From Malikia granosa (GTDB lineage: Bacteria > Pseudomonadota > Gammaproteobacteria > Burkholderiales > Burkholderiaceae_C): DNA of 64,000 bases. Position 1 is the first letter of the stretch, and each line of letters starts with the position of its first letter. This document shows, piece after piece, positions 1 through 64,000 of this stretch. The notes under the pieces are model-generated. The model was given only the letters and a program-made list of their open reading frames with translations, searched no databases and was not told the origin of the DNA. A program made the translations under genes and the position numbers. The stretch spans positions 1 through 64,000 of the forward strand of contig NZ_PVLQ01000008.1 of NCBI RefSeq assembly GCF_002980595.1, given 5' to 3'.

Positions 1-94
1 TTGCGTTAACAGGCCCTAGGGTTTCCCCCAGCATCCGGCGTCAGTTTCCCGAATGATTGCGGGAGAGAATCCGATAGCTACCAGGACCTCTCCC

Positions 95-2464
95 ATGACT
101 CGCAAGATCCAATCCTCCCGTCTTCTCGGCCCGGGCATTGCCCTGATGCAGCGCCTGCCGATGACGGTGAAGATGCTGGCCATGAGCGCCACGCTGGTGC
201 TGCCCCTGTTGCTGGTCAGCGTGCTGCTGGCCCGCTCCTACTGGGAGGTCAGGCAGGAGGCGCAGCAGGAGCTGGTCGGCTTGCAGCTGGTGCAGCAGGT
301 GACCCAGCTGGCGCAGCAGGTCGGCCAGCACCAGGGTCGGCTCAACCTGGCCCTGCAGGGCAGTGCCCAGGCCCAGTCGGCCTTGCCGGCGGTGCGCCAG
401 CAGCTCAAGACGGCGATGGCCCAGCTGGACCAGGCCGTCCAGTCAGCACCCCAGCTCGATCTGGCAACGCATTGGAAGCCGGTCCGCCAGGTCCTGGAGT
501 CGCTGGCGGCAGCATCTGGCGGCGCCAGCGAGGCCGAAGAGCTGTATGCCCGCCACGGCGAGCAGCTCGAGCGCCTGCGTCAGCTGGCCGCCCGGATCGG
601 CGAGGTCTCGGGCCTGCTGCAGGATGATTCGGCCACTGGCCATTTCATGAAGGACATCGTCGTCGAGCGCCTGCTGCCGATGTTCCAGACCATCAGCCAT
701 CTGCGCAACGAGGGCAGCGCCCTGCTCGCGAGCCAGGAGCGCGACGGCTACAACGCCGAGCGGCTCAATGCCGCGGTGCGGCTGGGCAGCGGCCAGACCG
801 ACCTGTTGCGCGGCCAGCTGGGTCAGCTCGAAGGGCGCCTGCAGTCGCTGCAGAACGCTGCCGAGCCTGTGCCCAAGGGCTGGCCGGAGTTCAGGTCCGC
901 CGCGCACAGCCTGGTCAGCAAGGCCAGCCTGACCCTGGGCTATGGCGCCTTGAGCGAGGATTCCAATGCCTTCTACGACGAGGTCTCGCAGGTGGTGCAG
1001 GCCCAGGCCGTCTTCGGCCAGTCCATGGCCCAGGGCCTGCAGACGCTGTTGCAGTCCCGTGCCGACCAGGCCGGCCGCCAGCTGATCGGCGTGACTGCCG
1101 GGGCGCTGCTGGTCATGCTGTTGCTGGCCTATGCCGTGACGGCCTTCTACCATGCGACCGTCGGCGGGCTGCAGTCGCTCAACGCGGTGATCGAGCGCGC
1201 CACCCAGGGCGACCTGACCGGCGTGGTCGACATCCCGGGCCGCGACGAGATGGCCACCATGGGCGCCAAGTTCCAGCTCATGCTCGCCAGCCTGGCGGCG
1301 CTGGTGGCAGACGTGCGCAGCGTCTCGGTCGTGCTCGGGCACATGGGGCAGCAGCTGGTGCGCGACAGCGGCCAGCTCTCCGAGCGCACCCAGTCGCAGG
1401 CGGCCAGCCTGGAGCAGGCCACGGCCAGCGTGCGCGATGCCGCCGAGACCGTGACGCGCAACGGCGAATCGGTGCAGGAGATCAGCCGCGTCGGCGAGGT
1501 GCTGCACCGCGAGACCGAGCAGGCGCATGGACTGATGCAGCAGACCGTGCAGGGCATGGGCACCTTGCAGGCGACCTCGCAGCGCATGAACGAGATCATC
1601 GGCGTGATCGACGGCATCGCCTTCCAGACCAATATCCTGGCGCTCAATGCCGCGGTCGAGGCGGCGCGTGCCGGCAATGCCGGGCGCGGCTTTGCCGTGG
1701 TGGCCGCCGAGGTGCGCAGCCTGGCGCAGCGCACCCAGCAGGCGGCGGGCGAGGTGCGCTCGCTGATCGCGGCCTCGACCGGCCGGGTCAAGAACTCGGT
1801 CAGCGAGATCAGCTCGGTCAACGAGGTGATGGAGCGGCTGGTCACCGGCATCCGCGACATCGCCGTGCGCATCGACGGCATGGCCGTGGCGAGCAAGCAG
1901 CAAAGCGTCGCGCTCAAGGAAGTGGCGCAGGCGATGGACGAGATCGACCAGGTGACCTACCAGAACGCCTCGATGGCGGACCGCACCAGCAGCCGCTGTG
2001 GCCAGCTGATGGACCGCACGGCGGACCTGACCCAGGCGGTGCAGCACATGGCGCTGACCCAGGGCACTGCCGATGTCGCGATGCGCCTGGCGCAGGCAGC
2101 GCTGGCCCATATCCAGGCCAGGGGCCTGGCGCGCGCCAGCGAGGATTTCTACCAGCCGCAGGGCCGCTTCATCGACCGCGACCTCTACATCTTCGTGCTC
2201 GACCGCGAGGGCGTCTACCGCGTCATGGGCGCCGACCGCAGCAAGTCGGGCAGCTCGGTCTTCGACGCGCCGGGCGTGGATGCCGAGCGCCTGCTGCGCG
2301 ACGCCTGGGAACGGATCGACCAGGACGGCGGCGGCTGGATCGAGTACAACATCGTCAACCCGCTGACCGGCGACGTGCGCGGCAAGTCCTCCTTCGTGCT
2401 GCCGGTCAACGAGCAGCTGCTGGTGGGTTGTGGCGCCTATCGCAGCGCCCTCAACCACCACTGA
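95..2464 (+). CDS. Methyl-accepting chemotaxis protein with C-terminal Cache-like domain
   Basis: Membrane chemoreceptor of 789 residues that should signal to CheA/CheW. A first membrane helix lies near residues 23-50, a long helical periplasmic region follows to about 325, the second helix is near 327-352, then a HAMP linker (about 352-405). The signalling hairpin tip is clear ([21 protein letters not shown], about residues 508-528). After the methyl-accepting domain, residues about 667-788 resemble a single Cache domain ([20 protein letters not shown], then a [11 protein letters not shown] segment), which would lie in the cytoplasm. I chose the ATG at 95 because AGGA sits 8 bases upstream; an in-frame ATG at 53 has no visible ribosome site. 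Ligand unknown. Confidence 0.9.
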
Positions 2465-2579
2465 GCGGCGCTTGAGCGAAAATGGCGGCTTCGCCTGCCA
2501 TCTGCGCGGCCGGTCCGGGTCCAGCCCGGCGCCGGACGCCACCCCCAACGTGCCCGACACCCAGAACGACCCCCATCGC

Positions 2580-3761
2580 ATGACTGCCGGCGAACGCCGC
2601 GCCAGTGTCTCGCTCGCCGCCATCTTCGCCCTGCGCATGCTCGGGCTGTTCCTGGTGCTGCCGGTGTTCGCGCTCGAGGCCAGGCGCTATCCCGGCGGCG
2701 ACGACAGCGCGCTGGTCGGCCTGGCCATGGGCATCTACGGACTGACCCAGGCCCTGCTGCAGATTCCGCTCGGCATCGCCTCCGACCGCTGGGGCCGCAA
2801 GCCGGTGATCCTGCTCGGGCTGGCGCTGTTCGCGCTCGGCAGCGCGATCGCGGCCTGGGCGCCCAGCGTGCACTGGCTGGTGGCCGGGCGCGCGATCCAG
2901 GGCGCGGGTGCGATCTCGGCCGCGGTCACGGCCTTCCTGGCCGATGTCACGCGTGACAGCGTGCGCACCAAGGCGATGGCGCTGGTCGGCATCAGCATCG
3001 CGCTGATGTTCGCGCTCTCGCTGGTGCTGGCGCCGCTGCTGGCGGCGCAGATCGGCCTGCACGGCCTCTTCGGGCTCACGGCAGCGCTGGCGCTGACCGG
3101 CATGGCGCTGGTGGCCTGGGTCGTGCCGCCCGAGCCGGCGCTGCAGCGTCAGGCCAGCCGGGGCGGCCTGCGCCAGGTGCTGGCCCACGCGGGCCTGCTG
3201 CGGCTGGATTTCGGCGTCTTCGCGCTGCACGCGGTGCAGTTGTCGATGTGGATGGCCGTGCCAGCGCTGCTGGTCCAGTCCGGGCTGGCGGCCGCCGACC
3301 ATTGGCAGGTCTACCTGCCGGCCGTGCTGCTCTCCTTCCTGATCATGGGCGGCCTGTTGTTCCGGCTCGAGCGCAAGGGCTATCTGCGCGCGGTGTTCCT
3401 GGTCGCCATCGGCCTGATCCTGCTGGTGCAGCTGGGTTTCCTGACCCTGCAGCAGGCGCCTTCGCTGGCCTGGGCCGCGCTGCTGCTGTGCCTGTTCTTC
3501 ACCGGCTTCAACATGCTCGAGGCCAGCCAGCCCAGCCTGGTCTCGCGGCTGGCACCCCATGCGCACCGCGGCGCTGCGCTGGGCGTCTACAACACGCTGC
3601 AGTCGCTGGGCTTCTTCGTCGGTGGCGCCGGCGGCGGCTGGCTGGTCAAGGCCCAGGGCGGTGCAGGCGTGTTTGGCGCCTGCGCCGCGCTGACGCTGCT
3701 GTGGCTGCTGCTGGCCTGGCCGATGCGGGCGCCCGCGGTGTCGGGCCCGGTGCGTCGCTGA
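2580..3761 (+). CDS. MFS transporter, YajR-like drug/sugar exporter type
   Basis: Twelve-helix major facilitator protein of 393 residues in the inner membrane. The loop between helices 2 and 3 carries the family signature (SDRWGRKPVI), and an N-terminal RMLGLFLVLPVF segment resembles YajR-type proteins. It lacks the extra C-terminal cytoplasmic domain of E. coli YajR, being about 60 residues shorter. The ATG at 2580 places the first helix at the usual distance; the frame is open back to 2430 and overlaps the preceding gene, so an upstream GTG at 2550 is possible. It lies 115 bases after the chemoreceptor gene on the same strand. Substrate cannot be inferred. Confidence 0.8.
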   Translation: MTAGERRASVSLAAIFALRMLGLFLVLPVFALEARRYPGGDDSALVGLAMGIYGLTQALLQIPLGIASDRWGRKPVILLGLALFALGSAIAAWAPSVHWLVAGRAIQGAGAISAAVTAFLADVTRDSVRTKAMALVGISIALMFALSLVLAPLLAAQIGLHGLFGLTAALALTGMALVAWVVPPEPALQRQASRGGLRQVLAHAGLLRLDFGVFALHAVQLSMWMAVPALLVQSGLAAADHWQVYLPAVLLSFLIMGGLLFRLERKGYLRAVFLVAIGLILLVQLGFLTLQQAPSLAWAALLLCLFFTGFNMLEASQPSLVSRLAPHAHRGAALGVYNTLQSLGFFVGGAGGGWLVKAQGGAGVFGACAALTLLWLLLAWPMRAPAVSGPVRR

Positions 3762-3808
3762 GGAGTCCCGCCAGGCCCGCTGTCGTCCGACTCAAGCCAG
3801 GGAAGACC

Positions 3809-4633
3809 ATGCCGAACTTTGCCGCCAACCTCACGCTGCTGTTCACCGAGCAGCCCTTCCTCGACCGCTTCGAGGCCGCGGCGCGCGCCGGCTTCAAGGC
3901 GGTGGAGTTCCTGTTTCCCTACGCCTGGGATGCGCATGAGCTGCGTCGGCGGCTGGACGACCACGGCCTGCAGCTGGTCCTGCACAACCTGCCGCCCGGC
4001 GACTGGGACGCTGGCGAGCGCGGCATCGCCTGCCATCCGGACCGCGTGCAGGAGTTCCGCGCCGGCGTCGCGCGCGGCATCGAATATGCCCGCGTGCTGG
4101 GCGTCAAGCAGCTCAATTGCCTGGCCGGCCTGGCGCCGGCCGGCTGGCCCGATGCGGTGCTGCGCCAGACCCTGGTCGAGAACCTGCGCCATGCGGCGGC
4201 GCAGTTCAGCCAGGCCGGACTCAAGCTGCTGGTCGAGCCGATCAACCGCTTCGACATGCCGGGCTTCTACCTCAACTACACCCGGCAGGCGATAGCCATC
4301 CTCGACGAGGTCGGTGCCGACAACATCTATCTGCAGTACGACATCTATCACGCCCAGCGCATGGAGGGCGAGCTGGCCGCGACGCTGCAGCACTACCTGC
4401 CGCGCATCGCGCACATGCAGCTGGCCGACAACCCGGGCCGGCACGAGCCGGGCACGGGCGAGATCAACTACGCCTTCCTGTTCGCGCACCTGGACCGCAT
4501 CGGCTACCAAGGCTGGATCGGCTGCGAATACCGGCCCTTGACCAGCACCGAGGCCGGCCTGGGCTGGATCGAGCGGCTGACGACAGGCTGTGAGCCGCAC
4601 GGCGCGCCCAGCCGCAACGATCAGCCCAGCTGA
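3809..4633 (+). CDS. hyi: Hydroxypyruvate isomerase family protein (TIM barrel)
   Basis: A 274-residue member of the AP-endonuclease-2 / xylose-isomerase-like TIM barrel family, closest by eye to hydroxypyruvate isomerase (hydroxypyruvate to tartronate semialdehyde). The N-terminus (MPNFAANLTLLFTEQPFLDR), the metal-ligand regions LLVEPINRFDMPGFYLN and GWIGCEYRP, and the overall length (usual size about 260) fit Hyi. The start is ATG at 3809 with GGAAGA 3-8 bases upstream. Its stop overlaps the stop of the convergent pxpA by 13 bases. No glyoxylate carboligase is adjacent, so the in vivo substrate may differ (related OtnI enzymes isomerise 2-oxo-tetronate). A beta-hydroxyacid dehydrogenase that could be the partner reductase lies at 10889-11791. 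Confidence 0.8.
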   Translation: MPNFAANLTLLFTEQPFLDRFEAAARAGFKAVEFLFPYAWDAHELRRRLDDHGLQLVLHNLPPGDWDAGERGIACHPDRVQEFRAGVARGIEYARVLGVKQLNCLAGLAPAGWPDAVLRQTLVENLRHAAAQFSQAGLKLLVEPINRFDMPGFYLNYTRQAIAILDEVGADNIYLQYDIYHAQRMEGELAATLQHYLPRIAHMQLADNPGRHEPGTGEINYAFLFAHLDRIGYQGWIGCEYRPLTSTEAGLGWIERLTTGCEPHGAPSRNDQPS

Positions 4634-5394
4634 TCCAGCGCGGCCAGCCGGTAGCCGGCCTGTTCCAGCGCCTGCCGGATCAGGCGCGCACTGGCCACCG
4701 CCTCGGGGCCGTCGCCATGCACGCAGATGCTGTCGATGCGGGTCGGCAGCCGATGGCCGCTGGCCGCGACGATGGCCTGCTCGCGCAGCATGGCCAGCAC
4801 ATGCTCGACGCATTGCTGGGCATCGTGCAGCACGGCGCCTGGGCGCGAGCGCGGCATCAGCTGGCCGTCGTCGAGGTAGGCGCGGTCGGCGAACACCTCG
4901 TAGCGCACTGGCAGGCCGGCAGCCTCGCCGGCGCGCGCCAGCTCGGAATGCGCCGGCGCCAGCAGGATCAGCGCCGGGTCCAGGCTGCGCACCGCCCGGG
5001 CCACGGTGGCGGCGACTGCCGCATCGGCACAGGCGATGTTGCTGAGGGCGCCATGCGGCTTGACATGGGTGACGCGGCCGCCCTCGGCCGTCGCCATCGC
5101 CTGCAGCGCGCCGACCTGGTACAGGATGGTCGCCTCCAGCTCGGCCGGGGACAGCTGCATGGCGCGCCGGCCAAAGCCCTGCAGGTCGGGGAAGGACGGA
5201 TGGGCGCCGATGCTGACGCCCTGCGCCAGCGCCAGCCGCACCGTGCTGCGCATGATGAGCGGGTCGCCGGCATGGAAGCCGCAGGCCAGGTTGGCGCTGC
5301 TGACGATCTGCAGCAGGGCAGGGTCGTCGCCCATCTGCCAGGCGCCGAAGCTTTCGCCGAGGTCGGCGTTGAGGTTGATCAGTCGATGGCTCAT
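4621..5394 (-). CDS. pxpA: 5-oxoprolinase subunit A (LamB/YcsF family)
   Basis: PxpA of 257 residues, one of three subunits of the bacterial ATP-dependent 5-oxoprolinase that opens pyroglutamate to glutamate. The family start is plain (INLNADLGESFGAWQMGDD) and is followed by NLACGFHAGDP and a VKPHGALSN segment; these carry the catalytic acid and histidines of this family. It is the last gene of the dctPQM-pxpBCA cluster, 16 bases after pxpC. Length matches the family (about 250). Confidence 0.93.
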   Translation of the reverse strand: MSHRLINLNADLGESFGAWQMGDDPALLQIVSSANLACGFHAGDPLIMRSTVRLALAQGVSIGAHPSFPDLQGFGRRAMQLSPAELEATILYQVGALQAMATAEGGRVTHVKPHGALSNIACADAAVAATVARAVRSLDPALILLAPAHSELARAGEAAGLPVRYEVFADRAYLDDGQLMPRSRPGAVLHDAQQCVEHVLAMLREQAIVAASGHRLPTRIDSICVHGDGPEAVASARLIRQALEQAGYRLAALDQLG

Positions 5395-5410
5395 GTCTGG
5401 ATACTCCGGA

Positions 5411-6448
5411 TCAGGGTTCGGCGCGCAGCATGCCGCTGACGAGGTTGCTGCCGTAGAGCGCCTCGAGGTCGATGAAGCCGGCCGGCACGAAGGCTTCGCG
5501 CGTGGCCAGCCAGTGTTGCCAGTCGGACCGCTGGCCTTGCAGCGCCAGCCGCGCCTCGGCCAGGCCGACGGCCTGGAAGCGCAGCCGCGTGCCGGGCTTG
5601 AGGTGGGCCAGTCGCGGCAGGTCGGCGCCGATGACGGTCGCGATCTTCGGGTAGCCGCCCACCGTCTGGCTGTCGGCCAGCAGCACGATCGGCAGGCCGT
5701 TGGCCGGCACCTGGATCGCGCCAGGCGTCACCGCGTCGGACACGATGTCGGCGGCAGCCGCATCGACATGGCTCAGCGCGCTGCCGCGCAGCCGCATGCC
5801 CATGCGGTCCTGCTCGGGCGTGGTCTCCCAGTCCTGGCCGAGCAGGGTCGCGATCGCCTCCGGGCTGAAGTGGTCCTGCTGCGGGCCCAGGATGACGCGG
5901 ATCGGGCCGTCCGGCAAGCTCCAGGGCGAGGCGCTGCGCCATTCCTTCGGGTCGGGCGAGTTCCACTGGCTGCAGGGCAGCTGGTCGCCCGGGCGCAGCG
6001 CCCGGCCCAGCACGCCGGTCAGGCCGGCGCGCCAGTAGCTGGAGCGGCTGCCCAGCTGTGGCGGCAGGCGCAGGCCGCCGGCGACGGCCAGGTAGGCGCA
6101 GCCGCTTTCCGCCGCGCCCAGCTGCAGCCGGTCGCCGGCCTGCAGGGTGGCGCTTTGCCAGGCCGGCAGGGTGAGCGGCTTGCCGTCGGCGCGCAGCCAC
6201 TTGGCGGCAATCGCGCCGGCCAGCGCGATCCGCACCGGGCCGGCCTGCACCCGCAGCTCGGTACCGAGTCCGCGCAGCTCGAGCACTGCCTCGCCGCCGT
6301 TGTTGCCGACCAGCGCGTTGGCTGCCTCGGCCAGCGTGCCGTCGAGCCAGCCCGACTGCGGCAGGCCCACATGCCGCTGGCCACGGCGGCCGCGGTCCTG
6401 GATCGTGGTCCCGAAGCCGGGTTGCAGCACTTCGATCAGGCCGGACAT
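5411..6448 (-). CDS. pxpC: 5-oxoprolinase subunit C (biotin-dependent carboxyltransferase-like)
   Basis: PxpC, 345 residues, belonging to the KipA/AHS2 family. The N-terminus (MSGLIEVLQPGFGTTIQDRG) and the RVILGPQQDHF and GITPDRMGMRL-like segments (here EQDRMGMRLRG) are typical. The start at 6448 overlaps the end of pxpB by 13 bases, indicating translational coupling, and a longer reading frame upstream is only the shadow of pxpB. PxpB and PxpC form the part of the enzyme that phosphorylates/activates 5-oxoproline with ATP. Confidence 0.92.
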   Translation of the reverse strand: MSGLIEVLQPGFGTTIQDRGRRGQRHVGLPQSGWLDGTLAEAANALVGNNGGEAVLELRGLGTELRVQAGPVRIALAGAIAAKWLRADGKPLTLPAWQSATLQAGDRLQLGAAESGCAYLAVAGGLRLPPQLGSRSSYWRAGLTGVLGRALRPGDQLPCSQWNSPDPKEWRSASPWSLPDGPIRVILGPQQDHFSPEAIATLLGQDWETTPEQDRMGMRLRGSALSHVDAAAADIVSDAVTPGAIQVPANGLPIVLLADSQTVGGYPKIATVIGADLPRLAHLKPGTRLRFQAVGLAEARLALQGQRSDWQHWLATREAFVPAGFIDLEALYGSNLVSGMLRAEP

Positions 6449-7212
6449 GTCTGCTCCTCCGCTTGCAGGAAGCTCTCGCGCGGCAAGGCCCCGCCCTGGA
6501 TCTGCTGCTGCAGCCGTTCGTATTCGTCGCGCGAGACCGGGTACCAGCGCACCCGGTCGCCGGCGGCCAGCATGGCGGGCTGCCCGGCCTGCTCCAGGTC
6601 GAACAGCTGCACCGGCGTGCGGCCGAGCAGGTTCCAGCCGCCCGGGCTGTCCCAGGGGTAGACCGAGCACATCTCGCCCGCCACCGCCAGCGAGTTGGCC
6701 GGCACCCGCTGGCGCGGGCTGGCCAGCCTGGGCATGGCCAGCTCGGGCGGCAGGCCGCCCATGTAGGGGAAGCCGGGCAGGAAGCCGATCATGTAGACCC
6801 GGAACTCGGCCGCCAGCAGGCGCTCGATCACCATGTCTTGGCCCAGTCCCTTGGCTTGCGCCAGCCGCGGCAGGTCGGGCGCGAAGTCGCCCTCGAAGCA
6901 GACCGGCAGCCGCCAGCGCCGGCCTTCGCGTACCTGTTCGCCACCCTCCCGGGCCAGTGCCAGCAGGCGCTCGCCCAGGGCCGCGGCGTCCGTTGTCAGC
7001 GGGTCGAAATGCAGGGTCAGCGAGCGGAAGGTCGGCACCAGGTCGCTCACCGTGGCGAACAGCGGGTCGTCCTGGCGCAGCAGCGCGAAGCGCTCGGCCA
7101 GGCCCATGACGCGGGCGTTGACGGCGGCGCTGATCTCGCGCCCGAACTCCACCGTCCAGGCCGCATCACCCAGCGCCAGCAAGCGCGGCGCCAGCAAGTC
7201 GGTCGTGCTCAT
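6436..7212 (-). CDS. pxpB: 5-oxoprolinase subunit B (KipI/AHS1 family)
   Basis: PxpB, 258 residues. The hallmark GFLPGFPYMGGLP loop and the following RQRVPANSLAVAGE and SPGGWNLLGRTP segments identify the AHS1/KipI family. In Bacillus the homologue KipI also inhibits the sporulation kinase KinA, but beside pxpA and pxpC the 5-oxoprolinase role is the better reading. It begins 3 bases after the stop of the TRAP large permease gene, tying the enzyme to the transporter. Confidence 0.92.
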   Translation of the reverse strand: MSTTDLLAPRLLALGDAAWTVEFGREISAAVNARVMGLAERFALLRQDDPLFATVSDLVPTFRSLTLHFDPLTTDAAALGERLLALAREGGEQVREGRRWRLPVCFEGDFAPDLPRLAQAKGLGQDMVIERLLAAEFRVYMIGFLPGFPYMGGLPPELAMPRLASPRQRVPANSLAVAGEMCSVYPWDSPGGWNLLGRTPVQLFDLEQAGQPAMLAAGDRVRWYPVSRDEYERLQQQIQGGALPRESFLQAEEQTCPA

Positions 7213-7215
7213 GGT

Positions 7216-8514
7216 TCAGCCCGCCATCTGCTGCGGCAGCCAGGTCACGATGCCGGGCACGAAGTAGATCAGCAGCACCGCCAGCACCATCAGCAGGAAC
7301 ATCGGCACCGAGTGCTTGGCCAGGTAGTTGATCTCCTTCTTGGTCATGCCCTGCAGCACGAACAGGTTGAAGCCCACCGGTGGCGTGATCTGCGCCATCT
7401 CGACCACCAGCACGACGAAGATGCCGAACCAGACCGGGTCGATGCCGGCCTTCTCGATGGTCGGCAGCAGCACGCCCATGGTCAGCACCACGATCGAGAT
7501 GCCATCCAGGAAGCAGCCCAGCACGATGTAGAAGCCCATCAGCACCACGATCAGCTGCAGCTGCGACAGGCCCAGGGCACCGATCCACTCGGCGAGCTGG
7601 CGCGGCAGGCCGATATAGCCCATCGACAGCGTCAGGAAGGCGGCACCGGCCAGGATCAGCGCGATCATGCAGTAGAGCCGGGTGGCGCCCAGCAGGCTGT
7701 CGCGGAACTGTTGCCAGCCCATGCCGCCCTGCAGCGTGGCGATGACGAGCGCGCCGACCACGCCGAGCGCGGCCGATTCGGTCGCGGTGGCGATGCCGCT
7801 GTAGACCGAGCCCAGCACGGCGCCGATCAAGGCGACGACCGGCAGCAGGTTGCGCGACTCCCTGAGCTTCTCGACGAAGGTCATGGAGGGGCCCGGCGGC
7901 GGGATCTGGCCCGGATTGAGCAGCGCCCAGACCATGGTGTAGCCCATGAACAGGCCGGCCAGCAGGATGCCCGGGACGACACCGGCGATGAAGAGCTGGG
8001 CGATCGACACGTTGGCCGCGACGCCGTAGACGATCATGATGATCGAGGGCGGGATCAGCAGGCCCAGCGTGCTGGCGCCGGCCAGCGTGCCGATGGTGAT
8101 GTGCTCCGGATAGCCGCGCTTGGCCAGTTCCGGCAGCGTCATCTTGCCGATGGTGGCGCAGGTTGCCGCCGACGAGCCCGACACCGCCGCGAAGATGGTG
8201 CTGCCGATGATGTTGGTGTGCAGCAGCCGGCCTGGCAGGCGCTCCAGCCAGGGCGCCAGGCCCTTGAACATGTCTTCCGACAGCTTGGTGCGGAACAGGA
8301 TCTCGCCCATCCAGATGAACAGCGGCAGCGCGGTCAGGGTCCAGGACGACGAAGCGCCCCAGATCGTGACCGCCATCGCGTCGCCGACCGGGCGGCTGGT
8401 GAACAGCTCCATGCCGATCCAGGCCACGCCGGTCAGCGTCAGGCCGACCCAGACGCCGCAGCCGAGAATGAGAAACAGCGCGCCGATCAGCAGCGCGGTG
8501 ATGGTGATGTCCAT
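7216..8514 (-). CDS. TRAP transporter large permease (DctM-like), probable 5-oxoproline system
   Basis: Inner-membrane large subunit of a tripartite ATP-independent periplasmic transporter, 432 residues, about 12-14 hydrophobic segments. Family motifs include SGSSAATCATIGKMTLPEL, PPSIIMIVYG and ITPPVGFNLFVLQG. It lies between the small permease (9 bases upstream) and pxpB (3 bases downstream), so it is almost surely cotranscribed with the 5-oxoprolinase. The substrate call rests on that context, not on the permease sequence. Confidence 0.93.
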   Translation of the reverse strand: MDITITALLIGALFLILGCGVWVGLTLTGVAWIGMELFTSRPVGDAMAVTIWGASSSWTLTALPLFIWMGEILFRTKLSEDMFKGLAPWLERLPGRLLHTNIIGSTIFAAVSGSSAATCATIGKMTLPELAKRGYPEHITIGTLAGASTLGLLIPPSIIMIVYGVAANVSIAQLFIAGVVPGILLAGLFMGYTMVWALLNPGQIPPPGPSMTFVEKLRESRNLLPVVALIGAVLGSVYSGIATATESAALGVVGALVIATLQGGMGWQQFRDSLLGATRLYCMIALILAGAAFLTLSMGYIGLPRQLAEWIGALGLSQLQLIVVLMGFYIVLGCFLDGISIVVLTMGVLLPTIEKAGIDPVWFGIFVVLVVEMAQITPPVGFNLFVLQGMTKKEINYLAKHSVPMFLLMVLAVLLIYFVPGIVTWLPQQMAG

Positions 8515-8523
8515 GGCTAGTCC

Positions 8524-9042
8524 TTATTCGATGCGGGACGGCTCGTCACCGGCCGAGGGATCGCGCAGCGCTTCGCCGCGCAACAGCAGGATCAGGTCGC
8601 CCAGGAAGGCGAGCGCGAACAGCGTGGTGCCGATCGCCATGCCCAGCTGGGGAATCCAGAGCGGGGTGGCGTCCAGGCCGCTGGAGACGTCATGGAACTC
8701 GCGCGACTGCAGCATCAGCCGGATCGAGAACCAGGCCAGCGCGCCGGACAGCCCGATCGCCACCAGGTGGCACAGGATGTCGAGCACCCGCTGGCCGCCA
8801 GCCGGCAGCTGGTTGAACAGCAGCGTGACGCGGATATGCTCGCCACGGCGCAAGGTCGGCGCCAGCGCCAGGAAGGCCGAAATCGCCATGCAGTAGCCGG
8901 CGTAGGCGTCGGCGCCCGGCAGGTCGAAGGTGGGGTGGAGCCGACCCAGGATGCTGGCCAGCACCGCCAGCAGGGTGCCGATCAGGAACAGACCGGCCAG
9001 GTAGCCTACGGCGTTGAAGAATCGATCGAGCAGTTGGCGCAT
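8524..9042 (-). CDS. TRAP transporter small permease (DctQ-like)
   Basis: Four-helix DctQ-family protein of 172 residues that joins the large permease to the periplasmic binding protein. A hydrophobic helix at residues about 12-30, the conserved GAD(A)YAGYCMAISAFLALAPTLRRGEHIRV stretch and two C-terminal helices fit the family. It lies between dctP, 72 bases upstream across a hairpin, and dctM, 9 bases downstream. Confidence 0.9.
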   Translation of the reverse strand: MRQLLDRFFNAVGYLAGLFLIGTLLAVLASILGRLHPTFDLPGADAYAGYCMAISAFLALAPTLRRGEHIRVTLLFNQLPAGGQRVLDILCHLVAIGLSGALAWFSIRLMLQSREFHDVSSGLDATPLWIPQLGMAIGTTLFALAFLGDLILLLRGEALRDPSAGDEPSRIE

Positions 9043-9072
9043 GGCCTGCCTTTCCGAAAGTGGATTGAAAAA

Positions 9073-9090
9073 CCCCCTCGCAGGAGGGGG
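9073..9090 (-). terminator. Hairpin with T-tract between dctP and dctQ (likely attenuator)
   Basis: A 6-bp GC stem (CCCCCT / AGGGGG, 6-base loop) is followed on the minus strand by TTTTTCAAT. It sits after the dctP stop and before dctQ, so it probably ends or protects part of the transcripts and raises binding-protein output over the permeases. Confidence 0.6.
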
Positions 9091-9114
9091 CGTCGGGTGG
9101 CGCTCCGCAGGCGC

Positions 9115-10095
9115 TTACTTGCGGAAGGCGTCGACGATGGCCTGGCCGTCGGCGCCGGTCTGCTTGGCCCAGTCGGCCACCATGGTGTCGCCGATCTTCC
9201 TGAGTTCGGCGCGCAGGGCCGGGCTGCCGGCTTCCACCGTCATGCCGTTCTTGCGCAGCTGGTCCAGGTACCAGTTGTTCTTCTCGGCGCTGATCTTCCA
9301 GCCGCGGGCTTCGGCCTCGCCAGCTGCCTTGGTCACTGCCGCCTGGGTCGGCTGGTCCAGGCTGTCGAAGGCCTTCTGCGACACGATCACCAGGTTCTTC
9401 GGCAGCCAGGCGCTGACGTCGTAGTAGTACTTGACCTGCTCCCACACCTTGCCGTCGTAGCCGGTGGCGCTCGACGACATGAAGGTGGTGACGGCACCCG
9501 TGGCCAGCGCCTGGGTCAGCTCGGCGGCCTGCACCGTGACCGGCTGCGCGCCGACCAGCTGCGCGATGCGGCTGGTGTTCGGGTTGTAGGCGCGCCACTT
9601 GGCGCCCTTGAGGTCGGCCACCGACTGGATCGGCTTGGCGCTGAAGATGCCCTGCGGCGGCCAGGCCACCGAGTACAGCACCTTGATGCCCTGCTTGGCC
9701 AGCGCGGCCTCGGTGGCGGCGCGCGAGACCCGCCAGAGCTTCTGCGCGTCGGCATAGCTGGTGGCCAGGAAGGGGATGGAGTCGAGGCCGAACAGCGCGT
9801 TCTCGTTCGAGTAGCCCGAGATGATGATCTCGCCGAGCTGGGCCTGGCCGCCTTGCACGGCGCGCTTGATCTCGTTGGCCTTGAACAGCGAGCCGCCGTC
9901 ATGTACCGCGATCTTGAGCTTGCCTCCGGTGACCGTCGTCACGTCCTTGGCGAACTGCTGGATGTTCTCGGTGTGGAAGTTGGACGCCGGGTAGCCGGTG
10001 GGCATGTCCCATTTCTGCTGCGCCAGCACCTGGCCGCCGAACGACAAGGTGGCGGCCGCCAGGCCTGCGCTGGCCCACTGTTTCACATTGACCAT
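9115..10095 (-). CDS. TRAP transporter periplasmic binding protein (DctP family), probable 5-oxoproline receptor
   Basis: A 326-residue DctP/TRAP solute receptor with a Sec signal peptide (cleavage probably after VLA near residue 25). Family landmarks: a helix rich in charged residues after HTENIQQFAKDV, the GLDSIPFLATSYADA segment, the RAYNP-type ligand loop (KWRAYNPNTSRIAQLVGAQP) with an arginine expected to bind a carboxylate, and VSAWLPKNLVIVSQKAFDSL. Bordetella receptors DctP6/DctP7 are known to bind pyroglutamate; the pxp genes downstream make that the best substrate guess. It is the first gene of the cluster, facing a divergent MarR-like gene. Confidence 0.9.
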   Translation of the reverse strand: MVNVKQWASAGLAAATLSFGGQVLAQQKWDMPTGYPASNFHTENIQQFAKDVTTVTGGKLKIAVHDGGSLFKANEIKRAVQGGQAQLGEIIISGYSNENALFGLDSIPFLATSYADAQKLWRVSRAATEAALAKQGIKVLYSVAWPPQGIFSAKPIQSVADLKGAKWRAYNPNTSRIAQLVGAQPVTVQAAELTQALATGAVTTFMSSSATGYDGKVWEQVKYYYDVSAWLPKNLVIVSQKAFDSLDQPTQAAVTKAAGEAEARGWKISAEKNNWYLDQLRKNGMTVEAGSPALRAELRKIGDTMVADWAKQTGADGQAIVDAFRK

Positions 10096-10150
10096 GGTGT
10101 ACTCCGTTAATGATGAAGAGAGCGCCTGGCGGCTGCCAGACTACATCGGT

Positions 10151-10234
10151 ATCAACATATCGATGGAAAGATGTTAATAAAACGTTGATGTTTTGTCACT
10201 AAGGTTTACCCGTAATCTGCTGCTGTTGTTAACA
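10151..10234. promoter_or_regulatory. Divergent control region with repeated ATGTTRAT half-sites
   Basis: The 185-base gap between the dctP start and the MarR-like gene is AT-rich for this genome. ATCAACAT (10151-10158) faces ATGTTAAT (10171-10178) as a 7/8 inverted repeat; GTTGATGTT (10184-10192) repeats the core; AAAAC (10179-10183) mirrors GTTTT (10190-10194); and TGTTAACA (10227-10234) is a perfect palindrome just before the regulator. I infer operators for the divergent regulator. No promoter boxes could be fixed with confidence. Confidence 0.5.
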
Positions 10235-10280
10235 TGAGACGATATTTCCGTCCTGCCCCTGTTCACGGAGCTGCTCTCTG

Positions 10281-10832
10281 ATGTCCGCCCATCCCATTCC
10301 TGTCGCCCCCGCCAGTGCCCCTGCCAACGACTCGCAGCGCATCGTCACCTCGGCGCACCTGGTGTCGGACAAGTCGCCGGAACTGTCCGAGTTCGAGTTC
10401 GGCCTCATCATCGCCACCCATGCCTTCAACCGCTGGCTGACCCGCTGCATGGGGGCGGCTGGTGTCAAGGACATGACGACGGTGGACGTGCTGGTGCTGC
10501 ACCACACCAATCACCGGGCGATGGAAAAGCGCCTGGCCGACATCTGCTTCGTGCTCAACATCGAGGACACCCATGTGGTGTCCTACGCGCTCAAGAAGCT
10601 GATGGCCGCCGGCTATGTGCGCAGCCAGAAGAAGGGCAAGGAGGTGTTCTTCTCCACCACCGAGGCCGGCGCCGCGCTGTGCATGCGCTACCGCGAGGTG
10701 CGCGAGGCCTGCCTGATGCCGGGTTTCTCCGGCGCGGCCGAGGAGAATCGCCAGCTGGGCGACTTTGCCAAGCTGCTGCGCACCCTGTCCGGTCGCTATG
10801 ACCAGGCGGCGCGGGCGGCCACCTCTTATTGA
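10281..10832 (+). CDS. MarR-like winged-helix transcriptional regulator
   Basis: A 183-residue DNA-binding protein. The central part (TTVDVLVLHHTNHRAMEKRLADICFVLNIEDTHVVSYALKKLMAAGYVRSQKKGKEVFFSTTEAG, described here only by its parts: recognition helix IEDTHVVSYALKKL at about 95-108 and wing YVRSQKKGKEVFFST) is a MarR-type winged helix of the predicted-regulator group annotated UCP036158. It is divergent from the TRAP/5-oxoprolinase cluster, and its upstream region carries repeated half-sites, so it is the likely local regulator. Effector unknown; 5-oxoproline is a plausible guess. Confidence 0.8.
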   Translation: MSAHPIPVAPASAPANDSQRIVTSAHLVSDKSPELSEFEFGLIIATHAFNRWLTRCMGAAGVKDMTTVDVLVLHHTNHRAMEKRLADICFVLNIEDTHVVSYALKKLMAAGYVRSQKKGKEVFFSTTEAGAALCMRYREVREACLMPGFSGAAEENRQLGDFAKLLRTLSGRYDQAARAATSY

Positions 10833-10888
10833 TCGCTTGCGTCCAGCCTGGCTGGACAATCAGAAACTGACCCCAATTCACGATTGCC

Positions 10889-11791
10889 ATGAATCCTGCC
10901 AGCCCTGACATCCAGCCCTCCCTGCGCATCGCCGTGCTCGGCATCGGCATGATGGGCCAGCCGATGGCGCGCCGCCTGTGCCAGGCCGGCCATGCCGTCA
11001 GCGTCTGGAACCGCGACCGCAGCAAGGCCGAGCGCCTGCTGGACGCTGGCGCGCGCGTCGCCGCCAGCCCGGCCGAGGCGGTGGCGGGCGCCGACTGCGT
11101 CGTCACGTTGCTGACCGACGGTGCGGCGGTGGCTGACGTGCTGTTCGAGCAGGGCGCGGCGGCCGCGATGGCGCCGGGTGCCTTGCTGATCGACATGTCT
11201 TCCATCATGCCGTCGCAGGCGCGCGAGCATGCGAGCCGGCTGCAGGCCCTGGGCCTGCATCACCTGGATGCGCCGGTCTCGGGCGGCACGCTGGGCGCCG
11301 AGCAGGGCACCTTGGCCATCATGGTGGGCGGCGAGGCGGCCGACTTCGCGCGCGCCGCGCCGCTGTTCGCGGTGCTGGGCCGCGCGACCCAGGTCGGGCC
11401 GCATGGCGCCGGCCAGCTCGCCAAGCTGGCCAACCAGATGATCGTCGGCATCACCATCGGCGCGGTGGCCGAGGCCTTGCTGCTGTGCCAGCAGGGCGGT
11501 GCCGATCCGGCCCAGGTGCGCGCGGCGATCAGCGGCGGCTTTGCCGACAGCCGCATCCTGCAGGTGCATGGCGAGCGCATGGTCGGGCGCGATTTCGCCA
11601 AGCGCGGCTCGATGCAGGTCCAGCTCAAGGACATGCGCAATGCGCTGGCAACCGCCGCCGAGCTCGGCTTCGACGCGCCCATCACCGGCCTGTTCGAGCA
11701 GCTCTATGCCGCGGGCGTCGCGCACGGCCTGGGCGAGCTCGACCAGTCGGCGCTGTTCGTCGAGCTGGCGCGGCGCAACGGCCTGCAATAA
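10889..11791 (+). CDS. Beta-hydroxyacid dehydrogenase (3-hydroxyisobutyrate / tartronate semialdehyde reductase family)
   Basis: NAD(P)-dependent reductase of 300 residues. The Rossmann start IAVLGIGMMGQPMARRL (about 12-28), the substrate-binding DAPVSGGTLGAEQGTL (about 130-145) and the catalytic lysine region GQLAKLANQMIVG place it in the 3-hydroxyisobutyrate dehydrogenase / GarR family. WNRDRSKAERL after the second strand suggests NADP preference because arginines follow the strand. It starts 56 bases after the MarR-like gene on the same strand. With the Hyi-like isomerase in the same window it could act on tartronate semialdehyde, but this is inference. Confidence 0.88.
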   Translation: MNPASPDIQPSLRIAVLGIGMMGQPMARRLCQAGHAVSVWNRDRSKAERLLDAGARVAASPAEAVAGADCVVTLLTDGAAVADVLFEQGAAAAMAPGALLIDMSSIMPSQAREHASRLQALGLHHLDAPVSGGTLGAEQGTLAIMVGGEAADFARAAPLFAVLGRATQVGPHGAGQLAKLANQMIVGITIGAVAEALLLCQQGGADPAQVRAAISGGFADSRILQVHGERMVGRDFAKRGSMQVQLKDMRNALATAAELGFDAPITGLFEQLYAAGVAHGLGELDQSALFVELARRNGLQ

Positions 11792-11883
11792 CTGCAGCGC
11801 CTGCACTGCCAAGCGCCAGCCGTTGACTTCAGCCCCGGCAAGGCCAGTGGTGTACCCTCAGGCCTCCGATACCCAGAACTGCC

Positions 11884-12753
11884 ATGGCCCGCCTCCATCG
11901 ACTTCCTCCCATTCACACCCTTGCGGCTTTCGAGAGTGCGGCCCGGCTCGGCGGCTTCGCCCAGGCGGCCGCCGAACTGTGCATCACGCCCAGCGCGGTG
12001 AGCCACCGGATCCGGCAACTTGAAGCCTTGCTGGGCGAGCAATTGTTCGAGCGGTCGCCGACTGGTGTCCGCCTCAGTCCGGCCGGGCAGCGCACGCTGC
12101 AGGGCGTGCGCGAAGCCTTCGACAAGCTGGCACAGCTGTTCAACACGGAAACCCAGGGCATGCGGTTGACGGTCGGCTCGCCGCCTACCTTCGCGCGCAA
12201 TCTGCTGATCCCGCACCTGCACGAGTTCTACCAGCAGTGGCCGGACATCGATCTCCAGCTGGCAGTGGCCGCACCGATGCAGGAGAAGCCGGAGCGCCAT
12301 GACGTCGACATCCGCTTTGGCAAGCCACCTTTCGATGACCGGCTGTCGATCAAGCTGTTCGATGACCAGCTGCTGGTGCTGGCGGCTCCGGGTTATCTGG
12401 CCCGGCGTCCCCTGGCCTGTCCGGCCGACCTGGCCCATGCCGACCTGCTGCGTTCGCCGCTGGTGCCCTGGCTGCCCTGGATGGTCGCGGCAGGGCTCGA
12501 GGCGCGAGAACCTGCCCGGGGCCCGATGTTCACCGACCTGGGCTTCCTGCTCGAGGCTGCGGCGAGCGGCCTGGGGGTGGCCATCTGTCCAGGCCGCCTG
12601 GCACAGCACTGGCAGGAGAACGGTCAGCTCGTGGCGCTTTTCGAGGTCGCGGTCCCGTCGGAAAGCACTTACTACGCCCTGGTCAATCGCGAGGCTGCGC
12701 AGCGGCCTGAAGTCGGGGCCTTCCTGGACTGGCTGTGTGCCACTTTCGCCTGA
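11884..12753 (+). CDS. LysR-family regulator, GcvA type
   Basis: A 289-residue LysR regulator. The N-terminus LPPIHTLAAFESAARLGGFAQAAAEL and CITPSAVSHRIRQLEALLG helix-turn-helix is the GcvA subgroup pattern. The effector domain follows from about residue 90. It sits after the hydroxyacid dehydrogenase gene and is convergent with lutC, 35 bases away, so its target is not evident; the neighbouring dehydrogenase or lut genes are candidates. Confidence 0.9.
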   Translation: MARLHRLPPIHTLAAFESAARLGGFAQAAAELCITPSAVSHRIRQLEALLGEQLFERSPTGVRLSPAGQRTLQGVREAFDKLAQLFNTETQGMRLTVGSPPTFARNLLIPHLHEFYQQWPDIDLQLAVAAPMQEKPERHDVDIRFGKPPFDDRLSIKLFDDQLLVLAAPGYLARRPLACPADLAHADLLRSPLVPWLPWMVAAGLEAREPARGPMFTDLGFLLEAAASGLGVAICPGRLAQHWQENGQLVALFEVAVPSESTYYALVNREAAQRPEVGAFLDWLCATFA

Positions 12754-12788
12754 GCCGCCGCGCGTTTCATTGACAGGCCTGGCGTGAC

Positions 12789-13445
12789 TCAGCCAGCTAC
12801 TTCTACCACCAGCACATGAAGGTAGCGCGGGCCATGCGCTCCCAGCACCAGGCTGCCCTCGATGTCGGTGGTGCCGCTCGCACCGGTGATCAGGTTCAGG
12901 TTGCGCGGCATCGGCTGGCCCGCTACCAGGGCGGCATAGTCGTCCAGGTAGGGCAGCAGCTTGTCGCCCGGCAGTACCACCAGGTGGTGCAGCGGCAGAA
13001 AGTTGCCCAGCACGGCCAGGTCCGGCCCTGAATGGAACACCAGTGAGCCGGTCTCGGCGATACCCCAGCGTGCGATGCCGACGGCCACCAGCTCCTTGGC
13101 TGCGACCGTCTCGTGCACCTCGAAGGCCGACCAATCCAGCGCCCGCAGTGCCTCATTCGGTTGCAGTGCGATCGACCGGGGCAGGCCCCAGGCCTGCAGG
13201 TAGTCGCTCACCGCCGCTGGCACCGAAGCCATCGAGGGCAGCCGGGTCGTGGTGGCCGCGACCCGCGGCGAGGTGACTTTCTCGATGAAGCGGTCGGCCA
13301 GGCTGCCCGCACCGGGCGCGGGGCGGGTAGCGTTTGGTTCTGCCAGCAAGGCCTGCGCCGCGCTGCGCACACTGGCCGCATCGACGCTGCGCTTGCCCAG
13401 GGCGGCGCGGACCTTGTTCAGGATGGCTTCACGGGTATTGCTCAT
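12789..13445 (-). CDS. lutC: Lactate utilization protein C (LUD domain)
   Basis: LutC of 218 residues, a single LUD (YkgG-like) domain. Typical pieces are WGIAETGSLVFHSGPD, LVVLPGD and NLITGASGTTDIEGSLVLGAHGP spread over residues about 125-215; the TGASGTTDIE region is the most conserved part of the family. It belongs to the non-flavin L-lactate dehydrogenase complex LutABC. Its start codon overlaps the lutB stop by 4 bases (ATGA). Confidence 0.9.
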   Translation of the reverse strand: MSNTREAILNKVRAALGKRSVDAASVRSAAQALLAEPNATRPAPGAGSLADRFIEKVTSPRVAATTTRLPSMASVPAAVSDYLQAWGLPRSIALQPNEALRALDWSAFEVHETVAAKELVAVGIARWGIAETGSLVFHSGPDLAVLGNFLPLHHLVVLPGDKLLPYLDDYAALVAGQPMPRNLNLITGASGTTDIEGSLVLGAHGPRYLHVLVVEVAG

Positions 13446-14857
13446 GAGGATTGTCCTTTGCGGCGCTGGTACTGGGCCATGAAGCTGCTTGTCTCGGAGA
13501 CCGGAAAGTCCCGGTGCCGGGTCCAGGCGCCCAGGCCGGGCATGCTGCTGATCCAGCCGTTGCGACCGAACAGGCGCATGGCGCGCAGCGCCAGGCCCTG
13601 GCCGAGCCGGTACAGCCAGGGCCGCGAGGCGACGAAGGTGAACAGGCCGAGTCCGATCCGGGTCGTGGTCGGCTCCAGCCCGTCCCGCCAGGAACGGTCG
13701 CGCCAGCCGCGCAGCAGGGTCGGCAGCGGAATCTTGACCGGGCAGACTTCCTGGCATTTGCCGTTGAGCGTGCAGGCATGGGCCAGGTCGCGCGATTTTT
13801 CCAGGCCGTCCAGCACCGGGGTCAGCACGGCGCCCATCGGGCCGGGGTAGGTGCCGCCGTAGGCATGGCCGCCGAGCTGGCGGAACACCACGCAGTGGTT
13901 CATGCAGGCGCCGCAGCGGATGCAGCGCAGCATCTCGCGCAGGCTCGCATCGGCCAGCATCTTGCTGCGCCCGTTGTCGACCAGCACGATGTGGAATTCT
14001 TCCGGACCGTCTAGATCGTCAGGGCGCCTGGGGCCGCAGTGGAAGGTGGTGTACTGGGTCACCTCGGCGCCGGTGGCCGAGCGCACCAGCAGCCGCAGCA
14101 TGGCAAAGGCGTGCGACAGGCTGGGCACCAGCTTCTCGATGCCGGCGGTGACGATGTGCACGCGCGGCGGCGAAGTGGTCAGCTCGGCATTCCCCTCGTT
14201 GGTCACGGTGCAGGTGGCACCCGTGTCGGCGAGCAGGAAGTTGGCGCCCGAGATTGCCACGTCGGCGCTCAGGAACTTGTCGCGCAGCTCGCGGCGCGCG
14301 CTCTCGACCATGGCCTCGATGGTCTCCTCGCTGTGCGGCTGCTGGTGCGACTGCTTGAACAGCGCCGACACCTGCTCGCGGGTGCGGTGCATCGACGGCC
14401 AGATGATGTGCGAGGGCCGGTCGCCAGCCAGCTGCACGATATGCTCGGCCAGGTCGGTCTCGTAGCGCTCGAAGCCCGCCTCGTCCAGCGCGTGCGGCAG
14501 GCCGATTTCCTCGCCCAGCATCGACTTCACACGGGTCACCCGCTTGGCATTGGCCTGCTTGCACAGGTCGACCACGATGCGCGAAGCCTCCTCGGCCGTC
14601 GCGGCCCAGTGCACCTTGGCGCCCGAGGCGGTGGCATTGCGCTCGAACTCGAGCAGGTAGTGGTCCAGGTGGGCCACCACATGGTCCTTGATGCGCTGGC
14701 CCAGGTCGCGCGCGGCCTCGAACTGCGGGAAGGCCGCCACTGCCGCGGCGCGCTTCTTCTCGGCGTTGCCGGTGGTGCGGTCGATCGCGATTTTCAGCGT
14801 CGGATCGTCTAGCGCCGCCTGGGCACGGTCGTGGAAGGAAATCACCGAGGTCTGCAT
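13442..14857 (-). CDS. lutB: Lactate utilization iron-sulfur protein B
   Basis: LutB, 471 residues: an N-terminal LUD domain (ISGANFLLADTGATCTVTNE at about 200-219) followed by a ferredoxin-like region with two 4Fe-4S cysteine sets (CIRCGACMNHC and CTLNGKCQEVCPV) and a C-terminal LutB extension. It is the electron-carrying core of the lactate oxidation complex. It starts 7 bases after lutA and overlaps lutC by 4 bases. Confidence 0.95.
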   Translation of the reverse strand: MQTSVISFHDRAQAALDDPTLKIAIDRTTGNAEKKRAAAVAAFPQFEAARDLGQRIKDHVVAHLDHYLLEFERNATASGAKVHWAATAEEASRIVVDLCKQANAKRVTRVKSMLGEEIGLPHALDEAGFERYETDLAEHIVQLAGDRPSHIIWPSMHRTREQVSALFKQSHQQPHSEETIEAMVESARRELRDKFLSADVAISGANFLLADTGATCTVTNEGNAELTTSPPRVHIVTAGIEKLVPSLSHAFAMLRLLVRSATGAEVTQYTTFHCGPRRPDDLDGPEEFHIVLVDNGRSKMLADASLREMLRCIRCGACMNHCVVFRQLGGHAYGGTYPGPMGAVLTPVLDGLEKSRDLAHACTLNGKCQEVCPVKIPLPTLLRGWRDRSWRDGLEPTTTRIGLGLFTFVASRPWLYRLGQGLALRAMRLFGRNGWISSMPGLGAWTRHRDFPVSETSSFMAQYQRRKGQSS

Positions 14858-14864
14858 CGGGTCC

Positions 14865-15653
14865 TCACTTTCGGGCTGCGTTGGGAGGGAGTTCTGCCTT
14901 GCCCGCCAGCACTTCGGCGGTATGGAAGACGCGCACCGGCAAGCCCTGGCGCTGCAGCTTGCCGGCCATGTTCAGCAGGCAGCCGAGGTCGCCGCCGAGC
15001 AGGACCTGGGCTCCGCTGCGCTCGATGGCAGCCGCCTTCTCGCCGACGATGGCGTTGGAGATGGCCGGGTACTTGACGCAGAAGGTGCCGCCGAAGCCGC
15101 AGCAGACATCGTTGCCCTCCAGCGGCACCATGTCCAGTCCGTCGACCGCCGACAGCAGCTGGCGCGGCTGGGCAAATACCCCCAGCTCACGCAGGCCGGA
15201 GCAGCTGTCGTGATAGGTGGCGGTGGCCGGAAAGGCGCGTCCGGCGGGCCGGTAGTCCATCACGTCGACCAGGAAGCTGGTCAGCTCGAAGCAGCGCTCG
15301 GCCAGCCGGCTGGCCCGTTCGGCCCAGGCCGGGTCGTCGGCCAGCGCCTCCGGGTAATGGGCCTTCACCATGCCGATGCAGGACCCGGAGGGCGCCACGA
15401 CATAGTCGTACCGCTCGAAGATCTCGATGAAGCGTCGTGCCAGCTTGGCCGTGTCCTGGGTGTCGCCGCTGTTGAAGGCCGGCTGGCCGCAGCAGGTCTG
15501 CTGGCTCGGCACCTCGACCTGGCAGCCAGCCTCCTCCAGCAGTTGCAGTGCCGAGAAGCCGACATTGGGCCGCATCGTGTCGACCAGGCAGGTCACGAAC
15601 AGTGCCACCTTAGGGGAGGAGGGCTTTGTTTTCTTGACTCGGGAGTGGTTCAT
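14865..15653 (-). CDS. lutA: Lactate utilization protein A (CCG-domain Fe-S oxidoreductase)
   Basis: LutA, 262 residues, with two cysteine-rich CCG domains (QTCCGQPAFNSGD near residue 55 and DVCCGFGGTFCVK near 180) plus the paired upstream cysteines (FVTCLVD, YHDSCSGLRE). These bind Fe-S clusters and are related to the heterodisulfide reductase/GlpC family. First gene of the lutABC unit, 96 bases after lctP; the three genes with lctP form a lactate uptake and oxidation set. Confidence 0.93.
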   Translation of the reverse strand: MNHSRVKKTKPSSPKVALFVTCLVDTMRPNVGFSALQLLEEAGCQVEVPSQQTCCGQPAFNSGDTQDTAKLARRFIEIFERYDYVVAPSGSCIGMVKAHYPEALADDPAWAERASRLAERCFELTSFLVDVMDYRPAGRAFPATATYHDSCSGLRELGVFAQPRQLLSAVDGLDMVPLEGNDVCCGFGGTFCVKYPAISNAIVGEKAAAIERSGAQVLLGGDLGCLLNMAGKLQRQGLPVRVFHTAEVLAGKAELPPNAARK

Positions 15654-15749
15654 CTTCTCGGCACCTTTGGATGGCTGGAAAGCAAGACTCCCGGGAGTGC
15701 CGGCGGCGCTGTGCGCATACCGACGGACCCGGGTGATGTTCAGTGAGGC

Positions 15750-17453
15750 TCAGGGCAGTGTGACCCCGACCAGCGGATCAGTCCAGTTCAACACATACAT
15801 GGAAATCATGGTCAGCGCACCCACCAGCGTCACGTAGTACAGGGTCGGGATGATGGTGCGACGCAGGATGGCACCTTCGCGGCCCATCAGGCCGACGGTG
15901 GCGGAGGCTGCGACCACGTTGTGGATGGCGATCATGTTGCCGGCTGCCGCACCGATGGATTGCGCCGCCACCATCGAGGCGCCACTGACACCCAGCAATT
16001 GCGCCACGCTGTACTGGTACTGGCTCAGCATCAGGTTGGATACCGTGTTCGAGCCGGCCAGGAAGGCTCCCAGTGCGCCCACGGTCGGGGCGAACATCGG
16101 ATAGACGTCGCCCACCGCGCCCGCCACCCAGCGCGCCATGGTGATCGGCATGCTGGCCATCTCGTTGGCATTGACGCCCGACAGGATCATGATGCGCACC
16201 ATCGGCACGGTGAACAGCAGCACGAAACCAGCGCCGACCAGGGTGCCGCTGGACTCGCGTGCCGCCTGGGCAAAGTCGCTCAGCTTGGCGCGATGCAGCA
16301 CGACGGTCAGCAGGCAGACGAACACCATGATGCCACCCGGCAGGTAGAGCGGCTGGATCATGCTGCTGACGCCGGTCTCGCCCAGGATGTCGCGCAGGCC
16401 GAAGCTGTAGGACTGCAGCCAGGTCTTGAACGAGGGGATGGTCCGGCTCAGCACCAGGGTCAGGGCCAGCAGGCCATAGGGCAGCCAGGCCAGCCAGGTC
16501 GGGATCGAGCGGGTGGTGATGCTGTCGAGCTTCATCTCGATATTGCCCATCCATTCAGCCGGCCATTCCTTGGCGTCGGCAAAGTCCCAGCTTTTCTTGG
16601 GCATCAGGAAGCCCGAGCGCGCGGCCAGGGTCGTGATGGCCAGGCCCACCAGGCCGCCGATCACCGACGGGAACTCCGGGCCCAGGTAGAAAGCCGCCAG
16701 GGTGTAGGGCACGGTGAAGGCGAAAGCCGCGAACAGCGCAAATGGAATGGCTGGCAGCGCCTCGGTCCAGGAGCGGTTGCGACCGAAGAAGCGGGTCATG
16801 AACATGACCAGGAACACCGGAATCAGGGTGCCCGCGATCGCATGGCCCAGTGCCACCCGTTCCACCACCAGGTGGAAGAAGTCACCCCAGGTCTGGCCCT
16901 GGGATTGCAGCAGCTCCGTCATGGTTTCACGCTGCAGGCCACCTTGCACACCCACCAGCAGCGGGGTGCCGACGGCGCCAAACGACACCGGGGAGGACTG
17001 GATGATCATGCCGAACAGCACCGCCGACAGGGCCGGGAAGCCCACCGCCACCATCAGCGGACCGGCCACGGCGGCCGGTGTGCCGAAGCCGGAGGCGCCC
17101 TCGATGAAGCAGCCGAACAGCCATGCGATCAGGATCGCCTGGATGCGGCGGTCCGGCGTAATGCGGGTGAAGCCGCTGCGGATGCTGGCAATGCCGCCGG
17201 AATGCTTGAGCGTGTTGAGCAGCAGCAGCGCGCCAAAGATGATCCACAGCACCTGCACCGTGATGATGAGGCCCTCGATCGTGGCTGCGGCGACGCGGTT
17301 GAAGCTGACGCCCCAGGACAGCAGGGCGATCAGGGCAGTGACCAGATAGACCAGCGGCATGGCCTTCTTGGCTGACCAGCCCAGGCCTATCAACAGGACG
17401 CCTGATAGGGCGATTGGCGTGAATGCCAGCAATGCTTGAATGCCAAGGTTCAT
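15750..17453 (-). CDS. lctP: L-lactate permease
   Basis: LctP/LldP family proton symporter of 567 residues with about 13-14 membrane helices. Recognisable segments are [21 protein letters not shown] (about 118), [14 protein letters not shown] and [20 protein letters not shown] near the C-terminus. I chose the ATG at 17453 ([13 protein letters not shown], with GAAAG upstream), giving the usual family start; an in-frame ATG at 17492 would add 13 polar residues. It lies directly upstream of lutABC on the same strand. Confidence 0.93.
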
Positions 17454-17756
17454 TGGATGCTTTCTTTGTTTTTGATATGAATTCCCAGCCACGCACTGAA
17501 GCGACAGCTGCTGTCTCGCAAGGATGTCAGGTGAATGGGCGCCGATTCTCTGGGCTAATTACTGGGCCGGCAAACGAATTTTTTTGATCCGGAGCGACAA
17601 AAACATTCAGTGCGGGTTAACCCTGATTTCGTGCGTCCGGCGCTTCCTGCACTGCTGCCCGACTGGTTCAATTGCACCGTTCTAATCCGTATCCGCCTTG
17701 CTCTTCAGGCCTGTTCCCCACAAGGGGTCCGGCCGTCCAGATCCGAACCAACCCTG
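17454..17756. other. Divergent intergenic region between lctP and pyc
   Basis: No gene seen in these 303 bases. A perfect dyad GACAGC-T-GCTGTC lies at 17503-17515, 50 bases before lctP, and an A/T-rich patch (AATTTTTTTGATC and GACAAAAACATTC) at about 17577-17611. These are candidate control sites for lactate-responsive expression; no regulator of the LldR type is adjacent. Confidence 0.4.
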
Positions 17757-20700
17757 ATGAATCACATGAAAACCCGACCCGTCCGTTCCCTGCTCGTCGC
17801 CAACCGAGGCGAGATCGCGATCCGCGTGATGCGGGCCGCGACCGAGATGGGACTGCGCACGGTGGCGGTCTACTCGCACGAGGACCGCTTTGCGCTGCAC
17901 CGCTTCAAGGCCGACGAGGCCTACCTGGTGGGCGCCGGCCAGAAGCCGATTGCCGCCTACCTCGACATTGCCGAGATCATCCGCGTCGCCAAGGAAGCCA
18001 AGGTCGACGCGATCCACCCGGGCTACGGCTTCCTGTCCGAGAATCCCGACTTCGCCGACGCCTGCGAGGCCGCCGGCATCGCCTTCATCGGCCCCAAGGG
18101 CGACGTCATGCGCACCCTGGGCAACAAGGTGGCGGCGCGCAACCTGGCGCAGTCGGTTGGCGTGCCGGTGATGCCGGCGACGCCGCCCTTGTCACGCGAT
18201 TCAGATGAGGCGCTGGCCGCCGCCGCCGAGATCGGCTATCCCGTCATGCTCAAGGCCAGTTGGGGTGGGGGCGGGCGCGGCATGCGCATCATCGCCAACG
18301 AGCAGGAGCTGCTGACCCAGATGCCGGTCGCGCGCAGCGAGGCGCTGGCGGCCTTTGGCAACGATGAGATCTACCTCGAGAAGCTGGTGCAGCGCGCGCG
18401 CCATGTCGAGGTCCAGCTGCTGGGCGATGCCCACGGCCACCTGTTGCACCTGTACGAGCGTGACTGCACCGTGCAGCGGCGCAACCAGAAGGTGGTCGAG
18501 CGCGCCCCGGCCCCTTACCTCGATCCCGCCACCCGCCACGCGCTGTGCGAAGCCGCGCTGAAGCTGGGCCGCGCGGTCAATTACACCCACGCCGGAACGG
18601 TCGAGTTCCTGATGGACGCCGACACCGGCGCCTTCTACTTCATCGAGGTCAACCCGCGCATCCAGGTCGAGCACACCGTGACCGAGCAGGTCACCGGCAT
18701 CGACCTGGTCAAGGCGCAGATCGCCATCACCCAGGGCGCGCAGATCGGCGTGGAAGGCGGCGTGGTGCCGATCCAGGACGGCATCCGGCTGCGCGGCCAT
18801 GCGCTGCAATGCCGCGTCACGACCGAAGACCCCGAGAAGGGCTTCGTGCCCGACTACGGCCAGCTCTCGACCTATCGCTCCACCGGGGGCTTTGGCGTGC
18901 GTCTCGATAGCGGCACCGCCTACTCGGGCGCGGTCATCACCCCCTACTATGACAGCCTGCTGGTCAAGGTCACCACTTGGGGCGCGACCTCGGACGACGC
19001 GATCGCGCGCATGGACCGCTCGCTGCGCGAATTCCGTATCCGCGGCGTGGCCACCAACCTGGCTTTCCTGGAAAACCTGATCGACCACCCGCTGTTTAGG
19101 AGCGGCGAGTGCACGACCCGCTTCATCGACCAGACGCCCGGGCTGCTCAAGGTCGCGCCCAAGCGTGACCGCGCCACCAAGCTGCTCAAGTACCTGGGCG
19201 AAGTGACCGTCAACGGCCACCCCGAGATGAAGGGCCGCGTGCTGCCCACGCTGCCGCTGGCCGCGCCGATCAAGCCGGCCTGCGACCTGAGCCAGCCGGT
19301 GCCGCAGGGCACGCGCGAGCTGTTCAAGACCTTGGGCCCGGGCAGCTTTGCCCAGTGGATCAAGGGCCAGCAGCGCGTGCTGCTGACCGACACCACCATG
19401 CGCGACGCGCACCAGTCCTTGCTGGCCACCCGCATGCGCACCCACGACATGCTGGAGATCGCGCCGCACTACGCGCGCCTGGCGCCTAACCTGTTCTCGC
19501 TCGAATGCTGGGGTGGCGCGACGTTTGACGTCGCGATGCGCTTCCTGGGCGAGGACCCGTGGCAGCGCCTGGCGCAGATCCGCGCCGCGGTGCCCAACGT
19601 GTTGCTGCAGATGCTGCTGCGCGCCTCCAACGCGGTCGGCTACACCAACTATCCCGACAACGTCGTCAAGTACTTCGTGCAGCAGGCAGCCAAGGGCGGC
19701 ATCGACGTCTTCCGCGTCTTCGACTCGCTCAATTCGGTCGAGAACATGCGGGTAGCGATGGACGCGGTCAACGAGACCGGCGCGCTGTGCGAGGCCGCCA
19801 TCTGCTACACCGGTGACCTGTTCGACCCGAGCCGCAGCAAGTACGACCTGGCCTATTACGTGAAGATGGCCAAGCAGCTCGAGCGCGCCGGCGCCCATGT
19901 GCTGGCGATCAAGGACATGGCCGGCGTCTGCCGCCCGCGTGCCGTGTCCGCCCTGGTCAAGGCGCTCAAGGAAGAGACCGGCCTGCCGATCCACTTCCAC
20001 ACCCACGACACCAGCGGCCTGGCCGGCGCCAGCGTGCTGGCGGCGATCGACGCCGGCTGCGACATCGTCGACGGCGCGCTCGACGCCATGAGCGGCCTGA
20101 CCTCGCAGCCCAACCTGGGCAGCATCGTCGCGGCACTCGAAGGTTCGCCGCGCGACCCGGGCGTGAGCCAGGAGGCGCTGCGCGGCCTGTCCCACTACTG
20201 GGAAGGCGTGCGCCGCTACTACAGCCCGTTCGAGAGCGAGATCCGCTGCGGCACCTCCGACGTGTACCGCCACGAAATGCCCGGCGGCCAGTACACCAAT
20301 CTGCGCGAGCAGGCCCGCTCGATGGGCCTGGAGCCGCGCTGGCCCGAGGTGGCCGAGGCCTATGCCCAGGTCAACCGGCTGTTCGGCGACATCGTCAAGG
20401 TCACGCCCACCTCCAAGGTGGTCGGCGACCTCGCGCTGTTCATGGTCGCCAACGACCTGACCCCGGCTGACGTCGCCAACCCCGAGCGCGAGATCGCCTT
20501 CCCCGAGTCGGTGGTGCAGCTGATGCGCGGGGAGCTCGGTTTCCCGGCCGACGGCTTCCCCGAGGCGCTGCAGAAGAAGGTGCTCAGGGGCCAGGCGCCG
20601 CTGACGGGTCGCCCGGGCGAGCACCTGCCCGCCGTGGACCTGGAGGCCGCGCGCGAGCAGGCGCAGAAGCTCGTCGGCCACGCAGTCAACGACCAGGAGC

Positions 20701-21221
20701 TGGCCTCCTACCTGATGTACCCCAAGGTCTACCAGAGCTACAGCCGCCAGCGCAGCCACTATGGCGACGTCAGCGTGATCCCGACACCGGCCTACTTCTA
20801 CGGCCTGCAGGACCACGAGGAGATCGCGGTCACGATCGACCAGGGCAAGACGCTGCACCTGCGCCTCGAAGGCCGCACGCCGGCCGACGATGAAGGCCGC
20901 TGCCGCCTGTTCTTCGAGCTCAACGGCCAGCCGCGCATGACGCGGGTGGCGCTGCTGGGCGCGGCGGTCAACGCCAAGGCGTTGCGCCAGGCCGAGGAGG
21001 GCAACCCGGCCCAGGTGGCCGCACCGATGCCGGGCACGGTGGCTCGGGTGGCAGTCAAGGAGGGCCAGCGCGTGCTCAAGGGCGATGTGCTCGCCAGCAT
21101 CGAGGCGATGAAGATGGAGAGCCTGGTGCTGGCCGAGCGCGAGGCGACGGTCAAGGCGATCCATGTGCGGCATGGCGATGCGGTATCGGCCAAGGCGCTG
21201 CTGATGGAGCTGGCGGACTGA
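17757..21221 (+). CDS. pyc: Pyruvate carboxylase, single polypeptide
   Basis: Biotin enzyme of 1154 residues that makes oxaloacetate from pyruvate, ATP and bicarbonate. Order: biotin carboxylase domain (ANRGEIAIRVMRAATEMG at the start; the ATP loop WGGGGRGMRII), carboxyltransferase TIM barrel (TDTTMRDAHQSLLATRMRT at about 543-560), PYC/OADA domain, and C-terminal biotinyl domain with the biotin lysine K1119 in EAMKMES. Length matches single-chain bacterial Pyc. I place the start at 17757; ATG at 17766 is the alternative and neither has a strong ribosome site. It is divergent from lctP-lut, so pyruvate from lactate can feed straight into the TCA cycle. Confidence 0.95.
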   Translation: MNHMKTRPVRSLLVANRGEIAIRVMRAATEMGLRTVAVYSHEDRFALHRFKADEAYLVGAGQKPIAAYLDIAEIIRVAKEAKVDAIHPGYGFLSENPDFADACEAAGIAFIGPKGDVMRTLGNKVAARNLAQSVGVPVMPATPPLSRDSDEALAAAAEIGYPVMLKASWGGGGRGMRIIANEQELLTQMPVARSEALAAFGNDEIYLEKLVQRARHVEVQLLGDAHGHLLHLYERDCTVQRRNQKVVERAPAPYLDPATRHALCEAALKLGRAVNYTHAGTVEFLMDADTGAFYFIEVNPRIQVEHTVTEQVTGIDLVKAQIAITQGAQIGVEGGVVPIQDGIRLRGHALQCRVTTEDPEKGFVPDYGQLSTYRSTGGFGVRLDSGTAYSGAVITPYYDSLLVKVTTWGATSDDAIARMDRSLREFRIRGVATNLAFLENLIDHPLFRSGECTTRFIDQTPGLLKVAPKRDRATKLLKYLGEVTVNGHPEMKGRVLPTLPLAAPIKPACDLSQPVPQGTRELFKTLGPGSFAQWIKGQQRVLLTDTTMRDAHQSLLATRMRTHDMLEIAPHYARLAPNLFSLECWGGATFDVAMRFLGEDPWQRLAQIRAAVPNVLLQMLLRASNAVGYTNYPDNVVKYFVQQAAKGGIDVFRVFDSLNSVENMRVAMDAVNETGALCEAAICYTGDLFDPSRSKYDLAYYVKMAKQLERAGAHVLAIKDMAGVCRPRAVSALVKALKEETGLPIHFHTHDTSGLAGASVLAAIDAGCDIVDGALDAMSGLTSQPNLGSIVAALEGSPRDPGVSQEALRGLSHYWEGVRRYYSPFESEIRCGTSDVYRHEMPGGQYTNLREQARSMGLEPRWPEVAEAYAQVNRLFGDIVKVTPTSKVVGDLALFMVANDLTPADVANPEREIAFPESVVQLMRGELGFPADGFPEALQKKVLRGQAPLTGRPGEHLPAVDLEAAREQAQKLVGHAVNDQELASYLMYPKVYQSYSRQRSHYGDVSVIPTPAYFYGLQDHEEIAVTIDQGKTLHLRLEGRTPADDEGRCRLFFELNGQPRMTRVALLGAAVNAKALRQAEEGNPAQVAAPMPGTVARVAVKEGQRVLKGDVLASIEAMKMESLVLAEREATVKAIHVRHGDAVSAKALLMELAD

Positions 21222-21305
21222 ATAATGGCCCTGGTGGGGCCTGTTGTCGCTATTTCAAATGCTGCACAATCCCAGCCCTGAACACAGCTTAGAGAGGTCC
21301 CAACT

Positions 21306-21842
21306 ATGGCATCCGTCAACAAAGTCATCCTGGTCGGCAACGTCGGCCGCGACGCCGAAATCCGCTACCTGCCCTCGGGCGCGGCGGTCGCCAACGTCAC
21401 GCTCGCGACCTCGAGCCGGCGCAAGGACCGCAACAGCGGCGAGATGGTCGAGGACACCCAGTGGCACCGGGTCCAGTTCTTCGACCGCCTGGCCGAGATC
21501 GCCGGCGAATATGTCAAGAAGGGCCGCCCGATCTACGTCGAGGGCCGGCTGAAGTACGGCAAGTACACCGACCAGTCCGGCGTCGAGCGCAACACGGTCG
21601 ACATCATCGCGACCGAGCTGCAGCTGCTCGGCGGCCGCGAGGGCATGGGTGGCGGTGACCGCGGCGGCATGGAAGAGGGCGGCGAGCGCCCGGCCTACGC
21701 CCCGCGTGCGGCGGCCCCGGCTGCGCGTCCGGCCATGGCCGCACGTCCTGCTCCGGCACCGCGTCCGGCTCCCGCACCGGCTGCAACGCCGGCCCCGGGT
21801 GGCAGTGGTTTCGACGATTTCGACGACGACGTGCCGTTCTAA
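21306..21842 (+). CDS. ssb: Single-stranded DNA-binding protein
   Basis: SSB, 178 residues. The OB fold covers residues 1-110 (MASVNKVILVGNVGRDAEIR, then TQWHRVQFFDRLAEIAGEY), followed by a low-complexity linker rich in alanine, proline and arginine, and the conserved acidic tail DFDDDVPF that docks SSB-interacting proteins. The A/P/R linker differs from the glycine/glutamine-rich linker of E. coli SSB. AGAGAGGT upstream serves as the ribosome site. A strong terminator follows. Confidence 0.97.
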   Translation: MASVNKVILVGNVGRDAEIRYLPSGAAVANVTLATSSRRKDRNSGEMVEDTQWHRVQFFDRLAEIAGEYVKKGRPIYVEGRLKYGKYTDQSGVERNTVDIIATELQLLGGREGMGGGDRGGMEEGGERPAYAPRAAAPAARPAMAARPAPAPRPAPAPAATPAPGGSGFDDFDDDVPF

Positions 21843-21861
21843 GCCTTCGCGCCCGAGCGTC

Positions 21862-21899
21862 AAAAAGCCCGCTGCAGGCAACTGCAGCGGGCTTTTTTT
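21862..21899. terminator. Bidirectional intrinsic terminator after ssb
   Basis: Perfect 11-bp stem GCCCGCTGCAG / CTGCAGCGGGC with a GCAA loop, flanked by AAAAA on the left and TTTTTTT on the right, so it can end ssb on the plus strand and the convergent NERD-like gene on the minus strand. Confidence 0.93.
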
Positions 21900-21912
21900 C
21901 CGCCAGCCGGCC

Positions 21913-22608
21913 TCAGTTCAGCCAGAGGAAGATCGCGCTGGTGACGAGGGCGCCCAGCAGCAGCGCCGCCAGCCCGTAAGCAAGGCTCTTCATCCGGTTC
22001 GGCGCCGGCGGCGCGGGCTGCTGCGGCACTGGCTCATGCCGGGCATGGTGCTCGTGCGGATGGTGATGGGCAGGATGATGCGCCGCCTGCGTCGGCCTGC
22101 TCGCGGCCTTCGATTGCGTGAGCTGGTTCACGATGGCGTTGACCTCGGCGTCCGACAGGATGACCTTCTTGAAGCTCTTGATGTAGTCGGTGAAGCCTTC
22201 CGAGATCACGTTGTCCGGCACCTCGCCCTTCAGGTAGACCTGGCCGCTGGTGAAGAACACGGCGGCATGGAAATGGCTGCCCGGCAGCTCGAGGGCTTCC
22301 TGCAAGGCATGGGCCTCGTGGCTGACCTGGCGCACCGGGTTCGGGATCTCGATCGATTGCTCATCGCGGTACTGGGTCCAGTTGATGCCGGGATTGGCCT
22401 GGAACGAGCCCGAGTCGCTGTTTTCCTCGATGACGAAGATGCCGTAGTTGGACACGATGACATGATTGGCCCGGGTCGTGACGCCCGAGTGCCGGATCGT
22501 GACCAGGCCGAGTCGGTGATAGGCCCGCGGGTCGAGAAACAGCCAGGGTATGTCCTCGCTCGAGGTCGAGGCATAGGGGGCGTGGGCGGTCGCGTGGGGA
22601 TGGGACAT
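21913..22608 (-). CDS. NERD-like domain protein with His-rich linker and C-terminal membrane helix
   Basis: A 231-residue protein. Residues about 30-150 resemble the nuclease-related NERD domain: a TRANHVIVSNYGIFVIEEN strand pair, a tryptophan (NWTQY) and a NPVRQVSHEAHAL helix. In typical NERD proteins the strand ends IE-x-K; here it reads I60-E61-E62-N63, so the usual lysine is missing and nuclease activity is doubtful. Residues about 177-191 are histidine-rich, then a proline-rich stretch, then one hydrophobic helix (about 208-231), giving a tail-anchored layout with the domain in the cytoplasm. It shares the ssb terminator. Function unknown. Confidence 0.7.
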   Translation of the reverse strand: MSHPHATAHAPYASTSSEDIPWLFLDPRAYHRLGLVTIRHSGVTTRANHVIVSNYGIFVIEENSDSGSFQANPGINWTQYRDEQSIEIPNPVRQVSHEAHALQEALELPGSHFHAAVFFTSGQVYLKGEVPDNVISEGFTDYIKSFKKVILSDAEVNAIVNQLTQSKAASRPTQAAHHPAHHHPHEHHARHEPVPQQPAPPAPNRMKSLAYGLAALLLGALVTSAIFLWLN

Positions 22609-22685
22609 AGGGGCTGGGATGCTTGTTCAGTCATGCGCAGGGCGGTCGAGGCGCTGTAACTGCCGCAGGGCAGGGGCAGTATTCC

Positions 22686-22820
22686 TCAATACCGGCACCG
22701 CTCCTTCAATCGACTTCTAGTCAAATTGCTGCGCTTCTTCGCCTGCTTGATACGCCAGGCGGCAGCGCAAGCAGCCAAAATCAGGCCGCTGCCGATCAGT
22801 CCGAGGGTCACCAGTTCCAT
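22686..22820 (-). CDS. Possible small membrane protein (44 residues)
   Basis: A short reading frame beginning MELVTLGLIGSGLILAACAA, one hydrophobic helix, then a basic tail (WRIKQAKKRSNLTRSRLKER). This one-helix plus positive tail pattern is common in real small membrane proteins, and the surrounding gap is otherwise empty. The ribosome site is weak (GGCAG). No family recognised; it may be chance. Confidence 0.35.
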   Translation of the reverse strand: MELVTLGLIGSGLILAACAAAWRIKQAKKRSNLTRSRLKERCRY

Positions 22821-22952
22821 TTCTGCCGGATTTTTGATTCATTATGCCGAATTAGGCCACATATCCTGCATGGTAGCCGAGCGCTCACGCTCTGGGTACC
22901 GAATCCGGGCCTTGGCTTCGCTGCCCGGCCGTCCCTCTTGCGCTGGACAGAC

Positions 22953-22983
22953 AAAAAGCCAGCCCGTCCTGCGACGGCTGGCT
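22953..22983 (-). terminator. Intrinsic terminator after the pirin gene
   Basis: On the minus strand AGCCAGC-CGTC pairs with GACG-GCTGGCT around a 4-base loop (one C bulge), followed by TTTTTG. It lies 44 bases after the pirin stop. The rest of 22821-23026 shows no gene. Confidence 0.85.
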
Positions 22984-23026
22984 TGGGGTTCGGTGGGCGC
23001 CACGTCGGGCGCCCGGGCGCGGGGCT

Positions 23027-23899
23027 TCAGCCCAGCTTGCCGGCGCGGAAGTCCTGGATCGCCTGGTAGATCTCGGCCTCGCTGTTCATCACGAAGGGAC
23101 CGTATTGCGCGATCGGCTCGTTGAGGGGCCGGCCCGCGATCAGCAGCAGCTTGGCATCCGCGCTGGCCTCGATGCGCACGCCGTCGGCACCCGGATCGTT
23201 GGCCAGGATCGCCATGCGCTGCATCGGCACCGCCTGGCCGCCCAGGCTGACCGCGCCGCGGTAGACATAGACGAAGGCGTTGTGGCCCGCTGGCAGCGCC
23301 TGCTCGAAGCGGGTGCCGGCCGGCAGGTGCAGGTCCAGATACAGCGGCTCGGTCGTCTCGCGCGTCACCGCGCCGGTCACGCTATGGCTTGCGCCCGCGA
23401 TCACCGTGACCGCCACGCCCTCGGCCGTGGTGAAGCGGGGCAGCTCGGCCTGCGGGATGTCGCGGTACCAGGGCGGATTCATCTTGTCGCGCGCCGGCAG
23501 GTTGAGCCAGAGCTGGAAGCCTTCCATCACGCCGGCTTCCTGTTGCGGGATTTCGGAGTGGATCAGGCCGCTGCCGGCCGTCATCCACTGCACGTCGCCG
23601 TTCTGCAGCAGGCCTTCGTGGCCTGCGCTGTCGCGGTGCAGCATGCGCCCGGCGATCATGTAGGTCACGGTCTCGAAGCCGCGGTGCGGGTGATTCGGGA
23701 AGCCGGCGATGTAGTCGTCCGGGTTCTCGCTGCCGAAGGCGTCGAGCATCAGGAAAGGGTCGAGCCGGCGCTGCAGGTCCTGCGTCAGCACGCGGGTCAG
23801 CTTGACGCCAGCGCCGTCCGAAGTCGGGTGGCCGACGATCAGGCGTTCGACGCGGCGCGGCTGGCTGACGATGGTGGAGGGGAGGGCGTTCGGGGTCAT
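23027..23899 (-). CDS. Pirin family protein (bicupin)
   Basis: A 290-residue pirin. The N-terminal cupin holds the metal-binding set: HPHRGFETVTYMIAG gives two histidines and the glutamate region, and MTAGSGLIHSEIP the later histidine and glutamate. Bacterial pirins include quercetinases and redox-sensing proteins; the exact role is unknown. I chose the ATG at 23899, with AGGAAAG at a good distance; a GTG three codons earlier lies too close to that site. It stands next to the azoreductase gene on the same strand (72 bases), and pirin/azoreductase neighbours suggest a quinone or oxidative-stress role. Confidence 0.92.
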   Translation of the reverse strand: MTPNALPSTIVSQPRRVERLIVGHPTSDGAGVKLTRVLTQDLQRRLDPFLMLDAFGSENPDDYIAGFPNHPHRGFETVTYMIAGRMLHRDSAGHEGLLQNGDVQWMTAGSGLIHSEIPQQEAGVMEGFQLWLNLPARDKMNPPWYRDIPQAELPRFTTAEGVAVTVIAGASHSVTGAVTRETTEPLYLDLHLPAGTRFEQALPAGHNAFVYVYRGAVSLGGQAVPMQRMAILANDPGADGVRIEASADAKLLLIAGRPLNEPIAQYGPFVMNSEAEIYQAIQDFRAGKLG

Positions 23900-23971
23900 G
23901 GTCGGCACTTTCCTGATGGCAGGGCGCTATCCCGGCTGGGCGTGCCCTGCGTTCTATTCAATCGAGGGGGA

Positions 23972-24574
23972 TCAGGCAGCCAGCGCAGCTTCCAGATCGG
24001 CTTCGGCCTGGGCGAAACCCTTGGCGGCGGCTTCGGGGCCCATGTTCAGGCCTTCGGCGAACACGAAGCGCACATCGCTCATGCCCAGGAAGCCCAGCAC
24101 CGACTTCAGGTAGGGGGTCTGGCTGTCGTTCGGGGTGTCGCGGTAGATACCGCCACGGGCCAAGGCGACATAGACCGTCTTGCCCTGGACCAGGCCGACC
24201 GGGCCGGTTTCGGTGTACTTGAAGGTCACGCCGGCGCGGGCCACGGCGTCGATCCAGTTCTTCAGCTGGGTCGAGACGCCGAAGTTGTACATCGGCACGC
24301 CCAGCACGATCGCGTCATGGGCCTGCAGCTCGGCGATCAGCGCGTCGTAGCCAGCGACGGCGGCGGCCTGCTCGGCGCTGCGCTGCTCGGCCGGGGTGAA
24401 CAGGGCACCCAGCATGGCTTCGTCGAGGGCCGGCACCGGCTGGACGGCCAGGTCGCGCAGGGTCACGGTCGCGCCCGGATGGGCGGCTTGCAGGCGCTCG
24501 GTGACGCGGTTGGCGACCTTGGTCGAGTTGGCACCTTCGCGGCGGGCACTGGCGTTGATTTGCAGGATCTTCAT
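23972..24574 (-). CDS. azoR: FMN-dependent NADH:quinone/azo reductase
   Basis: AzoR of 200 residues. [17 protein letters not shown] is the FMN phosphate loop, [18 protein letters not shown] (about 94-111) the flavin-contact motif, and [29 protein letters not shown] the typical C-terminal half. It reduces quinones and azo dyes with NADH. It is divergent from a LysR gene whose start region holds a perfect dyad, so control by that regulator is likely. Confidence 0.95.
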
Positions 24575-24656
24575 GGTCGGTTTTCCTTGGGTGGGGAGGG
24601 AATGGCGCTACTGTATTTGTTGTTTAAACCGATGTGAATCCGTCTGGATGGATATC

Positions 24657-24678
24657 ATTGTTCCTGTAATGGAACAAT
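24657..24678. promoter_or_regulatory. Perfect dyad ATTGTTCC-N6-GGAACAAT between azoR and its LysR regulator
   Basis: An 8-bp perfect inverted repeat with a 6-base spacer, containing the LysR-type T-N11-A pattern. It lies 83 bases upstream of azoR and overlaps one candidate start codon (24669) of the LysR gene, as expected for an autoregulating LysR protein. Confidence 0.65.
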
Positions 24679-25589
24679 CTGCCGCGATCGATCCCAATGA
24701 TCTGCTGCTGTTCGCTCGCGTGGCCGAGCTCGGCAGCTTCAGCCGCGCCGCCGAGCGGCTCGGCTTGCCGAAGTCGACCGTCTCGCGCCGCCTGGCGACG
24801 CTCGAGTCGCTGCTGGGCGAGCGCCTGCTGCAGCGAACCACAAGGCGCCAGCAGCTGACCGACTTCGGCCAGCTGCTGCTGGAGCACGCGCGCCAGGTGG
24901 TGCTGGAGGTCGAGGCGGTCGCTGCCCTGCGCGAGCAGCGCCAGGCCGCGCCGAGCGGGCGGCTGCGGGTCTCGATGCCGAGCGACTTCGCCAACCTGCT
25001 GCTGGCCGACACGCTGGCGGCCTTCTGCGCGCTGCACCCGGCGATCACGCTCGAGCTCGACCTGTCGCCGCGCCGGGTCGACCTGCTGGCCGAGGGCTTC
25101 GATGTCGCGCTGCGCATGGGCGAGCTGCCCGACGACGCCTCGCTGGCGGCGCGCCGGCTCACCGTGTTCAGCAACGGGCTCTACGCCGCGCCCGACTACC
25201 TGGCCGAGCATGGCGACCCGACCTGCCCGGAGGAACTGCTGCGGCACCAGGCGGTGCGCCTGCTGGGACGCCGTGGCGAGCCCGCGCCCTGGGTGCTGCG
25301 CTGCAACGATCAGGCCTGGCAGGGCCTGCCGCCCGGGCGGGTCAGCGCCAATTCGCCCGAATTCCTGATCCGCATGGCGCGTGCCGGTGCCGGCATCGCG
25401 GCCGTGCCAGACTGGTTCGCGCAGCCCATGCTGCAGCGCGGCGAACTGCGCCGCGTGCTGCCAGCCTGGCAGTTGCCGCCGCATCCGGCCTGGGCGGTGT
25501 TCCCGGGCCGCAAGCTGATGCCGGCACGCACGCGGGTCTTCATCGACATGCTGCAGGCGGCGCTGGCCGGCAGCGTGGCGCAGGCCTAG
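24669..25589 (+). CDS. LysR-family regulator, CrgA type
   Basis: About 306 residues. DLLLFARVAELGSFSRAAERL and GLPKSTVSRRLATLESLLGERLLQRTTR form the helix-turn-helix of the CrgA/AaeR-like LysR group; the effector domain includes LELDLSPRRVDLLAEGFDVALRMG. Two ATG starts are possible, 24648 and 24669; the second gives the normal N-terminus but lies inside the dyad. Neither has a good ribosome site. Divergent from azoR, its probable target. Confidence 0.9.
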   Translation: MEQSAAIDPNDLLLFARVAELGSFSRAAERLGLPKSTVSRRLATLESLLGERLLQRTTRRQQLTDFGQLLLEHARQVVLEVEAVAALREQRQAAPSGRLRVSMPSDFANLLLADTLAAFCALHPAITLELDLSPRRVDLLAEGFDVALRMGELPDDASLAARRLTVFSNGLYAAPDYLAEHGDPTCPEELLRHQAVRLLGRRGEPAPWVLRCNDQAWQGLPPGRVSANSPEFLIRMARAGAGIAAVPDWFAQPMLQRGELRRVLPAWQLPPHPAWAVFPGRKLMPARTRVFIDMLQAALAGSVAQA

Positions 25590-25591
25590 CC

Positions 25592-27178
25592 TCAGACAGC
25601 GGCCACCACCCCGTCGCTGCGCGGATCGACCGCGCCCTCGATCACGCCGTCGGGGTGGCGCACCAGCGCGCCGGCATGGCCCATGGTGTCGCTGAAGGCC
25701 TCGGGCAGCAGCTCTACCAGATGGCCGGCTTCGCGCAGGGCCTGCACCAGCGCCGGATCGAAGCGCTGTTCCAGCTTGAGCGTGGTGCTGACGTCGCCCC
25801 AGGTGCGGCCCAGCAGCCAGCGCGGCGCCGTCACGGCCTGCTGCAGGCCCTGGCCAAAGCGGGCGTAGCGGGTGAAGACTGCCGCCTGCGTCTGCGGCTG
25901 GCCTTCGCCGCCCATGGTGCCGTAGGGCATGACCCGGCCGTCGTCGAACAGCGCCAGCGACGGATTCAGGGTGTGGAAGGGCTTGCGGCCCGGCTCCAGG
26001 CAGTTCAGCGCCTTCGGGTCGAGCGAGAAGCTGATGCCGCGGTTCTGCCAGCAGATGCCGCTGTCCTGCAGCACGGTGCCGGAGCCGAACTCCCAGTACA
26101 CGCTCTGGATGAAGCTCACCGCACGACCCTGGCGGTCGATGGCTCCCATCCAGATGGTGTCGCCCGGGCTGGCCGGATCGGGCCAGGGCAGGGCGCGATC
26201 CGGGTCGATCTCGGCCGCCAGCGCCGTCAGCGCCTCGGGCTGCAGGAAGCCGCGCGGGTCGGCCGGCAGGCGGCCCGGGTCGGTGACGACGCGATCGCGC
26301 ACCCGGAAGGCGCGCTTGGTGGCCTCCACCAGTCCGTGCAGGTGGGCAAAGCCCTCGCCCTCGGTCACGCCCAGGCGCTCGAACAGGCCCAGGATCATCA
26401 GCGCCGCGAGCCCCTGCGTCGGCGGCGGCAGGTTGTAGACCGTGCTGTCGCCCAGGCGTACCGCCAGCGGCTCGACGAGCTGGGCCCGGTAGGCGGCCAG
26501 GTCGCTGCCGCGCAGCGGGCTGCCCAGCCGTTCGAGCTCTGCGCCGATGCGCTGCGCGAGCTCGCCGCGGTAGAAGTCGTCCAGCCCGCGCTCGGCCAGC
26601 TGGCCCAGGGTGCGGCCCAGCGCCGGCTGGCGCAGCAGATGGCCGGGCGCCGGGGGTTCGCCGTTGACCAGGTAGGCCTGGGCGAAGCCCGGCGCGTCCT
26701 TCAGCCCTGCCAGCTTGGCGCGTGTCAGCGCCGACTGGCTGTCGGTCACGACGACGCCATCCTGCGCATGGCGGATCGCATCCTGCAGCAGCCGGGGCAG
26801 CGGCAGCGCCGGGCCCCAGGCCGACGCCACCTCGAGCGCGCGCTGCCAGCCGCCCACCGTGCCGGCCACGGTGAGGGCCGCAGTGGCGCCGCGCGGCGGG
26901 ATCGCGTCCAGCCCGGCGTAGAAGTCCCGGCTGGCCATTGTCGCCGCAGGACCGCTGGCGTCGATGGCGACCGGTGCCCGGCCGGGCTCGTGGATCAGCC
27001 AGAAGCCATCGCCGCCGATCGCGTTCATGTGCGGATAGACCACGGCGATGGTCGCCGCCGCCGCCACCATGGCTTCGACGGCGTTGCCGCCGTCGCGCAG
27101 CACGTCGCGGCCGGCCTGGGCGGCCATGTGATGCGGCGCGACCTGCATGCCGCCCAGGGCCTTGAGGGTATGGATCAT
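25592..27178 (-). CDS. Gamma-glutamyltransferase family Ntn-hydrolase, cytoplasmic (oxamate amidohydrolase HpxW possible)
   Basis: A 528-residue proenzyme of the gamma-glutamyltranspeptidase family. ALGGMQVAPHHMAAQAGRDV and GGNAVEAMVAAAATIAVVYP open it, and the self-cleavage site with the nucleophile is T341 in SPGDTIWMGAIDRQG. Unlike secreted GGTs it has no signal peptide. The small subunit keeps GGEGQPQTQAAVF. It follows the TakP-type TRAP permease gene by 6 bases, so it most likely acts on what that transporter brings in. Klebsiella HpxW, an oxamate amidohydrolase, is a member of the same non-secreted group; a gamma-glutamyl hydrolase or acylase role is the alternative. Confidence 0.85.
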   Translation of the reverse strand: MIHTLKALGGMQVAPHHMAAQAGRDVLRDGGNAVEAMVAAAATIAVVYPHMNAIGGDGFWLIHEPGRAPVAIDASGPAATMASRDFYAGLDAIPPRGATAALTVAGTVGGWQRALEVASAWGPALPLPRLLQDAIRHAQDGVVVTDSQSALTRAKLAGLKDAPGFAQAYLVNGEPPAPGHLLRQPALGRTLGQLAERGLDDFYRGELAQRIGAELERLGSPLRGSDLAAYRAQLVEPLAVRLGDSTVYNLPPPTQGLAALMILGLFERLGVTEGEGFAHLHGLVEATKRAFRVRDRVVTDPGRLPADPRGFLQPEALTALAAEIDPDRALPWPDPASPGDTIWMGAIDRQGRAVSFIQSVYWEFGSGTVLQDSGICWQNRGISFSLDPKALNCLEPGRKPFHTLNPSLALFDDGRVMPYGTMGGEGQPQTQAAVFTRYARFGQGLQQAVTAPRWLLGRTWGDVSTTLKLEQRFDPALVQALREAGHLVELLPEAFSDTMGHAGALVRHPDGVIEGAVDPRSDGVVAAV

Positions 27179-27184
27179 CTCGCC

Positions 27185-28996
27185 TTACCAGCCGCGTTGC
27201 GTCGTGCCGCCCTCATTGCCGGAACCGGCCTCGCCCGAGGTTCCGGCTCCGCCTGCAGGGGCGTCCGTGCCCGTGGCGGGCTGGCCCCCGGCCGCGCCGC
27301 CGAAGCTGTCGCCCTGCGCGCCCCAGCCGCCTTCGCCTTGGGCGTTGCCGCCGGCATCGCCCTCGACCGTGATCTCGATGGTGTCCAGGTTGACCTCGAC
27401 CTTCTTGTCCAGCGTGAAGGTCACCAGACCCGGGAACACCATCAGCACGACCACCATCACCAGTTGCATGAACACGAAGGGGATCGAGCCGCGGTAGATG
27501 TCCATGGTCTTGACGCCGGCCACGCGCTTGCTGGTCACGCGGTCGATGAAGTCCTTCGCCGGCGCCACGCTGCGCAGGTAGAACAGCGCGAAACCGAACG
27601 GCGGGGTCAGGAACGAGGTCTGCAGGTTCATCGCCAGCAGCACGCCGAACCACACCAGGTCGATGCCGAGCTTGTCGGCAACCGGGGCCAGCAGCGGGAT
27701 CAGGATGAAGGCGATCTCGAAGAAGTCGATGAAGAAGCCAAGGAAGAAGATCACCGTGTTGACGAACACCAGGAAGCCGATCTCGCCGCCGGGCAGCTTG
27801 TCGAACAGGTGCTCGACCCAGACCGGGCCGTCGATCGCGGTGAAGGTGAAGCTGAAGATGGTCGAGCCGATCAGGATGAACAGCACGAAGCAGGACAGCC
27901 TGGCGGTGGACTCCAGGCCTTGCTTGAGCTGCGCCATGTCGAGCTTGCCACGCGAGAACGCCATGATCATGCCGCCGACCGCGCCCATCGCGCCGCCCTC
28001 GGTCGGGGTCGCCACGCCGAGGAAGATGGTGCCCAGCACCAGGAAGATCAGCGCCAGCGGCGGGATCAGCACGAAGGTGACGCGCTCGGTGATGCGCGAC
28101 AGCAGGCCCAGGCCGGTGAGCTTGTTGATCATCGCGGCCAGCCAGGCGAACAGGGTGCCACCGGTGAGCGCGACCACGATGACCTCGTCCGTCGCCGGCG
28201 TGACTTCGCTGCCCTTGAAGGCGGACAGGATCTCGCCGTAGTAGAGGCCGAACAAGACGGCCACGACCGTGACGAACAGGGTGAAGACGCCGAGCGAGCG
28301 CATGCCCGAACTGCCGTCGGGCTCGCGGTAGGTGCGCGCCTCGGGTGGCAGGGCCGGCACCATGGCGGGCTTGAAGATCGCCAGGCCGATGATGAACAGC
28401 ACATACAGGCCGATCAGGATGAAGGCCGGAATGAAGGCCCCCTTGTACAGATCACCGACGCTGCGGCCGAGCTGGTCGGCGATCACGATCAGCACCAGGG
28501 AAGGCGGCACGATCTGCGCCAAGGTCCCCGATGCGGTGATGGCACCGCTGGCGACCGCCGGACTGTAGCCATAGCGCAGCATGATCGGCAGCGAGATCAG
28601 GCCCATCGAGATCACGGCCGCGGCCACCACGCCGGTGGTCGCCGCCAGCAGCGCGCCGACGAAGATCACCGCCAGCGCCAGGCCGCCGCGGATCGGGCCG
28701 AACACCTGGCCGACCGTGTCGAGCAGCTCCTCGGCCATGCCGCTGCGCTCCAGCACCAGCCCCATCAGCGTGAAGAAGGGAATCGCCAGCAGGGTGTCGT
28801 TCTGGATGATGCCGATCACCCGCAGCGGCAGCGCCTGGAACAGGCTGGGCGGCAGCAGGCCCAGCTCGATGCCGGCAAAGCCGAACAGCAGGCCGCAGGC
28901 AGCCAGCGCGAACGCGACCGGGAAGCCGGTCAGCAGCAGCATCAGCAGCGACCCGAACATCATTTCGGGCGCATGGGCAGTAAAGAGTTCGATCAT
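27185..28996 (-). CDS. TRAP transporter large permease with extended C-terminal tail
   Basis: A 603-residue DctM-family protein, much longer than the 432-residue paralogue in this window. The extra length is a central insert with added hydrophobic segments (about residues 215-300), as in TakM-like proteins, and a C-terminal tail of about 65 residues rich in glycine, serine, alanine and acidic residues after the last helix. Core motifs: PPSLVLIVIADQLGRSVGDLY, TPTEGGAMGAVGG and TSFLTPPFGFALFYLR. It overlaps the small permease by 4 bases. No function is known to me for the tail. Confidence 0.92.
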   Translation of the reverse strand: MIELFTAHAPEMMFGSLLMLLLTGFPVAFALAACGLLFGFAGIELGLLPPSLFQALPLRVIGIIQNDTLLAIPFFTLMGLVLERSGMAEELLDTVGQVFGPIRGGLALAVIFVGALLAATTGVVAAAVISMGLISLPIMLRYGYSPAVASGAITASGTLAQIVPPSLVLIVIADQLGRSVGDLYKGAFIPAFILIGLYVLFIIGLAIFKPAMVPALPPEARTYREPDGSSGMRSLGVFTLFVTVVAVLFGLYYGEILSAFKGSEVTPATDEVIVVALTGGTLFAWLAAMINKLTGLGLLSRITERVTFVLIPPLALIFLVLGTIFLGVATPTEGGAMGAVGGMIMAFSRGKLDMAQLKQGLESTARLSCFVLFILIGSTIFSFTFTAIDGPVWVEHLFDKLPGGEIGFLVFVNTVIFFLGFFIDFFEIAFILIPLLAPVADKLGIDLVWFGVLLAMNLQTSFLTPPFGFALFYLRSVAPAKDFIDRVTSKRVAGVKTMDIYRGSIPFVFMQLVMVVVLMVFPGLVTFTLDKKVEVNLDTIEITVEGDAGGNAQGEGGWGAQGDSFGGAAGGQPATGTDAPAGGAGTSGEAGSGNEGGTTQRGW

Positions 28997-29586
28997 TTCT
29001 GCACCTCTTCGGTGGCATTAAGCTGGGGCTGGGCCGGCGAGTCGGCGTTGCCGTCATGGCCGCCCTCGAGCAGCGGATTGGGGGCCTTGCCCTGCAGGAA
29101 GGCCAGGCGCTTGATCAGTTCCGAGATCGCCTGCAGGCCGAGCAGGGCAAAGCCGGCCGGCACCAGGGCGTAGACCGGCCAGCGGATCAGGCCGCCGGCG
29201 TTGGACGACATCTCGCCCGAGGCGTAGGCGCCGGCCACGACAGGCCAGGCAAACTCGATCATGAACCAGCACATCGGCAGCAGGAACAGGAGGATGCCGA
29301 CGATGTCGATGTAGGTGCGCACCCGCATCGACAGCTTGCCGGCGACCACGTCGATGCGGACATGGGCGTTCTGCAGGAAGGTGTAGCCGGCGCCCAGCAG
29401 GAAGACCGCGCCGAACAGGTACCACTGGATCTCGAGGAAGGCGTTCGAGCCGACGTTGAAGGCCTTGCGCGCCACCGCGTTGCTGGCGCTGATCACCGCC
29501 GCGGCCAGCACCAGCCAGATGATGAACTTGCCGAAGAACCGGCTCACGGCATCGATGATGCGTGACAAGCGAAGTAGGGTGTCCAT
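28993..29586 (-). CDS. TRAP transporter small permease (DctQ-like)
   Basis: DctQ-family protein, 197 residues, four membrane helices. FLEIQWYLFGAVFLLGAGYTF and NAHVRIDVVAGKLS are the conserved core. I start it at the ATG at 29586 (MDTLLRLSR); an upstream in-frame ATG at 29616 would add ten residues. The TAKP-type binding protein gene is 134 bases upstream across a hairpin; the large permease overlaps by 4 bases. Confidence 0.9.
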   Translation of the reverse strand: MDTLLRLSRIIDAVSRFFGKFIIWLVLAAAVISASNAVARKAFNVGSNAFLEIQWYLFGAVFLLGAGYTFLQNAHVRIDVVAGKLSMRVRTYIDIVGILLFLLPMCWFMIEFAWPVVAGAYASGEMSSNAGGLIRWPVYALVPAGFALLGLQAISELIKRLAFLQGKAPNPLLEGGHDGNADSPAQPQLNATEEVQK

Positions 29587-29679
29587 GGGGATCGCTTTTG
29601 AGCTTGCAAAAAACAAAATGCCGAGCTAGGCCTGGGCTTCGCTCGGCGGAAGGATGAGATGCTTGAAGGCCCGGGCCGG

Positions 29680-29715
29680 CGATCAGCGGGTGACAGGGTC
29701 AGTCCCCGCTGATCG
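29680..29715 (-). repeat. Stable hairpin in the second dctP-dctQ gap
   Basis: Perfect 11-bp inverted repeat CGATCAGCGGG / CCCGCTGATCG with a 14-base spacer, lying 6-41 bases after the dctP stop. No T-run follows, so a 3'-end stabiliser or translational spacer is likelier than a terminator. Confidence 0.6.
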
Positions 29716-29720
29716 TCCCG

Positions 29721-30803
29721 TCACAGCTTCTGGGCCGCCAGGTACTGGGAATAGTTGCCCTCGGCCACCGCCTCCCAGCGCACCTGGTCGGACAGGTAGC
29801 GGCTGTAGTCGGCGTAGATCTTCTTCCAGTTGGCGTTCTTCTCGTTCAGCTCGGCATAGACCTCGCGCGAGGCCTTGAAGGCACTGTCCATGAAGTCCTT
29901 CGGGAAGCGCGACAGCTTGGTGCCTTCGGCAATCAGCTGCTTGAGCGCAGCCGGGTTGCGACCGTCGTAACGCGCCTGGCAGGTAACGTGGGCGGCGCGG
30001 GAAGCCTGCTCGATGATCGACTTGTACTCGGCCGACAGGCCTTTCCACTGCTTGTCGTTGATGTAGAGCGAGAACTGCGTGCTGCCTTCCCACCAGGCCG
30101 GGAAGTAGTAGTTCTTGGCGACCTTGTGCAGGCCCAGGCGCAGGTCGTCGTAGGGACCGATCCACTCGGCAGCATCGATCGTGCCTTTTTCCAGTGCCTG
30201 GTAGATCTCGCCCGCCGGGATGTTCTGCGGCACCACGCCGAGCTTGGCCAGCACGCGGCCGCCGAAGCCGCCGATGCGCATCTTCAGGCCCTCGAAGTCC
30301 TTGACCGACTTGATTTCCTTGCGATACCAGCCGCCCATCTGGGTGCCGGTGTTGCCACAGGGGAAGTTGACGATGTTGAACTGGGCGTAGAACTCGCGCA
30401 TCAGCTTCATGCCGTTGCCCTCGTACATCCAGGCGGACATCGCACGCGAGGTCATGCCGAACGGGATGGTGCAGTCGAGCGCGAAGGTCTCGTCCTTGCC
30501 GAAGAAGTAGTACGGCGCCGTGTGGGCGCAGTCGATGGTGCCTTGCTGCACCGCGTCGACCACGCCGAAGGCGGGCACCAGTTCACCGGCCGGGTGGACC
30601 GAGATCACGAACTTGCCGCCGGTCGCATCCGACACGTACTTGGCGAAGGCTTCGCTCGCGCCATAGACGGTCTCGAGCGACTTCGGGAAACTGGATGCCA
30701 GACGCCAGCGGATCTGCTGCTGGGCCTGGGCAACGGCCGGCGCAGCACCAACGGCCAGAATGCCGGCCATGCCGGCGCCTTGCACGAATTTACGACGTTC
30801 CAT
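29721..30803 (-). CDS. TRAP transporter binding protein, TakP type (2-oxo acid / lactate-like ligands)
   Basis: A 360-residue periplasmic receptor with a Tat-like leader (MERRKFVQGAGMAG), unusual among DctP proteins but normal in this subgroup. HTAPYYFFGKDETFALDCTI, MGGWYRKEIKSVKDFEGLKMRIGG and AAEWIGPYDDLRLGLHKVAK are features of TakP-like receptors, whose characterised members bind 2-oxo acids or calcium lactate through an arginine and a metal ion. Starts the dctP-dctQ-dctM-GGT-like unit. A dyad sits just upstream. Confidence 0.9.
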   Translation of the reverse strand: MERRKFVQGAGMAGILAVGAAPAVAQAQQQIRWRLASSFPKSLETVYGASEAFAKYVSDATGGKFVISVHPAGELVPAFGVVDAVQQGTIDCAHTAPYYFFGKDETFALDCTIPFGMTSRAMSAWMYEGNGMKLMREFYAQFNIVNFPCGNTGTQMGGWYRKEIKSVKDFEGLKMRIGGFGGRVLAKLGVVPQNIPAGEIYQALEKGTIDAAEWIGPYDDLRLGLHKVAKNYYFPAWWEGSTQFSLYINDKQWKGLSAEYKSIIEQASRAAHVTCQARYDGRNPAALKQLIAEGTKLSRFPKDFMDSAFKASREVYAELNEKNANWKKIYADYSRYLSDQVRWEAVAEGNYSQYLAAQKL

Positions 30804-30826
30804 TAGGTATCTCCTGGTGGCGTGGA

Positions 30827-30855
30827 ATCAATAAAGCTGTCAATATCTTATTGAT
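30827..30855. promoter_or_regulatory. Dyad upstream of the TakP-type operon
   Basis: Perfect inverted repeat ATCAATAA-N13-TTATTGAT, 24-52 bases before the dctP start, in an otherwise GC-rich stretch. Centre spacing of 21 bases (two helical turns) suits a dimeric repressor. No regulator gene is adjacent to name it. Confidence 0.5.
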
Positions 30856-30982
30856 CCTCCCTGCCTAGCCGGCACCCATGGAAACCCTAGTCGGCCGCTG
30901 AAAAATATTAACCGGCCCGATGAAAAAAATGAGGGGCGATCGAGGAATCCGCCTGCCAATACTGAGCCACCCTCGCCGTCGG

Positions 30983-32188
30983 TCAGCCGCCTGCCGGCTT
31001 GCCCTGCGGCTTGCGCCGCGCCTTGGGCTTGCGCTTCGTCGGCTCGGGCGGCAGCTCGGGCAGCGCGGCTTCGGTCGCGCTGGCGGAATGGATCACGCCG
31101 CCGCCCAGGCAGACATCGCCGTCGTACAGCACCGCACTCTGGCCCGGCGTGACCGCCCATTGCGGCTCGTCGAAGCCGAGCGCGAAGGCGCCGTCGCCGT
31201 TCGGCGCCAGCAGGCAGGCCGCGTCGGCCTGGCGGTAGCGGGTCTTGGCGCCGTAGCGGCCCGGCGCCGGCGGCTCGCCCGCGACCCAGCTCGCGTCCTC
31301 GGCCTGCAGCAGCGGCGACAGCAGCCAGGGGTGGTCGTGGCCCTGCACCACCCAGAGCGTGTTGCTCGCGACATCCTTGCGCGCGACGAACCAGGGCTGG
31401 TGCTCGCTGCCGCCCTTGGCCGATCCCTGTTCCTTGACCCCGCCTATGCCCAGACCCTGGCGCTGGCCCAGGGTGTAGAAGCTCAGGCCCACATGCTGGC
31501 CGATCACCCGGCCCTGGTCGTCGCGGATCGCGCCGGGCTCCTTCTGAATGTAGCGGTTCAGGAAGTCGCGGAACGGTCGCTCGCCGATGAAGCAGATGCC
31601 GGTCGAGTCCTTCTTCTTCGCGTTCGGCAGGCCGATCTCGTCGGCGATGCGGCGCACCTCGGTCTTGGGCAGCTCGCCGACCGGGAACATCGCCTTGGAC
31701 AGCTGCGCCTGGTTCAGGCGGTGCAGGAAATAGCTCTGGTCCTTCAGCGGGTCGCAGCCCTTGAGCAGCTGGTGCCTGCCGCTGGCCTCGTCGAAGCGCA
31801 CCCGGCAGTAATGGCCGGTGGCGATCTTGTCGGCGCCCAGCCGCATCGCGTGGTCGAGGAAGGCCTTGAACTTGATCTCGGCATTGCACAGGATGTCGGG
31901 GTTGGGCGTGCGGCCGGCCTGGTACTCGCGCAGGAACTCGGCAAAGACGCGGTCCTTGTACTCGGCCGCGAAGTTGACATGCTCCATGTCGATGCCGATC
32001 ACGTCGGCCACGCTGGCCGCATCGAGGAAGTCCTGCCGCGACGAGCAGTATTCGCTGTCGTCGTCGTCCTCCCAGTTCTTCATGAAGATGCCGATCACCT
32101 CGTAGCCCTGCTGCTTGAGCAGCCAGGCGCTGACCGCGGAGTCCACCCCGCCCGAGAGACCGACGACGACACGTTGTTTGTTTGCCAT
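30983..32188 (-). CDS. mnmA: tRNA-specific 2-thiouridylase
   Basis: MnmA, 401 residues, makes the 2-thiouridine at wobble position 34 of Lys, Glu and Gln tRNAs. [20 protein letters not shown] is the ATP-binding PP-loop; the two catalytic cysteines are C101 ([10 protein letters not shown]) and C199 ([12 protein letters not shown]). A basic tail of about 25 residues extends past the usual end. The start at 32188 was chosen since it begins 8 residues before the PP-loop. A tRNA-Lys(TTT), a classical substrate, is encoded at 62301-62376. Confidence 0.97.
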
Positions 32189-32195
32189 GGCGGGA

Positions 32196-33155
32196 TTATC
32201 CCAGCGCGGGCGGTTCCTGGCTTGGCGGGTGCCCGGCATGACTGGCGTAAAGCGTCTGCTGGAAGGCCTGGGTCAGGCGCGAGCTCTTGGGCGACTGCCG
32301 GCTGATGGCCATGAAGCGGCAGGGGTAGCGCAGCACGGCGGGCGCGATCGCGCGCATCCGGCCGGCCTGCACGAAGGCCTCGGCATAGTGGTCCGGCAGA
32401 AAGCCCACGAAGCAGCCGGACAGGATGAAGGTGGCGACCGCCTCCTGGTCCGAGGCGGTGGCGGCGCGCTCCAGCTGGTGCCGATGTGCCAGCTCCATGT
32501 TCGGCGAGTGGTAGCCCAGCGCCGCCAGCTTCTGCTGCCGCAAGTCATCCCAGCCCAGTCCGGACTGCGGCGACCCGAACCAGGGGTGGCCCTGGCCCGC
32601 GTACAGCAGCATGGTCTCGCCAAACAGTTCCCGGTAGCACAGCAGTTCGGAGCTGCGATGCTCCGGGATGATGCCGAGCTGGAACTGGCCGTCGATCACG
32701 CCGCGCTCGATGCTGCCGATGCTGCCGACATGCAGGTGCAGCCGCGCGCTGGGCACCTGGCGCTGGAAGCGGGCGATGGCCTCCGCGATCCGGGCTTGCG
32801 GGTTGGAGGCCGTCTTCTCGAACACGGCGACATGCAGGTCGCCACCGAGCCGGCGGTGGATGTCATGCAGCCGGGTCCGGAATGTCTCCGTCGCGGACAG
32901 CAGGCTCAGCGCGGCTTCGTAGACCTGCTGGCCCTCGGGGGTGAGGTCGAAACCGCTGCGCCCGCGCCGGCACAGCACCAGCCCGAGCCGGGTCTCCAGA
33001 TCCTTGATGTGCCGACTGATGGTCGACAGCGCGATGTTGAGCTCGAGCTCGGCCGCCGCCATGCCGCCGCATTCCACCACGCTCTTGAAGACCCGCAGCA
33101 GCCGCAGGTCGACATCGCCCAGCTGGCCGAGCAGGGTCACATTCCTTGCTTGCAT
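32196..33155 (-). CDS. LysR-family regulator
   Basis: 319 residues. [25 protein letters not shown] and [27 protein letters not shown] form the helix-turn-helix; residues 95-300 form the effector domain. Divergent from the omega-aminotransferase gene with 95 bases between, so that gene is its probable target. It ends 7 bases before mnmA on the same strand. Confidence 0.92.
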
Positions 33156-33250
33156 AAAACGTCAACTGTAATGAGACATAGGGTGCTTCATGAGAGTTTA
33201 GCCATTGCCCAGAATCGGTCCGTCATTCCTCCTTCGCACTGGATTTACCG

Positions 33251-34603
33251 ATGAACATGTCCGACGCCCAGCGGGTCAATGCTGTCCCTCGTACCGACCC
33301 GGCCTGGCTGGAGGCGCACTGGATGCCCTTCACCGGCAACCGCGACTTCAAGGCCCATCCGCGCCTGATCACCTCGGCCCAGGGCGCCTATTACACCGAC
33401 GCCGGGGGTCGCCAGTTGTTCGACGGCCTGTCCGGCCTCTGGTGCACCGGCCTGGGCCATGCGCGGACCGAGATCGTCGAGGCCATTGCCCGCCAGGCGG
33501 CCACGCTGGACTATTCGCCGGCCTTCCAGTTCGGCCATCCGCTGTCGTTCGAGCTGGCCAACCGGATCGTCGAGCGCATGCCGGCCGGGCTGGACCATGT
33601 GTTCTTCACCGGCTCGGGTTCGGAGTCGGCCGACACCTCGCTCAAGATCGCGCGCGCCTACTGGCGCACCAAGGGCCAGGGCAGCAAGACGCGCCTGATC
33701 GGCCGCCTGAAGGGCTATCACGGCGTCAACTTCGGCGGCATCTCGGTCGGCGGCATCGTCGGCAACCGCAAGCTCTACGGCCAGGGCCTGGAAGCCGACC
33801 ACCTGCCGCATACCCAGCCGCCGGCGGGGTCCTTCTGCCGCGGCATGCCCGAGCAGGGCGCCGAGCTGGCCGACGAGCTGCTCAACCTGATCGGCCTGCA
33901 CGATGCGTCCAACATCGCGGCCGTGATCGTCGAGCCGTTCTCGGGTTCGGCCGGCGTGGTGATTCCGCCCAAGGGCTATCTGCAGCGCCTGCGCGAGATC
34001 TGCACCGCGCACAACATCCTGCTGATCTTCGACGAGGTGATCTCGGGCTTTGGCCGCAGCGGAGCCTGGACCGGCGCGGAAGCCTTCGGCGTCAAGCCCG
34101 ACATCCTGAACTTCGCCAAGCAGATCACCAACGGCGTGCAGCCGCTCGGTGGCGTGGTGGTGAGGCGTGAGATCTACGACACCTTCATGGCCGCGGGCGG
34201 GCCCGACTACATGCTCGAGTTCCCGCATGGCTACACCTACTCGGCGCATCCGGTGGCCTGCGCGGCCGGCCTCGCGACGCTGGACCTGCTGGAGCGCGAG
34301 CAGTCGATCGAGCGGGTGGCCGCGCTGGCACCGGTGTTCGAGAACGCCGTCCACAGCCTGCGCGGCGCGCGCCATGTGGCCGACATCCGCAACTTCGGCC
34401 TGGCCGCCGGACTGACGATTGCCGCCGCACCGGGCGAGCCCGCCAAGCGCCCCTACCAGGTCGCGATGGCGATGCTGGACAAGGGCTTCTACGTGCGCTA
34501 TGGCGCCGACACCATCCAGCTGGCGCCGCCCTTCATCAGCACGCCGGCGCAGATCGACAGCCTGGTCAATGCGCTCGGTGAGGCACTGGGGCAGCTTGAT
34601 TGA
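33251..34603 (+). CDS. Omega-amino acid:pyruvate aminotransferase (class III)
   Basis: PLP enzyme of 450 residues. WMPFTGNRDFKAHPRLITSA at the N-terminus, the FTGSGSESADTSLKIAR phosphate loop (about 118-134), LLIFDEVISGFGRSG (PLP-pyridine aspartate) and the Schiff-base lysine in FAKQITNGVQPLGGV (about 288) mark the beta-alanine/omega-amino acid:pyruvate group. It would convert beta-alanine or a similar amine with pyruvate to a semialdehyde and alanine. ATG at 33257 is an alternative start. Its stop directly abuts the stop of the convergent J-domain gene. Confidence 0.92.
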   Translation: MNMSDAQRVNAVPRTDPAWLEAHWMPFTGNRDFKAHPRLITSAQGAYYTDAGGRQLFDGLSGLWCTGLGHARTEIVEAIARQAATLDYSPAFQFGHPLSFELANRIVERMPAGLDHVFFTGSGSESADTSLKIARAYWRTKGQGSKTRLIGRLKGYHGVNFGGISVGGIVGNRKLYGQGLEADHLPHTQPPAGSFCRGMPEQGAELADELLNLIGLHDASNIAAVIVEPFSGSAGVVIPPKGYLQRLREICTAHNILLIFDEVISGFGRSGAWTGAEAFGVKPDILNFAKQITNGVQPLGGVVVRREIYDTFMAAGGPDYMLEFPHGYTYSAHPVACAAGLATLDLLEREQSIERVAALAPVFENAVHSLRGARHVADIRNFGLAAGLTIAAAPGEPAKRPYQVAMAMLDKGFYVRYGADTIQLAPPFISTPAQIDSLVNALGEALGQLD

Positions 34604-35839
34604 TCAGCCCGCGTTGCGGTTCAGCCAGCCCTTGAGCCCGGCCGGATCGCCGGCCTGTTCCAGCCAGGCTTGCGCCTCGTGCAGCTGGCGCAGCAGCTCG
34701 AGCTCCTGTTCCTCGAGCCGGCGCTGCAGCAGGGCCGCATCGATCCGGCTGCCGGCCGGCAGGTCGAGCTGGTGCAGCCAGCGCTGCTGCTCGCCCTGGC
34801 GCTCGCGCTCCAGGCTGGCCGCCTGCTCCTTCAGCAGCCTTGTGACGGCCTGCAGCCGCTGCGCCGACAGGCGCTCGAGGTGGGTGGGGTCGGCCAGCTC
34901 GGCCTGCAGCTGCAGGTCGAGCAGCGCCAGCAGGTCGCGCCGGTCGTAGGCGGCGTTGGCCGCGCTCATCAGCGCAGTCATGCGCTGGCGTTCGGCCTCG
35001 TCGCTCGCGCGGTCCGGGTGCAGCGCGCTGGCAAGCTGGCGGTAGAGCGTACGCAGCGTGGCGCCGGCGTCCTGTTGCGCCTGCTGTTCCAGCAGCGCGG
35101 CCGGTGCCGGTTCGCGCTGGGCCTTGCGCGCCTCGCGCTTGGCCTGGCGGGCGTCGCGCCTGGCCTGCTGGGCTGCGGATTCGGTCTGCCACTGCCGATG
35201 CGCGGCGCGCAGCAGATCATCCGGATCGGCGGCAGCCTGCACCGCCTCGTCGTCGGGCGCCAGCCAGTCGGACAGGCGTGCGCGCAGCGCATCGGCGGCG
35301 CTGCGGCGCTTGTCGGCCAGGCTTTGCGGGCTGTAGCGGTCGTGCAGCGCGGCCATGTCGGCATCGCCACCCTCGGCCAGCAGCTGCGCCAGCCGGCACA
35401 GCAGGCTGCGCGCCTTGCCCTGTTGCGCGCGCGACAGGCCGCGTGCGTCGGGTTCGAGCCAGGGCGCCAGCGCCAGCGCCAGGCCGCGCCTGGCCAGCCG
35501 CAGCCGTTCGCGCAGCGGCTGCAGGCGTTGCGCGCAGCCGTTCAGGTAGTCCTGGCCGATCGACTCCATCTGGGCCAGCTGGGCCTTGAGCCGCTCGACC
35601 CGGGCCAGCTCGCGCTGCAATTGCTGCGCGGCCGGCGACAGCGGTGCGCCTGCCTCAGCCGGCGCGCGCAGCGAGCGCGAGCCGGAGCGGCTGCGCGCGG
35701 CCGCGGCTATTTCGTTGGGGCCGGGCTCATGCTCCGCCAGGCCCGCGTCGGCGTCATCCGGCCCGGCGGCGAAGCGCGGGTCGCTGGCTGGGGGCTTGGG
35801 CTTGCGGTAGGGTTTGGCGGGCTGGCGTCGCTCAGCCAC
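34604..35839 (-). CDS. J-domain-containing coiled-coil protein
   Basis: A 411-residue charged protein made mostly of helix-forming A/R/Q/E/L repeats. A J-like segment lies near residues 255-300 with an intact HPD tripeptide at 274-276 ([19 protein letters not shown]), the signature by which J proteins stimulate DnaK. Unlike DnaJ, the J segment is internal, between predicted coiled coils (about 68-110 and 310-390), and has no zinc fingers. A GTG start overlaps the proA stop by 8 bases, implying translational coupling. Client unknown. Confidence 0.75.
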
Positions 35840-37112
35840 GCACTTCGCCTTCGCCCAGCACGACGTACTTGAGCGAGGTCAGGCCCTCGACGCCGACCGG
35901 TCCGCGCGCGTGGAACTTGTCGGTGCTGATGCCGATCTCGGCGCCCAAGCCGTACTCGAAGCCGTCGGCGAAGCGGGTGCTGGCGTTGACCATCACGCTG
36001 CTCGAGTCGACCTCGCGCAGGAACTGCTGCGCATGGCGGTGGTCGGTGGTCAGGATGGCCTCGGTGTGGCCGCTCGAATACCTGTTGATGTGCGCGATCG
36101 CCTCGTCCACGCCGGCCACGACCTTGACGCTGATGATGGGGGCCAGGTATTCCTCGGACCAGTCCTGCTCGGTCGCGTCCTTGAGCTGGGCACCCGAGAC
36201 CTGGCTCAGGATCGCCTTCGAGACCGGGCAGCAGCGCATTTCCACGCCTTTCTGGGCGTAAATGGCGCCAATCTTCGGCAAAAATTCGGCCGCGACGCCG
36301 CGCGCGACCAGCAGGCTTTCGGTCGCGTTGCAGGGGCTGTACTTCTGCGTCTTGGCGTTGTCGGCCACCTTGACCGCCATTGCGATATCGCAGGGGTCGT
36401 CGACATAGGTGTGGCAGTTGCCGTCCAGATGCTTGATCACCGGCACCTTGGCGTCGCGGCTGATGCGCTCGATCAGGCCCTTGCCGCCGCGCGGGATGAT
36501 GACATCGACATACTGCGGCATGGTGATCAGCTGGCCCACCGCCTCGCGGTCGGTGGTGGGCACCAGCTGCACCGCGTCGGCCGGCAGGCCGGACTGTTCG
36601 AGCGCCTGTTGCACCAGCTTGGCCAGCGCCTTGTTCGACTCGATCGCCTCCGAACCGCCGCGCAGGATGCAGGCGTTGCCGCTCTTGATCGACAGGCTGG
36701 CGGCCTCGATCGTGACATTGGGCCGGCTCTCGAAGATCATGCCGAAGACGCCGATCGGTACCCGCATCTGGCCGACCCGGATGCCGCTGGGCTGCTGCTT
36801 CATGCCGAGGATCTCGCCGATGATGTCGGGCATGGCGGCGAGCTGCTCGCAGCCCTCGGCACAGGTCTCGATCACCTTCGGTGTCAGCTTGAGGCGGTCG
36901 ACCATCGGCTCGGACAGGCCGGCGGCGCGTGCGCGCTCGAGGTCCTTGGCATTCTCGACCTGCAGCGGCTCGATGTTGGCGCGCAGCAGGGCGGCCAGCG
37001 CGCGCAGCGCGGCGACCTTGCGCGCGCTGCTGGCGCGCGCCATCAGGGCGGAGGCGACCTTGGCCTGCTGGCCCAGGCGGTTCATCAGTTCGGCGGTGGT
37101 TTCGGCGTTCAT
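35832..37112 (-). CDS. proA: Glutamate-5-semialdehyde dehydrogenase (gamma-glutamyl phosphate reductase)
   Basis: ProA, 426 residues, second step of proline synthesis. Catalytic C261 sits in [33 protein letters not shown] and [22 protein letters not shown] are further family marks. Length agrees with E. coli ProA (417). Neither proB nor proC is in the window. Glutamate released by the 5-oxoprolinase could feed it, but there is no sequence link. Confidence 0.97.
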
Positions 37113-37174
37113 GCCGGGGATTTTCGCACCGCGCGTGTCGATCCGTGCCGAGCCGCGCGGATCGGGCGGACTTA

Positions 37175-37651
37175 TCAGCGCGGGCGCTTGCCCGGCGCGC
37201 GCGACAGGTCGTTGTTTTCCGTCACGAGCTGCAGCAGCAGCGCCATGAACTGCTGCCGCTGTTCGGGGTTCAGCGGCTCCAGGATGCGTTCCTGCGTGCG
37301 CTCCATGCCCGGCAGGGTCTGGGCCAGCAGCAGCTCGCCGGCCGGCGTCAGCGCGAGCAGGCGCACGCGCCGGTCCTCGGGCGAGACGCGGCGCCGCAGC
37401 AGGCCGCGCGCCTCGAGCCGGTCGACCACGCCCGCGGTGGTCGAGGTGTCGAGCGCGATGCGTCCGGCCAGGGTGCGCTGGTCGCAGCCGGGCTGGTCGC
37501 GCACCGTCTGCAGGATGGCGTATTGCACCGGGGTGACGTTGAGATCCTCGGTCTCCTGGTGAAAGATGCCGACCGAGATCTGGTGCAGGCGGCGTATCGC
37601 GTGGCCGGGTTGCGCGTCGAGTTGTACGGCTTGTGGTCGAGTGGACTCCAT
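37175..37651 (-). CDS. MarR-family regulator of the 3-hydroxybenzoate genes
   Basis: MarR regulator of 158 residues. [40 protein letters not shown] (recognition helix) and the wing [17 protein letters not shown] are standard. Divergent from the 3-hydroxybenzoate hydroxylase gene; a dyad overlaps the start of that transcript. The likely effector is the substrate 3-hydroxybenzoate or gentisate. I chose the ATG at 37651 because the 16 residues before it lie in the promoter region. Confidence 0.92.
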
Positions 37652-37692
37652 GCGTCGGCAGTCTAGCGCAAGCCAACCTAGGGAAAACCCTC

Positions 37693-37720
37693 TTGCCAAA
37701 TCTCAATTTGTACCTATACT
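37693..37720 (+). promoter_or_regulatory. Sigma-70 promoter of the gentisate pathway operon
   Basis: TTGCCA (37693-37698), 16-base spacer, TATACT (37715-37720), about 70 bases upstream of the hydroxylase start. Confidence 0.75.
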
Positions 37721-37740
37721 AATCATCTGTGTACTGATTA
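37720..37740. promoter_or_regulatory. Putative MarR operator TAATCA-N9-TGATTA
   Basis: A perfect 6-bp dyad starting at the last base of the -10 box and covering the expected transcription start, a classic repressor position. It includes TGTGTACTGA (37728-37737), which recurs at the aromatic acid transporter promoter. Confidence 0.7.
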
Positions 37741-37796
37741 TTCCGGAGCGGCAACCGCCGGCCGGTCCAAACCCTGTTTTTTCCTGGAGCATAGAT

Positions 37797-39005
37797 ATGA
37801 GCGAAATCAAATCCCAGTTGCCCGTCCTGGTGTCCGGCGGTGGCATTGGCGGCCTGGCGGCAGCGCTGGCGCTGGTGCGCCAGGGCTTCCAGGTCCAGGT
37901 GTTCGAGCAGGCGCCCGAGATCGGTGAGATCGGCGCTGGCATCCAGCTCGGGCCCAATGCCTTCCACGCCTTCGACGCGCTCGGCGTCGGTGAAAAGGCC
38001 CGTGGCCGCGCCGTCTACACCGACTACATGGTGATGCACGATGCGCTCGACGAGTCCCTGGTCGGCAAGATCGAGACCGGCGAAGCCTTCCGCAAGCGCT
38101 TCGGCAACCCCTACGCCGTGATCCATCGCGTCGACGTGCACAAGTCGCTGCTCGAAGGCGCCGTCGAGACCGGTCGCGTCGAATTCTTCACCAACACCCG
38201 CATCGAGAAGATCGAGCAGGACGAGGCCAGCGGCACCGTCACCGCGATCGACCAGAACGGCAAGCGCTGGACTGGCCAGGCCCTGATCGGCGCCGATGGC
38301 GGCAAGTCGGTGGTGCGCGCCCAGTATGTCAACGACCCGCCGCGCGTCACCGGCCATGTGGTCTATCGCGCCGTGGTCGACAAGGCCGACTTCCCGGATG
38401 ACCTGAAGTGGAACGCCGCCAGCCTGTGGGCCGGCCCCAAGTGCCACCTGGTGCACTACCCGCTGCGTGGTGGCGAGCAGTACAACGTGGTCGTGACCTT
38501 CCACAGCCGCGAGCAGGAGCAGTGGGGCGTGACCGACGGCTCCAAGGAAGAGGTCGAGAGCTATTTCCAGGGCATCTGCCCGAAGGCCCGCCAGCTGATC
38601 GAGCTGCCCAAGACCTGGAAGCGCTGGGCCACCGCAGACCGCGAGCCGATCCCGAACTGGGTCTTCGGCCGCGCCACCATCCTGGGCGATGCCGCCCACC
38701 CGACCACCCAGTACATGGCGCAAGGCGCCTGCATGGCGATGGAAGATGCCGTGACCCTGGGCGAGGCGCTGCGCGTCTCGAACAATGACTGGGATGCCGC
38801 CCTGCAGCTGTACCAGAAGAACCGCATCGCCCGCACCGGCCGCATCGTGCTGTCGGGCCGCGAAATGGGCCGCCTGTACCACGCCGCTGGCGTCGAGCGC
38901 CTGATCCGCAACAGCCTGTGGAAGGGCCGCAGCCAGGAGCGTTTCTATGACGCGATCGAATGGCTGTACGGCTGGAACGTCAACAACTGCCTGCAACAGG
39001 GCTGA
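37797..39005 (+). CDS. mhbM: 3-hydroxybenzoate 6-hydroxylase (FAD monooxygenase)
   Basis: Flavoprotein of 402 residues, 3-hydroxybenzoate + NADH + O2 to gentisate. The FAD/ADP loop GGGIGG is at 14-19, the DG motif in LIGADGGKSVVR near 165, and the GD motif in ILGDAAHPTTQYMAQGACMA at about 295-314. The tail DAIEWLYGWNV is like MhbM/3HB6H enzymes rather than salicylate hydroxylase. First gene of the operon with gentisate dioxygenase and fumarylpyruvate hydrolase. CTGGAGC gives the ribosome site. A salicylate 5- or 1-hydroxylase role cannot be fully excluded. Confidence 0.88.
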   Translation: MSEIKSQLPVLVSGGGIGGLAAALALVRQGFQVQVFEQAPEIGEIGAGIQLGPNAFHAFDALGVGEKARGRAVYTDYMVMHDALDESLVGKIETGEAFRKRFGNPYAVIHRVDVHKSLLEGAVETGRVEFFTNTRIEKIEQDEASGTVTAIDQNGKRWTGQALIGADGGKSVVRAQYVNDPPRVTGHVVYRAVVDKADFPDDLKWNAASLWAGPKCHLVHYPLRGGEQYNVVVTFHSREQEQWGVTDGSKEEVESYFQGICPKARQLIELPKTWKRWATADREPIPNWVFGRATILGDAAHPTTQYMAQGACMAMEDAVTLGEALRVSNNDWDAALQLYQKNRIARTGRIVLSGREMGRLYHAAGVERLIRNSLWKGRSQERFYDAIEWLYGWNVNNCLQQG

Positions 39006-39038
39006 TACTCGTCACCTGTCACTTCAAAGGACAAGAAG

Positions 39039-40094
39039 ATGCAAGACACCGGCCGCTTTGACACCCTGGGCCGTCTGGAAGACCTGCCGCAGGACTACCG
39101 CGACGAGCTGACTGCCAACAACCTGGTCCCGCTGTGGCCCAGCCTGCGCGCGGTGCTGCCGCCGCATGTGCCGGCACGCAAGACCCAGCCGACCCACTGG
39201 CCCTATGCCAAGCTGCGCGACCTGCTGCTGAAAGCCGGCGAGCTGACCCCGATCGAGAAGGCCGAGCGCCGCGTGCTGGTGCTGGCCAACCCGGGCCATG
39301 GCCTGGAGAAGATGCAGGCCAGCGCCGCCATGTACCTGGGCATGCAGCTGCTGCTGCCGGGCGAGCTGGCGCCGGCGCACCGCCACACCCCGAACGCCAT
39401 CCGCATGGTGGTCGAGGGCGAGGGCGCCTGGACCCTGGTCAACGGCGAGAAATGCCCGATGAGCCGTGGCGACCTGATCCTGACCCCGACCGGCCTGTGG
39501 CACGAGCATGGCCATGACGGCACCGATCCGGTGATCTGGCTCGACGTGCTGGACCTGCCGCTGGTCTACTACATCGAGGCCTCCTACCACGAGGAAGTGC
39601 CGAGCCAGACCGTCGTGCCGGGCCAGGGCGTCAAGGCCTATGCCCGCGGCGGCGTGGTGCCGACCCCGGTGTTCGGTCGCTCCGACAAGGCCTACCCGAT
39701 GCTGCGCTACCCCTGGGCCGATGCCAAGGCCGCGCTGCTGTCGCTGGCCGAGGACCAGCCGGAGCTGGAAGCCGTGCAGGTGACCTATGTCAACCCCGAG
39801 ACCGGCAAGGACGCCGAGAACATCCTGGGCTTCTACGCGCTGATGCTGCGTCCGGGCCAGACCCTGCGCCTGCCGGCCCGCTCGCCGGCCCAGGTGCTGC
39901 ACCAGATCGAAGGCAGCGCCGATGTCCAGGTCGAAGGTTCCGCCTTTACCCTGGCCGAGGCCGACACCTGCGCCGTGCCGGGCTACACCGCCGCCACGCT
40001 GACCAACCGCTCGGCGACCGAGCCGGCCTTCATCTTCGTGGCCGACGAATCGCCGCTGCACCGCAAGCTCGGCGTGTACGAGAACCGCGGCTGA
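39039..40094 (+). CDS. gtdA: Gentisate 1,2-dioxygenase
   Basis: Bicupin Fe(II) dioxygenase of 351 residues that opens gentisate to maleylpyruvate. The N-terminal cupin carries [18 protein letters not shown] (iron histidines, about 113-115) and WHEHGHDG; the C-terminal cupin lacks the full metal set, as is normal. N-terminal [17 protein letters not shown] is typical. It starts 33 bases after the hydroxylase gene. Confidence 0.96.
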
Positions 40095-40179
40095 TCAGCC
40101 CTCACTGAAGGCCGGGGCCTCTTATATAGTGGCTCCGGTTTTCCGTCGTTTTGAAACCGATTTTTTAGGAAGCACTGCA

Positions 40180-40881
40180 ATGGCCCAGTACCTGTTCAAC
40201 CCGCCCGAAGTCCAGTCCCTGCCGATCCAGGGCAAGGAAGAGCGTTTCCCGATCAACCGCCTGTTCTTCGTCGGCCGCAACTACCATGCGCACGCCGTCG
40301 AGATGGGCCGCCCGGTCGACAAGTCGGTCGAGCGCGCCTTCTACTTCACCAAGTCGCGCGACACCCTGGTCGACAGCGGCGCCACCGTGGCCTACCCGCC
40401 CGAGACCCAGAACTACCACTTCGAGATGGAGCTGGTGATCGCGATCGGCAAGCCGGGCTTCCGCGTGCAGGAAGACAAGGCGCACGAGCTGATCTACGGC
40501 TACGCCACCGGCCTGGACATGACCCGCCGCGACCTGCAGCTGGTCGCGCGCGACAAGGGCCGTCCCTGGGATACCGGCAAGGACATCGAGCAGGGCTCGG
40601 TCTGCTCCGAGATCGTGCCGATGGAAGGCAAGGTCATCGAAAGCGGCGAGATCGCGCTCGAAGTCAACGGCGTGACCAAGCAGAAGTCGGACGTCAACAA
40701 GCTGATCTGGAACGTGCGCGAGATCATCGCCGACCTGTCGCTGTACTACCACCTGCAGCCGGGCGACCTGATCTATACCGGTACCCCCGAAGGCGTCGGC
40801 GCCGTGGTGCCGGGCGACAAGATCACCGGCCATGTCGAAGGCGTGGGCCAGATCGAGCTGACCATCGGTGCCGCAGAGTAA
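40180..40881 (+). CDS. nagK: Fumarylpyruvate hydrolase (FAH family)
   Basis: A 233-residue FAH-fold enzyme that splits fumarylpyruvate to fumarate and pyruvate. [15 protein letters not shown], the metal-ligand region [15 protein letters not shown] (Glu-x-Glu) and [17 protein letters not shown] are diagnostic. ATG at 40180 has AGGA 11 bases upstream. It follows gentisate dioxygenase and precedes maleylpyruvate isomerase, across a terminator. Confidence 0.94.
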
Positions 40882-40901
40882 GCGCCTGCCGTGATGTCAT
40901 T

Positions 40902-40936
40902 CCCCTGCGCAGGTCCGCCCGTGCAGGGGTTTTTTT
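40902..40936 (+). terminator. Intrinsic terminator between nagK and nagL
   Basis: CCCCTGC / GCAGGGG 7-bp stem, 14-base loop, followed by TTTTTTT. It separates the isomerase gene from the rest of the pathway; partial read-through or a private promoter is needed for nagL. Confidence 0.85.
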
Positions 40937-40991
40937 CGTGGTCGGCGTGCTAGGCTGTGCGCCCGTCCCCCAGTCTGAATCAGGATTTCTC

Positions 40992-41630
40992 ATGAAGCTC
41001 TACAACTTCTGGCGCAGCGGCACCTCGCACCGCACGCGCATCGCGCTCAACCTCAAGGGCCTGGACACCGAGTACGTGGCCGTGCACCTGGGCAAGGAAA
41101 AGCACCTGAGCGACGAGTTCAAGGCCGTCAACCCGCAGCAGCTGGTGCCCGCGCTCGACACCGGCAGCGACGTGCTGATCCAGTCGCCCGCCATCATCGA
41201 ATGGCTGGAAGAGCAGTACCCGACCCCGGCGCTGCTGCCGGCCGATGCCGCCGGTCGGCAGAAGGTGCGTGCGCTGGCCGCCATCGTCGGTTGCGACATC
41301 CATCCGATCAACAACCGCCGCATCCTCGAGTACCTGCGCAAGACCTTCGGCGCCGACGATGACGCGATCAACGCCTGGTGCGGCACCTGGATCTCGGCCG
41401 GCTTCGACGCCTACGAGGCGCTGCTGGCCGCCGACACCCAGCGTGGCCGTTTCAGCTATGGCGACGCGCCGACCATCGCCGACTGCTACCTGATTCCGCA
41501 GGTCGAGAGCGCGCGCCGCTTCAAGGTCGACCTGAGCCGCTGGCCGCTGATCAGCGCGATCGATGCCGCCTGTGGCGAGCTCGAGGCGTTCAAGCAGGCC
41601 GCGCCTTCGGCCCAGCCCGACGCGGCCTGA
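40992..41630 (+). CDS. nagL: Glutathione-dependent maleylpyruvate isomerase (zeta GST)
   Basis: A 212-residue zeta-class GST, maleylpyruvate to fumarylpyruvate using glutathione. MKLYNFWRSGTSHRTRIALN holds the glutathione site; as in NagL of Ralstonia U2 the motif reads RSGTSHR rather than the SSCSWR of maleylacetoacetate isomerases. NPQQLVPALDTG and the C-terminal YGDAPTIADCYLIPQVESARR fit. It completes the path from 3-hydroxybenzoate to fumarate and pyruvate but is transcribed past a terminator. Confidence 0.93.
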   Translation: MKLYNFWRSGTSHRTRIALNLKGLDTEYVAVHLGKEKHLSDEFKAVNPQQLVPALDTGSDVLIQSPAIIEWLEEQYPTPALLPADAAGRQKVRALAAIVGCDIHPINNRRILEYLRKTFGADDDAINAWCGTWISAGFDAYEALLAADTQRGRFSYGDAPTIADCYLIPQVESARRFKVDLSRWPLISAIDAACGELEAFKQAAPSAQPDAA

Positions 41631-41657
41631 GCGCCATGCTCTGCGTCGGGCTGGCGG

Positions 41658-43094
41658 TCAGTACGCGCCTTCCCGACGCAGCACGGTCCTGACCGTCTTG
41701 GCCAGGATCGCGATATCGGTCCAGAGCGACCAGTTCTTGATGTACCAGTCGTCGTAGATCACGCGCTCGGAGAAGGTGGTCTTGCTGCGCCCGCTGACCT
41801 GCCACAGGCCGGTCAGTCCGGGGCGTACCTGGCCGTAGAGCTGCAGCGCCTCGCCATATTCGCTGACCTCGCGCGGCAGCAGCGGGCGCGGTCCGACCAG
41901 GCTCATCTCGCCGCGCAGCACGTTGAGCAGCTGCGGCAGCTCGTCGATGCTGCTGCCGCGGATGAAGCGGCCGACCTGCAGCACGCGCGGATCGTCCTCG
42001 AGCTTGAAGTTGCTCGCGACATAACGTTGCCATTCGGGGCTGTTCTCGGCTTCCCAGCGGCGCAGCAGGCCTTCGGCGTCATTGACCATGCTGCGGAACT
42101 TGTAGAAGCGGAACGGCTTGCCGCCGGGCCCCACGCGCTCCTGGATGAACAGGACCGGCCCGCCATCCTCGCGCCAGATGCGCCAGGCCACCCAGGCCAG
42201 CAGCGGCGAGAGCCATGCCAGCAGCAGGCTTGCGCTCACGAGGTCGAAAGCCCGCTTGACCAGCCGCAGGTGCGGGCGCAGCAGCTTGTTGGGCAGCGTG
42301 AGGCTGAACAGTTCCTGGCTGAAGAAGAACTGCATCTCGGCGCCATAGAGCGGTATGCCACGCATCGCGGGGATCACCCTCACGTCGTACACGCGGTGCA
42401 GCAACAGCTGCCTGATGAGCCGGTCGCGCGGGTCCTGCTGGCTGGCCTCGAGCGCGATCACGCACCTGAAGCGACGGAAAACCTCCCAGTCGTCCGGCAG
42501 GCCCTGCCAGACCAGGCAGGGCACGGGGCCCTGGCCGGGTTCGGCCGGGGGCCCGAGATCGGCCGGCTGCAGCAAGGCCTGCACCCTCATGCCCAGCCAG
42601 CTGTCGCCGTGCAGCGCCTTGAGCGCGAGCGCCGCGGTACGGCCCGACCCGAACACGAGCACGGGCTGGTACCAGAGGCCGAGCTGCTTGAGGGCCAGCC
42701 TGGCCAGTGCGCGGCCCGGCACGATGCTGCAGACCAGCAGCGGATAGAGCAGCAACGCGCTGCGGATCTGCTCCCAGTTCGGGATCTGGTTGAGCAGCCG
42801 GCTCGACAGCATGGTGAACACCATGGCGGCCAGCACGGTCTGGCGCAGTTCCTCCCAGAAGGTCTGGCGCCGGACATAGGCCTTGCGGTAGAAGCCGAAC
42901 CAGGCCAGCCAGGCCAGGCAGATCACCAGGTGATGGCGGTCCTGGCCGGTCAGCGTCCACAGGCCGTTGAGCCACAGCACGCCGGACTCGACCCCCAGCA
43001 GCATCAGCAGCTGCGCGGTCGAGCGCCGGAGGTTGCTGTGCCGGGCGGGAGGTAGCTGCTGGCACAGCAGCGAGGGCGGGGCAGCGTGGTCCAT
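41658..43094 (-). CDS. Undecaprenyl-phosphate hexose-1-phosphate transferase (WbaP-like)
   Basis: Polyisoprenyl-phosphate sugar transferase of 478 residues, starting a capsule, O-antigen or exopolysaccharide unit on the lipid carrier. Four to five N-terminal helices, a Rossmann-like middle ([14 protein letters not shown]), then the catalytic C-terminal domain from about residue 278 ([20 protein letters not shown]) with [21 protein letters not shown] and [15 protein letters not shown]. Size and layout match WbaP (476). No other polysaccharide genes are near. I chose the ATG at 43094; a GTG at 43133 is possible. It lies 118 bases downstream of the aromatic acid transporter on the same strand. 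Confidence 0.9.
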
Positions 43095-43212
43095 GCTTAT
43101 CTTGGGGCAGACCGGAAACCGGCCAAGGGCCACAGTATGGACCGGAATGTTCCGCCGGGGGAGCTGGCCTGCGCTGCCGGCCAGCCAGCCGGGTATCAGC
43201 CCGCCCCGTGCT

Positions 43213-44529
43213 TCAGCGGTTGCCGGCGCTGCGCGACATCGGCACCAGCAGCGTCAGCGTGATGCCGAACACGCCGATGCAGGCCAGCACGTAGAAGATC
43301 GAGTCGAGCGCGATGCCGGCGCTGATCAGCAGGCTGCCCAGCATCGGGCCGCCGATGCCGCCCAGGCGGCCGAAGCCCGCGCACCAGGCCACGCCGGCGG
43401 CGCGCACATTGGTGCGGTAGTAATTGGCGACGAAGCCGTAGATCAGCGTCTGGGTGCCGCTGGTCCCCAGGCCGACGATGGCGACAATGCACAGCAGCGC
43501 GGCCAGCGGCAGGCCCAGGGTCAGCAGGATCAGCGCGACCGCGCCGATCGCGAAGGTCGCTGCCACCACCGGCTTGGGGCCGAAGCGGTCGGCAAAGCGC
43601 GAGGCCAGCAGGGCGCCGAACAGCGAGCCACCGTTGAGCACCAGCAGGAAGGACAGCGAGCCCTTGGCATTGAAGCCGGCGCGCAGCATCAGCTCGGGCA
43701 GCCAGGTGTTGAGCGAATAGACCAGCACCAGGCCGGTGGCGCTCATCAGGCCCAGGATCAGGGTCGGGAACAGGTAATGCGCCGTGAACAGGCCAGCGAA
43801 GCCGGTCTTGTCATGCCCGCTGGGCTCGTGCTGGGCGCTGCCAGGGGCGGCGAGTTCGGGAATCGGCACCCCGGTGCGCTCGGACATCGCGCGCGCCTCG
43901 TCCATGCGGCCGCGCGCGGCCAGCCAGGCGACCGACTCGGGCATCTTGAAGTAGGCCAGCGGCAGCAGCGTGACCAGCGGCAGCGCGCCGATCCAGAACA
44001 TGCCGCGCCAGCCGATATGTTCCATCAGCAGGATGGCCAGCAGCGCCGACAGCAGGCTGCCGAGCGGGATGCCGCCGTTGGTGATCGCGTTGATCATGTT
44101 CTTCTTGCCCTTGGGCGCGTATTCGGCCACCAGCGCGGCGGTCGTCGCGACCAGCGAGCCCACGCCCATGCCGGTGAAGAAGCGCAGCCAGCCGAAGGTG
44201 TCGGTGGCCATGGCCGACAGCGCCATGCCGAGCGAGAACCAGGCGTAGGAGGTCAGGATCACCTTGCGGCGGCCCAGGATGTCACCGACGGTGCCAGCCA
44301 GCAGCGCGCCGACCATCACGCCGACCAGCGCGTAGCTGCCGAGCGCGCCGGCGATGGCGGGGGTCACGGTGCCGATCTGCGACGGGTCGCGCAGGAAAGT
44401 CGAGACCACGGCGCCGTAGACGACGAGGTCATAGCCGTCGAACACCAGGCCCAGGGTCGCGAGAGTCACGACCCAGATGACGGTGCGCATGCGGCGGGCG
44501 TCCTGCCCAGGATCAGAAGGGTTTGCCAT
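43213..44529 (-). CDS. Aromatic acid:H+ symporter (AAHS family MFS)
   Basis: 438-residue MFS permease of the AAHS group (BenK/PcaK/MhbT). The first helix contains LVFDGYDLVVYGAVV, the family DGxD signature; the loop GTVGDILGRRKVILTSYAW is the MFS motif. It probably imports 3-hydroxybenzoate or gentisate: its promoter shares sequence and spacing with that of the hydroxylase gene seven kilobases away, and the pathway genes lie nearby. Confidence 0.9.
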   Translation of the reverse strand: MANPSDPGQDARRMRTVIWVVTLATLGLVFDGYDLVVYGAVVSTFLRDPSQIGTVTPAIAGALGSYALVGVMVGALLAGTVGDILGRRKVILTSYAWFSLGMALSAMATDTFGWLRFFTGMGVGSLVATTAALVAEYAPKGKKNMINAITNGGIPLGSLLSALLAILLMEHIGWRGMFWIGALPLVTLLPLAYFKMPESVAWLAARGRMDEARAMSERTGVPIPELAAPGSAQHEPSGHDKTGFAGLFTAHYLFPTLILGLMSATGLVLVYSLNTWLPELMLRAGFNAKGSLSFLLVLNGGSLFGALLASRFADRFGPKPVVAATFAIGAVALILLTLGLPLAALLCIVAIVGLGTSGTQTLIYGFVANYYRTNVRAAGVAWCAGFGRLGGIGGPMLGSLLISAGIALDSIFYVLACIGVFGITLTLLVPMSRSAGNR

Positions 44530-44608
44530 GGTTTGCTCCAGAAGGGGGGGGCTGTGGACGGTGCCAGCGCGAGCCGAAGGAGGCGCCGGACAGTTTCAGG
44601 ATAGATAT

Positions 44609-44631
44609 TCAGTACACATTAAATAAGCATA
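44609..44631 (-). promoter_or_regulatory. Promoter/operator of the aromatic acid transporter
   Basis: On the minus strand TATGCT (44631-44626) is followed 7 bases later by TGTGTACTGA (44618-44609). The hydroxylase promoter has TATACT, 7 bases, and the same 10-mer. A convincing -35 box is not seen (TTTAAA at 18 bases is the best). Ends 80 bases before the gene. Confidence 0.6.
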
Positions 44632-44658
44632 CTTATCATAAGTTTACTTTTTAAACTT
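44623..44658. repeat. AT-rich dyads upstream of the transporter
   Basis: ATAAG-CATA-CTTAT (44623-44636) and AAGTTTA-CTTTT-TAAACTT (44640-44658), both perfect. Together with the 10-mer they make this the most AT-rich patch near the transporter; they may be further operator sites. Confidence 0.45.
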
Positions 44659-44737
44659 GCGCAAAGCTTACAGTAACCTTACAAAATGAGTCTCTCGGAC
44701 CTGCGGGTGGGGACGGACAGGGCGCCGTGCGGCCTTG

Positions 44738-46180
44738 TCAGGGCTGGCGCTGGGCCGCCCAGCGCACCAGGGCCTCGAGCGCCGGTTTGGCGGCGCGGGC
44801 CTCCGGGTGGTTGACGATCGCGACCAGCACCAGGCGCTGGCCGTTGGCGCCATGGACATAGCCGGCCAGCGCCTGCACGTCGCGCAGGCTGCCGGTCTTG
44901 AGGTGGGCCTGGCCGGCGTCGAGCGCGCTGCGCCGCAGCGTGCCGTCCACGCCGCTGACCGGCAGCGAGGCTGCCAGGTCGGGCATCAGGCCCGAGTTCC
45001 AGGCCTGCTGCAGCAGGCGCGCCAGCGCGCTGGCGCTCAGGCGTACCTCGCGGCCGAGTCCGCTGCCGTTGCCGACCTCGGGCAGCCGGGTGCCCGGCCC
45101 GAGCTTGTCCCGCCACCAGTCTTCCAGCGCCTGCCGGGCTTCGGCCAGCCCGGTCGGCGTGCCGTCATGCCCGGCCTGGCCCAGGGTCAGGAAGATCTGC
45201 TGCGCCATCACGTTGTTGCTGTACTTGTTGGTCTCGCGCACGACTTCGGCCAGCGGCGGCGACTCGAAGCTCAGCCGCAGGCTGGCCTGCGGCGGCACCC
45301 GGCCCTCGCGCACCTGGCCATCGAGCTGGCCGCCCAGCGACTGCCACATGCCCGCCACCGCGCGCGCGGCCAGGCGGGCCGGTTCGGGATGGGCGATCGG
45401 CCATTCGCGCGCGCCGCAGGCCGCCCGGTAGCGGCCGGCGAAGCGCGGCCGCAGCGGGTCCGAGAAGTCGGCGCGCAGTGCGCCCCGCCAGTCGCCGCAG
45501 GCCTCATCGGCGCGGCTGGCCTCGAGCGGCACGCTGGCGGGCGGTTCGACGCCGGCCAGCGGCGGCTCCAGCGTCACGCGCGCGACGCCGGCCTCGGTAT
45601 CGGGCATGAAGCCGAACACCTGGCTGCGGTAGTTGATCAGCAGCGCGTCGGGCGCGGCGTTGTAGGGCTTGAGCGGTTCGCTGTCGAAGGCGCCCGGGTC
45701 GGTCTCGGGCAGGGCGAAGGCGCTGCGGTCGAGCCAGATGTCGCCCGTGATGCGCCGGATGCCCAGGCCCTGGACCCGGCGCAGCAGCAGCCAGAGCTTT
45801 TCGCTCACCAGCTTGGGGTCGCCGCCGCCCTGCAGGTAGAGGTCGCCTTGCAATACACCGTCGCGTACCGGCCCGTCGCTGTAGACCCGGGTCTGCCAGC
45901 GGAAGTCGGGTCCGAGCCGGTCCAGCGCCGCATAGGTCGTGACCAGCTTGAGGGTGGAGGCCGGGTTGACCGGTACTTCGGCGCGCCAGGCCAGCAGCGG
46001 CGCGCGCCCGGGCCGTGTCTCGAGCAGGACGGCGGACAGCGCGTCGGCCGGCAGCTTGGCGCGCGCCAGCAGGCTCGCGACCTCGGGTGGCAGCGCCGGC
46101 TCCGCCCTGGCTGCCGCGGTCAAGGTCATGGCCAGCAGCGCGGCCCCCGCGAGTTTGATGATTCCGGATCGCTCGAGCAT
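44738..46180 (-). CDS. dacB: D-alanyl-D-alanine carboxypeptidase/endopeptidase PBP4
   Basis: 480-residue penicillin-binding protein of class C. A signal peptide ends near residue 26 (TAAARA). Active-site motifs: S75-T-L-K78 in NPASTLKLV, the SxN motif in KYSNNVMAQQ, and KTG in HLKTGSLRDV. It trims or cleaves peptidoglycan cross-links in the periplasm. ATG at 46180 begins a proper signal peptide; a TTG seven codons upstream is less likely. Divergent from tsaB with 34 bases between. Confidence 0.95.
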   Translation of the reverse strand: MLERSGIIKLAGAALLAMTLTAAARAEPALPPEVASLLARAKLPADALSAVLLETRPGRAPLLAWRAEVPVNPASTLKLVTTYAALDRLGPDFRWQTRVYSDGPVRDGVLQGDLYLQGGGDPKLVSEKLWLLLRRVQGLGIRRITGDIWLDRSAFALPETDPGAFDSEPLKPYNAAPDALLINYRSQVFGFMPDTEAGVARVTLEPPLAGVEPPASVPLEASRADEACGDWRGALRADFSDPLRPRFAGRYRAACGAREWPIAHPEPARLAARAVAGMWQSLGGQLDGQVREGRVPPQASLRLSFESPPLAEVVRETNKYSNNVMAQQIFLTLGQAGHDGTPTGLAEARQALEDWWRDKLGPGTRLPEVGNGSGLGREVRLSASALARLLQQAWNSGLMPDLAASLPVSGVDGTLRRSALDAGQAHLKTGSLRDVQALAGYVHGANGQRLVLVAIVNHPEARAAKPALEALVRWAAQRQP

Positions 46181-46214
46181 GGCGGCGATTATCCGCGCCA
46201 AGGATAATCATGCC

Positions 46215-47081
46215 ATGTCCGTTTCCGCCGCGCCCTCCATCTCCCCCTACGCCGACCTGCCCGCCACCCTGCCGCCCGGGGCGCGGGTGCTGGCGCTGGA
46301 CACCAGCACCGATCGCCTGAGCGTCGCGCTCGGCAGTCCGGATCAGCCCGAGGGCTGGCTGCTGCACGAGGGCGCTGGCGGCGCCCAGGCCTCGGCTGCG
46401 CTGATCCCGCTGATCCGCCAGCTGCTGGAGCAGGCCGGCTGGCCGCTGGCCGGGCTCGACGCGATCGCCTTCGGTTGCGGGCCCGGCTCCTTCACCGGCC
46501 TGCGCACCGCCTGCGCGGTGGTGCAGGGCCTGGCCTACGCGGCCCGTCCGGGTGGCATTCCGGTGCTGCCGGTCAACACCCTGCTGGCCGTCGCCGAGCA
46601 GGCGCGCTGGCAGCGCGAGCAGCGCGGCGAGCCCTGCCCGCAGCGCCTCGTTGCCGCGCTCGACGCCCGCATGGACGAGCTCTATGTCGCCGAATTCGCG
46701 CTGGCAGGCCGTCCGGCCCAGCCGCGCCTGGCCAGCGGGCCCTGGCTCAGCGCGCCCGAGGCGCTGCAGCTGGCCGATGGCTGGCCCGAGGCCGGCACCG
46801 GCCCGACTCCGCTGCTGGCCGGCAACGCGGTGCCGGTCTACGGCCCGCGCCTGCCCGCTGCCTGGCAGGCCGCACCCCAGGAGGCTGCATGGCCCACTGC
46901 TGCCGCCATGCTGCGGCTGGCGCCTGCGCTCTGGGCCACCGGTGCAGCGGTGCCGGCGGCGGCCGCGCAGCCGCTCTATGTGCGCGACAAGGTGGCGCAG
47001 ACCACCGAGGAGCGCGAGCGCATCAAGGCCGAGAAGCTGGCGGCGGCTGCAGCGGCAGCGAATGCGGGAGCTGGCGCGTGA
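46215..47081 (+). CDS. tsaB: tRNA t6A37 threonylcarbamoyltransferase complex protein TsaB
   Basis: TsaB, 288 residues, partner of TsaD in making t6A at A37 of ANN-decoding tRNAs (including the Lys tRNAs of this window). RVLALDTSTDRLSVALG opens the ASKHA fold and IAFGCGPGSFTGLRTACAVV is diagnostic. It has an N-terminal extension of about 20 residues and an alanine-rich C-terminal helix. Its stop overlaps the rimI GTG start by 4 bases. Confidence 0.95.
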   Translation: MSVSAAPSISPYADLPATLPPGARVLALDTSTDRLSVALGSPDQPEGWLLHEGAGGAQASAALIPLIRQLLEQAGWPLAGLDAIAFGCGPGSFTGLRTACAVVQGLAYAARPGGIPVLPVNTLLAVAEQARWQREQRGEPCPQRLVAALDARMDELYVAEFALAGRPAQPRLASGPWLSAPEALQLADGWPEAGTGPTPLLAGNAVPVYGPRLPAAWQAAPQEAAWPTAAAMLRLAPALWATGAAVPAAAAQPLYVRDKVAQTTEERERIKAEKLAAAAAAANAGAGA

Positions 47082-47677
47082 GCCAGCACATCGCCCCCGG
47101 CAGCACGCCGTCCTGGCTGGCCGCCGACCCCGCCGCAGCCGGTCGTCCCTGGGCGCTGCTGGCGCTGGACGAATCGACCTTGCCCCTGGTGGCCGAGGTC
47201 GAGCGCAGCACCCACGACCATCCCTGGGGCGAAGGGCATTTCCGCGACTCGATCGCGGCCGGCTACTGGTGCCAGCTGCTGGTCACGCCGGCGCTGCCCG
47301 GCGATCCGGAGGCCTGGGCCGGCGCGCCGCGCCTGGCCGATGGCCGCCTGCTGCTGGCCTATCTGGTCGCGATGCCGGGCTATTGCGAGGCGCATCTGCT
47401 CAACATCACCACCGTGCCGCTGCACCGGCGCCAGGGCTGCGCGCGGCTGCTGCTCGAGGCGCTGCAGGCCTGGTCGCTGTGCCAGGGCGCCGAATGCCTG
47501 TGGCTGGAAGTTCGTGCCGGCAATCTGGGCGCGCGCGCGCTCTACGAGCGCCAGGGCTTCCGCCAGGTCGGCCTGCGCCGCGGCTATTACCCGATGGATG
47601 GCGCGCAGCGCGAGGATGCCGTGATCATGAGCCTGCCGCTGGTCCCGGCCGCTGCCGAGACGGAGGTCGGCGCATGA
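47078..47677 (+). CDS. rimI: Ribosomal protein S18 N-alanine acetyltransferase
   Basis: GNAT acetyltransferase of 199 residues. AHLLNITTVPLHRRQGCARLLLEAL is the acetyl-CoA loop (QGCARLL) and ALYERQGFRQVGLRRGYYP is the RimI C-terminal signature with ERxGF. GTG start coupled to tsaB (GTGA) and ATGA overlap with the next gene. The family pairing tsaB-rimI is common in proteobacteria. Confidence 0.93.
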   Translation: MSQHIAPGSTPSWLAADPAAAGRPWALLALDESTLPLVAEVERSTHDHPWGEGHFRDSIAAGYWCQLLVTPALPGDPEAWAGAPRLADGRLLLAYLVAMPGYCEAHLLNITTVPLHRRQGCARLLLEALQAWSLCQGAECLWLEVRAGNLGARALYERQGFRQVGLRRGYYPMDGAQREDAVIMSLPLVPAAAETEVGA

Positions 47678-48744
47678 GCGGGATCGAACTTCAGCCCCCG
47701 GCCGCCAGCGGCGACGCCGAGACCAGCCCGGCCTGGCCCAGGCTGGATGCCCGCCAGGCCGCGATGCTGGCCGAGATGGGGATCAATTGCTGGTGGCAGG
47801 AGCTGCTGGCGCCGGAACCGGCGGCACGCCCGTCCGCTGGCGCTGCGCCCGCTCGCAGCGCCACGGCAACCACCCCGGCGGTCGCGCGCGTGCCGCAGCA
47901 GGAGGCGAGGGCGGCGCAGCCGGCAGCCGCCCGTCCTGTGACTATTCCACCGGTCGCCGCACCCACCGTCGCGACCCAGTCGCCGATGCGGCCCGCGTCG
48001 GCGGCATTGCCATCGCATCAGCCTGCCGTGCCGCAGGCGTCGCCGCCTGCCGTCGCGACACCGGCTGCATCGGCCCCGGTGACCCGTGCCCCCGCACGCG
48101 CCGTCATCCCGCTGGCCGTGGCGCCGGCCGAGGTGCCGGCCGACCAGTCCGCGCTGGTGGAGGCGATCCGCGCCTGCAGCGCCTGCGAGCTCGGCAGCCG
48201 GCGGCGCCATGCCGTGCCCGGCATGGGTGATCCTGCGCCCGACTGGCTGGTTGTCGGCGAGGCGCCGGGCGAGGAGGAGGACCGCCAGGGCCTGCCCTTC
48301 GTCGGCCGCGCCGGCCAGCTGCTCGACCGCATGCTGGCCGCGATGGGCCTGGACCGCCAGCACAAGGTCTATATCGCCAACGTGATCAAGTGCCGCCCGC
48401 CGCACAACCGCAACCCCGATCCGGTCGAGATCGCGCAATGCGAGCCCTGGCTGCTGCGCCAGATCGAGCTGCTGCAGCCGCGCTTCGTCCTCGCGCTCGG
48501 GCGCTTCGCGGCGCATACCCTGCTGGCCCATTCGACCCGGCCCGGTGCCGAGGCGCTGGCCAAGCTGCCGCTGGGCAAGCTGCGCGGCCAGGTGCACGAG
48601 ATCGAGATCGCGGGTCGGCGCCTGCCGCTGGTGGTGAGCTACCACCCGGCCTATCTGCTGCGCAGCCCGGGCGAAAAGGCCAAGTCCTGGGCCGATCTCT
48701 GCCTGGCGCTCGATGCCTTCGGGCGGCTGCCGCCGCGCGGCTGA
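47674..48744 (+). CDS. udg: Uracil-DNA glycosylase, family 4 (Fe-S)
   Basis: 356-residue base-excision enzyme. The catalytic domain covers about 155-350: cysteines in CSACELG, NVIKCRPPHNRNP and QCEPWL ligate a 4Fe-4S cluster, GEAPGEEEDRQGLPFVGRAGQLLD is motif 1 and VSYHPAYLLR motif 2. Before it lies an alanine/proline-rich linker of about 110 residues and a short helix (LDARQAAMLAEMGINCWW) typical of betaproteobacterial forms. Coupled to rimI by an ATGA overlap. Confidence 0.94.
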   Translation: MSGIELQPPAASGDAETSPAWPRLDARQAAMLAEMGINCWWQELLAPEPAARPSAGAAPARSATATTPAVARVPQQEARAAQPAAARPVTIPPVAAPTVATQSPMRPASAALPSHQPAVPQASPPAVATPAASAPVTRAPARAVIPLAVAPAEVPADQSALVEAIRACSACELGSRRRHAVPGMGDPAPDWLVVGEAPGEEEDRQGLPFVGRAGQLLDRMLAAMGLDRQHKVYIANVIKCRPPHNRNPDPVEIAQCEPWLLRQIELLQPRFVLALGRFAAHTLLAHSTRPGAEALAKLPLGKLRGQVHEIEIAGRRLPLVVSYHPAYLLRSPGEKAKSWADLCLALDAFGRLPPRG

Positions 48745-48794
48745 CCTGGATCAAGGTGCTGGCCGGGCTGGCTTGCGCATGACGGCGGCGGGCT

Positions 48795-49850
48795 TCAGCC
48801 CTCGCCCAGCGAGACCCCGATCTGCCTGGCCGTGCGCAGCAGAGGATGGTCGAGCGGCACCTGGCGCGACTGGTGCGCGACCTCGGCCAGCGGCAGGCTG
48901 GCCAGCCGCTCGCCCTGCAGCGTGACCATGCGGTTGAACTGGCCGGCCATGACCAGCTGCGCGGCCTCGTTGCCGAACTGCGTTGCCAGCACGCGGTCGA
49001 ACGGGGTCGGCGTGCCGCCGCGCTGCACATGGCCGAGCACGGTCGCGCGCACTTCGCTCTCGAGCAAGGGCTGCAGCTGTTCGCGCAGCGCGTGCGCCAC
49101 GCCGCCGAGCCGGACCGGGTCCGGGCTGTCGGCCACGCGGCGCTCGACCGTCATCGCGCCGCCGCGCGGCTTGGCGCCTTCGCCGATGCAGACCAGGCTG
49201 TGGCGGCCGCGCCGCTCGCGCTCGCGGCAGACCGCCGCCACCGCCTCGACCGAGTAGTCGATCTCGGGCAGCAGGATCACGTCGGCGGCACCCGCCAGTC
49301 CGGCCTCGAGCGCGATCCAGCCCGCGTAGCGGCCCATGGTCTCGACGATCATGACCCGGCCGTGGCTCTGGCCGGTGGTCTGCAGGCGCTCGATCGCCTC
49401 GGTCACGGTCGCGACCGCGGTGTCGAAGCCGAAGCTGCGTTCGCAGCCGACGATGTCGTTGTCTATCGTCTTGGGCACGCCGACGATGGGCAGGCCGCGC
49501 TGAGCGATGCCATGCGCGATCGCCATCGTGCCGTCGCCGCCGATCGCGACCAGCGCGTCCAGGCCCAGGCTGCGCGCGTGCGCCATGGCCTGCTCCGCGG
49601 TCGCCTCGTCGCGCAGCGGATTGGCCTTGTTGCTGGTGCCCAGCATGGTGCCGCCCTGCATCAGGATGCCGCTGACGCTGTCCCAGTCGAGTGGCCGGGT
49701 CTGCGGCACTTCGCCCATCAACCCGGCGAAGCCGTTGCGGATGCCGATCACCTCGGCGCCGCATTGGCGCAGCAGCGACTTGGTGACCGCGCGGATCACC
49801 GCATTGAGTCCGGGGCAGTCGCCGCCACCGGTCAGCACGCCTATGCGCAT
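48795..49850 (-). CDS. pfkA: 6-phosphofructokinase family (mixed ATP/PPi-type active site)
   Basis: 351-residue PFK. MRIGVLTGGGDCPGLNAVIR opens the family; GGDGT (about 103-107) has the glycine typical of ATP-using enzymes while PKTIDNDI (about 123-130) has the lysine typical of PPi users, a mix seen in the PfkA group III. VETMGRYAGWIALEAGLAG holds substrate ligands. Start ATG at 49850 lies one residue before the conserved RIGVLTGGGD; open frame further upstream is probably untranslated. Phosphoryl donor not decided by sequence. Confidence 0.92.
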   Translation of the reverse strand: MRIGVLTGGGDCPGLNAVIRAVTKSLLRQCGAEVIGIRNGFAGLMGEVPQTRPLDWDSVSGILMQGGTMLGTSNKANPLRDEATAEQAMAHARSLGLDALVAIGGDGTMAIAHGIAQRGLPIVGVPKTIDNDIVGCERSFGFDTAVATVTEAIERLQTTGQSHGRVMIVETMGRYAGWIALEAGLAGAADVILLPEIDYSVEAVAAVCRERERRGRHSLVCIGEGAKPRGGAMTVERRVADSPDPVRLGGVAHALREQLQPLLESEVRATVLGHVQRGGTPTPFDRVLATQFGNEAAQLVMAGQFNRMVTLQGERLASLPLAEVAHQSRQVPLDHPLLRTARQIGVSLGEG

Positions 49851-49897
49851 ATTGGCCTTCCTGTTCTGGCCCGCCAGCGGGCCGACGTCACCGACTG

Positions 49898-51151
49898 TTA
49901 CTGGCTGCGTGGCCACAGCGCCCAGAGCTCGAGCGGCTGCTTGAGCCCGGCGGCCAGGGTATAGGCCTCGTCGCCCCAGCCGGTGAAGTAGTCGGCACGC
50001 ACCGCGCCGACGATCGCGCTGCCGGTGTCCTGCGCCAGCACCAGCTTCTCGATCTGCGCCGCCGGGCCGGCGCTGCGCAGCCAGACCGGGGTGCCGTAGG
50101 GGATGCTGTCGCGGTCGACCGCGATCGAGCGGCCCGGCGTCAGCGCCACGCCCTGGGCGCCGCGCGGACCGAAGCGGGCCTCGAATTCGCCCAGCGCTTC
50201 CTCGCGGAAGAACACCATGCGCGGGTTGGCGGCCAGCATCTCGGGCACGCGGCTCGGGTTCTGCTGGGCCCAGGCGCGGATCGCCTCCCAGGTGCCGCTG
50301 CTGATCAGCTTGCGATCGAGCAGCCAGCGCGCGACGCTCTGGTAGGGCTGGCCGTTGGTGCCGGCATAGGCCAGTCGCACCTGGCGCTGGCTGCCGTCGG
50401 GTTCGGTGATGTTGAGCCGGCCCGAGCCCTGGATCTGCAGCAGCAGCGCATCGATCGGGTCGGCCAGCCAGGCGATCTCCTGGCCCTTGAGCGCGGCCCT
50501 GGCCTGCGGCGAGCGCTCCATCTCCTGCCGGCTGTACCAGGGCGTGCCGTTCTTGACGCCGGCCGGCAGCCGGTACAGCGGCACGCCGAAGCTGGCATTG
50601 GGCAGCCGGCTCGCGTTCATGACCGGCTCGTAGTAGCCGGTCAGCAGGCCCTTGGTCTCGCCGGCCGGTGCGCTCAGGCGGTAGGGCTGCAGGCGCCGCA
50701 TCAGCCAGTCATGCTGTTCCTCGGCGCTGGCCAGCGTGAGCTGGCGCACCTCGGCGCAGACCGGGCCGAAGCCGGGCGCGGGCCGCTCGCAGCTGCGCAG
50801 CCAGGCGTTCCAGGCCTCGTGCAAGGCGTCATAGCCCCAGCCCGGCAGTTCGCTCCAGCGCGCCGGGGTCCAGACGCTCTTGCCGCGCGCGATCGCCTCC
50901 GGCAGCGGCTGGCTGTCGGCCCATTGCCAGGCCACCGAGCTCTGCGGCGTGACCACGGCGGTGCGCCCCGCCGGGTCGAGCGGCGCGCTGCGGCTCGCTG
51001 GCAGGCGGTCCTGCACGGGGGGCAGCACCGTGCTGCAGGCCGCCAGCAGCGTGGCGCTGGCGAACAAGGCCGTCCGGCGCAGCAGGGCCGCGCCAGGCCG
51101 GCGCGCCAGCTCGCCTGGCGGCGTCGGGGAGGACAGGATCGGGCTGTGCAT
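49898..51151 (-). CDS. mltA: Membrane-bound lytic murein transglycosylase A (lipoprotein)
   Basis: MltA, 417 residues. Lipobox LLAAC places the lipidated cysteine at C39; the leader is longer than usual. LLTGYYEPVMNASR, the PIDALLLQIQGSGRL segment and the 3D domain DTGSAIVGAVRADYFTGWGD (catalytic aspartates) are diagnostic. It cleaves peptidoglycan glycan strands from the outer membrane. pfkA follows 47 bases downstream on the same strand. Confidence 0.95.
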   Translation of the reverse strand: MHSPILSSPTPPGELARRPGAALLRRTALFASATLLAACSTVLPPVQDRLPASRSAPLDPAGRTAVVTPQSSVAWQWADSQPLPEAIARGKSVWTPARWSELPGWGYDALHEAWNAWLRSCERPAPGFGPVCAEVRQLTLASAEEQHDWLMRRLQPYRLSAPAGETKGLLTGYYEPVMNASRLPNASFGVPLYRLPAGVKNGTPWYSRQEMERSPQARAALKGQEIAWLADPIDALLLQIQGSGRLNITEPDGSQRQVRLAYAGTNGQPYQSVARWLLDRKLISSGTWEAIRAWAQQNPSRVPEMLAANPRMVFFREEALGEFEARFGPRGAQGVALTPGRSIAVDRDSIPYGTPVWLRSAGPAAQIEKLVLAQDTGSAIVGAVRADYFTGWGDEAYTLAAGLKQPLELWALWPRSQ

Positions 51152-51198
51152 GGCTGGAATTTTCTCACGCGCGGGCGCTGCCGGGGCGCCCGTCGGGC

Positions 51199-52005
51199 TC
51201 AGAGCCGGCGATGCTGCAGCGCCGGCAGCTGCTGGCGCACCGATTGCAGCCGCTCGCGCTCGAGCTCGCAGACCACCAGCCCGGCGCCGACCGCATGCTG
51301 GCCCAGGATGGCGCCCCAGGGATCGACCACCAGGGTCTGGCCCCAGGTGTGACGGCCGTTCTCGTGCAGGCCGCCCTGGGCGCTCGCGATCACGAAGGCC
51401 TGGTTCTCGATCGCACGGGCGCGCAGCAGGACTTCCCAGTGCGCCTGTCCGGTGGTGTAGGTGAAGGCCGAGGGCACGACCAGGATGTCGGCCGCGAGCT
51501 GGCGGTACAGCTCGGGAAAGCGCAGGTCGTAGCAGACGCTCAAGCCCACGCGCCAGTCCTGGCCGCTGCGGTCCTTCAGCGTGAAGGCGGTCGGTTGCTC
51601 GCCCGCGACCAGCGCGGCGGCCTCGTCGTAGCGTTCGCGGCCGTTGTCGTAGCGGAACAGGTGGATCTTGTCGTAGCGCGCCGCGACCTTGCCCCGGGGG
51701 TCGTAGACCATGCTGGCATTGGCCGCATGCTCGGGGTCGTCGGTCGCCATCGGCAGCGTGCCGCCGACGATCCAGAGCCCGAGCTCGCGCGCGGTATCGG
51801 ACAGGAAGTCCTGCACCGTGCCCAGGCCGGGCGTCTCGGCCAGCAGCAGCTTGTCGCGGTCGCTGCGACCCATGAAGCAGAAATACTCGGGCAGCACGGC
51901 GAGTTCGGCGCCGGCCGCGGCCGCCTGGTCGAGCAGGCGGTGCGCCTGGGCCAGGTTGCGGTCCACGCTGATTTCCGAAACCATCTGGATGGCGGCGACT
52001 TTCAT
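51199..52005 (-). CDS. Carbon-nitrogen hydrolase, Nit1-like (probable deaminated glutathione amidase)
   Basis: 268-residue nitrilase-superfamily amidase with the Glu-Lys-Cys triad: E in [13 protein letters not shown] in [11 protein letters not shown] and C in [15 protein letters not shown]. Nit1/YbeM proteins repair deaminated glutathione, a side product of transaminases. The start overlaps the yhdP stop by 4 bases. Confidence 0.92.
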
Positions 52006-55000
52006 GGTTGTACTCCTTGGGGTTTTTCTGGCGGCTTGGTGCTGCCGGGTTCGACTGTCTCGACTTTCGGGTCGTACCACGATCCGCTGATGTGGAACTG
52101 CTGGGTGGTCGCCGCTCGCAGCGGCTTGCCGATCAGGTATTGCGCCACGAAGCTGCCGAGCCCGATGGCCGGATTCACCAGTCCGGCCATCAGCGAGGCG
52201 CCGCCTGCATTGAGCTCGGGGATCACGAGGGCCGAGATGTCCTGGGTTTCCTGGCCCAGGTCGGCCGATCCATCGAGGAAGACCGCCGCGTTGACCCCCT
52301 TCATCTGCAGGTTGTCGCTGCTGATCACGCCCTGGGCGATGCGGGCGCTGCCGCGCACCGAATCGAAGGCAAAGCCCTCGCTGAAGATGTCGCGGAAGTC
52401 CAGCGTCAGGCGGCGCGGCAAGGCCTGCAGGCTCAGCACGCCGAGCAGCTTGGCCAGCCCGGGGTCGGCCTGCAGGAATTGGCCGCGCTCGAGCGCGAGC
52501 TGCAAGGCCCCGTTCAGGCTCGGCGGGTGCAGCGCCAGCGGCGAGCCCAGCCAGCCCGCCTGGCCGGTCAGCGAGCCCTGGCCGCCGCGCACCACGCCCG
52601 GCATGCCCAGCCTGGCCAGCAGCGCGCCGGCATCCTCGATCTCGAGCTTGAACTGCAGCGAAGTGCGCCGCTGCACCGCGCTGGCAGTGCCGCTTGCGTT
52701 CCTGGGCTGTGGCGCGATGGCCCAGTGGCCCGTCGCCTGCAGCCGGGCCTCGGGCGAGCTCAGATTCAGCTTCTCGAGCCGCCAGACGCTGCCGGCCTCG
52801 CGCTGGGCCGGACTGGGCTGCTGGTTGACGGCCTCGATCTCGAGCCGGCCCAGCTTGCGCGAGCCGAGCTCGAAGTCCTGCACCACGATGTCGAGCGCCG
52901 GCAGCCGCACCGGTGCCTGCTGGGTCAGCTGCTCGATCTCGCTGGCGGCGCTGTGCGGCAGCATCAGGTGCTCGAGCCGGGCATAGATGCGCCCGGGCGA
53001 GTCGGCGTCGGCCGGCTGGTACTCGACCCGGCCCTTGAGCTGGCGTGCCGCGATCGTGCCGCGCCAGCTGTTGCGCTCGAGCTGGCCCTTGAGTTCGAGC
53101 TCATGGAAGCTGCGGCCCTCGTGATCGATCTGGCGTGCGCGCAGCGCCACGGTTCCGGGCCAGTAGGCCCGGCTGTCGCCGGCCAGGCTGGCAGCATTTC
53201 CCGGTGTGCCGACAGGTGCGGCAAGTGGCGGCGCGGCAGCAGGCGCCGCCTGCACCGCATCGAAGGCGTCCTGCCAGTCCTCGAGCGAGAGCCGGTCGAA
53301 GACGAGCTGCGCCTGCACGCCCCGGGCCGGCAGTGCCGGGCGCTCGGCCCCGAGCGCCAAGGCGCCGCGCAGCACCCGGGTCTGTCCCGCCTGATGCTCG
53401 CGCTCGTAGCGCGCGCTCACCAGCGGCTTGGCCGCCGGGCCCAGGTCCAGGCTCAGCAGGTCGCGCCAGCGGCCATGGCTGGCGGCCTGGGGCGCGACCT
53501 CGTAGCGCATCGGCAGGCTTTCGGCAGCGCTCTTGCCCAGCGGGGCGGGCAGGGCCAGCGCCAGGCCCTGCAGGTTCGAACTCACCGCCAGCGCGCTGGC
53601 CTCGCCCTGGAACTCCAGCGTCACCTGGTAGCCGGTGCTGCCGCTGGCGATCTGTCCCAGCGCCTGCAAGGCATCCCAGGGGGCAGCCCGCAGGCCGGCG
53701 GCGCTGGCGCTGCCCTGGCCGCTGAAGCTGACCACGCCCCCCTTGCCCGGCGCCATGCTGCCCTGGAACACCAGTTCGCCACCGAGTAGCTGGGTGCGTG
53801 CCTGCGGCACGTTGAAGCCCTGTTCGCTGAAGCGCAGCGAGCCGCTGGTGCTCGCCAGCGTCGGCGTTTCCGGCGTGAACTGCATGTCATTGCCGGGGAA
53901 CTGCACCAGGCCCTCGACCCGGCTGGCCTCGATCTGCTCGAGCGGCAGCTCGAGCCGCAGCTGGACCTGGGTCTGGCCATCGATGCGTGCCTGCTCGAGC
54001 GCGCCCGCGGTCATGCCCCGCAGCGGCGAGCGGTTGACGAAGGCCAGCGCATCGGCCGCCGGTCCCGCGATCTGGCCCTTGATCTGCAGCTGCGGCGCAT
54101 GCGTCAGGTCCGGAATCCGGGCCTCGACCTGGCTCGCGCGCAGTTGCGGCAGCTCGGCAAGCTGGGCCCGGCCCTTCACGATCGCGAGCGAGTTGCCGTC
54201 GATCTGCAGTTCGGCATCGATCTGGCTCAGCGCCGGCCAGGCCGGCCGGCCCTCGGCATTGCGCATGGCCGGCACATAGTCGAGCTCGACCCCGCTCAGG
54301 CTGGCCTGCACGCTGAACTCGCCGCTGCCGGGGCGGCTGAAGGGAAAGTCCGCCAGATCGCCGCGGACCTTGAACCGGGCCGAGCGCGAGTGGCCGTGCC
54401 GGACGGCATCGCGCACATAGTGGCGCGCCTCGGCGTTCACGCCCAGCGGCAGGTAGCGATGCACGCGGGTGCCGTCGGCGCGCGACAGCGTGGCATCGAG
54501 CTCGAGCCGGCCCGGGAAGCGGCTGTGCGGCTGGCCACTGGGCGGGCTGCCGGCCGGATCGCTGGTCTGCCAGCGGCCCCTGGCCTGGCCTTCGGCATCG
54601 GCGTTGGCAAAGCGCAGTTGCGGGACTTCGACCTGGATGCTGTCGCCAGCGACCGTCCATTGCAGCTCGGTCTGCAGCCGGTCGAAATCCAGCCTGGGCT
54701 GTTCGAACAGGCCCGGGAAGTCGAGCGCGCCATGCTCGAGCTGCAGGCTGGCCTGGCCGCCGCTGTCGCTGGCATCGAAGTCCAGGCTGGCCCCGCTCAG
54801 TCCGGGTCGGCCGTCGCTGGCGCTGCCGGCGGCCAGGCTCAGGTCGCTGACCCGGCCCTTGGCCTGCCAGCGGCCCTGAAGCTGCGGGCCGGCCTGCCAT
54901 TGCAGCTCGAGCTGCTCGACCAGTCCGGCCGGCTGCAGCCGGTCCAGCCAGTCGCGCCCCCGGGCCGGCAGCGGCAGATGCCCGGCGAGCTGGCGCAGCG

Positions 55001-56132
55001 CCAGCAGGTCGAGCCGGTCGCCGTCGAGCCGCAGCTGCTGGACCGCCCCGCCGGCTGCTGGCGCAGCCCGGCTTTCGCGGTAGCGCAGATTGCCGCCCGG
55101 CCAGCTCGTGCCCTGGTCGGTGCGGAAGGCCAGGTTCCGGGTCGCGATCTCGAGCTCGCCGGCCTGCTGCTTCAGCTCGATGCGGCCGCCGAGCTGCTGC
55201 AGCTTGAGCGGCGCGAGCTCGGGCGCCAGCCGCAAGGCCAGCTGGCGCAGTGCCAGGTCGCCCGTGAAGCCGGTCCACTGGCCACGGCTCAGCTCGCTCC
55301 AGAAGGTCAGCGAACCCTCGCCGTCCTGCAACTCCAGCTGTTGCAGCAGGCCGGGATCGAGGTACTGGCGCAGCGGCTGCAGCCTGAGTTCGCCGAATTC
55401 GCCGTAGAGCTCGCCGCTCCAGTCCTTCAGCTCGCCTGCGCCGGCCAGCGACAGCAGCGGCTGGCGGAAGCGCCCGCGCAGGCTGAAGCGCGATCCCCAG
55501 TCCGCCGGTGGGGTGGCGTCCAGCCGCAGCTGGTGCTGGCGGCCCGGATTGCGCAGCAGCAGGCTGACCGCGCGCAGCTCCAGCGGCGGCGCCTGTGGGC
55601 GCAACTCGTCGGTCCAGCGCAGCAGGCCGTCGCGCAGCATGAACTCGCGCTGGGCAAAGAACCAGTCGGCAGCAGCGCTCGGGCCGCCGCGGCTCGCCAA
55701 TTCGATGCCGGCGACCGTGATCCTGCCGTCGGCCAGGCGGCGCAGCTCGAGCTGCGGCCCGTCGATCACCAGCTGCTCGAAGCCCCGGCCCAGCAGCGAG
55801 CGCAGCGACAGGCTGCCGAGCACGCGCGGCAGGCGCAGCGCCTCGCGTCCCTGCGCGTCGTACAGGCGCAGCTCGTGCAGCGTCAGCTGCGGCAGCAGGC
55901 CGGCCGATTCGGCCTGCAGCGCGCCGATCTCGACCCGTAGCCCCAATGCCTGCGTGGCGGCTTGTTCCAGCTCGGGCTTCCAGTTTTCGATTCGGGGCAC
56001 AATGATCCAGTGCAACAGGCCCCAGCCGAGCGCGACCAGGCAGCAGCTGGTCAGCAGCAGCCAGAGCAGGGCGCGTGCCGATCCCGCTGCCAGGCGCAGC
56101 ATGGCGGTGGGAGGGCGGGTTACAGGATTCAT
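52002..56132 (-). CDS. yhdP: YhdP family AsmA-like protein
   Basis: 1376-residue envelope protein with a single N-terminal membrane helix (about 15-45) and a very long repetitive beta-rich region, the DUF3971 and AsmA-like C-terminal domains. Such proteins (with TamB and YdbH) move phospholipids between the two membranes. The C-terminal part GVNAAVFLDGSADLGQETQDISALVIPEL and LKPLR-type ending are conserved. The length fits (E. coli 1266). It overlaps the nitrilase gene downstream by 4 bases and is divergent from glnE with only 12 bases between start codons. Confidence 0.93.
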   Translation of the reverse strand: MNPVTRPPTAMLRLAAGSARALLWLLLTSCCLVALGWGLLHWIIVPRIENWKPELEQAATQALGLRVEIGALQAESAGLLPQLTLHELRLYDAQGREALRLPRVLGSLSLRSLLGRGFEQLVIDGPQLELRRLADGRITVAGIELASRGGPSAAADWFFAQREFMLRDGLLRWTDELRPQAPPLELRAVSLLLRNPGRQHQLRLDATPPADWGSRFSLRGRFRQPLLSLAGAGELKDWSGELYGEFGELRLQPLRQYLDPGLLQQLELQDGEGSLTFWSELSRGQWTGFTGDLALRQLALRLAPELAPLKLQQLGGRIELKQQAGELEIATRNLAFRTDQGTSWPGGNLRYRESRAAPAAGGAVQQLRLDGDRLDLLALRQLAGHLPLPARGRDWLDRLQPAGLVEQLELQWQAGPQLQGRWQAKGRVSDLSLAAGSASDGRPGLSGASLDFDASDSGGQASLQLEHGALDFPGLFEQPRLDFDRLQTELQWTVAGDSIQVEVPQLRFANADAEGQARGRWQTSDPAGSPPSGQPHSRFPGRLELDATLSRADGTRVHRYLPLGVNAEARHYVRDAVRHGHSRSARFKVRGDLADFPFSRPGSGEFSVQASLSGVELDYVPAMRNAEGRPAWPALSQIDAELQIDGNSLAIVKGRAQLAELPQLRASQVEARIPDLTHAPQLQIKGQIAGPAADALAFVNRSPLRGMTAGALEQARIDGQTQVQLRLELPLEQIEASRVEGLVQFPGNDMQFTPETPTLASTSGSLRFSEQGFNVPQARTQLLGGELVFQGSMAPGKGGVVSFSGQGSASAAGLRAAPWDALQALGQIASGSTGYQVTLEFQGEASALAVSSNLQGLALALPAPLGKSAAESLPMRYEVAPQAASHGRWRDLLSLDLGPAAKPLVSARYEREHQAGQTRVLRGALALGAERPALPARGVQAQLVFDRLSLEDWQDAFDAVQAAPAAAPPLAAPVGTPGNAASLAGDSRAYWPGTVALRARQIDHEGRSFHELELKGQLERNSWRGTIAARQLKGRVEYQPADADSPGRIYARLEHLMLPHSAASEIEQLTQQAPVRLPALDIVVQDFELGSRKLGRLEIEAVNQQPSPAQREAGSVWRLEKLNLSSPEARLQATGHWAIAPQPRNASGTASAVQRRTSLQFKLEIEDAGALLARLGMPGVVRGGQGSLTGQAGWLGSPLALHPPSLNGALQLALERGQFLQADPGLAKLLGVLSLQALPRRLTLDFRDIFSEGFAFDSVRGSARIAQGVISSDNLQMKGVNAAVFLDGSADLGQETQDISALVIPELNAGGASLMAGLVNPAIGLGSFVAQYLIGKPLRAATTQQFHISGSWYDPKVETVEPGSTKPPEKPQGVQP

Positions 56133-56144
56133 AGGCTAAGAATT

Positions 56145-58925
56145 ATGATGGTCAACGATGTAGCGGACAGTGCCGCTTCGGAGCAATTCGCGCTCAGACA
56201 TCCCGGTGCGGCCGGGCAGTCGCGCTTCGTGCAGCGCATTCGCCGCCGCTATGAGCAGGAGCTCGCGCTGCTGCCTCCCGGCGCCCCGCGGCGCGCACAG
56301 ATGCTGCAGACGCTGGCCGCGCTGCGCGCGCGCGGCCTCGACCTCGGCTCCGCCCTGCGCGTGCTGCGCCATCTGGTGCTCGAGCGCCTGGCCGTGCTCG
56401 ATACCGAATGCGAGGCCCCGCTGGCCATCGTCACGCTGGCTGTCACCGAGCTGGCCGAGATCGCGCTCGACCAGGCCCTGATCCAGGCCCAGCAGGAACT
56501 CGACGAGCTGCACGGCGCCCCGCTGTTCCAGGACATGTCGGTGCCTGCGGCCCAGGGCGCGCAGTTCAGGCGCGCCACGCTCTGGGTCGTCGGCATGGGC
56601 AAGTTCGGCGCGCGCGAGCTCAACGTCTCGAGCGACATCGACCTGATCTACGTCTACGACAACGACGGCGACACCGCCGGCAACGCGCTCGGGCGCAACC
56701 GCATCAGCAACCGCGAGTATTTCGCCAAGGCGGTCAAGCGCATCTACGCCACCGTCGGCGACATCACCGAGCATGGCCAGGTGTTCCGCGTCGACCTGAT
56801 GCTGCGTCCCAACGGCAGCTCGGGCCCGCCGGCGGTCTCGCTCGGCGCGCTGGAGGAATATTTCCTGATCCAGGGCCGCGAGTGGGAGCGCTTCGCCTGG
56901 CTCAAGAGCCGCATCGTCGCGCCGCAGGCCTCGATCCGCGACGGCAGCGCGGGCCAGCTGCGCGGCGTCGTGCTGCCCTTCGTGTTCCGCCGCTACCTCG
57001 ACTACAACGTGTTCGATTCGCTGCGCAGCCTGCACCGCCAGATCCGCGAGCATGCGGCCAAGCGCGCTGCCGGCTACCCCGAGCGCGCGCATGACGTCAA
57101 GCTCTCGCGCGGCGGCATCCGCGAGATCGAATTCACCGTCCAGCTGCTGCAGGTGGTGCGCGGCGGCGCCTTCCCCGAGCTGCGCAAGCGCCCGACCCTC
57201 GACGCGCTGCAGCGCGTGACCCGTGCCAACCTGATGCCGGCCGCGACCGCGCAGCAGCTCGCCGCGGCCTACGACTTCCTGCGCCGGGTCGAGCACCGCA
57301 TCCAGTACCTCGACGACCAGCAGACCCATATCCTGCCGACGCGCGACGACGACCTGGCCTGGATCGCGACCACCATGGGCCATGCCGATACCTGCGCCTT
57401 CCTGCATGCGCTCGACGCGCACCGGGAACTGGTGGCGCAGGAGTTCGACACCCTGCTCGGCCACTCGGGCCAGGGTGGCTGCAACGGCAACGGCTGCAAC
57501 GGACAGCCGCGCAACGGCGTCGAGAGCCTGCAGTCGGTGCTGCCGCAGCTGCCCTCCGCCTTCGCGGCCAAGGTTGCCGAGTGGCTCGAGCACCCGCGCG
57601 TGCTGGCGCTGCGCGAGGATGCCCGGGTGCGGCTGGCGCGCCTGGTGCAGCGCACCGGGGCCTGGATCGAGGAAGGCAAGGTCAGCGAGCAGGGCGCATT
57701 GCGCATGGCCGACTGGATCGAGCCGCTGCTGCGGCGCGAGAGCTACCTGGCGCTGCTGCAGGAGCGGCCGGCGGTGCACGAGCGGCTGCTGCGCATCTTC
57801 GGTGCCGCCAAATGGCCGGCGCGCTACCTGCTCAAGCACCCGGGCGTGATCGACGAGCTCGCCAGCCACCAGCTGTTCGAGGACCGCTTCGATCCGGCCC
57901 AGTTCGAGTCCGAGCTCGAGGCGCGCCGCCAGTCGCTGGCCGCCACTGGCGAGGACGACGACGAGGCGCTGCTCGACCTGCTGCGCCGCGCCACCCATGC
58001 CGAGACCTTCCGTACCCTGGCGCGCGACGTCGAGGGCGTGCTCAGCGTCGAGCAGGTCGCCGATGACCTCAGCGCGCTGGCCGACACCGTGCTGCGCGTG
58101 ACCGGGCGCTGGTGCTGGCAGCGCCTCAAGCAGCGCCACCGCGACGAACCGCGCCACGCCATCATCGGCTACGGCAAGCTTGGCGGCAAGGAGCTCGGCT
58201 ACGGCAGCGACCTCGACATCGTGTTCGTCTACGAGGATGACGACGAGCGCGCGCCCGAGGCCTATTCGGCCTTCGTGCGCAAGCTGATCAACTGGCTCAC
58301 CGTCAAGACCGGCGAGGGCGACCTGTACGAGATCGACACCGCGCTGCGCCCGAACGGCAATTCGGGCCTGCTGGTCACGACCTTCGACGCCTTCGCCGAC
58401 TACCAGCAGCAGCGTGGCAGCAACACCGCCTGGACCTGGGAGCACCAGGCCATCACGCGCGCGCGCTGCGTGCTCGGTGCGCCCGAGCTGGCGGCGCGCT
58501 TCGACGCCGTGCGCGAGGCCGTCATGAGCGCGCCACGTGACATCCCGGCGCTCAAGGAAGAGATCCGCGCCATGCGCGAGCGCATGCGCGAGGCCCAGCA
58601 TCTGCAGGCCGGGCGCTTCGACATCAAGCACAGCCCGGGCGGCATGATCGACGTCGAGTTCATCGTCCAGTTCCTGGTGCTGTCGGCCTGCGCCGACCAT
58701 CCTGAGCTGCGCGGCAACGTCGGCAACATCGCGCTGCTGCAGCGTGCCGAGGCCGCCGGACTGCTGCCGGCCGGCATGGGCGAGGCGGCCGCCGCGGCCT
58801 ACCGCGAGCTGCGCCACCTGCAGCACCGCGCCCGCCTCGACGAGTCCAGCACCCAGTTCGATCCGGCGCCGCTGCAGCCGCATATCGACGCAGTGCAGGC
58901 GCTCTGGACCCAGGTGCTGGGCTGA
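56145..58925 (+). CDS. glnE: Bifunctional glutamine synthetase adenylyltransferase / deadenylase
   Basis: GlnE of 926 residues controls glutamine synthetase by adding or removing AMP. Two nucleotidyltransferase domains: GMGKFGARELNVSSDIDLIY at about 149-168 (removase half) and GYGKLGGKELGYGSDLDIVF at about 673-692 (transferase half). A Gly/Asn/Cys-rich insert (GGCNGNGCNGQPRNG) lies at about residue 445 in the linker. Adjacent ATGs at 56145 and 56148 both possible. Confidence 0.95.
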   Translation: MMVNDVADSAASEQFALRHPGAAGQSRFVQRIRRRYEQELALLPPGAPRRAQMLQTLAALRARGLDLGSALRVLRHLVLERLAVLDTECEAPLAIVTLAVTELAEIALDQALIQAQQELDELHGAPLFQDMSVPAAQGAQFRRATLWVVGMGKFGARELNVSSDIDLIYVYDNDGDTAGNALGRNRISNREYFAKAVKRIYATVGDITEHGQVFRVDLMLRPNGSSGPPAVSLGALEEYFLIQGREWERFAWLKSRIVAPQASIRDGSAGQLRGVVLPFVFRRYLDYNVFDSLRSLHRQIREHAAKRAAGYPERAHDVKLSRGGIREIEFTVQLLQVVRGGAFPELRKRPTLDALQRVTRANLMPAATAQQLAAAYDFLRRVEHRIQYLDDQQTHILPTRDDDLAWIATTMGHADTCAFLHALDAHRELVAQEFDTLLGHSGQGGCNGNGCNGQPRNGVESLQSVLPQLPSAFAAKVAEWLEHPRVLALREDARVRLARLVQRTGAWIEEGKVSEQGALRMADWIEPLLRRESYLALLQERPAVHERLLRIFGAAKWPARYLLKHPGVIDELASHQLFEDRFDPAQFESELEARRQSLAATGEDDDEALLDLLRRATHAETFRTLARDVEGVLSVEQVADDLSALADTVLRVTGRWCWQRLKQRHRDEPRHAIIGYGKLGGKELGYGSDLDIVFVYEDDDERAPEAYSAFVRKLINWLTVKTGEGDLYEIDTALRPNGNSGLLVTTFDAFADYQQQRGSNTAWTWEHQAITRARCVLGAPELAARFDAVREAVMSAPRDIPALKEEIRAMRERMREAQHLQAGRFDIKHSPGGMIDVEFIVQFLVLSACADHPELRGNVGNIALLQRAEAAGLLPAGMGEAAAAAYRELRHLQHRARLDESSTQFDPAPLQPHIDAVQALWTQVLG

Positions 58926-59009
58926 TCCTGGCCGCGGCTGGCGGCGGTGCGCGCCTGCCGCTCGCAGCGCGCAGTCGCCAAGCGCTTGCTGCGAGCCCGT
59001 AGCTGCCGC

Positions 59010-59627
59010 TTACTGCGGCGGGCGCGTGTCGGCGAAGCTAGGCCGGGCCATGAGCTTGTCGTGCAGCTTGAGCAGCCTGGGGTGGCGCTGCCGCCAGTCC
59101 AGCTGCGGGAAGCGGAAGTCCAGGTAGCCCAGCGCGCAGCCCAGCGCCACGTCGGCCAGGCTCATGTGGATGCCGTGGCACCAGGGCCGCTCGCCCAGCT
59201 GGCGCTCCATCAGCGCCAGCGCGGCCTCGACCTTGCCGAGCTGGCGCGCGATCCAGGCCGGCGAGCGCTCGTCCTCGGCCCGGCCCGGCCAGTGCGATTC
59301 CTGGCGCGCCAGCACCGCGGCGTCGAGCAGGCCGTCGGCCAGTGCCTCCCATTGCTTGACCTCCATGCGCTCGCGGCCCGCCGCCGGGATCAGCCGGCCG
59401 ACCGGCGACAGTGCATCGAGGTATTCGACGATCACGCGCGAGTCGAACACCGCCTCGCCCCCTTCCAGCAGCAGGCAGGGCACCTTGCCGAGCGGGTTGT
59501 GCCGCGCGGCCAGGCTGTCGGGCGCCATCACGTCGTCCTCGACATAGGGGCAGTCGAGCTTTTTCTCGGCCAGGACGATGCGTACCTTGCGCACGAAGGG
59601 GCTGGTGGCGGTGCCGATCAGTTTCAT
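59010..59627 (-). CDS. Glutathione S-transferase family protein (YibF-like)
   Basis: 205-residue GST. The thioredoxin-like N-terminal half begins MKLIGTATSPFVRKVRIVLAEK and has NPLGKVPCLLLEGGEAVFDSRVI; the C-terminal helical half contains SLADVALGCALGYLDFR. No special catalytic signature decides the substrate. Divergent from purB, convergent with glnE. Confidence 0.92.
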   Translation of the reverse strand: MKLIGTATSPFVRKVRIVLAEKKLDCPYVEDDVMAPDSLAARHNPLGKVPCLLLEGGEAVFDSRVIVEYLDALSPVGRLIPAAGRERMEVKQWEALADGLLDAAVLARQESHWPGRAEDERSPAWIARQLGKVEAALALMERQLGERPWCHGIHMSLADVALGCALGYLDFRFPQLDWRQRHPRLLKLHDKLMARPSFADTRPPQ

Positions 59628-59655
59628 AGAGTCTTGTTGTCTGGGTGTTCCCTGA

Positions 59656-61155
<1,500 letters not shown>

Positions 61156-61188
61156 CGGCAACTCCGCCCATTTGGGGCGGATCGCGCG

Positions 61189-61218
61189 GCAAAAAGCCCC
61201 TTTCCAGGGGCTTTTTGC
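61189..61218. terminator. Bidirectional terminator between purB and proQ
   Basis: GCAAAAAGCCCCT / AGGGGCTTTTTGC perfect stem with a TTCC loop, giving T-tracts in both directions; serves purB and the convergent proQ gene. Confidence 0.9.
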
Positions 61219-61234
61219 ATTCATGGGGCGGGCT

Positions 61235-61933
61235 TCAGGCCTGCTGGCTGCGCCGCTTGACGCGCTCGAGCATGCGCTGGACCTCGGCCGCAGGCAGGCC
61301 GTAGCTGTCGGCGAAGGCCGCCGGCTCCAGGCCGCTGGCGCTGTAGGCGCGGTGCAGCGCCGCGTCCTTGGCCGCGCGCGCCGCTGCCTCGTCGAGCGCC
61401 TGGTCGAACAGCGCCTGCACCGCCGGGTCGCGGCTCGGCAGCAGCGCGGCGTAGTCCTCGCGGCTCAGGCCCGAGGCCTCGAAGGCCTGCGCGATGCGCT
61501 GGCGCAGTTTTGGCTTGAGGTCTTCCTGGCTGCGCGCCTGGCGGCGGCGGTGCACTTCGAGCAGGGCATGCAGCACATGCTCGGGTGCCATTGCCTCGAC
61601 CGCCTGGCCGGCCAGGTCGTGGCGCGCCTGGCCGGCGGCGACGCTGCTGAGGTAGCGGGTAGAACGGGTGTGCAGCGCCAACGCCGCCTTCAGTCCCTCG
61701 GCGTCCAGCCCCTCGGGTTGGGCCGCCAGCAGGTCGGCATAGATGCCGCGCTTGAGCGGGCGCGGCTGTTCGCCGAACAGCTTGGGATACCAGCCGGCCA
61801 GCTGCTGGAGCACCGGATGGGCAGGCGCTTGCGCGCGCTGCTGACCCTGGCCAGCCGGGGCCGGGCCACGGCGCCGACGCGGCTGGCTGGAGGGTTGGGT
61901 GGAGCGGGGCTGCTTGACTTGTGTATCGTTCAT
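61235..61933 (-). CDS. proQ: ProQ/FinO-domain RNA-binding protein
   Basis: 232-residue RNA chaperone. An unstructured basic leader (about 1-38, [11 protein letters not shown]) precedes the FinO domain (about 40-150): WYPKLFGEQPRPLKRGIYADLL, and LHTRSTRYLSSVAAGQARHDLAG, the RNA 3'-end pocket. The C-terminal 80 residues are helical and not those of E. coli ProQ; they contain two helix pairs of similar form (FEASGLSREDYAALLPSRD and YSASGLEPAAFADSYGLPA). Confidence 0.85.
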   Translation of the reverse strand: MNDTQVKQPRSTQPSSQPRRRRGPAPAGQGQQRAQAPAHPVLQQLAGWYPKLFGEQPRPLKRGIYADLLAAQPEGLDAEGLKAALALHTRSTRYLSSVAAGQARHDLAGQAVEAMAPEHVLHALLEVHRRRQARSQEDLKPKLRQRIAQAFEASGLSREDYAALLPSRDPAVQALFDQALDEAAARAAKDAALHRAYSASGLEPAAFADSYGLPAAEVQRMLERVKRRSQQA

Positions 61934-61990
61934 GAAAAATTGTCGCCGATTTTTCGGTATCCAGAATTTATGCCATAATAGCCGCTTCTC

Positions 61991-62066
61991 GGGTTCTTAG
62001 CTCAGTTGGTAGAGCAGCGGACTCTTAATCCGTAGGTCGAGTGTTCGAGTCACTCAGGACCCACCA
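61991..62066 (+). tRNA. tRNA-Lys(CTT), first copy
   Basis: 76 bases including encoded CCA. Acceptor GGGTTCT / AGGACCC, TAGCTCAGTTGGTAGAGCA D arm, anticodon loop CTCTTAA (CTT) and GTTCGAGTC T loop are all present. Confidence 0.97.
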
Positions 62067-62151
62067 AATACCGAGGAGCAGCGTAACTGCTGCAAATCTT
62101 CTTCCGTCAAGGAAGTTCAGCCTCCCGTTGGGAAGCTGGTGCCAGATGAAT

Positions 62152-62227
62152 GGGTTCTTAGCTCAGTTGGTAGAGCAGCGGACTCTTAATCCGTAGGTCG
62201 AGTGTTCGAGTCACTCAGGACCCACCA
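62152..62227 (+). tRNA. tRNA-Lys(CTT), second identical copy
   Basis: Identical over all 76 bases to the copy at 61991-62066, with an 85-base unrelated spacer between them. CCA encoded. Confidence 0.97.
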
Positions 62228-62300
62228 TTCAAGGCGCTGCAGGCGAAAGTCTGCAACGCCAGACTTTCGAGCAGATGGCGATCCGCCTTCACGCTTGATT

Positions 62301-62376
62301 GGGTCGTTAGCTCAGTTGGTAGAGCAGTTGACTTTTAATCAATTGGTCGCAGGTTCGAGTCCCGCACGACCCACCA
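62301..62376 (+). tRNA. tRNA-Lys(TTT)
   Basis: 76 bases with encoded CCA. Acceptor GGGTCGT / ACGACCC, anticodon loop CTTTTAA (TTT), T arm GCAGGTTCGAGTCCCGC. Last gene of the cluster, followed by a terminator. Confidence 0.97.
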
Positions 62377-62381
62377 CACAC

Positions 62382-62412
62382 AACCCCGCAGTCACAAGCT
62401 GCGGGGTTTTTT
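62382..62412 (+). terminator. Terminator of the tRNA-Lys cluster
   Basis: CCCCGCAG / CTGCGGGG, 7-base loop, followed by TTTTTT. The remaining 230 bases to livH show no gene; a possible -10 TACAAT lies at 62581-62586. Confidence 0.92.
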
Positions 62413-62642
62413 GTTTTTGAAAACACCGAGCTTGTCGAGCCAGGGTGTCCACGCGGGCGCAATTCTTGCAAGCGGGATCCTGGTCCGATGCGCGGTCTGT
62501 CCTCGTCCCGAGGGTGGACGCAGCGCTCGGTCGAGGGAAAACCCTTGGTGATGCAGCCGGTGCCGCCAAAAGCCGCTGCATACAATCGTCGCACCCGCTT
62601 GGCCCGCCCTGCCGGGCCGAGTCACCAGTCAATGGAGTTTTT

Positions 62643-63572
62643 ATGGAAGTCTTGCTTCAGCAGATCATCAACGGTCTGGTGCTGGGCAGCATGTATGCCC
62701 TGGTCGCCCTGGGCTACACCATGGTCTATGGCATCGTGAACCTGATCAACTTCGCCCATGGCGAGGTGTTGATGGTCGGCGCACTGACCTGCTGGACCCT
62801 GGTCGGCTTGCTGCAGGGGGCCTTTCCCGCCTTGCCGGGCTGGGTCGTGCTGTTGGTCGCGATGGTGCTGGCCAGCGTGGTCGCCGCCGCGCTCAACTGG
62901 ACCATCGAGCGCGTGGCCTACCGGCGCCTGCGCAACAGCCCCAAGCTGGCGCCGATGCTGACCGCGATGGGCATGAGCATCCTGCTGCAGACGCTGGCCA
63001 TGATCATCTGGAAGCCCAACTACAAGTCCTTCCCGACCCTGCTGCCGAGCACGCCCTACGAGTTCGCCGGCGCCGTGATCACGCCGACCCAGATCATGAT
63101 CCTGGGGCTGACGGCGGTGTCGCTGGCGGTGCTGATGTGGCTGGTCAACTCGACCAAGCTGGGCCGCGCGATGCGCGCGACCTCCGAGAACCCGCGCGTG
63201 GCCAGCCTGATGGGCGTGCGGCCCGATTTCGTGATCGGCTCGACCTTCGTGATCGGCGCCGTGCTGGCGACCATCGCGGGCGTGATGTGGGCGTCGAACT
63301 ACGGCACGGTGCAGCACACCATGGGCATGCTGCCGGGCCTCAAGGCCTTCACGGCGGCGGTGTTCGGCGGCATCGGCAACCTGGCCGGTGCCGTGGTTGG
63401 CGGCCTGCTGCTGGGCTTGATCGAGGCGATCGGTTCCGGCTACATCGGCGAGCTGACCGGCGGCCTGCTCGGCAGCCACTACACCGACATCTTCGCTTTC
63501 GTCGTGCTGATCATCATGCTGACCCTGCGCCCCTCGGGCCTGCTGGGCGAGCGCGTGGCCGACCGTGCCTGA
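62643..63572 (+). CDS. livH: Branched-chain amino acid ABC transporter permease LivH
   Basis: 309-residue inner-membrane permease, eight helices. QQIINGLVLGSMYALVALGYTMVYG and LINFAHGEVLMVGAL are the start of LivH; MRATSENPRVASLMGV is the ABC-contact loop and GGIGNLAGAVVGGLLLGLIE the last conserved part. It forms the channel with LivM, next gene. Preceded by tRNA genes, 266 bases away. Confidence 0.95.
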   Translation: MEVLLQQIINGLVLGSMYALVALGYTMVYGIVNLINFAHGEVLMVGALTCWTLVGLLQGAFPALPGWVVLLVAMVLASVVAAALNWTIERVAYRRLRNSPKLAPMLTAMGMSILLQTLAMIIWKPNYKSFPTLLPSTPYEFAGAVITPTQIMILGLTAVSLAVLMWLVNSTKLGRAMRATSENPRVASLMGVRPDFVIGSTFVIGAVLATIAGVMWASNYGTVQHTMGMLPGLKAFTAAVFGGIGNLAGAVVGGLLLGLIEAIGSGYIGELTGGLLGSHYTDIFAFVVLIIMLTLRPSGLLGERVADRA

Positions 63573-63587
63573 GGCCAGGAGAACCCC

Positions 63588-64000
63588 ATGAAACTGAACC
63601 GACTTCAAAAGCTGCTGTTCCTGCTGGCGCTGCTGGCGCTGCCGCTGCTGCTGCAGAGCTTCGGCAACGCCTGGGTGCGCATCGCCGACATGGCGCTGCT
63701 CTACGTGATGCTGGCGCTGGGCCTGAACATCGTGGTCGGCTATGCCGGCCTGCTCGACCTGGGCTATGTCGCCTTCTTCGCGGTCGGCGCCTACCTCTAC
63801 GGCCTGCTGTCCTCGCCGCACCTGACCGACACCTTCCCGGCCATCGCCGCGATGTTCCCGGCCGGCATGCACATGCCGCTGCTCGTGATCGTGCCGGCCG
63901 CCGCGCTGCTGGCCGGCATCGCCGGCGTGCTGCTGGGCGCGCCCACGCTCAAGCTGCGCGGCGACTACCTGGCGATCGTGACCCTGGGCTTCGGCGAGAT
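63588..64000 (+). CDS. livM: Branched-chain amino acid ABC transporter permease LivM (partial)
   Basis: First 137 residues of LivM; the gene continues beyond the window. [29 protein letters not shown] and [15 protein letters not shown] are the standard N-terminal motifs. CAGGAGAA is an excellent ribosome site, 15 bases after livH. Confidence 0.95.

Follow-up and report, generated by a model that had tools for sequence, protein, structure and literature searches.

The closest described counterparts of this locus are MarR-family regulators of 3-hydroxybenzoate (3HB) and gentisate metabolism. MobR of Comamonas testosteroni KH122-3s represses mobA, the gene for 3-hydroxybenzoate 4-hydroxylase, and the sections of PMC6191541 and PMC4737184 that concern it report that it binds 3HB. 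For GenR of C. testosteroni, which exerts MarR-type control over the gentisate pathway in the same bacterial family as here, the relevant part of PMC4424350 lists benzoyl-CoA as the ligand. In Burkholderia xenovorans LB400, MhbR is encoded divergently from the AAHS transporter gene mhbT of a gentisate cluster and is proposed to repress this transporter, and it shares only 30% identity with its MarR-type counterparts in the mhb clusters of Polaromonas and C. testosteroni (PMC3572157, in its treatment of these clusters). The closest relative with a solved structure is BpsR of Bordetella, a 6-hydroxynicotinate-responsive MarR protein (PDB 6pcp).

Like MobR, the MarR protein of Malikia granosa is encoded divergently from or close to a 3HB hydroxylase, and 2dkh-type MobA homologues adjoin MarR proteins of the M. 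granosa clade that bear the same operator. In contrast to the MobR system, the proposed targets here are a 3HB 6-hydroxylase with the gentisate route and a second promoter, that of the transporter; the likeness drawn here is one of family, gene neighbourhood and reported ligand. GenR differs in its listed ligand and is likened by description, not by sequence or operator, and the site predicted for MhbR of LB400 (ATTGTTTCACAAACTAAT, from the same part of PMC3572157) is unlike the M. granosa array. BpsR differs in pathway and ligand. Comparative analysis of the window, i.e. the whole stretch of 64,000 nucleotides, leads us to propose, with a probability of roughly 85%, that the 3HB-gentisate operon, a transporter and the regulator's own gene are under the control of a MobR/GenR-like, 3HB-responsive repressor, whereby uptake and breakdown would be induced together. 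This would be MarR control of a familiar kind, and we regard it as a well-supported case in which the regulon proposed by the first-pass annotation holds while its DNA element is redefined.

The regulator and the 3HB-gentisate operon

The marR gene is adjacent to, and divergent from, the 3HB 6-monooxygenase gene, with the following features on this side of the proposed regulon:

37175..37651, minus strand: MarR-family regulator of 158 aa, proposed MobR/GenR-like repressor (Pfam PF01047, 57.8 bits, cut-off 24.6; MarR_2, 45.6 bits, cut-off 27)
37680..37691: dyad AGGGAAAACCCT (AGGG-N4-CCCT), second conserved element, just upstream of the -35 box and centred 29.5 bp before the -10 box
37693..37698, plus strand: -35 box TTGCCA, 16 bp before TATACT (TTGCNN-N16-TATACT in 4/4 sister loci)
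37715..37720, plus strand: -10 box TATACT, which is the first operator core
37722..37741: 20-bp palindromic operator ATCATCTGTGTACTGATTAT, with the second core TGTACT (37730-37735) at its centre
37797..39005, plus strand: 3-hydroxybenzoate 6-monooxygenase (NCBIfam NF006021, 687.7 bits, above the equivalog cut-off of 459)
39039..40094, plus strand: gentisate 1,2-dioxygenase-like cupin protein (TIGR02272, 249.9 bits, under the equivalog cut-off of 442.1; Cupin_2 above cut-off)
40180..40881, plus strand: fumarylpyruvate hydrolase-like protein of the FAA hydrolase family (PF01557, 155.5 bits, cut-off 23.9; start codon picked by eye)
40992..41630, plus strand: maleylpyruvate isomerase-like protein of the maiA family (TIGR01262, 285 bits, cut-off 171)

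The gentisate dioxygenase-like and AAHS-like names are given at family level only, since both proteins score below their NCBIfam cut-offs; the former name rests on score and gene context. An Rfam search of positions 37000-45000 returned no match.

One operator at two promoters

The second promoter lies beyond a gene of different function:

41658..43133, minus strand: WbaP-like sugar-phosphate transferase (TIGR03022, 411.2 bits, cut-off 403)
43213..44529, minus strand: AAHS-like MFS transporter (MFS_1, 128.8 bits, cut-off 33.4; TIGR00895, 252.7 bits, under the subfamily cut-off of 418.55)
44602..44646, minus strand: transporter operator array with cores TAAACT (44641-44646), TATGCT (44626-44631) and TGTACT (44611-44616), 15 bp apart

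The WbaP-like gene lies on the transporter's strand, downstream of it, and is not counted among the proposed targets; no terminator was found between the two genes.

The first-pass annotation had noted an exact 10-mer at the same distance from a -10 box in both promoters, and the two copies lie exactly where it placed them, TATACT-N7-TGTGTACTGA at 37715-37737 (plus strand) before the hydroxylase gene and TATGCT-N7-TGTGTACTGA at 44631-44609 (minus strand) before the transporter gene. Counted in the window alone, the 10-mer is not significant: two matches with at most one mismatch, both exact, stand against an expectation of 0.71, and at least two turn up in 18 of 100 shuffles. Genome-wide (3,832,968 bases), exact copies number two, both at these promoters; base composition predicts about 1.5 copies per genome and about 0.00016 for a pair of 200-bp promoter regions. 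As a conserved unit, by contrast with what had been expected at homologous promoters, the 10-mer fails: it is confined essentially to the genus, occurring in 5 of 79 upstream regions of 3HB hydroxylases, four of them from Malikia, while the full literal pattern (TATRCT-N7-10-mer) occurs in four, all Malikia.

A broader profile recovers both promoters. A PWM trained on 29 promoter regions of other genera, with an EM seed composed by eye from promoters, ranks them first in the window, with 44.8 bits at the transporter (44611-44646) and 35.7 bits at the hydroxylase (36-bp site 37715-37750; sub-site 37722-37741, 31.7 bits), against 7.6 bits for the best match elsewhere. In cross-validation all 29 training promoters reach at least 29.5 bits; among 2,000 random 300-bp segments, 32 reach 20 bits and, their positions inspected, all overlap the hydroxylase upstream region. 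Model R1, comprising 27 of these 29 sites (L081 and L108, whose best match lay one repeat unit off, were excluded), finds only two places at E<=1 in the M. granosa genome, the hydroxylase promoter (24.2 bits, whole-genome E 8.4e-5) and the transporter promoter (17.7 bits, whole-genome E 0.01), and the same two promoters in M. spinosa; for G000, 150 of 156 first-look candidates were scored. The transporter sites of G001 and G002 were missed by R1 at E<=1, yet bear the 10-mer and have PWM scores of 35.3 and 29.0.

Could the two sites be alike by chance, or because a promoter fragment was duplicated recently, the transporter being outside joint control? The genus-confined 10-mer and the 18 of 100 shuffles would fit such an origin. 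The flanks of the two sites differ, however, and yet both fit a profile derived from other genera; all four Malikia transporter promoters examined retain cores on the 15-bp pitch despite divergence; and orthologous transporters elsewhere stand under the same operator or within 3HB/gentisate gene clusters. Chance sharing was rejected on the genome-wide uniqueness of the paired 10-mer, the PWM ranking and the R1 scan, and we give this explanation hardly any weight.

Operator architecture

The conserved unit consists of YRTRCT cores every 15 bp in interlocked palindromes, ATCRTCAG-YRTR-CTGATGAT. At the hydroxylase promoter, TATACT serves both as -10 box and as one of these cores, and the identical spacing from -10 box to 10-mer at both promoters arises because the -10 box is itself a unit of the 15-bp repeat. 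The shared hexamer and spacing are thus present as first described, but they reflect the repeat, and the best 20-bp palindrome of the transporter array (44620-44639) is centred on TATGCT rather than on the 10-mer. Pairing of the two -10 boxes is weaker than had been stated: the transporter core reads TGTACT instead of TATGCT in M. spinosa, and a sigma-70 consensus scan found no promoter-like site at the transporter, so we did not adopt TATGCT as a firm -10 box there.

The dyad TAATCA-N9-TGATTA, earlier taken as part of the hydroxylase site, does occur in the window but in the wrong register. In the four sister-species loci the left arm is TAATAA or TAATCG, and pairing favours another centre, 1.5 columns away: in the 27 other-genus sites, 182 of 270 cells (67%) are paired about this centre against 122 of 270 (45%) about the earlier one, and the new palindrome keeps its eight outer pairs in 156 of 216 cells (72%), the earlier dyad its six pairs in 100 of 162 (62%). 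The paired fraction at the best centre, 0.674, exceeds the maximum of 0.593 reached by 300 column-permuted alignments. The 10-mer and a chance dyad, on which the first reading was based, are hereby replaced as the operator.

For 3HB- or gentisate-responsive MarR proteins we found no published operator resembling the array; the primary MobR and GenR papers lay outside the literature covered, and absence from print is therefore not claimed.

Distribution of the operator and the regulator

In a family survey with stricter filters, 69 of 399 genomes, sampled from a larger group, carry an operator site at E<=0.01, the E-values being rough owing to a short calibration. Of the 67 sites outside Malikia, 54 have a marR relative no more than 600 bp away and 63 adjoin marR and/or a pathway-gene homologue, although some of these neighbours are distant homologues (gentisate dioxygenases of 29-36% in L198, L207, L231 and L240; a 30% flavoprotein at L223). 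About four chance sites are expected at this threshold, and four (L224, L238, L241, L243) have no MarR or pathway link. A MobA-like target occurs at five of the 67 sites, one matching PDB 2dkh (3-hydroxybenzoate hydroxylase) with 1,085 bits; a different genus has three genomes in which marR and the transporter gene flank the operator (31-34 bits), MobA following next after the transporter. In a tree with 99 relatives that leaves many forks open and carries flags for long branches, MarR proteins beside mobA or a transporter nest among those beside the 3HB 6-hydroxylase. Together with the PWM and R1 scans, the survey strongly supports control of the hydroxylase operon and the transporter by this MarR as one small regulon, as first proposed; a search of this and related genomes places the operator only at these two promoters in M. 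granosa (E<=1) and beside MarR or pathway genes at nearly all sites outside the genus.

We also considered that an unlinked regulator of aromatic metabolism binds the operators, MarR controlling only itself or something else. This would account for the 13 of 67 sites without marR within 600 bp and for the 3 of 19 operator-bearing genomes without any MarR match at E<=1e-12. But the site keeps company with the MarR clade while the target varies (3HB 6-hydroxylase, MobA, transporter, ring-cleavage genes), and its palindromic form suits a MarR dimer. Where marR is not adjacent, a MarR of at least 55% identity is encoded elsewhere in 13 of 19 operator-bearing but in 0 of 19 operator-free genomes (Fisher p 1e-5, kinship ignored; identity limit chosen after data inspection). 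Of the 47 loci that have no marR next to them, that comparison covers 38 (left out were L051, L055, L061, L091, L096, L106, L110, L114 and L115), with L043 and L062 added as positive controls. Control by an unlinked protein is improbable in our judgement.

Ligand and proposed mechanism

MarR proteins sharing the operator adjoin the 3HB 6-hydroxylase, MobA (3HB 4-hydroxylase, PDB 2dkh) or a transporter, and the metabolite common to these targets is 3HB, the published MobR ligand. The nearest solved structures to the M. granosa protein are BpsR, PcaV and HosA. His17 (73 of 89 sequences of the main clade) and Arg20 (89 of 89) align with the 6-hydroxynicotinate-binding His23 and Arg26 of BpsR, whereas two further ligand residues of BpsR, Tyr15 and His32, are not conserved. 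The same MarR might instead respond to gentisate or to a CoA ester such as benzoyl-CoA, making the regulon answer to the pathway product or to benzoate; the ligand listed for GenR points this way, and the Arg20/His17 pair would suit any benzoate-type acid. The MobR gel shifts, which needed 10 mM 3HB in the part of PMC6191541 describing them, count against our main proposal. Since MobA yields protocatechuate, however, gentisate is not common to all targets served by this operator and clade, and MobR is reported to bind 3HB itself. We consider another ligand unlikely, albeit the most serious of the alternatives.

With 3HB as ligand, we propose the following mechanism, in which (i) MarR dimers would, when ligand is lacking, occupy the palindromic operators, which overlap and have their cores at 15-bp intervals; (ii) on the hydroxylase array they would mask both the -10 box and the start region, blocking RNA polymerase, and would likewise block the promoter of the unlinked transporter gene; (iii) 3HB would bind MarR and release it from both promoters, and uptake and breakdown would therefore be induced together. 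Here we infer both binding and repression. MarR probably also controls itself through the same intergenic site. For the AAHS-like transporter, so far without assignment, import of 3HB is proposed on comparative grounds.

A further-reaching reading, which we hold tentatively and at somewhat less than even odds, has the repressor assemble, instead of on single separate operators, as a row of dimers along a DNA lattice of 15-bp pitch, phased on the -10 box, with one code for both 3HB routes and uptake family-wide. YRTR-centred and ATNAT-centred palindromes would alternate every 7.5 bp, and neighbouring dimers would therefore sit on nearly opposite helix faces; how tightly each promoter is closed would depend on its core count, which in the M. 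granosa genome is two at the hydroxylase and three at the transporter. If so, the gentisate and protocatechuate routes could be exchanged without rewiring the regulator. Already the sharing of one regulator-operator pair by two alternative 3HB routes suggests that the hydroxylase is swappable in evolution, and the array offers a candidate operator code for 3HB sensing across Comamonadaceae-like bacteria that is open to testing.

The AGGG-N4-CCCT dyad upstream of the -35 box is possibly an activator site; of 51 upstream regions with the operator, 34 match it at seven or more of its eight positions, compared with 8.5% of shuffles.

Operator architecture at the 3-hydroxybenzoate locus

The promoters of the 3-hydroxybenzoate (3HB) hydroxylase and of an AAHS-like transporter share an operator built from YRTRCT cores every 15 bp within interlocked palindromes. 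The features of the locus are as follows:

37175-37651, minus strand: MarR gene, facing the 3HB catabolic operon
37680-37691: dyad AGGG-N4-CCCT, 29.5 bp upstream of the hydroxylase -10 box and just upstream of the -35 box
Opposite the MarR gene: operon with 3HB 6-monooxygenase, gentisate dioxygenase-like, fumarylpyruvate hydrolase-like and maleylpyruvate isomerase-like genes
Beyond the operon, minus strand: WbaP-like gene, with the AAHS-like MFS transporter gene upstream of it

The names gentisate dioxygenase and AAHS are used at family level, because the scores of these proteins lie below the respective NCBIfam cut-offs.

The first-pass annotation had proposed that the MarR protein represses two promoters sharing a -10 box, an N7 spacing and an exact 10-mer, and both copies of this pattern lie where it placed them. 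The genome has two copies of the 10-mer, both at these promoters (about 1.5 copies expected from base composition); the hydroxylase copy is present in all five genomes of the genus Malikia and the transporter copy in the window's genome, G001 and G002, with TGTGTACTTA at its position in M. spinosa (G003), while the sole transporter found in G004 is a 70% paralogue. The pattern is thus real, not as a separate element, however, but as two consecutive units of one 15-bp repeat, whose pitch accounts for the fixed distance between -10 box and 10-mer. Four of four sister loci conserve the hydroxylase -10 box (TTGCCA-N16-TATACT), a credible assignment; the one proposed for the transporter, TATGCT, is tentative, since it reads TGTACT in M. 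spinosa and no sigma-70-like match was found at this promoter.

The operator was defined from 80 hydroxylase loci of named genomes, in 33 of which marR is divergent and adjacent; a 36-bp position weight matrix (PWM) was built from the 29 that belong to other genera. In the window, the matrix gives 44.8 bits at the transporter promoter and 35.7 bits at the hydroxylase promoter, the next score being 7.6. In five-fold cross-validation, 29/29 promoters reached at least 29.5 bits, and the 32 of 2,000 random 300-bp segments that reached 20 bits all overlap, by position, the hydroxylase upstream region. A YRYRC(T/A) core lies 15 bp upstream of the central core in 27 of the 29 promoters and 15 bp downstream in 13 (mean at other offsets, 0.3%), and self-identity of the aligned sites is 0.535 at lag 15, the next best among lags 5-24 being 0.362. 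The four top palindrome centres are 7.5 columns apart, with paired fractions of 0.674, 0.626, 0.581 and 0.453; compared with 300 column-permuted alignments (maximum 0.593, mean 0.462), the first two are well above anything in the control, the third narrowly misses the control maximum and the fourth lies at about the control mean. The window's hydroxylase promoter carries two repeat units (TATACTAATCATCTG and TGTACTGATTATTCC) and its transporter promoter three (TAAACTTATGATAAG, TATGCTTATTTAATG and TGTACTGAATATCTA).

Distribution of the operator

A sequence-only model (R1) from 27 of the other-genus sites matches two places only in the window's genome at E<=1, the hydroxylase promoter (E 8.4e-5) and the transporter promoter (E 0.01). 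The same two promoters are matched in M. spinosa, and the hydroxylase site only in G001, G002 and G004; the transporter promoters of G001 and G002 have cores on the 15-bp pitch (PWM 35.3 and 29.0, respectively). At E<=0.01, R1 finds a site in 69 of 399 family genomes. Outside the genus, a marR relative lies within 600 bp of 54 of 67 sites, and marR and/or a pathway-gene homologue adjoins 63; the four with neither compare with about four expected chance matches.

Azospirillum MarRs (50-52% identical) at L160 and L163, in the genomes of loci L103 and L111, lie beside gentisate dioxygenase and have upstream operator-like sites of 27.6 and 38.6 bits. From these sites, sequence comparison suggests that the operator code extends to Alphaproteobacteria. 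This operator also separates marR from relatives of the window's ring-cleavage dioxygenase at L198, L207, L231 and L240; with only 29-36% identity, these enzymes may act on other substrates. The neighbours of the L223 site are a flavoprotein of 30% identity and a MarR that is likewise distant (44%); a second site, L224, lies unlinked in that genome. Locus L046 (G001), from a record titled Chitinophaga pinensis, is Malikia-like and groups with the genus; the record is probably a mislabelled metagenome bin.

Regulator, ligand and proposed mechanism

The operator stays with this MarR clade as the target gene changes. For hydroxylase loci without adjacent marR, 13/19 operator-bearing versus 0/19 operator-free genomes encode elsewhere a MarR that is at least 55% identical (Fisher p 1e-5, uncorrected for relatedness and with the 55% limit chosen after the data were seen). 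Of the other operator-bearing genomes, three have only 46-47% relatives and three have none; many genomes are draft.

MarR-type control of 3HB/gentisate genes is already established in kind, with MobR, GenR and MhbR of B. xenovorans (PMC4424350, PMC4737184, PMC6191541, PMC3572157). Within the literature searched, which did not extend to the operator papers on MobR and GenR, three points are new: how the operator is defined, with its pitch of 15 bp; how widely it occurs; and the proposed membership of an unlinked transporter in the regulon.

A MobA-like flavoprotein is the target adjoining marR at five sites; one such protein scores 1,085 bits against the solved 3-hydroxybenzoate hydroxylase (PDB 2dkh) and a second, a partial sequence, 549 bits. 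Three genomes of one genus have the order marR, transporter, mobA, with an operator of 31-34 bits between marR and transporter. Another four genomes have the orthologue of the transporter between fumarylpyruvate hydrolase and maleylpyruvate isomerase genes, and at L060 and L064 it sits behind 3HB/gentisate genes; it lies beside such pathway genes in 8/8 listed genomes outside the genus, the eighth being a partial match upstream of an isomerase gene. In the tree, MarRs adjoining mobA or the transporter nest among those adjoining the 3HB 6-hydroxylase, and 3HB is the single metabolite common to the 6-hydroxylase, MobA and transporter settings.

Binding of 3HB is reported for MobR (PMC6191541, PMC4737184), although at 10 mM 3HB in gel shifts (PMC6191541). 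All 89 main-clade MarRs have Arg20 and 73 have His17; the two residues align with Arg26 and His23, which bind 6-hydroxynicotinate in the solved relative BpsR. BpsR Tyr15 and His32 are not conserved. Confidence in the ligand is lower than in the regulon, because benzoyl-CoA is the listed ligand of GenR, a regulator of the gentisate pathway (PMC4424350).

We propose the following hypothetical mechanism, in which (i) MarR dimers on overlapping operators would keep polymerase out, judging from where these operators lie, across the -10 box and start region; (ii) 3HB would release the dimers, by analogy with MobR and in view of the substrate shared by the target hydroxylases; and (iii) more speculatively, the unequal core number (two at the hydroxylase, three at the transporter) could grade repression.

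The AGGG-N4-CCCT dyad matches at no fewer than 7/8 positions in 34/51 operator-bearing upstream regions versus 8.5% of shuffles, and also occurs at loci without adjacent marR, such as L113 and L120. It may be an activator site.

Next downstream of the transporter, in the same orientation, is the WbaP-like gene, across a gap of about 80 bp (43133-43213) in which no terminator was found; transcription from a 3HB-controlled transporter promoter might read through into it. No WbaP match adjoining the transporter was found in G002. Three sister genomes (L130, L134, L135) carry a transporter paralogue of 70% identity that lacks such an operator; upstream of it are other dyads, for example ATACC-TAATT-GGTAT.
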